39,326 bases of DNA from Bacteroidaceae bacterium (GTDB taxonomy: Bacteria > Bacteroidota > Bacteroidia > Bacteroidales > Bacteroidaceae). Shown here piece after piece: positions 1 through 39,326 of this stretch. Under the pieces are notes generated by a model. The model was not told where the DNA came from. It saw only the letters and a list, made by a program, of their open reading frames with translations, and made no database searches. The number at the start of each line of letters is the position of its first letter. Position 1 is the stretch's first letter. The stretch is taken from contig JAFXZY010000049.1 in the NCBI GenBank assembly GCA_017541025.1, positions 1 to 39,326 of the forward strand, written 5' to 3'. A program made the position numbers and the translations under genes.

Positions 1-99
1 ACATGGTGACTCTTTTTTGTTAAAATGGAGTAGTGTCGATCAAGTCTTGCTCCCACGCGGAAACTTACCGGATAGTCAATAACATACGTTTTGACATTG
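1..99 (-). other. 5' leader and first codon of a gene leaving the left edge
   Basis: An ATG on the minus strand occupies positions 4-2, so a coding sequence begins here and runs off the window; only four bases are visible. The ~90-nt transcript leader upstream contains a possible six-codon upstream ORF (85-65, MLLTIR then stop) and an imperfect GGAG...CTCC stem. A leader of this length with a micro-ORF could be regulatory, for example for a ribosomal protein gene, but the gene itself cannot be seen and this is a guess. Confidence 0.4.
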
Positions 100-131
100 C
101 AAAGGTAAGCGTTTATATTATAACTTCCAAA
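100..131 (-). promoter_or_regulatory. Bacteroidota-type promoter for the left-edge gene
   Basis: On the minus strand the -7 box TACCTTTG (107-100) and the -33 box TTTG (131-128) are separated by 20 bp, a full match to the Bacteroidota consensus. Transcription would start near 95 and run to the left edge. Confidence 0.75.
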
Positions 132-358
132 TTATAGAGCCATAAATTTGAAAAATATCCATTTTTTCTTTTAACTCAGTAATTCCGTAGATTCGTTGTT
201 CCGTAATTCCTATCACTTCAGACCTCAGACTTCATTAACCCTTAACTATGAACCATAAATGGCTTCTTCATGATAAATTTGTTTTTTGGTTTAATTTCCT
301 TTTTTTCGTAGATTCATTGATTTTGAAGTCGTTGACGGAACTATTCTTTCTGCGGGCA
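132..358. other. Non-coding gap with AT-rich repeated words
   Basis: No gene is seen. The stretch between the left promoter and the secreted unknown protein is AT-rich. It holds loosely repeated words such as GTAATTCC/GTAGATTC (about 180-210) and TTAACCCTTAACTATGAACC-like tracts (about 236-255), similar in style to the short-period tracts elsewhere in the window. Confidence 0.4.
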
Positions 359-940
359 TTATTCATTTTTCTTTAGTTCTTCTATTTTAGTTTGGGCTTC
401 TTTGAAGATTGCCGCCAATTTTTTATAGTCATTAATGATTACCCAATTACCATACCTTTCTGAACCTATATAGAAATTTAACAAATCCCTCTTTATTCTA
501 TAGCCAAAAGTAAACCCATCCTCAGATACATATTTGTTTTCTAGAAAATCAGGTTTCTTTTCTAAATCGCGAACTGACTCGGATATTAATTTTTCTATTG
601 CTTTATTAATTGTAACTAAATCGCTATATTCAATTATTTCAGAACCCGGATCTAAACAATAAGGTGTTGTTTCGCTTCTCATTAATGCAAAGAAGTAAGC
701 TGCACGTGGCTCAATTACTTTTCTAATGAGCGTATAGATGGTACGGGCATTTACGGGTTGAATGTTTTGAAACTTTGTATCTACATATTTAAGATAAAAA
801 TTGCTTTTAGACACAAGAGCACTATATTTGGTTTGTATTTTATAGTTTACTTGTTGAGATGCCTGCGGTTGATTTATCTGTTTATCTTCTTGTGCATACA
901 ACCCAATGGGGAGTAATAATAGTAATAGCAGCTTTTTCAT
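359..940 (-). CDS. Secreted protein of unknown function (193 aa)
   Basis: The protein opens with a clear signal peptide: two lysines, then a run of seven leucines ending at ...GLYAQ around residue 17. The mature part is about 175 residues, hydrophilic and rich in Lys, Glu, Ile and Tyr, with no motif I recognise and a Lys/Glu-rich C-terminal helix. No transmembrane segment follows the signal, so it is probably periplasmic or surface-exposed. No -7 box was found immediately upstream. It lies downstream of the BspA-like gene on the same strand, 164 bases away, and could be co-transcribed with it. The ATG at 940 is the natural start because the signal peptide begins there. Coding potential is convincing; function is unknown. 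Confidence 0.75.
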   Translation of the reverse strand: MKKLLLLLLLPIGLYAQEDKQINQPQASQQVNYKIQTKYSALVSKSNFYLKYVDTKFQNIQPVNARTIYTLIRKVIEPRAAYFFALMRSETTPYCLDPGSEIIEYSDLVTINKAIEKLISESVRDLEKKPDFLENKYVSEDGFTFGYRIKRDLLNFYIGSERYGNWVIINDYKKLAAIFKEAQTKIEELKKNE

Positions 941-1002
941 GAGAATTTTGTTTTAGGTGTTATATATTTCTGATTCTTTATTAATTGTTATAGAAGAATT
1001 AA

Positions 1003-1028
1003 CGCTACGTGACAATGCCACGTGAGCG
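1003..1028. other. Short hairpin between two secreted-protein genes
   Basis: CGCTACGTG and CACGTGAGCG pair with one bulged base around a short loop. It lies downstream of the BspA-like gene on its coding strand, but lacks a good U-tract, so a role as terminator is weak. Confidence 0.3.
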
Positions 1029-1104
1029 AGTAATATTGACTTGTACGCAGTTTAGGTCAACTTTTTTCTCTTACTATCCAGTTTAATATTTGTATGTTAG
1101 ATCT

Positions 1105-2379
1105 TTATTTTTTAAATACCTTCTTCCCATTATTTATATATATTCCTTGTCGGGGGACATTTATGCGCTGGCCTTTCAGATTATACCAATTCTGCTCTTT
1201 TTGTTCATTATAATTATAATTTATACCCGTAAGAACTGGATCAAAATAATCAATAGCTACCACATCTTTGAATTCGTTCCATGGTGAAGTTGCCTTATAT
1301 CTCTCAACAGAAAAAAATGGAACATGTAATATGGTCTCATTATTTGTACTTAAGGAAAAAATGTCATTCCCTGTTGTTGGAATATTCTCTGACAAACAAT
1401 AAAAATGTTTTAGATAAGGGGTCAAAAAGAAAGCATTGTCACCAATGTAATTTAAACTGTTTGGAATTATTACGGTTTCAACCATAGAATTGCAGAAAGC
1501 TGACTCACCGATGGATTCCGTTCCTTCTGGAATTGAAATAAAAGATAAACTTATGCAGAGATAGAATGCCTTCTTTTCTATTGACGTTAGCGTTTGAGGG
1601 AGTGTGACAGAGGTAAGGCGAGAACAACCATAGAAAGTACTTTCATTAATTACTGTTATGCCCTCAGGAATCTCTATTGATGAAAGTTTGGAGCAATTCG
1701 CGAAAGCAGCTCTCCCTATGCTAGTCACGCTACTGGGTATGTAAACAGACACCAGTTCACTACAACTAATGAACGCTTTGTTGCTTATTCCTAATGTTCC
1801 TTCTTTAATTGATATGGAAGTATTACTTGGCATCACCCCTTTATATTTATAGGCAACTTTTCCAGCATAAACTATTCCATCTGGCAGATTTGTGTACCAA
1901 GCAGTTCCGTCAAATGCATTTTCATCTATAACTCTTGTCTCATTCGAAAATTCTATTATAGATAAATTTGAACAATCAGAAAAAGCCATTTGACCGATTG
2001 AAGTTACACCTTCAGGAATAACAATAGAAACTAAGCCCAGACAACCATAAAAAGCCCCATCCCCAATGGTTTTTATACTCTTTGGCATACTCACCGAGGT
2101 GGCATTTGTACAAGCATAAAATGCAAAATCACCGATATTACTAATACCCTTTTCTATTATTATAGCATTTATTTGGCCACAAAAGTCAGCCCAGGGTGTA
2201 TTGGGGCTATAGTAACTAGGACTGAAATTACTCATTGGTCCAGACCCGGAAATTGTTAGGGTCTTTGTCTCATTCGAGAAATAAAAGGTGGCATTTTCTC
2301 CACATTTTCCACTCTTGTCTGCTGTCGCAGCCCGTGGAATCAGTAAAAGTGTAATAATAAGTAAATGTAGTTTCTTCAT
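1105..2379 (-). CDS. BspA-like leucine-rich repeat surface protein (424 aa)
   Basis: A secreted protein built of BspA/LRR_5 (Treponema pallidum-type) leucine-rich repeats. A signal peptide (residues 1-20, ending ...RAATA) is followed by a short beta-type segment with SGKCGENATFYF and LTISGSGPM, typical of the N-terminus of these proteins. About nine repeats of the form IGDxAFYxCxxLxSVxIPxxVTSI then run through residues 80-360. The end carries the short tail NWYNLKGQRI...GIYINNGKK, which in Prevotella-like bacteria marks proteins exported to the surface, probably by type IX secretion. Such proteins bind host matrix or other bacteria; the ligand here is unknown. It is the first visible gene of its transcript, with its own promoter about 100 bases upstream. 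Family assignment is strong, ligand unknown. Confidence 0.9.
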   Translation of the reverse strand: MKKLHLLIITLLLIPRAATADKSGKCGENATFYFSNETKTLTISGSGPMSNFSPSYYSPNTPWADFCGQINAIIIEKGISNIGDFAFYACTNATSVSMPKSIKTIGDGAFYGCLGLVSIVIPEGVTSIGQMAFSDCSNLSIIEFSNETRVIDENAFDGTAWYTNLPDGIVYAGKVAYKYKGVMPSNTSISIKEGTLGISNKAFISCSELVSVYIPSSVTSIGRAAFANCSKLSSIEIPEGITVINESTFYGCSRLTSVTLPQTLTSIEKKAFYLCISLSFISIPEGTESIGESAFCNSMVETVIIPNSLNYIGDNAFFLTPYLKHFYCLSENIPTTGNDIFSLSTNNETILHVPFFSVERYKATSPWNEFKDVVAIDYFDPVLTGINYNYNEQKEQNWYNLKGQRINVPRQGIYINNGKKVFKK

Positions 2380-2478
2380 AATCTTTGTGTTTTATGGTTT
2401 TTAATTCATCTTTTCTCTCTTAATCAGAGCCATTTCTTTTTTTAATCGCCCATTTCCACTTTCCTTTGTTTTATAGTG

Positions 2479-2486
2479 CAAAGATA
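2479..2486 (-). promoter_or_regulatory. -7 box for the BspA-like gene
   Basis: The minus strand reads TATCTTTG here, matching TAnnTTTG, giving a leader of about 95 nt before the ATG at 2379. No clear -33 TTG is seen at the right distance. The region upstream is the heptad tract shared with the umuD promoter, so the two divergent promoters abut. Confidence 0.55.
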
Positions 2487-2495
2487 GGAAAAATC

Positions 2496-2526
2496 ATTGA
2501 ACATTGAGCATTGAACATTGAACATT
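2496..2526. repeat. Heptad tract upstream of umuD
   Basis: Four to five copies of a 7-bp word (ATTGAAC with one ATTGAGC variant). The reverse complement gives AATGTTC/AATGCTC, the same words found between umuD and umuC (3051-3081) and inside umuC (3470-3500). The tract supplies the TTG of the umuD -33 box. Confidence 0.85.
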
Positions 2527-2540
2527 TTTCTTTATTTTTG
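2511..2540 (+). promoter_or_regulatory. Promoter of umuD
   Basis: TTG (2511-2513), a 19-bp spacer and TATTTTTG (2533-2540) fit the Bacteroidota consensus. It predicts a start site near 2545 and a leader of only ~12 nt. It decides the umuD start: the upstream in-frame ATG at 2518 lies inside the promoter, so translation should begin at 2557. Confidence 0.75.
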
Positions 2541-2556
2541 CAGAAAAATATTTGTT

Positions 2557-2991
2557 ATGGCTAACATTAAGATTATAAAGGGGGAGTTTGAGAAGGAGCT
2601 GGCGCTGCCGATGGCTCCTGACATTAAGGCTGGATTCCCTTCACCTGCTGGGGACTACCTACATGAGAGCCTGGACTTTAACCGCGACTTGATACGGCAT
2701 CCGGAAGCTACGTACTACGGACATGTGGAGGGTGACAGCATGGAGGATGCTGGCATCTGCGATGGGGATATAGCTGTTATAGACCGTAGCTATGAGCCTC
2801 AGAACGGCGATGTGGTTTGTGCCTGCATTGATAGGGAGTTTACCATTAAATATCTGGACCTGACACATAAGAAGGATGGCTACATTGAATTGCGTCCAGC
2901 CAATAAGAAATACAAGCCCATCCGCATAGATGCTGATGATGACTTCAAGGTTTGGGGAGTAGTGGCGTGGACCATAAAAAGATGGCGTTAG
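2557..2991 (+). CDS. umuD: UmuD-like S24 auto-protease subunit of DNA polymerase V (144 aa)
   Basis: This is a LexA/UmuD-family serine-lysine protease. In enteric bacteria UmuD cuts itself when RecA filaments form on damaged DNA, and UmuD' then joins UmuC to make translesion polymerase V. From the start at 2557 the key residues fall almost exactly where they do in E. coli: cleavage site A25-G26 followed by FPSPA, nucleophile S61 in GDSM, general base K98 in FTIKY. The C-terminal half keeps the GDVV and VWGVVxW strands. It is followed 136 bases later by umuC, so the two are likely one transcript. An earlier in-frame ATG (2518) would add 13 residues but sits in the promoter. No LexA-type operator was recognised; Bacteroidota SOS boxes are poorly defined. 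Confidence 0.93.
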   Translation: MANIKIIKGEFEKELALPMAPDIKAGFPSPAGDYLHESLDFNRDLIRHPEATYYGHVEGDSMEDAGICDGDIAVIDRSYEPQNGDVVCACIDREFTIKYLDLTHKKDGYIELRPANKKYKPIRIDADDDFKVWGVVAWTIKRWR

Positions 2992-3007
2992 GCCAGCTTT
3001 TATGGTC

Positions 3008-3124
3008 CAAAAATGAAAAAATGAAAAAATGAAAGAATGAAAATTAAGATAATGTTCAATGCTCAATGTTTAATGTTCAATGAATAATCCTCTAACCGCT
3101 AACCACTAACCTATAACCCATAAC
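3008..3124. repeat. Composite short-period repeats between umuD and umuC
   Basis: Almost the whole gap is tandem words: 8-bp ATGAAAAA-type units (about 3011-3042), 7-bp AATGTTC/AATGCTC/AATGTTT units (3051-3081) and 7-bp CTAACCN-type units (about 3092-3124), the last ending just before the GTG start of umuC. No promoter or terminator is evident. Confidence 0.8.
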
Positions 3125-3127
3125 AAA

Positions 3128-4531
3128 GTGTACGGCATTGTTGACTGCGATAATTGTTACGTGAGCTGTGAGCGGGTGTTCAGACCCGATCTGGAAGGCA
3201 AGCCCGTTGTTGTGCTAAGCAACAACGATGGGTGCGTAGTGGCTCGCAGCAACGAGGCAAAGGCTTTGGGCATCAAGGCTGGAATGCCTTACTTTCAGTT
3301 GAAACAGCAGTACCCTAATCAGGATATAGCTGTATTCAGCAGCAACTATGAGCTATATGGAGAACTGACAGACAGAGTGGTTAGCATTATTCGGAAAGAA
3401 GCACCAGCATATTTTAGGTACTCAATAGACGAGTGCTTTGTCTACTTTCCAAAGGAAAGGAAAGAAAACAATGTTCAATGCTCAATGCTCAATGTTCAAT
3501 CATTAAAGGAATGGGGAGAGAATCTTCACAAGAAAATCAAGCAGTGGGTGGGAATGCCGGTGAGTATTGGCTTAGGGCCAACCAAGACACTTGCGAAGAT
3601 GGCTTCACACTTTGCCAAGAAGTATAAGGGCTATAGGCATTGCTGCCTGATAGATACGGACGAGAAGCGCATTAAGGCACTGAAACTTTACCCCATTGAG
3701 GAGGTTTGGGGCATTGGCAGACGCTACGCTGCCAAGCTGCAAGCAATGGGCATCAAAACGGCATACGACTTTGCCCAGATGCATGGCACTTGGGTAAGGG
3801 CAACTTTCAATAACATTGTTATCTATCGCACTTGGCAGGAACTGAACGGCATTGACTGCATTCCCAACGAGGAAATGGCCAAGAAGAAGAGTATATGCAC
3901 CAGCCGAAGCTTTAACGGTATGATAACCGACTTTGAGACGCTGCGCACTCATGTAAGCAACTACGCTGTGCGCTGTGCCGAAAAACTGAGGGCGCAGAAT
4001 ACGGTGGCCGGTATCGTGGGCGTTTTTGTGAACACCAATCCCTTCCGCGAGGACTTACCGCAATATTGGAACTTCCAAGAGGCACGTTTTATTGTCCCCA
4101 CCAATAGCACCATAGAGATAGTGAAGGCTGCTACGGAGGTGCTGCAGCACATCTTTGTGAAAGGCTATCATTACAAGAAGGCGGGGGTGATAGTGATGGG
4201 TGTAGTGCCTGACTCTCCTGTGCAGCAGGATTTATTTGCCTCTAATCCAGAGCAGACCAAGAAACTTAAACGCCTTGACGAGGCCATTGACCGCATCAAT
4301 AAAATAAACGGCACAGAAACCATCGTCTTAGGCTCTCAGCAATATACTAAGAACAATGAGATGGGCAAGGCTGCGATTAAGCGAGAGGAGAACGGAGCTT
4401 GTTCCAGTTCTTCCGAGCGGAAGCAGGCTCGACCGAAGGTCAAAGCAGATGTATTTGCCAATGCCATCAAGCATGAACACAGAAGTAAGAATCCCACCAC
4501 ACGATGGTCAGATATTATTGAATTGAAATAG
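3128..4531 (+). CDS. umuC: UmuC-like Y-family translesion DNA polymerase (467 aa)
   Basis: The catalytic subunit of a polymerase V-type enzyme that inserts bases opposite DNA lesions at the cost of mutation. The order is Y-family palm/fingers ([15 protein letters not shown] at residues 3-17, [14 protein letters not shown] near 27), the second catalytic acidic motif YSIDECF near residue 99, thumb helix-hairpin-helix ([15 protein letters not shown]), little-finger domain around residues 235-350, and a C-terminal UmuC-type extension. Length is close to the 420-470 usual for UmuC. The start is GTG; the protein then aligns from its second residue with E. coli UmuC. An in-frame 7-bp repeat tract encodes residues ~115-125 (QCSMLN region), just after the palm SIDE motif, where homologues vary. 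umuD lies immediately upstream. Family call is strong. Confidence 0.93.
3470..3500 (+). repeat. Heptad tract inside umuC
   Basis: AATGTTC, AATGCTC, AATGCTC, AATGTTC, then AATCATT: four and a half units of 7 bp, read through in frame by umuC. The same words lie upstream of umuD and between the two genes. Confidence 0.85.
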
Positions 4532-4652
4532 TTTTATCCATCTGTAACACTGTTGCGACTTTCTCCAGTCAACTTTCTTAGGGAAAGCGTCAACTGTTTC
4601 AGTTCGGAGAGTAAACATATTCAGTATAGGAAAAGACACAATGACACCATAA

Positions 4653-4803
4653 TATATCATTGTATCATTATATCATTAGGGTTTGTAACATCGAAAAAAT
4701 ACTATAGTATAATTTTATATTATATATTATATAATATAAACCTAATCTTACCTAAAGTTACATTTTGAAAATGCTAATGATACAATGATATAATGATACA
4801 ATG
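4653..4803. repeat. Nested inverted repeat, AT-rich, between umuC and the HU gene
   Basis: The outer arms 4658-4677 and 4784-4803 are 20-bp perfect inverted copies, each made of ~8-bp ATGATACA-type words. The centre holds an 11-bp-stem AT palindrome (4715-4739) and the small dyad ACTATAGT (about 4701-4708). No ORF or transposase is inside. It could be a cruciform, a small non-autonomous element, or two oppositely placed repeat tracts. The stretch 4532-4652 before it shows nothing recognisable. Confidence 0.75.
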
Positions 4804-4825
4804 TACATGACAATGTGAAGAAACA

Positions 4826-4862
4826 CAAAAAACACTTTTTGTGGTTTTGAAAAGTGTTTTTA
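4826..4862. terminator. Probable bidirectional terminator after umuC
   Basis: AAACACTTTT (4830-4839) pairs perfectly with AAAAGTGTTT (4850-4859). It is flanked by A's on the left and five T's on the right, so it could end transcripts on either strand and isolates the HU promoter just downstream. Confidence 0.7.
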
Positions 4863-4875
4863 TGGTATAAAAATT

Positions 4876-4906
4876 TTTGACCTGCAAGAAAAATGTTGTA
4901 CCTTTG
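4876..4906 (+). promoter_or_regulatory. Promoter of the HU-family gene
   Basis: TTTG (4876-4879), a 19-bp spacer and TACCTTTG (4899-4906): a near-ideal Bacteroidota promoter. It predicts a start near 4911 and a leader of roughly 170 nt. Confidence 0.8.
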
Positions 4907-5079
4907 CCATGGATTCAGAAAAGGAGTAAAAATGGCGGGTATTAAGAGAAACAATTGCTACGATTAATATTAATTTTTGCGCGCATTAATAGTAGCAAAT
5001 TGACCCTCTAAAGCCCAAAATTCGCACCTTGCTGGAGACACTGAGAAAATAATTTACAAACTAAAACTAAACTTTAACT
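4907..5079 (+). other. Long structured leader of the HU-family gene with possible micro-ORF
   Basis: The leader contains AAGGAG (4921-4926) six bases before an ATG that opens an 11-codon ORF (4932-4967, MAGIKRNNCYD, stop). A stem overlaps its end: CAATTGCTAC (4952-4961) pairs with GTAGCAAATTG (4992-5002) with one bulge, around an AT-rich loop. Such an arrangement could couple translation or RNA structure to HU expression. No known riboswitch was recognised. Confidence 0.45.
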
Positions 5080-5667
5080 ATGGCAATCAAAGTAATTGCA
5101 CAGCGCCGAGTGCTTAAAATCGGCAAGAACCCTGGAGTGAAGAAATTTGTGATGCGTCCTGAACTGTACACTCCCATTCAGGAGAAGAAAGTGTTCAAGG
5201 AAGCCTCTATCCGTAGCGGCATCAGCGCAGGCGCCATGAAGGCGGCTTGGGATGCAGCTGGCGAGGTCATCAAGGCATGGGCTACCGAAGGCCATAGCGT
5301 ACCACTGCCCGGACTGGGAACCATGCGATTCGGTGTACGCTCCAAGGCAGTAGAGGAGCTGGACGACGTGAAGACCGGCCTTATCACCACTCGCCGCATC
5401 GTGTTCACTCCCAGTGTAGATGTCAAGGAGGAACTGCAGGGCACCAGCATCCAGATCACCTGCCTTGACGAGGACGGCACCGTCCTGAAGCGAGTCAATT
5501 CCGCCGACAGCGGCGTTGTTGAAGACAACGACACCAACGGGAACGATAACGATAACGATAACGTTAACGGGAACGAGGGTGGCGGAACCAACGATAACGT
5601 TACCCCTAACCCTAACGGTGGTGGTGACGACAACGGTGACGGCGAGCCAGGAGAGGATGAAGACTGA
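5080..5667 (+). CDS. HU-related DNA-binding protein with Asn/Asp/Gly repeat tail (195 aa)
   Basis: A member of the Bacteroidota-specific HU-related family (TIGR01201 type), not the standard ~90-aa HU. Residues 1-135 hold the HU-like fold: an N-terminal extension (MAIKVIAQRRVLKIGKN), helices with SIRSGISAGAMKAAWDAAGEVIKAWATEG, then the GLGTMRFGVRSKAVEEL and TTRRIVFTPS arms. Residues ~145-195 are a low-complexity tail of N, D, G and E. Part of the tail is encoded by 6-bp repeats; 29 bases of it (5535-5563) are repeated exactly in the gap downstream (5853-5881). The protein probably binds DNA in the nucleoid; its specific role is unknown. It is followed by a smalltalk-type micro-ORF and a small membrane protein, a pairing common in Bacteroidales. 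Own promoter and long leader upstream. Confidence 0.88.
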   Translation: MAIKVIAQRRVLKIGKNPGVKKFVMRPELYTPIQEKKVFKEASIRSGISAGAMKAAWDAAGEVIKAWATEGHSVPLPGLGTMRFGVRSKAVEELDDVKTGLITTRRIVFTPSVDVKEELQGTSIQITCLDEDGTVLKRVNSADSGVVEDNDTNGNDNDNDNVNGNEGGGTNDNVTPNPNGGGDDNGDGEPGEDED

Positions 5668-5700
5668 TGAAGAGTACGGGCCTTCGGGCCCAACTCTTCA
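5668..5700 (+). terminator. Hairpin directly after the HU-family gene
   Basis: TGAAGAGT/ACTCTTCA closes a long hairpin whose tip is GGGCC-TTC-GGGCC. It begins at the base after the stop codon. There is no U-tract, so it may stabilise or process the message rather than end it. Confidence 0.5.
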
Positions 5701-5990
5701 AATTGAGAATTGAAAATTGAGAATTGAAAATTAATTTCAGTAGTTAAGAATTCGGAAGTTAAGTAGTTAAGCCATTACCATTACGCGTGTATAACTATCG
5801 GCTTTAACTTCTCAGGCCGCAAGGCCGATAACTCCTTTAACTTCTTTAACTTCAACGGGAACGATAACGATAACGATAACGAAAACCAATAGAGAATTAT
5901 TTCAGTAGTTAAACCATTAACAAAGTCCTCAGAACCTTGGCTCCCTCTCCTCGGAGAGGGCGGGGGGAGAGGCTCCTAACCTCACTAATT
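5701..5990. repeat. Repeat-filled gap between HU gene and micro-ORF
   Basis: No gene. In order: 7-bp ATTGAGA/ATTGAAA units (5702-5735), AGTTAAG-type words, a hairpin around GGCCGCAAGGCC (5814-5825), CTTTAACTT 9-bp words, a 6-bp GATAAC tract (5853-5881) identical over 29 bases to the HU coding tail, and a GC-rich CCCTCTCC...GGAGAGGG block (5942-5975) related to one at 15042-15075. Confidence 0.75.
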
Positions 5991-6080
5991 ATGAACAAGA
6001 CAATTAAGACTATTCTGCAAATCATCGGATATGTTATTGCAGCCATACTGGGTGGTGCAGGAGCAAGTTGCTTACTCTAA
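5991..6080 (+). CDS. Smalltalk-type micro-protein (29 aa)
   Basis: A complete 29-codon ORF: a short Lys/Thr start (MNKTIKTILQ), one hydrophobic segment (IIGYVIAAILGGAGA) and an end at SCLL. It closely resembles the ~30-aa proteins annotated as 'smalltalk protein' in Bacteroides and Prevotella, typically found just after HU-family genes. No function has been established for that family to my knowledge. The next gene starts three bases after its stop, which argues that it is translated as part of a mini-operon. It is probably membrane-associated. The name rests on recall of the family and on context. Confidence 0.65.
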   Translation: MNKTIKTILQIIGYVIAAILGGAGASCLL

Positions 6081-6083
6081 ACT

Positions 6084-6278
6084 ATGGACAGGAAAAAGAA
6101 TGTACAGTACACATGTGCTGTGATGCTAATCAGCACAAGCATAGTGATGGTAGCCTATCAGGTGTTTACCATAGCAGATGTGGCAAACGGACTTCTTTTC
6201 TACGTAGGACAAGCATTCCTACTGGCAGGCTCCATCTTCGGACTTGACTATTACATTGATAAGGTAACGAAGCGATAA
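6084..6278 (+). CDS. Small two-span membrane protein (64 aa)
   Basis: Two predicted membrane segments (residues ~8-28, CAVMLISTSIVMVAYQVF region, and ~34-54, ANGLLFYVGQAFLLAGSIFG region) joined by a short loop with IADV, and charged ends (MDRKKN, DKVTKR). It starts three bases after the smalltalk-type ORF and ends ten bases before a strong terminator, so the two form one unit, perhaps with the HU gene. No family is recognised; function unknown. The tight spacing, not similarity, is the main evidence that it is real. Confidence 0.65.
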   Translation: MDRKKNVQYTCAVMLISTSIVMVAYQVFTIADVANGLLFYVGQAFLLAGSIFGLDYYIDKVTKR

Positions 6279-6288
6279 CCTTTAACCT

Positions 6289-6328
6289 AAAAACTGCTAT
6301 CTTAAATATAATTGGTAGCAGTTTTTTT
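6289..6328 (+). terminator. Rho-independent terminator
   Basis: AAACTGCTA (6291-6299) pairs with TAGCAGTTT (6316-6324), followed by an unbroken T-run. It ends the HU / micro-ORF / membrane protein unit. Confidence 0.85.
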
Positions 6329-6336
6329 GTATTTGT

Positions 6337-6367
6337 TTTGTTTATCTCTCGACTTTTTGTAAATTTG
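6337..6367 (+). promoter_or_regulatory. Promoter of the PIG-L-type gene
   Basis: TTTG (6337-6340), a 19-bp spacer and TAAATTTG (6360-6367). The start site would fall near 6372, giving a leader of about 68 nt. Confidence 0.8.
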
Positions 6368-6439
6368 CACATAATTAACACCTTTGATTTGGCTCAGAGC
6401 TAATAAAACCGTAAACAATAAACTAAATTAAAATTAGTT

Positions 6440-7198
6440 ATGAACAGACGATCTATGTTAAAAGCTTCCGGTAATGCGGCAGCAATTACGATTCTTGGCG
6501 GGATTCCACTGAGCACGGCGGCAGAAACACCCGATGGTGTTACTCAAAAACGAGACAAGAAGAAGATTATGATTATAGGTGCACATCCTGATGATCCGGA
6601 AACATCGTCTGGCGGAACAATATGCTTGCTTACTGATGCGGGACACGAAGTGGTGTGTGTCTATCTCACTAAAGGTCAGGCCGGCATCCGTGGAAAGAGT
6701 CACGATGAAGCTGCAGCTATACGTGAACAGGAAGCCATTGCTGCTTGCGCCGTTATGAACGCAAGACCGCTTTTCCTAACCCAAGTTGACGGCAATACTG
6801 AAGTAAACCGCGACCGTTTCCGTGAAATGCAAGAGATGCTGGAGCGCGAGAAACCCGATGTGGTGATTACTCACTGGCCCATAGACGGACATCGCGACCA
6901 TGCTAACTGCGGCATCCTCGTACTCGCTGCTTGGAAACAGCTGAAACGATGTTTTGATCTATACTATTTCGAGGTGATGACCGGCTGGCAGACACAGATG
7001 TTTCATCCTACAGACTTTGTGGACATCACAACGACGCGTGAGCGCAAGTATCAGGCTTGCTACTGTCACGAAAGCCAGCACCTGACCAAAGTTATGGAAG
7101 GCTGGCATACCCCAATGGAGCAATTTCGTGGTATAGAGTGCCGCTGCACTGCTGCCGAAGCTTTCGCACATCACATTGAGCCGCTCAAGATGGACTGA
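6440..7198 (+). CDS. Exported PIG-L family N-acetyl-sugar deacetylase (252 aa)
   Basis: A zinc-dependent LmbE/PIG-L-type enzyme; relatives remove acetyl groups from N-acetylglucosamine-containing compounds. The zinc motif AHPDDPE (residues 48-54, H49 and D52 as expected ligands, D51 the likely catalytic base) and the second HRDH motif (151-154) are intact. The N-terminus has a twin-arginine-like signal (MNRRSMLKASG, then a hydrophobic run to ~residue 28), so the protein is probably exported folded. Length fits the family. It stands alone between a terminator and a broken gene on the other strand, with its own promoter. The substrate cannot be told; in this glycan-active neighbourhood an N-acetylhexosamine is plausible. 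Confidence 0.88.
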   Translation: MNRRSMLKASGNAAAITILGGIPLSTAAETPDGVTQKRDKKKIMIIGAHPDDPETSSGGTICLLTDAGHEVVCVYLTKGQAGIRGKSHDEAAAIREQEAIAACAVMNARPLFLTQVDGNTEVNRDRFREMQEMLEREKPDVVITHWPIDGHRDHANCGILVLAAWKQLKRCFDLYYFEVMTGWQTQMFHPTDFVDITTTRERKYQACYCHESQHLTKVMEGWHTPMEQFRGIECRCTAAEAFAHHIEPLKMD

Positions 7199-7510
7199 TT
7201 ATTTCTTGGATTGCTTTTTGTCGTATTTCTCCCATAGTTTCTTTTTCGCCGCTAACTCCTGCTGCCTAGCAGTACTCTCGCGAGCGGCTTTCTCTGCAGC
7301 TGCCTCGTCCTCGGAAGAGGCGTAAGCATGACGGAAGCCTTGTTGCTCGTTCCATCCTCCGCGAGTAAAATCAGGGAAAGAAACGGCAGCACATCCGTTG
7401 TCCATGCTCAAGGCACCAAGCTCTGCCAAGGCGCACCATTCCGCCAAGTCATAGACATCAATGTCAAGGGGCAGACCATTCTGCAAGCAATAGACAAGAC
7501 GGGCATCCAT
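7199..7510 (-). pseudogene. C-terminal remnant of a Gfo/Idh/MocA-family oxidoreductase
   Basis: The 103-codon ORF starts with MDARLVYCLQNGLPLD, then DVYDLAEWCALAELGALSMDN and FPDFTRGGWN. These match the last ~60 residues of secreted Bacteroidota Gfo/Idh/MocA dehydrogenases (NAD-dependent sugar oxidoreductases of 450-500 aa), ending in a Lys/Glu-rich helix. The nucleotide-binding domain and everything upstream are missing. A stop codon precedes the ATG in frame. A clean stretch in the neighbouring frame (about 7511-7596, ...ALSLGKESIISGYGV) leads into it and may be a frame-shifted part of the same or another lost gene. The remnant abuts the membrane micro-protein gene at 7582, whose last codons differ from those of its paralogue, as if a rearrangement joined the two. 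A functional small protein is unlikely but not excluded. Confidence 0.6.
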
Positions 7511-7581
7511 TTACACCATACCCTGAAATAATAGACTCTTTTCCTAAAGAAAGTGCGGCAGCACCTTTAATCCGAACTACG

Positions 7582-7770
7582 TCATGAATGGGAATTAGTT
7601 CCACTAAAGTTGCCGTACTTGTAGCGGAGGTACTCCATAATGAACCTCACAAGTAACAGATTCTTCCTCCGGATGATGCGTCGTTGCCAGAGGCATATTG
7701 CCCCCAGCACCACCACACCTGCAAGCAGGATAAAAATCAGCAAAGTGTTATCGACGCATGGAATAAGCAT
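7582..7770 (-). CDS. Single-span membrane micro-protein, copy 1 (62 aa)
   Basis: One membrane segment (residues ~9-27, LLIFILLAGVVVLGAICLW), then a basic segment QRRIIRRKN and a conserved aromatic helix FIMEYLRYKYGNF, presumably cytoplasmic by the positive-inside rule. It is 67 percent identical (39 of 58 positions) to a second copy at 9920-10096. Conservation of the protein plus matching upstream DNA argues that both are real genes. The last six residues (GTNSHS) differ from the other copy (AR), probably because of a junction with the broken oxidoreductase gene. Upstream lie a conserved promoter and the AGACAA array. No known family is recognised. It may be an effector, sensor partner or toxin-like peptide controlled by the neighbouring membrane AraC-type regulator (inference). 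Confidence 0.65.
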   Translation of the reverse strand: MLIPCVDNTLLIFILLAGVVVLGAICLWQRRIIRRKNLLLVRFIMEYLRYKYGNFSGTNSHS

Positions 7771-7890
7771 TCTCAGGTATTAATTTCCATTTCATTTAGG
7801 TTAGGTCGGAATTAAATTTTAGGCAAGATTCATTTAAAAGGCCAAATTTTTTTAGGTACTAATTTTAAGGAAAGATTCTTTTTTCGGTTA

Positions 7891-7921
7891 CAAAGTTGCG
7901 AATGTTTTTTCATACTTGCAA
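7891..7921 (-). promoter_or_regulatory. Activator-type promoter of membrane micro-protein 1
   Basis: On the minus strand TTG (7921-7919), a 20-bp spacer and CAACTTTG (7898-7891). The -7 box is one base off consensus (C for T), as expected for an activator-dependent promoter. The same boxes and spacing recur before copy 2. The AGACAA array begins 18 bp upstream of the -33 box. Confidence 0.6.
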
Positions 7922-7938
7922 TAGCCCGAAGCCCAAAA

Positions 7939-8030
7939 AGACAAGATTGAAAGGGTTTTAAGACAAGATTGAAAGTCGAAAGACAAAATCTAAAGTCTCT
8001 CAGACAAGATTGATAATCGGAAAAGACAAA
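7939..8030 (-). repeat. Phased AGACAA array 1
   Basis: AGACAA-type units start at 7939, 7961, 7981, 8002 and 8024 (spacings 22, 20, 21, 22), most with the longer form AGACAAGATTGAAAG. That is close to two helical turns per unit, so all copies face one side of the DNA. Read towards the gene the motif is CAATCTTGTCT. The likely role is a row of binding sites for the AraC-type regulator encoded next door. Confidence 0.7.
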
Positions 8031-8053
8031 AAAAATACCGCTGCGAGCAGCGG
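8027..8053 (-). terminator. Terminator of the AraC-type regulator gene
   Basis: CCGCTG-CTCG-CAGCGG forms a six-pair GC stem, followed on the minus strand by TATTTTTTTTG. The U-tract overlaps the last unit of array 1. Between it and the regulator stop there is a short heptad tract of AACTATG words (about 8066-8080). Confidence 0.85.
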
Positions 8054-8095
8054 TTTTAGGTTAAAACTATGAACTATGACCCTATAAATTTGATC

Positions 8096-9718
8096 TCATT
8101 CATCCACTGCAGACGTGTTACGGCGGAAGTCGGTGGGACTGAAGCCGAAGTGCTGACGGAAGCAGCTGCTGAAATAGGCACTGCTGCCGAAACCGCAGTC
8201 GGTAGCTATCTGCGTGATGCTGCACTCTGGGTCATCGGCTAGAAGTTGAGCTGCATAGTCCAAACGCAGCTGCTGGATATAGCTGGACAACTTGGCGTGT
8301 CCGCTACCCTTGGAGAAGATCGTACCCACACGCTCCTTGGACAGCTGGAAGCGGTCCATGATGGTCTGGCGTTCGAAGCTAGGGTCAAGATATAGGCGGT
8401 CTTGCACAACAATTTCGTGGATGCGCTGGAAGAGCTGCTCATCAGTAAGAGCATCCAGGTCGTCGGGGGCGGTGGCAGGCTTCTGTGTCTGCGCACGTTT
8501 CTCCTCCCAATATTTCTTCCCGTAGTTCACTTTTTCGGCAATCTGCTGTGCCAGGGCGCGATTCCTGCGCTTAATGCCCCTATTCTTGTGAATAACGATG
8601 ACAGTAAGGGTTGTCACACCCAACAGAACGCCTATCACACTAAAAAGGAGGTAGCGGTTGCGGGTGTTCACGGCCTCCTGCCGCATAATTATCTGATCCT
8701 GCTCCTTCTCACGATAGATGGCAGCCAGCTCCAGGGCCGTATTCTTAGCCCTACGACTCTTCAGTGTGTCCTGTATCTCCAGCACATCCTCATAGAGGTC
8801 GGCAGCCTGTTGGCAAAGACCCATCTTCCGATAGACCTCGGCCATACCCCATTTGACGGTATTCATCATCTCGCCCAACGTGTCACCCTGTTCGCGAACA
8901 CGCTGAATCAATTTATTATAGATAGAGAGAGCCTCCTGATTGTAACCACGTCTTTTCAAGTAGTCCACAATGAAATAGTCACGGGTGTGGTTACCCTCGT
9001 ACTGCACAGCCTTCCATGCAGCATATGCAGAGTCGGCACGTTGGAAATTTCCCATCTTGGCCAGTACTGCAGCCATCTTAGCCAATGCCATGCGACGGTC
9101 TATCAACTGCTGATTCGGAGCCGATCCCCAACGCGTACCTTCCATGGTCAGCTTTAGGTTACGTTCATCGGTCTTCAGCGCGTTCGCGTCGTCCTTCACC
9201 TCGCCATACAAGCGGGCCAGCATAATCAGACAACCATGCATCAGATGATCGGTATCATCGCGGTTGGTCTTCGCCATCAGACCAACAGCATCGCTTACGT
9301 ATTGGATACCCTGCTCACGGTCGCCCTCGTAGAAGACGTTCTGACCCATATCTATCAACGCCAAGGAGTGATAGTAGTCGTTGCCTGTCTGTGTAGCCAG
9401 GTCGAGCAACTGCTTCAGCCACTTGGCTTCTTCGGCCTTATGTCCCGCCAGCTCGCTGGTAGTGCAAAGTGCGTTCAGCACACTCAGTTTCTTCTCGTTG
9501 TCAGTCTCAGTCTCCCTGTTGTCCAACAGTTGCAGATACAGGTTGTAGGCATCGCGGAACTGCATACTGTTGTGAAGCGAGTCGGCCTTAGCCATGATCC
9601 GGTCGAAACCGGCTTGGTTTGAACCGTCTGTTGCCGAATCCTCCGTGTTACCGATACCAGTGCAGCCCGTCATAAGGGCTAGAAAGCTTACGTATATAAT
9701 AATGTGTGATATGCGCAT
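8096..9718 (-). CDS. Membrane-anchored TPR / AraC-type transcription regulator (540 aa)
   Basis: Layout: an N-terminal lipoprotein-like signal (MRISHIIIYVSFLALMTGC, possible lipid Cys at 19), a tetratricopeptide-like helical region (~residues 35-335, including ADSAYAAW and AADLYEDVLEI helices), one membrane span (~353-376, LLFSVIGVLLGVTTLTVIVI), a coiled linker, and an AraC/XylS-type DNA-binding domain (~435-536) with two helix-turn-helix segments (MDRFQLSKERVGTIF and ITQIATDCGFGSSAYFSSCFRQHFG, ending SPTDFRR). This puts the sensor outside and the DNA-binding part inside the inner membrane, so the protein would have to act at the membrane, as known for ToxR-like regulators. It is flanked on both sides by a promoter-array-micro-protein module, the best candidate targets. 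It has a -7 box upstream and a strong terminator. Confidence 0.9.
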   Translation of the reverse strand: MRISHIIIYVSFLALMTGCTGIGNTEDSATDGSNQAGFDRIMAKADSLHNSMQFRDAYNLYLQLLDNRETETDNEKKLSVLNALCTTSELAGHKAEEAKWLKQLLDLATQTGNDYYHSLALIDMGQNVFYEGDREQGIQYVSDAVGLMAKTNRDDTDHLMHGCLIMLARLYGEVKDDANALKTDERNLKLTMEGTRWGSAPNQQLIDRRMALAKMAAVLAKMGNFQRADSAYAAWKAVQYEGNHTRDYFIVDYLKRRGYNQEALSIYNKLIQRVREQGDTLGEMMNTVKWGMAEVYRKMGLCQQAADLYEDVLEIQDTLKSRRAKNTALELAAIYREKEQDQIIMRQEAVNTRNRYLLFSVIGVLLGVTTLTVIVIHKNRGIKRRNRALAQQIAEKVNYGKKYWEEKRAQTQKPATAPDDLDALTDEQLFQRIHEIVVQDRLYLDPSFERQTIMDRFQLSKERVGTIFSKGSGHAKLSSYIQQLRLDYAAQLLADDPECSITQIATDCGFGSSAYFSSCFRQHFGFSPTDFRRNTSAVDE

Positions 9719-9741
9719 ATAGTTCTACCTGTTTCTCTTTG

Positions 9742-9749
9742 CAAAAATA
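9742..9749 (-). promoter_or_regulatory. -7 box of the regulator gene
   Basis: The minus strand reads TATTTTTG, matching TAnnTTTG. No convincing -33 TTG is at the right distance. The predicted leader is about 20 nt. Confidence 0.5.
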
Positions 9750-9822
9750 CATATTTTTTAAAAAAGAACGTACCAAATTATAAATTTTAACATAATAAAT
9801 TCTGGTTTTTGGAGTTATCAAC

Positions 9823-9837
9823 AGCGGCCACGCCGCT
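9823..9837. other. Compact GC hairpin
   Basis: AGCGGC and GCCGCT pair around a three-base loop, upstream of the regulator promoter. Function unknown; it may help end transcripts arriving from the micro-protein gene. Confidence 0.45.
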
Positions 9838-9854
9838 TCAGAGCGACGGGGAAA

Positions 9855-9898
9855 CAAAAACGCCGAGCCGAAAATCGCTGAGGCGAGGATGATTTTCG
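9855..9898 (-). terminator. Probable terminator of membrane micro-protein 2
   Basis: CGAAAATC and GATTTTCG pair (9898-9891 with 9876-9869 on the minus strand), followed by GGCTCGGCG and a T-run. It starts about 22 bases after the stop of copy 2. Confidence 0.5.
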
Positions 9899-9919
9899 AG
9901 CGTTAGCTCAAAGATCGAT

Positions 9920-10096
9920 TTAGCGGGCACTAAAGCCGCCGTACTTGTAGCGAAGGTTCTCCATAATAAACTTCACCAGCAACCGATTCTTCCTGCGGAT
10001 GATATGTCTCTGCCAGAGGCAAAGGCCCCCGAGGACTATCACCCCGACAAGCAGGGCGGAGATTATCAGATCGGTATCGTCGCAGGAAATAAACAT
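9920..10096 (-). CDS. Single-span membrane micro-protein, copy 2 (58 aa)
   Basis: A complete 58-codon ORF: MFISCDDTDL, one membrane span (residues ~10-28), then QRHIIRRKNRLLVKFIMENLRY and the end KYGGFSAR. It is the paralogue of the 62-aa protein at 7582-7770. The strictest conservation is in the segment just after the membrane (LCLWQR, IIRRKN, LLV, FIME, LRYKYG). Its ~115-nt leader, promoter and array also match those of copy 1, so the whole module of about 410 bp has been duplicated around the regulator gene. The end AR is probably the ancestral one. No known family; function unknown. Confidence 0.65.
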   Translation of the reverse strand: MFISCDDTDLIISALLVGVIVLGGLCLWQRHIIRRKNRLLVKFIMENLRYKYGGFSAR

Positions 10097-10211
10097 TTTC
10101 GCACTTGAATTAATTTCATTAGGTTGGTTGGTACTGATTTTATAGGTGAGAATTCATTTTCATTAAGCCTTTTGGCTGTGATTTTTATTAGGCAAACCTT
10201 TTTTTTGTTTA

Positions 10212-10242
10212 CAAAGTTGCGAACGATTTTTCATTCTTGCAA
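10212..10242 (-). promoter_or_regulatory. Activator-type promoter of membrane micro-protein 2
   Basis: TTG (10242-10240), a 20-bp spacer and CAACTTTG (10219-10212) on the minus strand, the same as before copy 1. The array again begins 18 bp further upstream. Confidence 0.6.
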
Positions 10243-10259
10243 TAGCCAGAGGCCCCTAA

Positions 10260-10340
10260 AGACAAGATTGAAAGGGTTTAAAGACAAGATTTATACTCGA
10301 AAGACAAAATCTAAAGTCTCTCAGACAAAATCTTAAGTCG
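10260..10340 (-). repeat. Phased AGACAA array 2
   Basis: AGACAA units start at 10260, 10282, 10302 and 10323 (spacings 22, 20, 21), the same pattern as array 1 without its last unit. The unit cores are more conserved than the DNA between them: unit 2 keeps AGACAAGATT while its flank differs from array 1. Confidence 0.7.
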
Positions 10341-10510
10341 TTTTTTGGGGTTTACTACAGAATAAACAAGAAATAAAAATAAAGTTTAACCGCATCAGCC
10401 TACTCTACAAATAAGACTTAAAGTACTTAACGAGTAATACAAATAAGCTCCTAAGCCAACATATAAAATCGTTAAACTACAGAAAAAAGTGTAATACGGA
10501 TAAAAGAACT
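10341..10510. other. AT-rich non-coding stretch
   Basis: No gene is seen. TACAAATAAG occurs twice (10406 and 10438) and ACTACAGAA-type words occur near 10353 and 10485, without a clear period. Confidence 0.4.
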
Positions 10511-10600
10511 ATTTTCAAGGCTTGATAATATATTTTCAAGGCTTGGTTATTTATTTTCAAGGCTTGGTTATAAATTTTCAAGCCTTGAAAATAAATTTTC
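10511..10600. repeat. Exactly 21-bp-spaced CAAGGCTTG array
   Basis: Four copies of TTTTCAAGGCTTG (the fourth as CAAGCCTTGAAAA), with the C of CAAG at 10516, 10537, 10558 and 10579, a constant 21 bp apart. Each core is a near-palindrome, as expected for a dimeric DNA-binding protein, and all copies fall on the same face of the helix. The array lies between the micro-protein module and the purL promoter, about 110 bp upstream of the latter. Confidence 0.75.
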
Positions 10601-10708
10601 CACGGCTATTAGCATATTATATCATTGGCATCAGAATGTTTTCCGGGGGTTTATACCGGTAATTATGTTAATACAGAAAATTTTATTCAAACATAGTGGG
10701 TGAACCCG

Positions 10709-10739
10709 TTGGTTACCTCATTATTTTTTTGTACCTTTG
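10709..10739 (+). promoter_or_regulatory. Promoter of purL
   Basis: TTG (10709-10711), a 20-bp spacer and TACCTTTG (10732-10739). The leader is about 25 nt, too short for a purine riboswitch, and none is seen. Confidence 0.75.
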
Positions 10740-10769
10740 TCGCAAAAATAAAAAAACGTATTTGAAGAG

Positions 10770-13700
10770 ATGGCAATTACATTCTTTAAGACACCACAGG
10801 AGAGCATCATCGCTACTGCCTGTGACCACAAATTCACAAGCGAAGATATAGAAAAACTTTGCTGGCTCTACGACGGAGCTACCGTACTTGACGGAGAGAC
10901 CCTGAGCGGATTCTTCATCGGTCCACGTAGGGAGATGATTACTCCCTGGAGCACCAATGCCGTTGAAATTACCCAGAATATGGCAGTCAAGGGCATCAGC
11001 CGTATCGAGGAATACTATCCCGTAGCCGACGAGAAAGCTGAATACGACCCTATGCTGCAACGCATGTACAAGGGCCTCGACCAGGAGATCTTTACCATCA
11101 ACATGAAGCCTGCTGCCATCCAGCACATCGAGAACCTGGAGGAGTACAACGAGCAGGAGGGTCTGGCACTCTCGCCAGAAGAGATTGAGTACCTGCACGA
11201 TGTGGAGAAGCAGTTGGGCCGCAAACTGACAGACAGCGAGGTGTTCGGCTTCGCACAGATCAACAGTGAGCATTGCCGCCACAAGATTTTCGGCGGCACC
11301 TTCATCATCGACGGCGAAGAGAAGGAGAGTAGCCTCTTTAAGATGATCAAGAAGACTACGCAGGAGAATCCCCATAAGATAATCTCTGCCTATAAAGATA
11401 ATGTAGCATTTGCACAGGGTCCCGTTGTGGAGCAGTTTGCCCCACAGGACCACAGCACAAGCGACTATTTCGTTATCCGCGACATAGAGAGTGTTATCAG
11501 CATCAAGGCTGAGACACATAACTTCCCCACAACGGTTGAACCCTTCAACGGTGCCTCTACGGGTACCGGCGGCGAGATTCGCGACCGTATGGGCGGTGGT
11601 GTAGGTTCCTGGCCTATTGCCGGTACTGCCGTATATATGACCAGCTACCCCCGCACTCAGGAGGAACGTGACTGGGAGAAGATTCTGCCCGTTCGCGAAT
11701 GGCTGTACCAGACACCCGAGCAGATTCTTATCAAGGCTTCCAACGGTGCTAGCGATTTCGGCAACAAGTTCGGCCAGCCTCTGATCTGCGGATCTGTGCT
11801 GACTTTCGAGCATCAGGAAAAGGACGAGAAATACGCCTACGACAAGGTTATCATGCTGGCCGGCGGTGTGGGTTACGGTACCAAGCGCGACTGCCTGAAG
11901 GGTACTCCCCAGAAGGGTAACAAGGTGGTTGTCGTAGGTGGTGACAACTACCGCATCGGTCTGGGCGGCGGCTCTGTATCATCTGTTGAGACAGGCCGTT
12001 ACAGCAGCGGCATCGAGCTGAATGCCGTTCAGCGTGCCAATCCTGAGATGCAGAAACGTGCCTACAACCTTATCCGCTCCCTTTGCGAGGAGAAAGTAAA
12101 TCCCGTTGTCAGCATCCACGACCACGGAAGTGCCGGACACGTAAACTGCCTGTCGGAGTTGGTTGAGGAATGCGGCGGCCATATTGATATGACCAAACTG
12201 CCCATTGGCGACCCCACCCTATCGGCAAAGGAAATTATTGCCAACGAGAGTCAGGAGCGTATGGGACTGCTTATCGACGAGAAGCACATCGACCATGTAC
12301 GTCAGATTGCCGAGCGTGAACGCGCTCCGCTGTATGTAGTGGGTGAGACCACAGGCGATGCACACTTCAGCTTCGAGCAGGGCGACGGTGTCCGTCCCTT
12401 CGACCTGGAGGTAAGCCAGATGTTCGGTCACTCTCCCAAGACCATCATGCGCGACAATACCGTTGAACGTAAATACGAGAATGTAGAGTATGACAACTCT
12501 AAACTCTCAACTCTAAACTCTCAACTTGAAAAGGTTCTGCAGCTGGAGGCTGTTGCCTGCAAGGACTGGCTAACCAACAAGGTGGACCGCTCCGTAACAG
12601 GTAAGGTAGCACGCCAGCAGTGCCAGGGCGAGTTGCAGTTGCCGCTGAGCGACTGCGGTGTGGTTGCCCTCGACTATCGTGGTGAAAAGGGTATCGCCAC
12701 TGCTTTGGGTCACGCACCTCAGGCAGCCTTGGCAGACCCCGCAGCAGGTTCCGTACTCTCTGTTGCCGAGTCTCTGACAAATATTGTATGGGCTCCCCTG
12801 GAGGAAGGGCTGGACAGCGTAAGCCTGAGTGCCAACTGGATGTGGCCCTGCCGTGCCCAGGAGGGTGAGGATGCCCGTCTTTATACTGCCGTCAAGGCTC
12901 TCTCCGACTTCTGCTGCGAGTTGCAGATTAACGTTCCCACAGGTAAGGACTCGCTGAGTATGACACAGAAGTACCCCAACGGCGAGAAGATTATCTCTCC
13001 GGGTACCGTCATCGTAACCAGCGGCGGACAGGTAAGCGACATCAAGAAGGTTGTTTCTCCTGTTGTTCAGAACGTACCTTCTACACTTTACCATATCGAC
13101 TTCTCTTTCGATGAGCTCCGTCTGGGCGGTTCTGCCTTTGCTCAGGTTCACAACAAGGTAGGCAGCGATGTTCCTACCGTTAAGAACAGCGAGTATTTCC
13201 GCGATTGCTTCAATGCCATCCAGACCCTGATTCAGAAGGGCCTCATTCTGGCTGGTCACGACATCAGCGCCGGTGGTCTTATCACTACCCTGCTGGAGAT
13301 GACCTTCGCCAACACCAAGGGCGGTTTGAACATCAACTTAGACAAGATAAAGACCAACGACCTGACAAAGATTCTCTTTGCAGAGAACCCCGGTGTTGTT
13401 ATCCAGGTTGCTAACAGCAAGCGTAGCGAGGTGAAGAAGTTCCTGGAGGACGAGGGCGTTGGCTACATTAATATAGGTGAACCTGCAGAGGGTCGTACCC
13501 TTACCATCGAGAAGAACGGTCAGACCTTCAACTTCGACATCGATGCCCTGCGTGACATCTGGTACAAGAGCAGCTTCCTGCTGGATCAGAAGCAGAGTTT
13601 CCACGGCAAGGCTGCCGAGCGTTACCAGAACTACAAGCAGCAGCCAATCGAATGGAAAATCCTGCCCGGATTCACCGGTAAACTCAGCCAGTACGGCCTC

Positions 13701-14513
13701 AACCCTGACCGTTGGAAAGATAATGGTCAAGACTCAATGGTCAATGGTCAATCCCCCAAGGCTGCCATCATCCGCGAGAAAGGTACAAACGGAGAACGCG
13801 AGATGGCTTACATGCTTTACTTGGCAGGCTTCGATGTAAAGGATGTGATGATGACCGACCTTATCACAGGTCGCGAGACACTGGACGACATCAACTTCAT
13901 CGTCTTCTGCGGCGGATTCTCCAACAGCGACGTACTGGGAAGTGCCAAGGGATGGGCAGGTGCCTTCCTTTACAACCCCAAGGCCAAGGAAGCCCTCGAC
14001 CGTTTCTATGCCCGCAAGGACACACTTTCACTGGGTGTCTGCAATGGTTGCCAGCTGATGGTGGAGTTGGGATTAATAGGGGGAGAAATGGTAAATGGCA
14101 AATCCCCCAAGATGTTGCACAACGACAGCCACAAGTTCGAGTCGAACTTCCTTGGTCTGACCGTTCAGCCCAACAAGAGCGTGCTGATGGGAAGCCTCAG
14201 CGGAAGCAAGTTAGGTATCTGGGTGGCTCACGGAGAAGGCAAGTTCTCTCTCCCTGGCAAGGAGGAAGATTACAACATCGTACTGAAATACAGTTACGAC
14301 GGTTATCCTGCCAACCCCAACGGTAGCGACTTCTCTGCTGCCGGTATCTGCAGCGCCGACGGTCGCCATCTGGCTATGATGCCTCACCTGGAGCGTGCCT
14401 TCTTCCCCTGGCAGTGCGGCTACTATCCTGCTGACCGCAAGGAGCAGGATCAGGTGACACCCTGGATTGAAGCATTCATAAACGCAAGGGAATGGATAAA
14501 AAATAATGTTTGA
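10770..14513 (+). CDS. purL: Phosphoribosylformylglycinamidine synthase, long form (1247 aa)
   Basis: Catalyses the fourth step of purine synthesis, FGAR + glutamine + ATP to FGAM, in the cytoplasm. The single long chain holds an N-terminal domain (1-~150), a first AIRS-type half with the EHCRHKIF motif near residue 170 and AETHNFPTTVEPF near 250, a second AIRS-type half (~600-950, including GKDSLSM and GHDISAGGL), and a C-terminal glutamine amidotransferase with nucleophile C1091 in GVCNGCQ and the late HGEGKF motif. Long-form PurL is usual in Bacteroidota. Three in-frame 7-bp repeat tracts sit in poorly conserved loops: residues ~576-586, ~985-996 and ~1106-1113. The last bases overlap the downstream transporter gene by 8. 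Own promoter upstream; the 21-bp array further upstream may add control. Confidence 0.97.
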   Translation: MAITFFKTPQESIIATACDHKFTSEDIEKLCWLYDGATVLDGETLSGFFIGPRREMITPWSTNAVEITQNMAVKGISRIEEYYPVADEKAEYDPMLQRMYKGLDQEIFTINMKPAAIQHIENLEEYNEQEGLALSPEEIEYLHDVEKQLGRKLTDSEVFGFAQINSEHCRHKIFGGTFIIDGEEKESSLFKMIKKTTQENPHKIISAYKDNVAFAQGPVVEQFAPQDHSTSDYFVIRDIESVISIKAETHNFPTTVEPFNGASTGTGGEIRDRMGGGVGSWPIAGTAVYMTSYPRTQEERDWEKILPVREWLYQTPEQILIKASNGASDFGNKFGQPLICGSVLTFEHQEKDEKYAYDKVIMLAGGVGYGTKRDCLKGTPQKGNKVVVVGGDNYRIGLGGGSVSSVETGRYSSGIELNAVQRANPEMQKRAYNLIRSLCEEKVNPVVSIHDHGSAGHVNCLSELVEECGGHIDMTKLPIGDPTLSAKEIIANESQERMGLLIDEKHIDHVRQIAERERAPLYVVGETTGDAHFSFEQGDGVRPFDLEVSQMFGHSPKTIMRDNTVERKYENVEYDNSKLSTLNSQLEKVLQLEAVACKDWLTNKVDRSVTGKVARQQCQGELQLPLSDCGVVALDYRGEKGIATALGHAPQAALADPAAGSVLSVAESLTNIVWAPLEEGLDSVSLSANWMWPCRAQEGEDARLYTAVKALSDFCCELQINVPTGKDSLSMTQKYPNGEKIISPGTVIVTSGGQVSDIKKVVSPVVQNVPSTLYHIDFSFDELRLGGSAFAQVHNKVGSDVPTVKNSEYFRDCFNAIQTLIQKGLILAGHDISAGGLITTLLEMTFANTKGGLNINLDKIKTNDLTKILFAENPGVVIQVANSKRSEVKKFLEDEGVGYINIGEPAEGRTLTIEKNGQTFNFDIDALRDIWYKSSFLLDQKQSFHGKAAERYQNYKQQPIEWKILPGFTGKLSQYGLNPDRWKDNGQDSMVNGQSPKAAIIREKGTNGEREMAYMLYLAGFDVKDVMMTDLITGRETLDDINFIVFCGGFSNSDVLGSAKGWAGAFLYNPKAKEALDRFYARKDTLSLGVCNGCQLMVELGLIGGEMVNGKSPKMLHNDSHKFESNFLGLTVQPNKSVLMGSLSGSKLGIWVAHGEGKFSLPGKEEDYNIVLKYSYDGYPANPNGSDFSAAGICSADGRHLAMMPHLERAFFPWQCGYYPADRKEQDQVTPWIEAFINAREWIKNNV
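12495..12525 (+). repeat. Heptad tract inside purL (1)
   Basis: AACTCTA and AACTCTC alternate twice, then AACTTGA. It encodes the SKLSTLNSQ segment between the two synthase halves. Confidence 0.85.
13722..13756 (+). repeat. Heptad tract inside purL (2)
   Basis: AATGGTC, AAGACTC, AATGGTC, AATGGTC, AATCCCC. It encodes NGQDSMVNGQSP just before the amidotransferase domain. Confidence 0.85.
14086..14106 (+). repeat. Heptad tract inside purL (3)
   Basis: AAATGGT, AAATGGC, AAATCCC: exactly 21 bases, three heptads and seven codons. It encodes the MVNGKSP segment in the amidotransferase domain and ends in the same AATCCCCCAAG as tract 2. Confidence 0.75.
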
Positions 14514-15033
14514 TCTCTTTAAGACATTCTTTCAGATAGGACTTTTCACCTTCGGCGGCGGCTATGCCATGATACCGCTCATTGAGCAGAAGGTGGTAGA
14601 TGAAAAGCATTGGGTCGGCCACGAAGAGTTGGTCGATCTGATTGCTGTAGCCCAGAGTTGTCCCGGTGTCTTTGCCGTGAACATCAGTATCTTCATAGGC
14701 TACAAGCAGAAAGGTGTTTGGGGTGCTTTCCTAAGTACCTTGGGTGCCTGCCTGCCCTCTTTCATCATCATCCTGCTCATAGCCTTTGCCTTCATGCAGT
14801 TCAGGGACAATCCCTGGGTGGAGAAGTTCTTCAAAGGTCTGCGTCCTGCCGTAGTAGCCCTGATAGCTGCTCCTGTATTCCGTATGGCCAAGAGTTCCCA
14901 CATCAACCGCTACAACGTATGGATTCCCATTATGGCAGCCCTTGCCATCTGGCTGATAGGCGTTAGTCCTATATACATTATATTAATAGCCGGACTGGGC
15001 GGCTATGCCTATGGGCAGTATCTGAGGGATTAG
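14506..15033 (+). CDS. chrA: Half-size chromate transporter (CHR family), first subunit (175 aa)
   Basis: One CHR domain: an inner-membrane protein with about five to six spans and the family motifs FFQIGLFTFGGGYAMIPLIEQ (residues 6-26, quoted in part), AQSCPGVFAVN (49-59) and FFKGLRPAVVALI near residue 108. Full-length ChrA has two such halves; here, as in many Bacteroidota, the halves are separate genes that presumably pair. Known members export chromate, but many homologues have no proven substrate. The ATG lies 8 bases inside the end of purL, implying translational coupling with it. The partner gene follows after 162 bases of tandem repeats. Confidence 0.9.
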   Translation: MFDLFKTFFQIGLFTFGGGYAMIPLIEQKVVDEKHWVGHEELVDLIAVAQSCPGVFAVNISIFIGYKQKGVWGAFLSTLGACLPSFIIILLIAFAFMQFRDNPWVEKFFKGLRPAVVALIAAPVFRMAKSSHINRYNVWIPIMAALAIWLIGVSPIYIILIAGLGGYAYGQYLRD

Positions 15034-15195
15034 AGCCTCACCCTCCCGCCCCCTCTCCAAGAGAGAGGGGAGAGGTTAGAGATTAGAGATTAAAAAGAGC
15101 TGACGTTGACGTTAACGTTGACGTTAAAAAGAGATTAAAGATTAGAGATTAAAAAGAGTTGACGTTGACGTTAACGTTGACGTTAAAAAGAGAAA
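15034..15195. repeat. 59-bp tandem repeat and GC-rich block between the chr genes
   Basis: A GC-rich CCCTCTCC...GAGAGGGG block (15042-15075) is followed by two copies (15080-15138, 15139-15195) of a 59-bp unit. The unit is built of 7-bp AGATTAG/AGATTAA words and four 6-bp GACGTT/AACGTT words. The two copies differ at about one base over the repeat core (AGAGCTGACG against AGAGTTGACG). Confidence 0.85.
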
Positions 15196-15774
15196 ATGGT
15201 ACTGTTATTATTAAGATTATTCTGGACGTTTTTCCTCATCGGACTTTTCGGATTCGGTGGAGGATATGCCATGATATCCATGATTCAGACTGAGGTGGTT
15301 ACGCATCAGCACTGGATGACAATGGGACAGTTTACGGATATTGTGGCCATCAGTCAGAGTACGCCTGGCCCTATCGGTATCAACAGTGCCACTTACGTAG
15401 GATATACAGCTATGGTGAATGCCGGGTACGATCCAGCCTGGGGTATTCTGGGCAGTTTTATTGCCACCTTTGCCGTTGTCTTTCCCTGCTTTGTTCTTAT
15501 GCTTATCATCAGCAGGTTCCTGATGAAGTACAAAAACCACAGTGCAGTAGAGAGCACCTTCCAAGGTCTGCGTCCTGCCGTAGTAGGTCTTCTGGCAGCT
15601 GCTGCCCTGTTGCTCATGAACGAGGAAAACTTTGGCAACATCTCCGAAACACCCTGGCAGTTCTGGATAAGCATAGGGATTTTCTGCTTCGCCATGATAG
15701 CCCACCGCGTTTACAAAACAAGCCCCATACTTATTATTCTGTTATGCGGAATAACAGGAATGCTCCTGTTCTAA
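15196..15774 (+). CDS. chrA: Half-size chromate transporter (CHR family), second subunit (192 aa)
   Basis: The second CHR domain, with FFLIGLFGFGGGYAMISMIQ near residue 11, SQSTPGPIGINSATYVGY (54-71) and TFQGLRPAVVGLL near 119. About six membrane spans are predicted. It has the PGPIGIN form of the motif rather than the PGVFAVN of the first subunit, a common N-half/C-half difference in this family. It probably forms a heterodimeric transporter with the 175-aa partner. Its stop codon lies in the loop of a hairpin shared with the convergent CotH-family gene. Confidence 0.9.
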   Translation: MVLLLLRLFWTFFLIGLFGFGGGYAMISMIQTEVVTHQHWMTMGQFTDIVAISQSTPGPIGINSATYVGYTAMVNAGYDPAWGILGSFIATFAVVFPCFVLMLIISRFLMKYKNHSAVESTFQGLRPAVVGLLAAAALLLMNEENFGNISETPWQFWISIGIFCFAMIAHRVYKTSPILIILLCGITGMLLF

Positions 15775-15789
15775 TAACAGAAGCATTCC
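15757..15789. terminator. Hairpin between convergent genes
   Basis: GGAATGCT pairs with AGCATTCC, with an inner CTGTT/AACAG stem. The chrA stop codon sits in the loop. U-tracts are weak, so it may be only a partial bidirectional terminator. Confidence 0.45.
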
Positions 15790-15815
15790 ACAATATCTAC
15801 CAATAAGATTTTAAC

Positions 15816-18800
15816 TTACAACTTTACCTTATGCGAACGGCTGTGTCCGTTTACCGTCCACTTGAGGATGTAAACGCCACCAGGTAACATAGAAGCATCA
15901 ACAGCCTTTGACACACTGCCGGATGCCAGCATACGTCCGTTCAGGTCATATACGGCTATGGTTCCCTGTACATTCTCTACGTCATTGGGGATTCTGATGT
16001 GAATCTGCTTGTTGCTATCCATTGTAATACGATAGTCGAAGTCCTCCTTCCATATAGAAGCGATACCATCCACAATACTCTCATCAGCCTTCACAATGTA
16101 CCACTGACGCGTTGGCTTAGAAGCATTATCGGCATTATTGGTCCAACTGATAACAGGGTTACCGTCTTCACTGCCCCCATTGGAATTATTCCAAGCCAGA
16201 TGGGTCTCTTTGTTCTCAATGGCCCAGTTGTCACCAGCCTGAACAAAGCGCCACAACTGACGATTGTCCTTCTCATCAACAGGCTGCACCTGCAACTGTG
16301 CCCCTGTTGCATATTGTCCATCATCAGAACCCTCAGCCATATCGGTAATAGCCAGATTACTCTCACGACTCACGAAGCGGTAGTAGTCGGCTGTGACGGG
16401 TTGAATCTGCCAATGCTGGGTCATATATCTGTTGTCATCGGGATTCCAAGTACCCAACAAGTCGCTTCCGTCGCATATGTCCACAGGATGATCCACTCCT
16501 ACATTATATATATAATAATAAGCATTTTTGTCTATCCCCATAGGATTGGTTGGCTCTGGGTCGGGTGGTTGTATTCCATCAGGATTGGGGAATACCGTTG
16601 ACAGGTAAGCTGCGTGCTCCACCAAGAAAGTCTTCAGATAGTCTATACCCTCCTGATACGTACTGAAGAGTTGCAGCTCGTCCCAAGTACGCTGGTTGAT
16701 GGGCCAAATCTGGTAGTTGAGTTGCTGACTCTCATCTATCACAGCAGCCAGACTATCCACGAAGGAAAGCGTCTTATCCACAAGGTTTTCCTGCAGAACG
16801 GCCTTGTGCCATCTGCGTCCTATCAGGTTAAGGAACCAGGGGTCGTTATACATCCTTCTGAACCATTGTCTTTCGTTGCTGCTATATCCGTAATCAATCA
16901 TCAGTTTGTCCGTCATCTCACCCAAACGATAGCAGTTATTAAAGGCAATGTCGTAATCCCAGATGGGGCCCATATACAAATGGTCGTCAGCCTGATCCTT
17001 ATAGCAATAGATGCTGTACAAACCATCGCAGTTGGCAGTGTACTCTACCGTCAGATACCATGATGCAAGAGCAAGGCTGTCAAAGAGCGCACGATAACCA
17101 TTTTCAGGGTCTTGATAATCAGCCGAGAAGATATGAGACTCTACATTGTTCATGAAATCCCTGATATATTCAATCTGATTATACTGAATCACATCCTCGT
17201 CAGGTGACTTCACACCTACAGACACCCCTCTGTTTGTTCTAAAGTTGATTTCCTGACTGCCACCAGGCGAGCCTACCTCCATAAAGTAACCACCTGAGAT
17301 GTCAGAATCTTCTGTAGGAATCTCTTCCTGCTCCACTATATCGATGCGGTGTGGTCGTATATCTATATGATCGCTTATCTGATAATTTCCAATATAATTT
17401 CCATTGAGGGTTAAGTCAACGAACTTGGCAGCAGGAACAAATTTCTGTCCCAACTGCTCGCCAATGAAGCTGGCAACTGCATTACGGATAAGTGTCTTGT
17501 CAACAGCGTTAGCCATCAAGGTCCAGTTACGTGCTTTGGCATACCCTTTACCAAGGAATTTCTCCTTCGTCTTGAACTTTATACGATAAGGTTTCTTGGG
17601 AACACCCCATGTACTGTTACCACGACCACGAATCTGCAGCGAGTCGATAAACTCGGTCTCTCCATCCTGAATGCGCCACAACTTGGCATATTTGTAGTTG
17701 TACTTACTGTCGATATTTGAGCCGTCGTAAGTATTGATATAAACAGCTGGCAGATTGGTAAGCTGTTTCATATATGTGGGTGATCCGCCATCCTGCAGAT
17801 TCTTCAATTCGGCACAGAATATATCATAAGCCTCTTGAAGTTCCTGCAAATCATCATCGGTAATATCTCCATCTGCCATTGTATTCCCCTCATCAATCAG
17901 CATCCTAAGACGTGTAGCATAGTGTCCCATATCAGCAATATAAGAGGGGCCGTAAACAGTTACGTGAGTGGGGAAAAATTCGGCAAAATGGCCAAAGTGA
18001 TTACCAGATGAATTCTCCAGAATGGTGAAACGCAGAGACTTATATTTTTTATCGCCTAACGAAACGGGGTCGGAAGTGAATTCCTGACCAGAACTGGCAT
18101 TGCCCAGTACTATTTCGCCCAGATCATCCCACTGTGAATTATTGTTGCTTCCCAAGACACCCATCAGCGTAACATGGTTACCGGACTCAAATCGGCGCAC
18201 CACATAAAGACCGATATTGCCACCCACAGGTTCATTAAAATCAACCTGGATATAATGTGTCTCATGTACCTGACTGTGCCAATCGCTATGCCAGAAGGTA
18301 TACGGATTGTAGTCCACCAGATACTCTATGTGTTGGCCCTCCTGCCAGTCGCTGGCATTACTGCTCAACTGGTTTGCTGTTATATAAATCACCTCAGACT
18401 CTTTTCCTACAGCTAACTTATATATATCCTTGGATTTCTCAAGCAATTCGCGGTATTCCTTTACCAAGGGAGCATCCATTTCGAGGCGTAAAGCATCGTA
18501 TGCTTTCTGCAACTCCTGCATCTTTCCCGAGGTTATCTCTTCGTCCTTCAGGTTCTCGCCTTCTGTTATCAGTTTTTTCAGATTGCTGGCTGTGTATCCC
18601 AAAACAGACTCATAAAAGGGCCCAGGATAGTGCATGGGATAGAACTCTGCAAAATGGCCGAAAATATTTCCATCTGTATTGGCCAGAATAGTGAAGCGTA
18701 AAGATTTATAGGACTTTCCGCCTAAGGATACAGGGTCTGTAGTATATTCCTGACCAGAACTGGCATTACCAAGCTCCATCTCACCCAAGTTATCCCACTG

Positions 18801-19859
18801 TGTATTGTCGTTACTACCCAGAACGCCCATCAGCGTCACGTGGTTAGCTGCCGTCTTGCGTCTGAGCACATACAGGCCGACATTATCAGATACAGGCTCA
18901 CTAAAGTCCACCTGTATGTAATGCGTTTCAGTAACCTGACCGTGCCAATCGCTATGCCAGAAGCTGTCAGGGTCGCCATCCACCAGATACTCTATGTGCT
19001 GCCCTTCGGCATAATCACTGGCATTACTACTCAACTGATTAGCAGAAACAGGAATCTGCTCCATCGGCTCTATTACAGCCTGCTGATAAAGTACCTTGGA
19101 TTTAGCCAGCAGTTCACGGTATTGCCCTGCCACACTCATCCCTAGTTCGGCACAAAAAGCGTCATATGCTTCCTGCAATTCCTGCAACATCCTGGAAGTT
19201 ATCTTGTCATCCGTCAGATACTCTCCTTCTTCAATCTGATACTTCAGATTGTTTGCAAGGTTACCCAAGTCAGACTGATAAAAGGGACCAGGGTAATGAT
19301 AAGGATGAAACTCTGCAAAATGACCGAAAATGGTTCCATTTGTATTCTCCAGAATTGTAAAGCGCAAAGACTTGTAGGACTCTTCGCCTAAAGAAATCAG
19401 GTCTGAGGTATATTCCAATCCGTAATATGCATTGCCCAACCAGATTTCTCCCAAGTCGTCCCAATTCTCATTATCGTTGCTGCCCAAAACGCCCATCAGC
19501 GTTACATGGTTAGCCTCTGTTCTGCGCCTTACCACATACAGACCGATATTGTCGGATACAGGCTCATTAAAATCTATCTGTATGTAATGAGTATCATAAA
19601 CTTGGTTGTGCCAGTCGCTATGCCAGAACGTATTAGGATTGCCGTCCACCAGATTATCTATGTGCTGGCCTTCCTCGTAATCACTGGCATTACTACTCAA
19701 CTGATTGCCGGAAACGCGTATAATTTCCAACTCGTTTTCGATGGCTTGCTGATATATCTCTTTGGATTTAGCAAGCAAATCATGGTATTGCTCTGCTATG
19801 GTCTGCGCCCCCAGGGAAAGGGAGCACAAACTTAGCAGCGCTGCATAAAGCAGTCGCAT
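15816..19859 (-). CDS. Giant secreted CotH-family protein with three discoidin-like repeats and a lectin domain (1347 aa)
   Basis: A signal peptide (1-18, ending SLGAQ) is followed by three consecutive modules of ~220 residues (about 22-240, 241-462, 463-690). Each has a helical start (YRELLAKSK type), an F5/8-type discoidin-like beta domain (NQLSSNASD, FWHSDWH, HVTLMGVLGSN) and a helical end. The CotH kinase-like domain (~691-1095) has RGRGNSTWG near 745, KARNWTLMANAVDKTLIRN, and GPIWDYDIAFNN near 966. A ricin-like beta-trefoil follows (~1110-1253, with QHWQIQPV and RQLWRF repeats), then a C-terminal secretion-type beta domain (~1275-1347, AVYDLNGRML...GGVYILKW). Spore-coat CotH is a protein kinase; the role of bacterial surface versions is unknown. 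The carbohydrate-binding parts suggest attachment to glycans. It begins only 18 bases after DUF5606, so it is the last gene of the nusB transcript. Confidence 0.9.
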   Translation of the reverse strand: MRLLYAALLSLCSLSLGAQTIAEQYHDLLAKSKEIYQQAIENELEIIRVSGNQLSSNASDYEEGQHIDNLVDGNPNTFWHSDWHNQVYDTHYIQIDFNEPVSDNIGLYVVRRRTEANHVTLMGVLGSNDNENWDDLGEIWLGNAYYGLEYTSDLISLGEESYKSLRFTILENTNGTIFGHFAEFHPYHYPGPFYQSDLGNLANNLKYQIEEGEYLTDDKITSRMLQELQEAYDAFCAELGMSVAGQYRELLAKSKVLYQQAVIEPMEQIPVSANQLSSNASDYAEGQHIEYLVDGDPDSFWHSDWHGQVTETHYIQVDFSEPVSDNVGLYVLRRKTAANHVTLMGVLGSNDNTQWDNLGEMELGNASSGQEYTTDPVSLGGKSYKSLRFTILANTDGNIFGHFAEFYPMHYPGPFYESVLGYTASNLKKLITEGENLKDEEITSGKMQELQKAYDALRLEMDAPLVKEYRELLEKSKDIYKLAVGKESEVIYITANQLSSNASDWQEGQHIEYLVDYNPYTFWHSDWHSQVHETHYIQVDFNEPVGGNIGLYVVRRFESGNHVTLMGVLGSNNNSQWDDLGEIVLGNASSGQEFTSDPVSLGDKKYKSLRFTILENSSGNHFGHFAEFFPTHVTVYGPSYIADMGHYATRLRMLIDEGNTMADGDITDDDLQELQEAYDIFCAELKNLQDGGSPTYMKQLTNLPAVYINTYDGSNIDSKYNYKYAKLWRIQDGETEFIDSLQIRGRGNSTWGVPKKPYRIKFKTKEKFLGKGYAKARNWTLMANAVDKTLIRNAVASFIGEQLGQKFVPAAKFVDLTLNGNYIGNYQISDHIDIRPHRIDIVEQEEIPTEDSDISGGYFMEVGSPGGSQEINFRTNRGVSVGVKSPDEDVIQYNQIEYIRDFMNNVESHIFSADYQDPENGYRALFDSLALASWYLTVEYTANCDGLYSIYCYKDQADDHLYMGPIWDYDIAFNNCYRLGEMTDKLMIDYGYSSNERQWFRRMYNDPWFLNLIGRRWHKAVLQENLVDKTLSFVDSLAAVIDESQQLNYQIWPINQRTWDELQLFSTYQEGIDYLKTFLVEHAAYLSTVFPNPDGIQPPDPEPTNPMGIDKNAYYYIYNVGVDHPVDICDGSDLLGTWNPDDNRYMTQHWQIQPVTADYYRFVSRESNLAITDMAEGSDDGQYATGAQLQVQPVDEKDNRQLWRFVQAGDNWAIENKETHLAWNNSNGGSEDGNPVISWTNNADNASKPTRQWYIVKADESIVDGIASIWKEDFDYRITMDSNKQIHIRIPNDVENVQGTIAVYDLNGRMLASGSVSKAVDASMLPGGVYILKWTVNGHSRSHKVKL

Positions 19860-19877
19860 TTTATGTTAGTTTTAGGA

Positions 19878-20297
19878 TTATTCTTCTGTATCTTCGGTCT
19901 TAGGCTCTTCGAAATCGGTAATTTCATTCTCTATAAGAATGTTGTACCACTGAGCCAGTTTCTTCATATCAGCAGGATATACACGGTCGCGGTCGTAGTT
20001 AGGAAGGGCTTCTCCCATAAAGGCAGCCAACTCATCCTTACTTGCCTTCTTATAATCGAGGCTCGTCTTCTTGCCGCCTTCCTTCTCCAGGATGTTCTTG
20101 AATACACGACGCAGGGGCACCTCTTCATCATCGGTATACATAGCGATGTCAGCCAACGAGATTACCTTGTCGGCACCAAACACAGGCATACGCTTCTTCT
20201 GAGCATCCAATGTTTCTACAATAAGACTATTGTTTCCTCGAGATAATAACTTGTACAAACCGGGTTTGCCGGATATTGCCAAAATCTTTTCTAACAT
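19878..20297 (-). CDS. DUF5606 family protein (139 aa)
   Basis: A small soluble protein with the family's features: an N-terminal segment MLEKILAISGKPGLYKLLSRGNNSLIVETLD that resembles a small beta-barrel, a central SLADIAMYTDDEEVPLRRVF segment, then YDRDRVYPADMKKLAQWYNIL and an acidic tail. The family is known only from Bacteroidota, usually next to coaE or yajC as here; no function is established. Nucleic-acid binding is possible from the basic barrel-like start (inference). Confidence 0.8.
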   Translation of the reverse strand: MLEKILAISGKPGLYKLLSRGNNSLIVETLDAQKKRMPVFGADKVISLADIAMYTDDEEVPLRRVFKNILEKEGGKKTSLDYKKASKDELAAFMGEALPNYDRDRVYPADMKKLAQWYNILIENEITDFEEPKTEDTEE

Positions 20298-20340
20298 GTT
20301 TCTTTTTATCTTGTTTTGTTAATAATTACTTTTTCTTTTT

Positions 20341-20940
20341 TTATATCTCTGTCAGATTGAGTGTAATCTTTTCCAGTATCCTTTGCAAGGCATCCAGCAA
20401 ATCCGTCTTTCCTTCTGTTACGTTATCTATAATATAATCAGCCTTCTCCCGTTGTTGTTCAGACTGCTGCATACCTATACGGGCCTCTATCTGTTCACGT
20501 ATACTGCCATCGCGCTTCATAGCACGCTGAATGCGCAGTTCCAAAGGAGCGTTTACAAAAAGGACCTTATCGACGAGCGTATCAAATCCGCTCTCATACA
20601 ATATGGCGCTTTCTACAGCTACCACTTCGGAATCCTGCTGTTTCGCCCATTTGCCTATATCACTTCTGACAGCCGGATGAACAATAGCATTCACCTTCTG
20701 TACATGTTGCTCGTTGGCGAACAGGTAATCGGCCAGAACTTTCTTCTGTAACTTTCCTTCCTTAAATATAGGAGCGCCTACCAGTTCGGTCAGTTCCTGC
20801 CTTATTTCCTCGTCCTCGGAAATAAGGCGCTTTGCTTCAGCATCACAATCATAGACTGGCACATTCATTTGCTCCCGTAAGAGAGAAGAGATGTAACTCT
20901 TTCCACTTCCTATACCGCCTGTGACTCCCAATACAACCAT
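20341..20940 (-). CDS. coaE: Dephospho-CoA kinase (199 aa)
   Basis: Catalyses the last step of coenzyme A synthesis, phosphorylating the 3'-hydroxyl of dephospho-CoA with ATP. The Walker A loop GGIGSGKS (residues 8-15) is at the start, followed by PVYDCDAEAKRL, the conserved VNAIVHPAVR segment, and the lid-like RAMKRDGS. Length is typical. It lies between ybbR and DUF5606 on one strand with 19- and 43-base gaps, so it belongs to the nusB operon. Confidence 0.95.
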   Translation of the reverse strand: MVVLGVTGGIGSGKSYISSLLREQMNVPVYDCDAEAKRLISEDEEIRQELTELVGAPIFKEGKLQKKVLADYLFANEQHVQKVNAIVHPAVRSDIGKWAKQQDSEVVAVESAILYESGFDTLVDKVLFVNAPLELRIQRAMKRDGSIREQIEARIGMQQSEQQREKADYIIDNVTEGKTDLLDALQRILEKITLNLTEI

Positions 20941-20959
20941 ATTCTTTGCGTTCTTGAAC

Positions 20960-21967
20960 CTATTGGTTGGTACCTTCTATATCAACCCTTTCAATCAAAT
21001 AATCAATCTCTTGAGGAGATATTCGGGCATTGGTAACACCTTCAGGAAGGGACTTCAAGTGCAGGCGGTACTTGTCGGACGGATTCTGCAACAACTCCTC
21101 GTATGTAACAGCTAGTACAAAGTTATCTGCCGTTATACGACGATACTGCCCAGACTCTACACGGAATGTGACCTTTGCTTTTGAAGGAAAAGTACGCAAC
21201 TCCCTGTCGCCAGGGAAATTCAATCCTATGATGGGCACTTCCACTGTCTTTTCAGCATAATAACCCACAAACGCCGTCATCTCCACCTTGCTAGGTAAAT
21301 ATTCCACTCCCTTCATCCGACGGAATGAAATATTTTGTGTGTAATTCTCTTTCAAACCCAACAGATTTACGGCCTGAGTATATGCATACTGCATGGTATC
21401 AAGCACGTTCCCTGGAGCATACACCATTACGCTGTCCTCAGAAAGGTTTATAGACTGAATATAATTCTGGGGCGAAGCACTTATGATACCGCAAACTTTA
21501 ACGGGGAACAGCTTGGAGACACCTCTGTTATAATAATACTCCAAAGTATCGGGACGTACGGAAATAATACGGCTGGAAACTCCCAACTGACTCTGTATCA
21601 GCCGTTGCAAATCAGATAGAGGGACCTGTACTCTGGCATTGGTCTGGCCAGCGTCATACTTTTCAAAGTCCACCTCTATGGCATTCTGTACCGTATAACG
21701 GAAAAAGCGCAACAGCGAAGTTCCCCTATCTCTGATGATAATATGAACTTCCGAAGGCAGTTCTGTTGTGATATGAACCTTTTCGGGGACATTTTTCAGC
21801 GTTAAGGGGACGGAGATTTCCATTTCAAACGTCTCGTTTAGGGTCTGTAACAACCAAAAGCCTGCAGAAACCACCAAGAAGAAGAGGAAGACAAAAAACT
21901 CATGGCTTTTCTTGCCAAAGAAGATGTTTCTTATCCTCACCCATACCTTTGCCAGTCCGTATCCCAT
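20960..21967 (-). CDS. YbbR-domain membrane protein (335 aa)
   Basis: One N-terminal membrane segment (~24-40, FFVFLFFLVVSAGFWLL) anchors several YbbR-type beta repeats outside (from ~residue 50: ISVPLTLKNVPEKVHI; later VPIIGLNFPGDRELRTFPSKAKVTF). YbbR proteins (CdaR in Firmicutes) bind or regulate the c-di-AMP cyclase CdaA; in Bacteroidota the gene lies in this nusB-yajC-coaE cluster and its partner is unproven. Length fits the Bacteroidota version. Confidence 0.88.
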   Translation of the reverse strand: MGYGLAKVWVRIRNIFFGKKSHEFFVFLFFLVVSAGFWLLQTLNETFEMEISVPLTLKNVPEKVHITTELPSEVHIIIRDRGTSLLRFFRYTVQNAIEVDFEKYDAGQTNARVQVPLSDLQRLIQSQLGVSSRIISVRPDTLEYYYNRGVSKLFPVKVCGIISASPQNYIQSINLSEDSVMVYAPGNVLDTMQYAYTQAVNLLGLKENYTQNISFRRMKGVEYLPSKVEMTAFVGYYAEKTVEVPIIGLNFPGDRELRTFPSKAKVTFRVESGQYRRITADNFVLAVTYEELLQNPSDKYRLHLKSLPEGVTNARISPQEIDYLIERVDIEGTNQ

Positions 21968-22007
21968 AGTGCAGACTTATGTTAACAAAAGTGTAGCCCT
22001 CGAATGC

Positions 22008-22280
22008 TTATTGGGCAGGCTGAGCCTGAGCATATACCGAGTTTCGGTCAACCTTAATACGAACACCGTTTGCAACCTCAATCATCAGTGTATTGTCGTT
22101 CTCGTCTATTTGCTTAACCACACCATAGATACCCCCGGCTGTCACTACAGCCTGTCCAACGGTAATACTGTTACGGAAGTTCTGAATCTCTTTCTGTCTC
22201 TTCTGCTGAGGACGAATCATAAAAAAATACATGATGGCAAAAAGAGCCACAATCATCAAAAGTCCACTGTATTGCTGCAT
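22008..22280 (-). CDS. yajC: Preprotein translocase accessory subunit YajC (90 aa)
   Basis: One membrane segment at the start (LLMIVALFAIMYFFMIRPQQKR, residues ~7-28, quoted around the hallmark RPQQKR), then the small cytoplasmic domain with VGQAVVTAGGIYGVV and VANGVRIKVDR. YajC associates with SecDF at the Sec translocon. It lies 11 bases after nusB in the same direction. Confidence 0.93.
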   Translation of the reverse strand: MQQYSGLLMIVALFAIMYFFMIRPQQKRQKEIQNFRNSITVGQAVVTAGGIYGVVKQIDENDNTLMIEVANGVRIKVDRNSVYAQAQPAQ

Positions 22281-22291
22281 TTTGTTCTTAT

Positions 22292-23221
22292 TTAATTATT
22301 TTTAATCAGTTTATTCTCTTCGGTCAGTCTTTTGGCTATGTTGTCCAACGTGGCATTTATGTACTTGCCGCTCTTGCTGGTACTGTACATCTTAGCAATT
22401 TCAACATATTCGTTGATGCTCACACTGACAGGTATACCTGGGAAGGAAATAATCTCTGCCAAAGCCAATTGCAGAATGATACGATCCATCAATGCCACAC
22501 GATTGATATCCCACTTACGGGTGGTAGATGCTATCAAGTCGTAATAATAATCCTTGTTGGAAATTGCCTTTTGCAATAAACGGGTTGCAAACTCCTGGTC
22601 TGAAACATCCTTATATTCAGGCATCAGGGGTTGGTCGGCTGTACTTTCAGCGGTGAATCTGTTTATTGTCTTCAACACAAAGGTATCCACAATCACCTTA
22701 TCATCATTCCAATAGAGATCCATTTCCTCCAATACGGAATCCAGCTCCTCGTTGTTGCAAATCAAATGACGATAGATAAGACGCCAAATCTCCCTATCTT
22801 CCTCATAAGAATTCTTGCCCGATGTCATATAGGTCTTATAGAACTCACAATCCTCTATCTTACCATACAGCGAGCGCACATACTCTTCCTGATCAGCCCA
22901 ATCAAAACGCTGATTTTCTCTGTACTTCTGCAACTGCTTATTAGATTCCAGCTGATGCATGAAGCGGTTTTCAACAAATTTGGCACTCAAGAAGGCATTC
23001 TCGCCAAGACGCTTTGCCCTGCTTTGACGCATTTCCAGCATACGCAATGCCATACGGTTCAGTTCCACCATAAGTAGCAGCATACAGTTGTACAGGTCAT
23101 AAGCTCTGGACAAGCTCAGGAGCAACTCATTCTCTGCCGCTGCAGGATTCTTGCTTCCATTCTGATAATAAGAATAGGTAATTTGAACAAGTTTCAATCG
23201 AATTAATTCGCGATTTATCAT
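22292..23221 (-). CDS. nusB: Transcription antitermination factor NusB, long Bacteroidota form (309 aa)
   Basis: The NusB fold is in the last ~140 residues (DQEFATRLLQKAISNKDYYYDLI..., MDRIILQLALAEIISFPGIPVSVSINEYVEIAKMYS, ending KYINATLDNIAKRL). An N-terminal half of ~160 residues, typical of Bacteroidota, starts MINRELIRLKLVQITYS, itself NusB-like. NusB with NusE (S10) binds boxA RNA to prevent early termination in rRNA operons. The start is set at 23221, not the earlier ATG at 23248, because the promoter's -7 box overlaps the longer version. First gene of the nusB-yajC-ybbR-coaE-DUF5606-CotH run. Confidence 0.92.
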   Translation of the reverse strand: MINRELIRLKLVQITYSYYQNGSKNPAAAENELLLSLSRAYDLYNCMLLLMVELNRMALRMLEMRQSRAKRLGENAFLSAKFVENRFMHQLESNKQLQKYRENQRFDWADQEEYVRSLYGKIEDCEFYKTYMTSGKNSYEEDREIWRLIYRHLICNNEELDSVLEEMDLYWNDDKVIVDTFVLKTINRFTAESTADQPLMPEYKDVSDQEFATRLLQKAISNKDYYYDLIASTTRKWDINRVALMDRIILQLALAEIISFPGIPVSVSINEYVEIAKMYSTSKSGKYINATLDNIAKRLTEENKLIKNN

Positions 23222-23234
23222 ACTATTACACTTA

Positions 23235-23276
23235 AAATGAGGGTACAAAAGTACTCATTTTACCCCATATAGGCAA
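23235..23276 (-). promoter_or_regulatory. Promoter of nusB with overlapping dyad
   Basis: TTG (23276-23274), a 20-bp spacer and TACTTTTG (23253-23246) on the minus strand. The -7 box sits in an inverted repeat: AAAATGAGGGTAC (23235-23247) and GTACTCATTTT (23251-23261) pair apart from two extra bases. The dyad could be an operator or only an RNA hairpin at the transcript start. Confidence 0.6.
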
Positions 23277-23335
23277 TTTTTTTGCATTTTTTTTGGAAGA
23301 TAAAGAAAATATGAAGAATTTTGAACCCGCTTTTA

Positions 23336-23343
23336 TATATTTG
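23336..23343 (+). promoter_or_regulatory. -7 box of the DUF3276 gene, very close to the start codon
   Basis: TATATTTG fits the consensus and ends five bases before the ATG at 23349, which would give a leaderless or nearly leaderless message. No TTG lies at the right -33 distance, so the assignment is tentative. Confidence 0.45.
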
Positions 23344-23348
23344 CAAAC

Positions 23349-23684
23349 ATGGAACCTAACAAAAAAACGCAAACTGAGGCCGAAAGCAACATTCTGTTTT
23401 CCAAAGCTGTGAAGGCCGGACAACGCATCTATTATGTAGATGTAAAGATGAACAAGAAAGAGGAGATGTACCTCAGTATTACCGAGAGCAAGAAACTTGT
23501 TTCCGGCTCTACGGAAATGCCGCAGTATAATTATGAGAAGCATAAGATTTTTCTCTTCAAAGAAGACTTCCAGAAATTTCAGGATAGTCTGAATGAGGCT
23601 ATCAATTATATCAATAACCAACAGGGACCTTCTGAGCAGAGAACTCAGGAAGAGGGAGAAATCAACATAGATTTGGACTTCTGA
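23349..23684 (+). CDS. DUF3276 / PUR-family nucleic-acid-binding protein (111 aa)
   Basis: A short protein of the DUF3276 (PUR-alpha-like) family found in Bacteroidota and spirochaetes. The conserved PUR repeat runs from ILFSKAVKAGQRIYYVDVK (residues 16-34) through MYLSITESKKL to YEKHKIFLFKEDFQKFQDSLNEAINYI (59-90). An acidic disordered tail follows. Characterised bacterial PUR proteins bind single-stranded RNA or DNA as dimers; a specific role here is not known. It is divergent from nusB with 127 bases between the two start codons. Confidence 0.9.
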   Translation: MEPNKKTQTEAESNILFSKAVKAGQRIYYVDVKMNKKEEMYLSITESKKLVSGSTEMPQYNYEKHKIFLFKEDFQKFQDSLNEAINYINNQQGPSEQRTQEEGEINIDLDF

Positions 23685-23763
23685 TTACACCGCTAGAATA
23701 CAAAATGTGTGCTTTTGGATAAAATAATTCATTGTTCTTATCGAGTAATTCATAATTATTTTA

Positions 23764-23771
23764 TACCTTTG
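23764..23771 (+). promoter_or_regulatory. -7 box of the L25 gene
   Basis: TACCTTTG, with a leader of about 70 nt to the ATG at 23849. No clear -33 TTG is at 19-21 bp. Confidence 0.6.
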
Positions 23772-23848
23772 CACCCGCTTTTGAAGCCGTGTGATGGTGA
23801 ATTAAGCAATATTTAACTTAATTTAGAGTAACACAAAAACAAAAAACA

Positions 23849-24448
23849 ATGAAAAGTATTAATGTAAAAGGTACTGCCCGTCCTAATACAGGCAAGAAGG
23901 CAAGTCGTGAAATTCGTAAGGCTGGTGCTGTTCCCTGCAACCTCTATGGCGAGGCTAAAGGTGAGAATGGCCTGCCCGTAGCTCTCAGCTTCACCGCTAC
24001 TCAGGAAGAGTTGCGCAAGCTTGTTTACACTCCAGATATTTACAGTGTAAACCTGAACATTGACGGCAAAGAGTGCAAGGCTGTTATGAAGGAGCTTCAA
24101 TTCCACCCCGTAACAGACGCCCTGCTGCACGTTGACTTCTATGAGATTACAGAGACCAAGCCTATCGTTATGGAAGTGCCCATCAAGTTGAATGGTTTGG
24201 CAGAAGGTGTTAAGGCCGGTGGTAAGTTGGCTGCCAGCGTACGTAAACTTAAGGTTAAGGCTCCTTACATAGCTATTCCTGAGAAGTTGAACATCGACGT
24301 TACCAACCTCGGTTTGGGTAAGACCATCAAGGTAGGTGAACTGAAGTTCGAAGGTCTGGAACTCGTTACCAGCCCCAGCGTTGTAGTTTGTCAGGTTAAG
24401 ATGACACGTAGCGCTATGAGTGCTGCTGCAAAGGCTTCCGAGGAGTAA
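23849..24448 (+). CDS. rplY: 50S ribosomal protein L25, long CTC-type form (199 aa)
   Basis: Binds the 5S rRNA loop E region of the large ribosomal subunit. The N-terminal L25 domain (residues 1-~95: SREIRKAGAVPCNLYGE, the 5S-binding barrel) is followed by the CTC/TL5-type C-terminal beta domain (~100-190: VMEVPIKLNGLAEGVKAGG and IDVTNLGLGKTIKVGEL). The length is normal for Bacteroidota. It has its own -7 box upstream and a terminator downstream. Confidence 0.95.
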   Translation: MKSINVKGTARPNTGKKASREIRKAGAVPCNLYGEAKGENGLPVALSFTATQEELRKLVYTPDIYSVNLNIDGKECKAVMKELQFHPVTDALLHVDFYEITETKPIVMEVPIKLNGLAEGVKAGGKLAASVRKLKVKAPYIAIPEKLNIDVTNLGLGKTIKVGELKFEGLELVTSPSVVVCQVKMTRSAMSAAAKASEE

Positions 24449-24467
24449 TTCCTTACCATAGCAATAT

Positions 24468-24502
24468 AAAGGCGGCACCCATTATGCCGCCTTTTTATTT
24501 TT
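24468..24502 (+). terminator. Terminator after rplY
   Basis: AAAGGCGGCA pairs with TGCCGCCTTT around CCCATTA, followed by a T-rich run. It lies only ~8 bases before the first possible start of pth. Confidence 0.85.
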
Positions 24503-24509
24503 CAAAACA

Positions 24510-25151
24510 ATGAAACTGATTAAAGAAATCTTCTCATTTCTGTTCCCCTCCAGAAACAAGGTGAAGGCTGAAGAAGAGAATTCCGTTATGAAATACCTGA
24601 TTGTAGGACTGGGCAATATCGGCCCTGAGTATATAGGCACGCGCCACAACATCGGTTTTCGCATTGTAGATGCGATGGCAGAGTCGGTTAATGCCCAATG
24701 GGAGGACAAACGCTATGGTTTCGTGGCCCGCATGAGGGTTAAGAACGCTCTGCTCATCCTTCTAAAGCCCAGCACATATATGAACCTGTCAGGCAATGCC
24801 GTCCGGTACTGGATGCAACAAGAGAAGATTGAATTGCAAAACCTGCTTGTTGTCGTTGACGATCTCAGTCTGCCCGTTGGTACCATCCGTATGAAACAGA
24901 ACGGAAGTGCCGGAGGACACAACGGACTGAAGCACATTGCCCAGATGCTGGGAACCGAGGGTTATAACCGATTGAAGTTTGGCATTGGCAACGACTTTCC
25001 CAAGGGAGCACAGGTTGATTTCGTACTGAGCAAATTCAGTCCCGAGGACGAAAGCATCATAGAAAAGAAAACACCTGTCTGTGCCGATGCCATCAAAGCC
25101 TTTGCCCTCAGCGGCATGCAGTTTGCCATGTGTAATTACAACAACAAATGA
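24510..25151 (+). CDS. pth: Peptidyl-tRNA hydrolase (213 aa, or 187 aa from the inner start)
   Basis: Releases tRNA from prematurely dropped peptidyl-tRNA. Conserved parts are [14 protein letters not shown] near residue 28, TRHNIGF with the catalytic His, [23 protein letters not shown] and [13 protein letters not shown]. The first 26 residues ([17 protein letters not shown]...) are not part of the core. An inner ATG at 24588 begins exactly at the usual family start (MKYLIV), so the longer version may be an annotation artefact or an amphipathic N-terminal helix. The following S4 gene overlaps its stop by four bases (ATGA), indicating coupled translation. Confidence 0.92.
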
Positions 25152-25567
25152 ACACAGAAGCACGTATAGATAAATGGCTCTGGGCAGCACGTATCTTCAA
25201 AACGCGTACCATAGCTGCCGCAGCATGCAAGAAGGGCCAGGTAAGCCTAAAGGGATGTCCCGTTAAAGCCAGTCGTATGATTAAGGAAGGAGACATAATA
25301 GATGTACGCAAGCCGCCCATCACCTATTCCTTCCGTGTGCTGCAAGCCATAGAAAGGCGTGTAGGTGCCAAACTCATCCCTGAGATTCTGGAGAACATTA
25401 CAGCTCCAGAACAATATGAAATCCTTGAGATGAGCAAGATAAGCGGATTTGTAAACCGCGCCAAGGGAACAGGTCGTCCTACCAAGAAGGACCGCCGCTC
25501 TCTGGATGAATTCCAAAACGAAGTACCGGAGTTCTTCGCTGATTTTGATTTTGACCAGGACGAATAA
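25148..25567 (+). CDS. S4-domain RNA-binding protein, Hsp15-like (139 aa)
   Basis: The S4 RNA-binding motif occupies residues ~5-65 ([27 protein letters not shown], then [13 protein letters not shown]). A basic segment and an acidic tail (DFDFDQDE) follow. E. coli Hsp15 rescues 50S subunits that carry a blocked nascent chain; the position right after pth, which also handles stalled peptidyl-tRNA, fits such a role (inference). The ATGA overlap with pth is direct evidence of one message. Confidence 0.9.
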
Positions 25568-25580
25568 ATTTATTAACACC

Positions 25581-27089
25581 ATGAAATACTATTGGTTACT
25601 GGTATTTACTACCATCGCAATGGCTAGTCGTGCTACCGACTACATTATCGAGACAAGTCAACCCCGTCAAACCATTCGCCACTTTGGTGCTTCAGATGCG
25701 TGGTCCATGCAATTCATCGGCCTATGGGACAACGAAGCAGAACAAGAGAAGATTGCCGACTGGCTCTTCTCAATGGAGAATGATTCACAAGGACAACCCA
25801 AGGGAATCGGCCTCTCCGTCTGGCGCTTTAATTTAGGAGCCGGAAGCGCCGAGCAAGGACGGGAATCCCAGATTAATCCAGGTACACGTACCGAATGTTT
25901 CCTGACCAAGGACGGCACTTACGACTGGACAAAACAACCAGGCCAGCGTAAGTTCCTGCAAATGGCGAAGCAGCGTGGCGTGCCCCATTTCCTGGCTTTC
26001 CTGAATTCTGCTCCCGTCTATTTCACACAGAACGGACTTGCCACTAATACAGGCAGGGGCGGCACCATCAACCTGAAAGATGACTGCTATGACGACTTTG
26101 CCCGTTTTATGGCCACCTCCCTCAAAGGATTGGAGGAGCAGGAAGGCATCCACTTCGATTATCTTTGTCCCGTGAACGAGCCAGACGGCCATTGGAACTG
26201 GTTAGGCCCCAAGCAGGAAGGCTCGCCGGCAACACACCGCGAAATAGCCCAATTGGCACGCGAGACCAGCAAGGCACTTACTGAACAAGGGCTCAACACC
26301 CAGATTCTTATGGACGAGTCCAGCGACATCCGTTGCCTTTTGGGCATTCATGAGACCGACTGGCAACGTGGCAATGCCATCAGTACCTTCTTCTCGCCAG
26401 ACAGCACGCTAACATACGTAGGCAACCTTCCCAATGTTCCTCATCTGGTGGCGGCTCACAGCTATTGGACAAATACACCTATACCTTATATGAAAAAGGT
26501 ACGTGAACAACTCAGGGAGGAATGTAAGAAATATGGTATAAAATTCTGGCAGACGGAAATCTGCATCATGGGCAACGATACCGAAATTGGCGGAGGACAA
26601 GGCTATGACTTTACCATGAAAACAGCCCTGTATGTAGCACGTGTCATTCATCACGACCTTACATACGCCGATGCCGAAAGTTGGTCGTGGTGGCGTGCCT
26701 GCGGCGGTAATTACAGGGACGGGCTCATCCGTGTTTATGAACGCGAGCAACGGGCCCGAGACTCCAAATTGCTTTGGGCGTTGGGCAACTACAGCCGTTT
26801 CATCCGTCCTGGTGCTGTTAGATACAAGGTCAGCAGCCCTAAGCAGGAAGACCCATTCGGACTGATGGTTTCTGCCTATCAGAACGAAGACGGCAAGTGG
26901 GTTTGTGTGGCTATCAACTATTCCGATAAGCCTCAGGACTTCAAACTTAGCTTCTCCGATAAGAAAAAACGCAGCTGGCAGATATACCGTACCAGCGATG
27001 CAGAAGGTGAAAACCTGAAACCTATTGGCATTTGCAAAGAAAAAACGCAACTTTCTGCCCGCAGTATTTCCACCTTTGTAGAAAAATAA
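25581..27089 (+). CDS. Secreted glycoside hydrolase family 30 enzyme (502 aa)
   Basis: The start is set at 25581, where a signal peptide begins (MKYYWLLVFTTIAMASRA); an earlier in-frame ATG lies inside the S4 gene. The (beta/alpha)8 clan-A fold opens with HFGASDAWSMQFIG, then SVWRFNLGAGS. The predicted acid/base E200 is in PVNEPDGHWNW and nucleophile E326 in WQTEICIMG. A small beta domain closes the chain. The sequence most resembles the GH30 branch that includes endo-beta-1,6-galactanases (subfamily 5 type), but this is recall, not a computed match. Paired with the GH35 gene 31 bases on, it suggests trimming of beta-galactan side chains of arabinogalactan or host glycans. Confidence 0.85.
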   Translation: MKYYWLLVFTTIAMASRATDYIIETSQPRQTIRHFGASDAWSMQFIGLWDNEAEQEKIADWLFSMENDSQGQPKGIGLSVWRFNLGAGSAEQGRESQINPGTRTECFLTKDGTYDWTKQPGQRKFLQMAKQRGVPHFLAFLNSAPVYFTQNGLATNTGRGGTINLKDDCYDDFARFMATSLKGLEEQEGIHFDYLCPVNEPDGHWNWLGPKQEGSPATHREIAQLARETSKALTEQGLNTQILMDESSDIRCLLGIHETDWQRGNAISTFFSPDSTLTYVGNLPNVPHLVAAHSYWTNTPIPYMKKVREQLREECKKYGIKFWQTEICIMGNDTEIGGGQGYDFTMKTALYVARVIHHDLTYADAESWSWWRACGGNYRDGLIRVYEREQRARDSKLLWALGNYSRFIRPGAVRYKVSSPKQEDPFGLMVSAYQNEDGKWVCVAINYSDKPQDFKLSFSDKKKRSWQIYRTSDAEGENLKPIGICKEKTQLSARSISTFVEK

Positions 27090-27120
27090 TTACCTTTACA
27101 CCAGAAAAACCCTTAAACTA

Positions 27121-29523
27121 ATGATAAAGATGAAGAAAATTCTCTCCATTCTGATGCTGTTCGCATTGATTTCTGCAACAGTTCTGGCTGACAACAAGCC
27201 CGGCACTTTTACCATAGGTGACAAGACATTTCTCCTCAATGGCGAGCCCTTTGTAGTGAAGGCTGCCGAGATACATTATCCACGTATTCCCCGCCCCTAC
27301 TGGGAACACCGCATACAGATGTGTAAGTCGTTGGGAATGAATGCCGTATGCATTTATATATTCTGGAACATCCATGAGCAGCAAGAAGGACAGTTCAACT
27401 TCACTGATAACAACGATATAGCCGAATTCTGCCGTATTGCCCAGAAGAACGGTATGTATGTGATTGTCCGTCCCGGCCCTTACGTTTGTGCTGAATGGGA
27501 GATGGGCGGTCTGCCTTGGTGGCTGCTGAAGAAGAAGGACATCAAGTTGCGCGAACGCGACCCCTATTTCATGGAGCGTGTAAAAATCTTCGAGGAAAAG
27601 GTGGGCGAGCAACTGAAACCCCTAACTATTCAGAACGGCGGTCCTATCATCATGATTCAGGTAGAAAACGAATACGGAAGCTATGGCGAAGACAAGCCAT
27701 ATATCAGTGAGATTAGGGATTATCTGCGTGGAATCTACGGCAAGGAGTTGGAGTTGTTCCAGTGCGACTGGAGCAGCAACTTCGAGAAGAACGGCCTCGA
27801 CGACCTCACATGGACCATGAATTTCGGTACAGGCGCCAACATCGATCAACAGTTCCGTCGACTGGGTGAGTTGCGTCCCAATGCTCCCAAGATGTGCTCC
27901 GAATTCTGGAGCGGTTGGTTTGACAAATGGGGAGCACGCCACGAGACGCGTCCTGCCAAGGATATGGTGGATGGCATGGACGAGATGCTCTCGAAGGGCA
28001 TCAGCTTCTCACTCTATATGACGCACGGAGGAACCAGCTTCGGCCATTGGGCAGGAGCCAACTCTCCCGGCTTTGCCCCCGATGTTACATCTTACGACTA
28101 CGATGCACCCATCAACGAATGGGGCCTTGCTACCCCCAAATTCTGGGAACTCCGCAAGATGATGCAAAAGTATAGTGAAAAGACTCTTCCCTCTGTTCCC
28201 AAGGCTCCTATGCCCATTATCACCGTTCCCAAGTTCGAGTTAACTGAGTTTGCACCTCTGGTTCTGGCGGCAACTATGGGAAAGGAAGAAACTGGTACCT
28301 TGAAAACATTTGAAGATATGAACCTAGGATGGGGTATTATGTCTTACTCGACCCATCTGCCTGAGATTACATCACCAAGTGTGCTTACGGCTGATTTCCA
28401 CGACTTTGCACAAATATTCGTCGGAAACAAATACATTGGAAAAATTGACCGCGTTAAGAACGAGAAAAGCATCACACTGCCACCCGTAAAGAAAGGTGAA
28501 GAACTTGTGATTTGCGTGGAAGGTATGGGAAGAATAAACTTCGGACGTGCCATCAAGGACTATAAGGGCATTGTTAGCGACGTGACTATCAGTACAGAGA
28601 TTGACAACACCGAGGTGACATGGAAGCCTAAGATGTGGAAAAATGTAGCATTTCCTGATGACTATGAAACAGCCAAAAAAGCACTTGATATGGTAAAGGA
28701 TATCAAGAATGCCGACATAAAGGGCAGTTTCCAAGGTCAAATTCTCACGCAAGGTTATGAGGGCTCACAAGCACTTTCCCCCATGCTCAAGGCTGGTTAT
28801 CATCGCGGCTATTTCAACCTGAAGAAGGTGGGCGACACGTTCCTCAACTTCGAGACTTGGGGAAAAGGACAGGTTTATGTCAACGGTCACGCTATGGGAC
28901 GTTTCTGGAGCATTGGCCCGCAGCAAACGCTCTATGTGCCAGGTTGTTGGCTGAAGAAGGGACAGAATGAGGTGATCGTCCTTGATATCGTAGGTCCCCG
29001 CGAAACGGTAGTATGGGGACAGGCAGAACCAGAACTGAACAAGTTGCAGTTAGAGAAGAGCAACAAACATAACAACATTGGCGACAAGCCCGACCTGAAT
29101 AGCCAAGAGCCAATAGCCAAAGGCCAGATGAAGGCAGGCAACGGCTGGCAGACCATCAGCTTCAACAAGACCGCCAAAGGCCGGTTCTTAGCCATAGAAT
29201 GTCTAAGCACTCAGAAGGACGGTGACTGCGTTGCCATTGCAGAGCTCTATCTGCAGGGCACCGATGGCAAGCGACTCTCGCGCGAGCCATGGAAGACGAA
29301 GTATGCTAACAGCGAGGATGAGAATGGCAACCACCTAGGCGATAAAGTCTTTGATTTGCAAGAGTCTACCTATTGGCAGACGGAGAAGGGGGCGTCTACA
29401 CCTCACCTACTTGTTATTGACCTCGGTTCAGAGCAAAGTATTAAGGCCCTCGAGTATCTGCCTCGTGCCGAACAGAATGCTCCTGGTTCAGTAAAAAACT
29501 TCAAGGTTTATCTTTATAAATAA
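27121..29523 (+). CDS. Secreted GH35 beta-galactosidase with C-terminal discoidin-like domain (800 aa)
   Basis: The signal peptide ends near ...ATVLAD (residue ~23); the start could also be the ATG at 27130. The GH35 barrel has the hallmark AEIHYPRIPRPYW, RPGPYVCAEWEMGGLPWWL, acid/base E184 in QVENEYGSYG and nucleophile E261 in CSEFWSGWFDKWG, then GGTSFG. Beta domains follow, including FLNFETWGKGQVYVNGHAMGRFW (~577-600, quoted in part). A linker encoded in part by a heptad tract (residues ~660-669) leads to an F5/8-type domain (~675-800, STYWQTEKG and LVIDLGS). It removes terminal beta-linked galactose; the substrate cannot be told. Likely transcribed with GH30 and M64. Confidence 0.95.
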   Translation: MIKMKKILSILMLFALISATVLADNKPGTFTIGDKTFLLNGEPFVVKAAEIHYPRIPRPYWEHRIQMCKSLGMNAVCIYIFWNIHEQQEGQFNFTDNNDIAEFCRIAQKNGMYVIVRPGPYVCAEWEMGGLPWWLLKKKDIKLRERDPYFMERVKIFEEKVGEQLKPLTIQNGGPIIMIQVENEYGSYGEDKPYISEIRDYLRGIYGKELELFQCDWSSNFEKNGLDDLTWTMNFGTGANIDQQFRRLGELRPNAPKMCSEFWSGWFDKWGARHETRPAKDMVDGMDEMLSKGISFSLYMTHGGTSFGHWAGANSPGFAPDVTSYDYDAPINEWGLATPKFWELRKMMQKYSEKTLPSVPKAPMPIITVPKFELTEFAPLVLAATMGKEETGTLKTFEDMNLGWGIMSYSTHLPEITSPSVLTADFHDFAQIFVGNKYIGKIDRVKNEKSITLPPVKKGEELVICVEGMGRINFGRAIKDYKGIVSDVTISTEIDNTEVTWKPKMWKNVAFPDDYETAKKALDMVKDIKNADIKGSFQGQILTQGYEGSQALSPMLKAGYHRGYFNLKKVGDTFLNFETWGKGQVYVNGHAMGRFWSIGPQQTLYVPGCWLKKGQNEVIVLDIVGPRETVVWGQAEPELNKLQLEKSNKHNNIGDKPDLNSQEPIAKGQMKAGNGWQTISFNKTAKGRFLAIECLSTQKDGDCVAIAELYLQGTDGKRLSREPWKTKYANSEDENGNHLGDKVFDLQESTYWQTEKGASTPHLLVIDLGSEQSIKALEYLPRAEQNAPGSVKNFKVYLYK
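29098..29125 (+). repeat. Heptad tract inside the GH35 gene
   Basis: AATAGCC, AAGAGCC, AATAGCC, AAAGGCC: four 7-bp units encoding part of the linker (NSQEPIAKGQ) between the catalytic part and the C-terminal binding domain. Confidence 0.8.
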
Positions 29524-29542
29524 TAGGATTTAATTCAATTAT

Positions 29543-30973
29543 ATGATACGTAAATTGATTGCGCTGACAATACTTGTACAACTTACCACAGAAATAAATG
29601 CGCAATGCATGGTAAACACATTTGACAATGTTAAATCGATAAGGAGAATATCAGCCAGCGATTTCAGGAAACAGGAGGGACAGGATTTTCCCATAGACAC
29701 TATACAATATGCAGGTCCTGAGGCCATTAATTTTGTACTCTTAGGCGACGGATATACTGCTAAAGAACAGCGAAAGTTCTTGACAGCTGCCAAGAACCTA
29801 TACAACGCGCTGTTCACGAAGATTCCCATGAACAAATACAAGAAATGGTTCAACCTATATGCCATAGAGGTAATATCCAACGAGTCAGGTATCTCACATC
29901 CTGGTGTATTAAAGAACGGTGTGTATGTTTGCCCAGAAGGATCCTCCTTACCCATTAAGACTGTTGACACGTACTTTGGCATACACTTCGATTCGTATAA
30001 CATACACCGCCTGCCTTGTCCCAACGATGCCAACAAAATATACAATCTTCTGAAGGCTCTTATGCCAGACTACGAGATGGTGGGCATTCTGTGCAACACA
30101 TCAGAATACGGTGGAGCAGGCGGTTCTTACCTGACCTGTACTACACACAGCAGTGCCCCAGAGATTTTTATACATGAATTCGGACATACCTTTGCATCTT
30201 TGGCTGACGAATACTACGCTGGAGATAGCTATCTAGGCGAATATGCAAACCAGACTGCCAACAATAATTCCAACACAATAAAGTGGAAACATTGGTGGGG
30301 CCTGAGCAATGTGGGTGCATTCCCCATAGGTGGTTCAACCAAGGGTAACGGCTATTACAAGCCTGTTAACGGAACATGCGAAATGGAGTACCTGAACAAA
30401 GAGTTCTGCCCCGTTTGTCGCGAGGCCATAATTGAGTCACTACACAATCGTGTTAAGGTCATTGCAGAATATGAGCCGGCATCCGACAAGACCATTACGA
30501 TAGAACAAGAGGAAATAACAATCGCCATAACCCGTTATTACAAAGGTACAGGAAACAAGGTGAATTTTCAATGGCTCCTCGATGGGAAGGTACTGGAAAA
30601 TGAAACTACCGACCATCTAGTAATAAAATATGATTCACTTGATGCATCAAAAACCTCACATACAGTAAGGGTGAAGGCACAAGAAATAAATACATTCGTA
30701 AAAGACCCCAAGCATGAAAGTAATCACACGACTACCATAACATGGAGACTAAAATTGGGAGAAACTGTGGGCATAGAAGCTTTTGCACATGAAGATTTCA
30801 GCATAGAATCCAGAAGTGGAGGTCTTTTTTTTAAATCAGAAAAGCCACATGCTGTAACCATATATAATTTGAATGGTCACAGAGTGGCTCATCTGAATGT
30901 TTGCGGCGAAGAACTGATTAACCTACCCAGAGGTCTCTACATTGTAGATGGCAAAAAGATGCTGGTAGACTAA
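29543..30973 (+). CDS. Secreted M64 (IgA peptidase-like) metallopeptidase (476 aa)
   Basis: A signal peptide (ending ...TEINAQ, ~residue 21) precedes an N-terminal region and the M64 catalytic domain with INFVLLGDGYTAKEQRKF (~60-78), YGGAGGSYLTCTTHSSAPEIFIHEFGHTF (quoted in part) and the zinc motif HEFGH (211-215) followed by LADEYY. NGTCEMEY and FCPVCREAI follow. The end has an Ig-like stretch (~325-400) and a tail (VTIYNLNGHRV...RGLYIVDGKK) of the surface-export type. The founding M64 peptidase cleaves IgA; most Bacteroidota members have no known substrate. It lies 19 bases after GH35 and probably shares its message, converging on the M60 genes. Confidence 0.9.
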   Translation: MIRKLIALTILVQLTTEINAQCMVNTFDNVKSIRRISASDFRKQEGQDFPIDTIQYAGPEAINFVLLGDGYTAKEQRKFLTAAKNLYNALFTKIPMNKYKKWFNLYAIEVISNESGISHPGVLKNGVYVCPEGSSLPIKTVDTYFGIHFDSYNIHRLPCPNDANKIYNLLKALMPDYEMVGILCNTSEYGGAGGSYLTCTTHSSAPEIFIHEFGHTFASLADEYYAGDSYLGEYANQTANNNSNTIKWKHWWGLSNVGAFPIGGSTKGNGYYKPVNGTCEMEYLNKEFCPVCREAIIESLHNRVKVIAEYEPASDKTITIEQEEITIAITRYYKGTGNKVNFQWLLDGKVLENETTDHLVIKYDSLDASKTSHTVRVKAQEINTFVKDPKHESNHTTTITWRLKLGETVGIEAFAHEDFSIESRSGGLFFKSEKPHAVTIYNLNGHRVAHLNVCGEELINLPRGLYIVDGKKMLVD

Positions 30974-30991
30974 TTCTGCACATTTCACTTA

Positions 30992-33900
30992 CTAAAATAT
31001 AATCTTTTTCCCATTCTTGATATAGATGGTACCAGGTTGCAGGTCTGTAACCTGAATACCCTGAAGATTATAAACCGCACCATCGTTAAGGTTAAGGTTA
31101 TCGTTAACAACGTCTTCTATACCATCTATGAAGTCCTCTAAGTCGCCTACAATAGTGCCGAACCTTGCCCAACTGGATGCCTGATACTTGGCAAGGGCGC
31201 TGGAATAAACGTGAATCGTAGGATTGCTATTGAAAATATAATCCGAGATGGTTGGAGGCGTAAGGGCTTTTACATAGACATCCTTAACGGGTGTATTGTA
31301 GAACGCCCCCTGACTTACCGACTTGAGTCCTTTTCCCATAACAACAGTTGAGAGCATGCTGCAATCACCAAAAGCTTCAAGGCCAATGGATGTTACGGCA
31401 TCCGGAATCTCAATTTCCTTAATTCCTAACCCACGGAAAGAGTGTTCTGCTATCGTGGTAGTCTTCGAAGGCAGGCTAATAGAGGAAAGCTGCTTGAAAT
31501 GATCAAAAATATAAGTACCCATAGTGTTGGCTGTAGTCTTATAGCTTTGATAATATGAGGTTCCGCCTGCAACAATCTTGGCATCTGTCAGGTCGATCGA
31601 AGCCAGATTTCCTTCTGTGAGAAGCTGGCGCAAATACTTGATGTCCGTACCATTGAGAGGACCGCTGATAACCGCTTTTATGGCTTTATCAGTAAGATTT
31701 CTGGTCAGTGAGCCTGCCATCGTCAGTTCCACATACTCTATTCCATCTCCAGCCTTGGTGATTTCCTGCAGCACACCACCCTCATCGTATGAATAAAGGG
31801 TATAATCACTTCCCACACTGGTAGGAATACAGAAATTCTTGGCATTGGAGGCAAACTTCAGATTACCCTCAGCATCAAGCATCAGAAAACCCAGTCCGCC
31901 TTCGCCTTCAAGGGCATAAAGGCTGTCGGCCTGCAAATAAGTGTATTCCGATGGTTTGCTGGCACCTGGCAGATAATCAGTAAACTGGCCTACATCACCA
32001 CACTGGCCAACTTTGTCTGATTCACGACGCTTCTGCCCTGCTATGGTGAGGAAATCTGTAGTAGGAATACTCTCGATACGGTCTTCGATGAAGATAATTT
32101 CGCGATTCTTGGTAGGATACTTGGAAATCTCGTTCAGCGTCTTTTTAATATCAGACTGGTAAACCGTCATCTTATGCTCGCCATAATCATTAACGATATA
32201 GTTGTTTAACGGCTCAAAGAATCCCCAGATAGTGAAGAAGTCTGTCAAATCCTCCTGCGCTACCTCGCATACCTTGCGCACAAACTTCAGACAACCTGTG
32301 TTAGAACTGTAGAGGGTCAGCGGGTCCTCACGCAACTTATTGAAGAGCGTGGGGAAGAACGCTGTGTTCTTCTGCGCCAGATGATAATAGAGGTAAAGCT
32401 GCCAGTACATACGCATTTGACTGTTCAGCGAACGGGTAAAGAACGGTTCACGGCGTGCATATTCATCCATAATGGTAGCAAGCGAGTTTCCGCTTGTGGT
32501 GACCAGACCATCGTGAAAGCGAACATAGTTGGAGAACAGGTTATTGCTAACCTCTGTTCCACCCTCTACGGTTATCGGGCCCTGATTGTTGTGCCCGCAT
32601 TCATGAGCTGAACACCAGTCATCGAAATCGGCTGTCCTGCTGACATCAAACGAACTTTGCACACAACCGGCAGTGTTATACATTGTCCTGTACGATGCAG
32701 AGTTGGCATAACCGCCATCGGATGCCTCACCTTCAATGGCAAAGTTGGGATTGTTATAATAGATGGGGTAGATAGCCTCACCGCCCGTCAGATAAAAGGG
32801 TGCTCCTGCACGCTTGCCTGTAGCCACACTTTCACAAATACCCATCAGTTCCCTCTCCCATACCGCCAGGCTGTCGAACCAGCAGATACTTTTTTCCACG
32901 CTTTTCGGCCACAATGATCGATAAGTACTTGTCTTAAAGTTGAATAAGGAATGTCCGCCCTTAACCGTAAAGCGTTCATGCTTAGCAGCCTTTAGGATGG
33001 CCTGGTAGTCGGCATCGCTCTTTCGAGCTACATCGTAATAACCGTTCACCAGTCCGCCTTCAATGTGAATCTTTATATCGGGCCACTCACTTAGCGTCTT
33101 TGTTTTCTTCTGCGTATCTGCTGTATAAATGATGTAGAAAAGCGAATTTTCTTTACCCTCTACAACGTTCAGTCCTTTCTTCAGCATCTTACCCTGTTTG
33201 GCGCTTGTCACCAAATCGTTTCCGGCACAACCAGCTATATAAAGCGTAGCATTTGTAGGCACATCAGAATCCACAAAAACATACAGCGACTCATCACCCT
33301 TGGTATAGATACCCGTCGGGTTACCCATATACGATCCGCCTGTACTGCGTAACTTGTTATTCCAATAGTAGGCATCGCTGTATGCATTGTAACAGTGAAT
33401 GCGGAAGTCCTGCTCGTACTTAGCCCAATCCCCGTTCTTTAGTTTCAGGGCAATATCAAGCATATAGCTGGGCATACCACCTTCCTTCATCGAGGTGGCA
33501 AGTTGCTCATCCGTCATGCCAATGTATTCTGCCTTTAATTGCGTACAGGCCACATCCTCGAACCATGTGCCCATGTTCTGGTTGACAATATCACTGGAAT
33601 CGTTATCCTCATCAGGGTAGTATTTGTCCAATGTACCCGTGATGGTACCATATTGCTTCCAGTCGGAAGCCTTGTATTCGTCCAGCACACTCTGATATAC
33701 GCGGATGGTAGGTCGAGCCGTAAAGATATAAGCATCCAAGGATGGAGGTGTCTTAGGCTTAACATTGGCATACCTGATATTCGATGAGTTGTAGAACACA
33801 GCCTGCTCTAACTTATTTACCTTGCTGCCAATAACCACCGTGGTTAGCGAATTACAATCTGCAAAACAGGCTCCACCCAGACGTGTCACGGTATTAGGAA

Positions 33901-34315
33901 CGTCCGCTTCCCTAAGTCCCGTCTTGGAAAATGCATATCTTCCTATTGAGGTTATGGTCTTAGGAAGAACACATGCAACGAGTTTGGAGCAGTCGGCAAA
34001 CATATAGTCGCCCAGCACATCGTTGGCAGTTGTGTAACTCTCGTTATATGCCACACCACCCTTTACGATGCGCACTTCAGCCAAATCCAGTTTTGTCACC
34101 TTACCTGCTGTCAGCAGTTCACGGATATACTTCACATCGGTTCCATTGATGGAGCCCGAAAGCTTGAGTTCTTTTTCCAACTCTATATCCTGCACCAGTG
34201 TAGAGAGTGTCCCTGCTTTGGTAACGTTCACTTCTGTTGCCGACCATGTGAACATTGAACACAGAAAGGCAATACCCGGAAGCAATGCCTTTATGATTTT
34301 CATAGCTTGTTTCAT
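30992..34315 (-). CDS. Secreted M60-like (enhancin family) peptidase with LRR cassettes at both ends, copy B (1107 aa)
   Basis: A signal peptide (to ~26, ending TWSA) is followed by an N-terminal BspA-type cassette (~32-230: NGTDVKYIRELL, LDLAEVRIVKGGVAY, LPKTITSIGRYAF), the M60-like region (~290-650) with the zinc motif HECGHNNQ (571-578) and downstream glutamates E584/E588 in VEGGTEVSNN, a helical/beta part, then a second cassette (~880-1075: NGTDIKYLRQLL, LTDAKIVAGGTSY). A short 6-bp-repeat-encoded linker (NDNLNLN) leads to the tail GAVYNLQGIQV...GTIYIKNGKK. M60-like enzymes cleave mucin-type glycoproteins at O-glycosylated sites. It lies three bases after its paralogue at 34319-37627. Confidence 0.9.
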   Translation of the reverse strand: MKQAMKIIKALLPGIAFLCSMFTWSATEVNVTKAGTLSTLVQDIELEKELKLSGSINGTDVKYIRELLTAGKVTKLDLAEVRIVKGGVAYNESYTTANDVLGDYMFADCSKLVACVLPKTITSIGRYAFSKTGLREADVPNTVTRLGGACFADCNSLTTVVIGSKVNKLEQAVFYNSSNIRYANVKPKTPPSLDAYIFTARPTIRVYQSVLDEYKASDWKQYGTITGTLDKYYPDEDNDSSDIVNQNMGTWFEDVACTQLKAEYIGMTDEQLATSMKEGGMPSYMLDIALKLKNGDWAKYEQDFRIHCYNAYSDAYYWNNKLRSTGGSYMGNPTGIYTKGDESLYVFVDSDVPTNATLYIAGCAGNDLVTSAKQGKMLKKGLNVVEGKENSLFYIIYTADTQKKTKTLSEWPDIKIHIEGGLVNGYYDVARKSDADYQAILKAAKHERFTVKGGHSLFNFKTSTYRSLWPKSVEKSICWFDSLAVWERELMGICESVATGKRAGAPFYLTGGEAIYPIYYNNPNFAIEGEASDGGYANSASYRTMYNTAGCVQSSFDVSRTADFDDWCSAHECGHNNQGPITVEGGTEVSNNLFSNYVRFHDGLVTTSGNSLATIMDEYARREPFFTRSLNSQMRMYWQLYLYYHLAQKNTAFFPTLFNKLREDPLTLYSSNTGCLKFVRKVCEVAQEDLTDFFTIWGFFEPLNNYIVNDYGEHKMTVYQSDIKKTLNEISKYPTKNREIIFIEDRIESIPTTDFLTIAGQKRRESDKVGQCGDVGQFTDYLPGASKPSEYTYLQADSLYALEGEGGLGFLMLDAEGNLKFASNAKNFCIPTSVGSDYTLYSYDEGGVLQEITKAGDGIEYVELTMAGSLTRNLTDKAIKAVISGPLNGTDIKYLRQLLTEGNLASIDLTDAKIVAGGTSYYQSYKTTANTMGTYIFDHFKQLSSISLPSKTTTIAEHSFRGLGIKEIEIPDAVTSIGLEAFGDCSMLSTVVMGKGLKSVSQGAFYNTPVKDVYVKALTPPTISDYIFNSNPTIHVYSSALAKYQASSWARFGTIVGDLEDFIDGIEDVVNDNLNLNDGAVYNLQGIQVTDLQPGTIYIKNGKKIIF
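31085..31114 (-). repeat. Hexad tract in M60-like gene B linker
   Basis: On the coding strand GTTAAC, GATAAC, CTTAAC, CTTAAC: 6-bp words encoding the Asn/Asp/Leu linker before the export tail. The words match those in copy A and in the HU-family tail. Confidence 0.7.
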
Positions 34316-34318
34316 GAT

Positions 34319-37300
34319 TTATCTCATAAATTTCTTTCCATTCTTGATGTAGATGGAAGCAGGCTGTAAATTAGTAACCTTACGCCCCATTAGGTCATAA
34401 ACCGCACCATTGTTAAGGTTAAGGTTGTCGTTATCGTTAACCTTAATGTCTTCTATACCATCAATAAAGTCCTCCAAGTCGCCTACCAACGTTCCAAACC
34501 TATCCCAACCTGCTGACTTGTATTTGCTGAGAGCTTTGGCATAAACATGGATAGTTCTGTTCTTGTCTGAGAAAAGGTAATCACTAACACCGTTCAAGGT
34601 TGGCGGAGTGAGAGGTTTAAAGTAAGCCTCCTTAACAGCAGAGCTATAGAACACACCTTGGTCCATCGACTTAACCTTCTCACCTACAACTACAGATGTA
34701 AGATTATCGCAATAAGCAAAAGCATCACCACCAACGGAAGTCACCTTGTCGGGAATCACAACCGACCTAATACCAGAGTTGGAGAAAGCATTCGAGCCTA
34801 TACTGGTAAGAGTGGAAGGCAGACTAATAGCTACAAGTTTCTTCATGCCAGAAAAAGCACTGGCAGCTATACTGGTGATTCTGGTGGTCTTTTCAAGGTC
34901 AATGGATTGAAGGTTCTCCTTGTTGATGAGCTGCTTCATATAATTGAGGTCGGTGGTATTAATTGGACCACTAACAATCAACTTGATAACCTGGTTATTC
35001 TCCAACTTCGACTTCAGGCTTCCCGCAGAAGTAAGCGTGACATACACGGTGCCGCTACCACCCGGGGCAACCTCGTGCAACGAACCGTCAGCATCGTAAG
35101 AGTAGATGGTGAAGTCGTTACCTACGCTTGACGGGATACAGAAGTTCTTTGCGTTGGAAGCATACTTGATATTATTCTCGACATCGAGCATAAAGAAGCC
35201 CAAACCGCCTTCACCCTCCATGGCATAGAGGGAGTCGGACTGGAAATATACATACTCTGAAGGAGCACAACCTCCGGGCCAATAGCTGGTAAACTGTCCC
35301 AAGTCACCACACTGACCAACCCTGTCGGAACCATTGCGTTTCTTGCCTGCAGCTTGTAGGAAACCTGTCGAGAGCACATAATCGGCACGGTCCTCCACAA
35401 AGATGATTTCGCGGTTCTTCTTCTCATATTTGGCAATGTTGGTCTTCGTGCTGTTGATACCAGACTGCGTAACTGCAATGGGATGCGAGCCATAATCCTC
35501 GATAGTGGTTCTTTTTATCGGTTCAAAGAAGCCCCAGATTTCAAAGAAATCGGTCAGGTCTTCCTGAGCTATCTCACAAACCTTACGGACAAACTTCAAT
35601 CCTCCGTTGTTATTGTTTGTGGTATTATAATTAACCAGCGGGTCTTTGCGCAGTGCTTTAAAAAGTTCTGGATAAAACGATGTATTCTTCTGTCCCAGAT
35701 GATAGTAAAGATACAGGTTCCAGAAGAAACGCAAACGGCTGTTTACGTCTCTGAAATAGAATGGTTCATGACGAGCATATTCTCCCATAACAGTGGCGAG
35801 TGTTGAGCCGTTAGATGAGTTAAGACCGTCAAGGTAGCATACAAGGTTAGAGAATACATTATTCGAAGCCTCTGTGCAACCTTCCAGATTAATAGCATGC
35901 TGGTTATTGTGACCACACTCATGGCCTGCACACCAGTCGTCCATATTGGTATTTAATGCGTTGAGGCAGTTCTTGATACAATCAATGCCATTGTAGCTGG
36001 TTCTGTAAGGAGTGGAGTTGGCATAACCTGCATCCTCGGGTTCTCCTTCGATGGCAAAGTTCGGGTTGTTGTAATAAATGGGATAGATGGCTTCACCGCC
36101 TGTCAGATACCACGGATAGCCTGCCTTTTTGCCAGAAGCAACACTCTCGCACATACCCATCAGTTCTTTCTCCCATACGGCAACACTGTCGAACCAGCAA
36201 ATGCTCTTGTCGATAGTCTTGGGGAAAACGGTTTTGTAAGAAGCTGTCTTCAGGTTGAAGAGCGAATGGCCGCCCCTTATGGTAAAGCGTTTGTGGGTAG
36301 CTGCCTTCAGGATGGCCTGATAATCTGCGTCACTATGGCGTGAAACATCGTAGTAACCGTTCACCACGCCACCCTCGACGTGAATCTTTATTTCGGGCCA
36401 CTGATCCAGTGACTTCTTCATCGATTTCGTATCAGCCGTATAAACGATGTAGTACAGAGCGTCTTTTATACCTTCTATAACGTTGAGCCCCTTCACCAAC
36501 TTTGTTCCTGTTTGGGCGCTATAGATGAGGTCGTTCTCCACACAACCGGCAAAGTACAAGGTGGCGTCAGAGGGAACATCGCTGTCAACAAAGACGAAAA
36601 GTTCATCCCCGTCGTTCTTGGCATAGATACCTGTGGGATTTCCCATGTACGAACCGCCTGTACTCTTCATCTTATCATTCCAATAGGTAGCATCGCTGTA
36701 CGCCTTATAACTGTGAATGCGGAAGTCCTGCTCATACTTGGCCCAGGAAGCATTCTTCACCTTCAGAGCTGTGGAGATTATTAGCTCTGGCATATTCACT
36801 TCGGCCAGAGCAGCAGTCAGTTCCTCGTCGCTCATAGCCTGATATTCAGGTTTCAACTGGGTGCAGGCTGCATCCTCAAAGTAGTCTCCACACTTTGTCT
36901 TGGCTACCATGTTGGGGTCCTCCTCCATTGGATAAGTCTTTTCCAGCCCACCTACAAGGGTGCCGTAGCTTTTCCAATCAGAAGCTTTGTAATTGCTCAG
37001 CGAGCTTGTATAAACGTAGATTCTGGGAGACGATGAGAACAGGTAAGCTGGTACGCCCGGAGGAGTTATAGGCTTAACGTATGCGTTCTTGACATTTGAA
37101 CTATAGAACACACCCTGATCTAACCGCTTCACTTTACTTCCAATGACAACGGTCGCCAGGGAAGAGCAGTAGGCAAAGGCATCGCCGCCCAAACTTGTTA
37201 CACTGTTGGGGATATCCACCTTGGTAATTCCTGTACCGGAAAAAGCACAAGTCTTAATGTTTTTAATGTTGGTAGGCAGTAAGATGCTTTTCAGTTTGGA

Positions 37301-37627
37301 GCAATCCTGGAACATGCTCTCGCCAATCACATCATCCTCAGTCTTGTAGCTGTTGTAATAGGCAACACCGCCGCTTACAATGTTTACCCCTGAAAGGTCA
37401 AGAGATGTAACGGTACCGTTACTCACCCACTCACGGATAAGTTTCACGTCAGTTCCGTTGATGGACCCGGTAACCTTCAGGTTAGCATCACTTGTGGTCA
37501 GCAGGCTCGAGAGTGTACCTGCCTTTTCTATGTTAACTTCCGTATCTGCCCATGCCCATGTGGCAGTTAATCCGACGAAAAGTGTCAGCAGCAATTTGCT
37601 GGTCTTTAAACAACCTTTTCTTTTCAT
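34319..37627 (-). CDS. Secreted M60-like (enhancin family) peptidase with LRR cassettes at both ends, copy A (1102 aa)
   Basis: Same plan as copy B: a signal peptide (to ~27, ending TWAWA), an N-terminal LRR cassette (~33-230), the M60-like domain with HECGHNNQ (569-576) followed by EGCTEASNN, and a second LRR cassette (~885-1070, here with an extra MKKLVAISLPSTLTSIG repeat in place of the copy B VAGGTSYY segment). The N-D-N-L linker is encoded by 6-bp repeats, and the tail is GAVYDLMGRKV...ASIYIKNGKK. The two copies are similar along the whole length, so a whole-gene duplication is likely. The first, shared segment (VFVDSDVP...ATLY) is typical of the jelly-roll part of M60-like proteins. It follows a degenerate histidine kinase gene by 51 bases. 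Confidence 0.9.
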   Translation of the reverse strand: MKRKGCLKTSKLLLTLFVGLTATWAWADTEVNIEKAGTLSSLLTTSDANLKVTGSINGTDVKLIREWVSNGTVTSLDLSGVNIVSGGVAYYNSYKTEDDVIGESMFQDCSKLKSILLPTNIKNIKTCAFSGTGITKVDIPNSVTSLGGDAFAYCSSLATVVIGSKVKRLDQGVFYSSNVKNAYVKPITPPGVPAYLFSSSPRIYVYTSSLSNYKASDWKSYGTLVGGLEKTYPMEEDPNMVAKTKCGDYFEDAACTQLKPEYQAMSDEELTAALAEVNMPELIISTALKVKNASWAKYEQDFRIHSYKAYSDATYWNDKMKSTGGSYMGNPTGIYAKNDGDELFVFVDSDVPSDATLYFAGCVENDLIYSAQTGTKLVKGLNVIEGIKDALYYIVYTADTKSMKKSLDQWPEIKIHVEGGVVNGYYDVSRHSDADYQAILKAATHKRFTIRGGHSLFNLKTASYKTVFPKTIDKSICWFDSVAVWEKELMGMCESVASGKKAGYPWYLTGGEAIYPIYYNNPNFAIEGEPEDAGYANSTPYRTSYNGIDCIKNCLNALNTNMDDWCAGHECGHNNQHAINLEGCTEASNNVFSNLVCYLDGLNSSNGSTLATVMGEYARHEPFYFRDVNSRLRFFWNLYLYYHLGQKNTSFYPELFKALRKDPLVNYNTTNNNNGGLKFVRKVCEIAQEDLTDFFEIWGFFEPIKRTTIEDYGSHPIAVTQSGINSTKTNIAKYEKKNREIIFVEDRADYVLSTGFLQAAGKKRNGSDRVGQCGDLGQFTSYWPGGCAPSEYVYFQSDSLYAMEGEGGLGFFMLDVENNIKYASNAKNFCIPSSVGNDFTIYSYDADGSLHEVAPGGSGTVYVTLTSAGSLKSKLENNQVIKLIVSGPINTTDLNYMKQLINKENLQSIDLEKTTRITSIAASAFSGMKKLVAISLPSTLTSIGSNAFSNSGIRSVVIPDKVTSVGGDAFAYCDNLTSVVVGEKVKSMDQGVFYSSAVKEAYFKPLTPPTLNGVSDYLFSDKNRTIHVYAKALSKYKSAGWDRFGTLVGDLEDFIDGIEDIKVNDNDNLNLNNGAVYDLMGRKVTNLQPASIYIKNGKKFMR
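34401..34443 (-). repeat. Hexad tract in M60-like gene A linker
   Basis: On the coding strand GTTAAC, GATAAC, GACAAC, CTTAAC, CTTAAC: 6-bp words encoding the VNDNDNLNLN linker. One word longer than in copy B. Confidence 0.7.
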
Positions 37628-37678
37628 TTTTGTGTATTTTTTATTTGATTTAAGTTTATTTTCATTACCTTCACGCTC

Positions 37679-39058
37679 CTACCCATTGAGGCTCAGCACA
37701 AATCTGGTGCCCTTCGTAAACTCAGGGTCAATGCTCAGGTCACCATTCATCTTAATGGCCATTTGCTGACAGATGGGCAGCCCCAGCCCATCTCCGGTGG
37801 TAAGGTCGCGTATCTCCCGGAAAGGCTTGAATACATCCTCGCGCTTCTCCTCGGGGATAACAGAACCTGTATTGGAAACCAGGAACTGGCACTTATGAAC
37901 ACTGCGCTTCTTAAAGTCTAGGTGAATGTGTCCGCCCTCAGGTGTATAACTAATAGCATTGTTGAGCAGATGCAACAAGATGTGCGACACATATTCCTTA
38001 TTAAATGTAGCACTCATCTTGGGAGCATCCACGTTCAGTATAACGCCCGCCTTCTCCTTGCCACGAACCTGATTCATCAGTTCCTCGCAGAAAGCTTGCA
38101 GACTTACCTCTTCTGTCTCAACCTTCTCCCCTATCGTAGTTTCCAGTTGTGAGAGCGTCTGTATGTGGTTCGAGAAATCCAGCAGCGCCTTCACCTCTGG
38201 CTGCTGAGCATTCAGTTTCTGCAAGATAGGTGTCAGTTGAGCAGAAATATTACTGGTGAACTTAGCTTTCAGAGCAATGTTCTCACCCAATTGGCGGATA
38301 GTCTTCTTTTGCTTATGAGTAAGAGCCAGGAGGCGTAGTACCAATAAGGCACCAATTACTAGTACCACGGCCAGAATAACAGAAAGAGCGCACAGCGCGA
38401 TAATGATGCCCTGTCTGGTAGCCAGTTTAGCGTCTTTCTCGGCAATCTCTTTCTCGCCAGCCTGAATCTGTTCCTTCAGTTCGCTTGACACATCAGCCAA
38501 CTTCAGAGCCGCAGCAGAATCCTTCCAGGCAATGTAGCTACAATAAGCCTGAGCCAACATGTTAACGCTTCCCGACTTCTTTCCACCTTCTATCATCAGT
38601 TTATAAGCATCATTCACCTTATCATATTCCTTCGATGCTGTCAACTTGCTGGCCATCTCTTTAAAAACAGCATTACCTTTTGCTGTTTCACCGAAAGTAT
38701 AATAGAAAATGGCCTTATTGTAGAGGAGGTCGTTCTTTACCTTTTCATCGTCAGAGGCAACTGCAAACTTCTCCATCTTATCCAAATGTTCTGCTGCACT
38801 TGCACTTCTGTGCATCTTCATGTACATGTTCATCCTTAAGAGCGAAGCCCTATAGCGTTGAGCCGCCCTACCCCGTTCATTCAACTTCTCGTTGTTCTGA
38901 ATAGCCTGTTCTATATTGTGTAAGCGTTCAAAGGCCTCCTTATATCTGCTGGCAGCCACATCACCCTCTACACGCTGCCACATCTCGTTAGTTTGTGCGT
39001 TTGCAAAAGTGCAAAACATAAATATATCGAAAAGTATAATACCTATTTTCCAGTTCAT
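37679..39058 (-). CDS. Degenerate sensor histidine kinase with TPR-like sensor, phospho-acceptor His missing (459 aa)
   Basis: A signal peptide (ending FANAQ, ~22), a helical TPR-like periplasmic part (~25-210), one membrane span (~215-240, GIIIALCALSVILAVVLVIGALLVL region), a coiled linker, then kinase-like domains. Where the H-box (...NxSHExRTPL) should be, the chain reads SNISAQLTPIL, with alanine 273 in place of the histidine. In the ATP-binding domain the N-box is good (HLLNNAISYTPEGG) and the late GDGLGLPICQQMA glycine box is present, but the VxDTGxGI box reads VSNTGSVI, losing the Asp that contacts adenine. It therefore cannot autophosphorylate in the normal way. It may be a pseudokinase sensor or an evolving remnant; the frame is intact, which favours function. 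It is the first gene before the two M60-like peptidases, on one strand. Confidence 0.88.
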   Translation of the reverse strand: MNWKIGIILFDIFMFCTFANAQTNEMWQRVEGDVAASRYKEAFERLHNIEQAIQNNEKLNERGRAAQRYRASLLRMNMYMKMHRSASAAEHLDKMEKFAVASDDEKVKNDLLYNKAIFYYTFGETAKGNAVFKEMASKLTASKEYDKVNDAYKLMIEGGKKSGSVNMLAQAYCSYIAWKDSAAALKLADVSSELKEQIQAGEKEIAEKDAKLATRQGIIIALCALSVILAVVLVIGALLVLRLLALTHKQKKTIRQLGENIALKAKFTSNISAQLTPILQKLNAQQPEVKALLDFSNHIQTLSQLETTIGEKVETEEVSLQAFCEELMNQVRGKEKAGVILNVDAPKMSATFNKEYVSHILLHLLNNAISYTPEGGHIHLDFKKRSVHKCQFLVSNTGSVIPEEKREDVFKPFREIRDLTTGDGLGLPICQQMAIKMNGDLSIDPEFTKGTRFVLSLNG

Positions 39059-39085
39059 AATACTTTATTCTTTAAAATAGCACTG

Positions 39086-39116
39086 CAAAGATACGATTAA
39101 GTGAGCGGAATACAAA
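39086..39116 (-). promoter_or_regulatory. Promoter of the degenerate kinase / M60 unit
   Basis: TTTG (39116-39113), a 19-bp spacer and TATCTTTG (39093-39086) on the minus strand. The leader is about 25 nt. No promoter was found before either M60-like gene, so all three may share this one. Confidence 0.75.
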
Positions 39117-39185
39117 ATAAATCGATAAAAAAAAAAACTGTGTCGCAATAAAGAGATTACGTGAAAGGTTTTTGTCCGTTACATC

Positions 39186-39208
39186 CCCGTGGAAGAGCAG
39201 GTAGCCGC
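39186..39208 (+). repeat. Inverted copy of the 5S rRNA 3' end
   Basis: These 23 bases match the sense sequence of the 5S 3' end (39299-39277 on the minus strand) at 21 positions, but on the opposite strand. In a minus-strand read-through RNA the two would pair over all 23 positions, both differences being G-U wobbles. Confidence 0.7.
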
Positions 39209-39219
39209 ATAAAATAAGA

Positions 39220-39250
39220 AAGCCTCCACATCTTAAAGATGCAGAGGCTT
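39220..39250 (-). terminator. Terminator after the 5S rRNA gene
   Basis: AAGCCTC...AAGAT forms a long hairpin with its complement (about 13 of 15 pairs), followed on the minus strand by TCTTATTTTAT. It sits between the 5S gene and the inverted 5S fragment and would end the rRNA operon. Confidence 0.8.
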
Positions 39251-39272
39251 CTCAAATTTTATAAATTATAAA

Positions 39273-39326
39273 AACGGCGGCTACCTACTCTCCCACGGGT
39301 GTGCAGTACCATCGGCGCGGGCGGGC
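39273..39326 (-). rRNA. rrf: 5S ribosomal RNA, 3' part
   Basis: The minus strand contains GCCGATGGTACTGC, then CCCGTGGGAGAGTAGGTAGC and CGCCG followed by a U-run, the standard 3' half of bacterial 5S rRNA as found in Bacteroidota. About 54 of ~110 bases are visible; the rest, and presumably the 23S and 16S genes, lie beyond the right edge. Confidence 0.9.

What the first reader, a model, noticed from the sequence alone, without database searches (positions are those of the whole stretch)
7582..10340. Candidate new signalling unit: membrane AraC-type regulator flanked by two duplicated array-promoter-micro-protein modules
Both sides of the regulator carry the same ~410-bp unit: AGACAA sites with spacings 22-20-21, then 18 bp, then TTG-20 bp-CAACTTTG, a ~115-nt leader, and a 58-62-aa single-span protein (67 percent identical). 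The weak -7 box and upstream phased sites are what an AraC-family activator needs. The regulator has an outside TPR sensor and an inside DNA-binding domain, so sensing, DNA target and a membrane product are all in one island. I know of no described system with this layout.
Basis: partly seen in the sequence, partly recalled or inferred. Interest (0 to 1): 0.85.

Follow-up and report, generated by a model that had tools for sequence, protein, structure and literature searches.

The report
Membrane regulator with look-alike micro-protein
A bacterial genome related to rumen Bacteroidaceae carries a membrane-spanning gene switch that sits beside its probable DNA landing sites and beside tiny membrane proteins that resemble the switch's own membrane segment, which suggests a built-in feedback circuit; similar arrangements occur in related bacteria, often next to genes for secreted or surface proteins.

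Summary
Two copies of a unit (4-5 TTGTCT sites, Bacteroidetes-type promoter, 58-62-aa single-span protein) flank a TPR-TM-AraC gene. The layout recurs in relatives. GTCY arrays follow 21 of 41 related regulators but 2 of 98 control genes, both of these being arrays of this same genome. Array sequence tracks HTH similarity at 24 loci (Mantel r 0.51, 0 of 5000 permutations). Of 22 stand-alone micro-protein loci, 15 adjoin such a regulator, 2 lie in a regulator's gene cluster, 2 show none, 3 are cut by contig ends. New here: the micro-protein resembles the regulators' own transmembrane-juxtamembrane segment (AUC 0.98-0.998 against 69 other TM segments). Best reading: a one-component membrane regulator that activates array promoters and is fed back on by a micro-protein copying its membrane segment, working like MgrB on PhoQ without being its relative. 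DNA binding, activation and the micro-protein's action are inferred, not shown. Roughly 21-bp arrays of any sequence follow 12 of 98 control genes, so period alone proves nothing.

The parts
8096..9718 (-). Regulator, 540 aa: lipobox-like signal (LMTGC), TPR region (predicted periplasmic), one TM helix, KN-type juxtamembrane segment, C-terminal HTH_18/AraC domain
   Evidence: Pfam HTH_18 1e-16, TPR_12 1e-7; 70% identical to the protein in L022; alignment A2; a loose lipobox pattern matches 27 of 41 relatives, a few of them doubtful
7582..7770 (-). Micro-protein 1, 62 aa, single TM then IIRRKN juxtamembrane segment
9920..10096 (-). Micro-protein 2, 58 aa, same family
7939..8029 (-). Array 1: five TTGTCT sites, spacings 22-20-21-22 counted away from the promoter
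10260..10328 (-). Array 2: four TTGTCT sites, spacings 22-20-21
7891..7921 (-). Promoter of micro-protein 1: TTG, 20 bp, CAACTTTG (Bacteroidetes -33/-7 type; consensus TAnnTTTG recalled)
   Evidence: read; 17 bp from array 1
10212..10242 (-). Promoter of micro-protein 2: TTG, 20 bp, CAACTTTG
   Evidence: read; 17 bp from array 2
8037..8054 (-). Terminator-like hairpin between regulator and array 1
9742..9749 (-). Possible -7 box (TATTTTTG) of the regulator's own promoter; no clear -33 box and no array seen
   Evidence: read; inference

Best explanation
A one-component membrane signalling circuit. The regulator is held in the inner membrane with its TPR region outside and its AraC-type domain in the cytoplasm. 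On an unknown envelope signal, two or more molecules bind the row of about 21-bp direct repeats and activate the adjoining promoter. The first product is a micro-protein that looks like a free-standing copy of the regulator's own transmembrane and juxtamembrane segment. It most likely pairs with the regulator in the membrane and damps it, giving negative feedback. In relatives the same promoter often also stands before a secreted or surface protein. Seen in sequence: layout, recurrence, array-HTH covariation, operators at matching places in two species, likeness of micro-protein and regulator segment, low dN/dS. Inferred: topology, binding, activation, pairing, and the sign of the feedback.
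For: GTCY arrays after 21 of 41 regulators versus 2 of 98 control genes; 19 of 32 if the 9 regulators that entered only through micro-protein profiles are left out. Repeat sequence tracks HTH identity at 24 loci with hand-picked repeat units, Mantel r 0.51, 0 of 5000. In 10 of the 15 rows with three or more consecutive sites the spacing at the promoter end is 22 then 20 bp (recounted). The window's genome (84% complete) has one strong regulator of this type and further operator copies at C63 and C80; G318 has operators at matching places. Both micro-protein profiles rank regulator TM segments above 69 other TM segments, AUC 0.998 and 0.983 for all 40, 0.998 and 0.979 for 26 left after dropping regulators that the profiles themselves had found (one search had 70 background segments, one of them a regulator). 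Outside the own genome 9 of 14 hits of the window-type profile in 301 genomes lie in membrane AraC proteins. Precedent: MgrB, a PhoP-regulated membrane peptide that lowers PhoP-regulated transcription and appears to contact PhoQ (PMC2789325, abstract).
Against: No binding, expression or interaction data. Cognate pairing is weak: mean rank 13.2 of 40 against 20.5 expected, p 0.011 assuming independent rows, which they are not fully; a first run with one mis-anchored row gave 15.2. 28 of 41 regulators show no recognised micro-protein within about 0.8 kb and 20 of 41 no GTCY array. In G010 and G467 the micro-protein frame runs on into the next secreted protein, which hints at a link with cargo. 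One window-type relative (G360) has neither array nor regulator. Covariation of array and HTH could partly reflect joint descent of neighbouring DNA. The GTCY motif was defined on the loci it was counted in.
Confidence: 0.5

Rival explanations
1. The micro-protein serves the co-transcribed secreted or surface protein (export, anchoring or folding) rather than the regulator; its likeness to the regulator segment is old descent without present contact.
For: At 16 of 22 micro-protein loci the next gene has a signal-peptide-like start or is continuous with the micro-protein frame (judged by eye); in G010 and G467 the frames are continuous.
Against: In the window no such gene follows micro-protein 1, and micro-protein 2 is followed by the regulator, yet both are kept with low dN/dS. 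The in-register likeness to the regulator is left unexplained.
Confidence: 0.25
2. The micro-protein is a positive co-component that stabilises or helps dimerise the regulator, as ToxS does for ToxR.
For: Adjacency and recurrence; co-component precedent (PMC9214523, passages).
Against: It lies under the array promoter, behind a terminator-like hairpin, and has only about nine residues outside to sense with.
Confidence: 0.15
3. The arrays are ordinary intergenic repeats and the small frame is a leader ORF; the circuit is an accident of layout.
For: Rows of about 21-bp repeats of any sequence follow 12 of 98 control genes (two of the 12 are one C63 array of this genome seen from both sides).
Against: GTCY arrays follow only 2 of 98 controls, both on C63 of this genome; covariation with HTH; dN/dS 0.2-0.3.
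Confidence: 0.07

Closest known systems
MgrB-PhoQ/PhoP feedback (PMC2789325; abstract and section list seen)
   Same: Small single-span membrane protein made from a target promoter of the sensor; here too it is proposed to act on the sensor in the membrane
   Different: Here the sensor is a one-component AraC-type protein, and the small protein resembles the sensor's own TM segment
Co-component systems ToxR/ToxS, VtrA/VtrC (PMC9214523; passages seen)
   Same: Membrane-bound transcription factor with a membrane partner encoded next door
   Different: The partner there has a periplasmic sensor domain; here it has only a few outside residues. The DNA-binding domain is N-terminal there, C-terminal and AraC-type here
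Bacteroides hybrid two-component systems (PMC3878776 and PMC11253607; passages seen)
   Same: Membrane sensor ending in an AraC-type domain; predicted operators are direct repeats with an average distance of 21 bp
   Different: No kinase or receiver found here; rows of two to six sites instead of two; associated micro-protein
Eukaryotic microProteins (truncated, dominant-negative relatives of transcription factors; recalled)
   Same: Small protein resembling a possible partner-contact part of a regulator
   Different: Bacterial, membrane-embedded, no dominant-negative effect shown

Membership tests
AraC/XylS DNA-binding family | C-terminal double-HTH domain above family cut-off | tested here: met
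   HTH_18 61.4 bits against cut-off 33.6; HTH_AraC 40.1 against 26.6
Hybrid two-component system | Histidine kinase and receiver domains in the same protein | tested here: not met
   No such Pfam domain at E up to 1
Hybrid two-component system | Operator of about 21-bp direct repeats | tested here: met
   Repeats with spacings 20-22 beside the gene; binding not shown
Co-component system (ToxR/ToxS type) | Partner with periplasmic sensor domain | tested here: not met
   Micro-proteins have about nine residues before the hydrophobic stretch
MgrB-type feedback peptide | Small membrane protein encoded under a target promoter of the sensor | tested here: inconclusive
   Layout and array-HTH covariation fit; transcription not measured
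MgrB-type feedback peptide | Inhibits the sensor by direct contact | not testable with these tools
   Needs bench work
microProtein (truncated relative of its target) | Likeness to a segment of the target regulator | tested here: met
   AUC 0.979-0.998 for regulator TM segments; in-register match only at offset 0, to which the anchor motif itself adds. The segment is short, so common descent is likely but not proved
microProtein (truncated relative of its target) | Dominant-negative effect | not testable with these tools
   Needs bench work

The most novel reading that the evidence does not exclude
A bacterial microProtein system working inside the membrane: a family of one-component AraC-type receptors, each feeding back on itself through a micro-protein that copies its own transmembrane-juxtamembrane segment, packaged as a cassette (receptor, row of operators, micro-protein, often a secreted or surface protein) that has diversified across this bacterial family.
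Probability: 0.35. Interest if true: 0.9.

Novelty: new variant of a known kind. Interest (0 to 1): 0.74.

Why it matters
It would give candidate target sites and a regulatory partner for a class of membrane transcription factors for which my literature searches found no description, and tie that class to secreted and surface proteins in many of the loci. A micro-protein that copies its regulator's membrane segment would be a simple, testable form of feedback inside the membrane.

Tried and rejected
Period alone as proof: rejected, because about 21-bp rows follow 12 of 98 control genes. Of the 25 of 41 regulators that pass that test, about ten pass through a row that is not of GTC type (L024, L026, L032, L034, L042, L044, L053, L069, L101, L102), some of these besides a GTC-type row. 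Rfam in 7400-10800: no match at gathering thresholds. Sigma-70 scan: not informative for this phylum. Known small-protein families: no hit above a curated cut-off for the window micro-proteins (Pfam, NCBIfam) or for three divergent ones (NCBIfam). Five secreted proteins downstream: a family hit in 1 of 5, a repeat family. Structure of regulator or complex: tool switched off. Cognate pairing by sequence: only weak. Solved structures at E 0.001: 16 sequences, all matching within the C-terminal part that holds the AraC domain. A first script with too strict a filter found no regulators and was redone. Literature: no description of this layout seen in the listings of searches (open-licence PMC only, several with zero results); four papers were opened in part.

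Rows left out: L022 as a copy of L039 and L048 as a copy of L097 in the 41-locus tests; other duplicates were skipped in the script (L012, L013, L014, L023, L025, L049, L050, L062, L064, L067). L042 (stop inside) stayed in the array tests as its open-frame fragment and was left out of alignment A2. Not counted as stand-alone micro-proteins: hits inside full-length regulators (for example L081, L083, L087, L096, L104), hits in other genes or frames with stops (L029, L030, L031, L033, L036, L080, L086), and weaker small frames beside regulators in L104, L110 and L115.
Full report
What is there. On the minus strand of the window lie micro-protein 2 (9920-10096), the regulator (8096-9718) and micro-protein 1 (7582-7770). 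Each micro-protein is preceded by a promoter of Bacteroidetes type and by a row of TTGTCT sites. The array-promoter blocks are 89% identical, the coding parts 76%. The paired pattern gives 3 matches against a mean of 0.10 in shuffles. dN/dS of the micro-proteins is about 0.2-0.3 on 55 codons.

The regulator. It carries TPR_12 and HTH_18, a lipobox-like signal, one predicted transmembrane helix and a C-terminal AraC domain. The window's genome (84% complete) has one strong hit of this type; the next scores 6e-14.

Recurrence of arrays. Regulator relatives came from the genus (11 of 139 genomes at E 1e-40) and the family (18 of 399 at E 1e-60, with only 3 candidates scored per genome); 9 of the 41 distinct loci entered only through micro-protein profiles (L024, L026, L027, L032, L035, L101-L104). 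Of 41 loci, 25 have a 20-23-bp direct-repeat row within 500 bases downstream, against 12 of 98 control genes (Fisher 1.3e-8). Restricted to GTCY cores the figures are 21 of 41 and 2 of 98, both control hits being C63 arrays of this genome; without the 9 loci, 19 of 32. The motif was defined on the same loci. Across 24 loci with hand-picked units the repeat sequence follows HTH identity (Mantel r 0.51, 0 of 5000); the 5-prime half carries this (r 0.60), while the core half is shared by nearly all (r 0.15, 313 of 5000). In 10 of 15 rows with three or more consecutive sites, the spacing at the promoter end is 22 then 20 bp (recounted). In the window and G318 the last site lies 17 bp from the TTG, in L042, L044, L046 and L047 6 bp, a difference of about one helix turn (read).

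Other targets. Further operators exist at C63 (two) and C80. At the first C63 place a STAS-domain gene (Pfam), a gene with a below-cut-off match to Alginate_exp, and a gene that I read by eye as a family 3 glycosidase follow. G318 has an operator before the same three genes, and a six-site row flanked by the small gene that precedes the C80 operator here and by the putA-like gene that follows the second C63 operator here (putA by eye). In G417 a row precedes a gene that reads like a radical SAM protein (by eye). So the regulon seems wider than the island.

The micro-protein. Profiles of the window type (A1) and a divergent type (A3) found 22 stand-alone loci. Fifteen have a regulator next to them: both window copies, G318, G083, G010, G233 twice, G487, G467 (one gene between), G199, G310 three times, G384, G315; the regulators of G487 and of one G233 locus are short (266 and 273 aa). 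Two more (G110) lie 10 and 21 kb from a co-oriented regulator on one contig. G360 and G316 show none. G438, G171 and G320 are cut by contig ends. A row of repeats stands upstream of 19 of the 20 that have upstream sequence, some with two sites and judged by eye; G360 is the exception. Seen from the regulators, 13 of 41 have such a micro-protein downstream, 10 of 32 without the 9 profile-found loci. At 16 of 22 loci the next gene begins like a secreted or lipoprotein gene or is continuous with the micro-protein frame; at the window copies, G360 and G320 I count none (though the regulator that follows micro-protein 2 has a lipobox-like start itself), in G318 the contig ends about 0.5 kb on, and G171 was not looked at (by eye).

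Likeness to the regulator. In 301 family genomes, outside the own genome, 9 of 14 hits of the window-type profile at E 0.01 lie in membrane AraC proteins, 7 of TPR length and 2 without TPR; 5 lie elsewhere. In a direct test both profiles put regulator TM segments above other TM segments: AUC 0.99 and 0.98 with 70 background segments, 0.998 and 0.983 once a regulator that had slipped into the background was removed, and 0.998 and 0.979 on the 26 of 40 regulators left after dropping those that the profiles had themselves picked up. TPR-TM histidine kinases were not tested apart. Micro-proteins and regulators share a KN motif at the same distance from the helix and match only in register. One neighbour gene (L034) encodes TM plus HTH without TPR, a possible intermediate. 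Pairing of each micro-protein with its own regulator is only weakly better than with others (p 0.011).

Mechanism. AraC binds direct repeats 21 bp apart (I1-I2, recalled), and Bacteroides HTCS operators are predicted direct repeats averaging 21 bp (PMC3878776, passages). The rows here are thus natural operators. As the array lies just upstream of the promoter, activation is likely. A product resembling the regulator's membrane segment suggests pairing in the membrane. Negative feedback is the simplest outcome, by analogy with MgrB (PMC2789325, abstract), but a stabilising role as in ToxR/ToxS (PMC9214523, passages) or a role in handling the secreted protein cannot be excluded. The continuous frames in G010 and G467 speak for the last.

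Novelty. Each component is of a known kind; the combination did not appear in nine literature searches, which cover open-licence papers only.

Noticed in passing
window 10510-10614 (+): Another 21-bp array (TTTTCAAGGCTTGGTTAT type) upstream of the long ORF at 10770-14513 that I read as purL; a similar AAGGCTTGGAAT row follows a different membrane AraC gene in L069.
   Followed up: partly
L118 near 18818; L122; L119: Rows of about 22-bp direct repeats, mostly of unrelated sequence, follow 12 of 98 control genes, six copies of TTGCACCTTAGG in L118.
   Followed up: partly
L056, L059 downstream of the regulators: A second kind of small protein with a C-terminal hydrophobic stretch and a FIYRHxRL motif (by eye).
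   Followed up: no
L105-L106 (G110:C25): A roughly 30-kb co-oriented island: regulator, then very large proteins, two of them preceded by array plus micro-protein.
   Followed up: partly
L125 7231-7578 (G360): Window-type micro-protein continued by a tail with CPKC and CQHC pairs, zinc-ribbon-like by eye, with no array or regulator nearby.
   Followed up: yes
window 7199-7510 (-): 103-aa frame after micro-protein 1 that looks, from memory, like the C-terminal remnant of a Gfo/Idh oxidoreductase; no Pfam match.
   Followed up: no
L010 before 262 and start of L172: The same tiny lipoprotein-like gene end (TTSCMRGL) directly before the operator in two species.
   Followed up: no
L042, L051, L053, L054: Regulator relatives whose match contains a stop codon, possibly decaying copies.
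   Followed up: no
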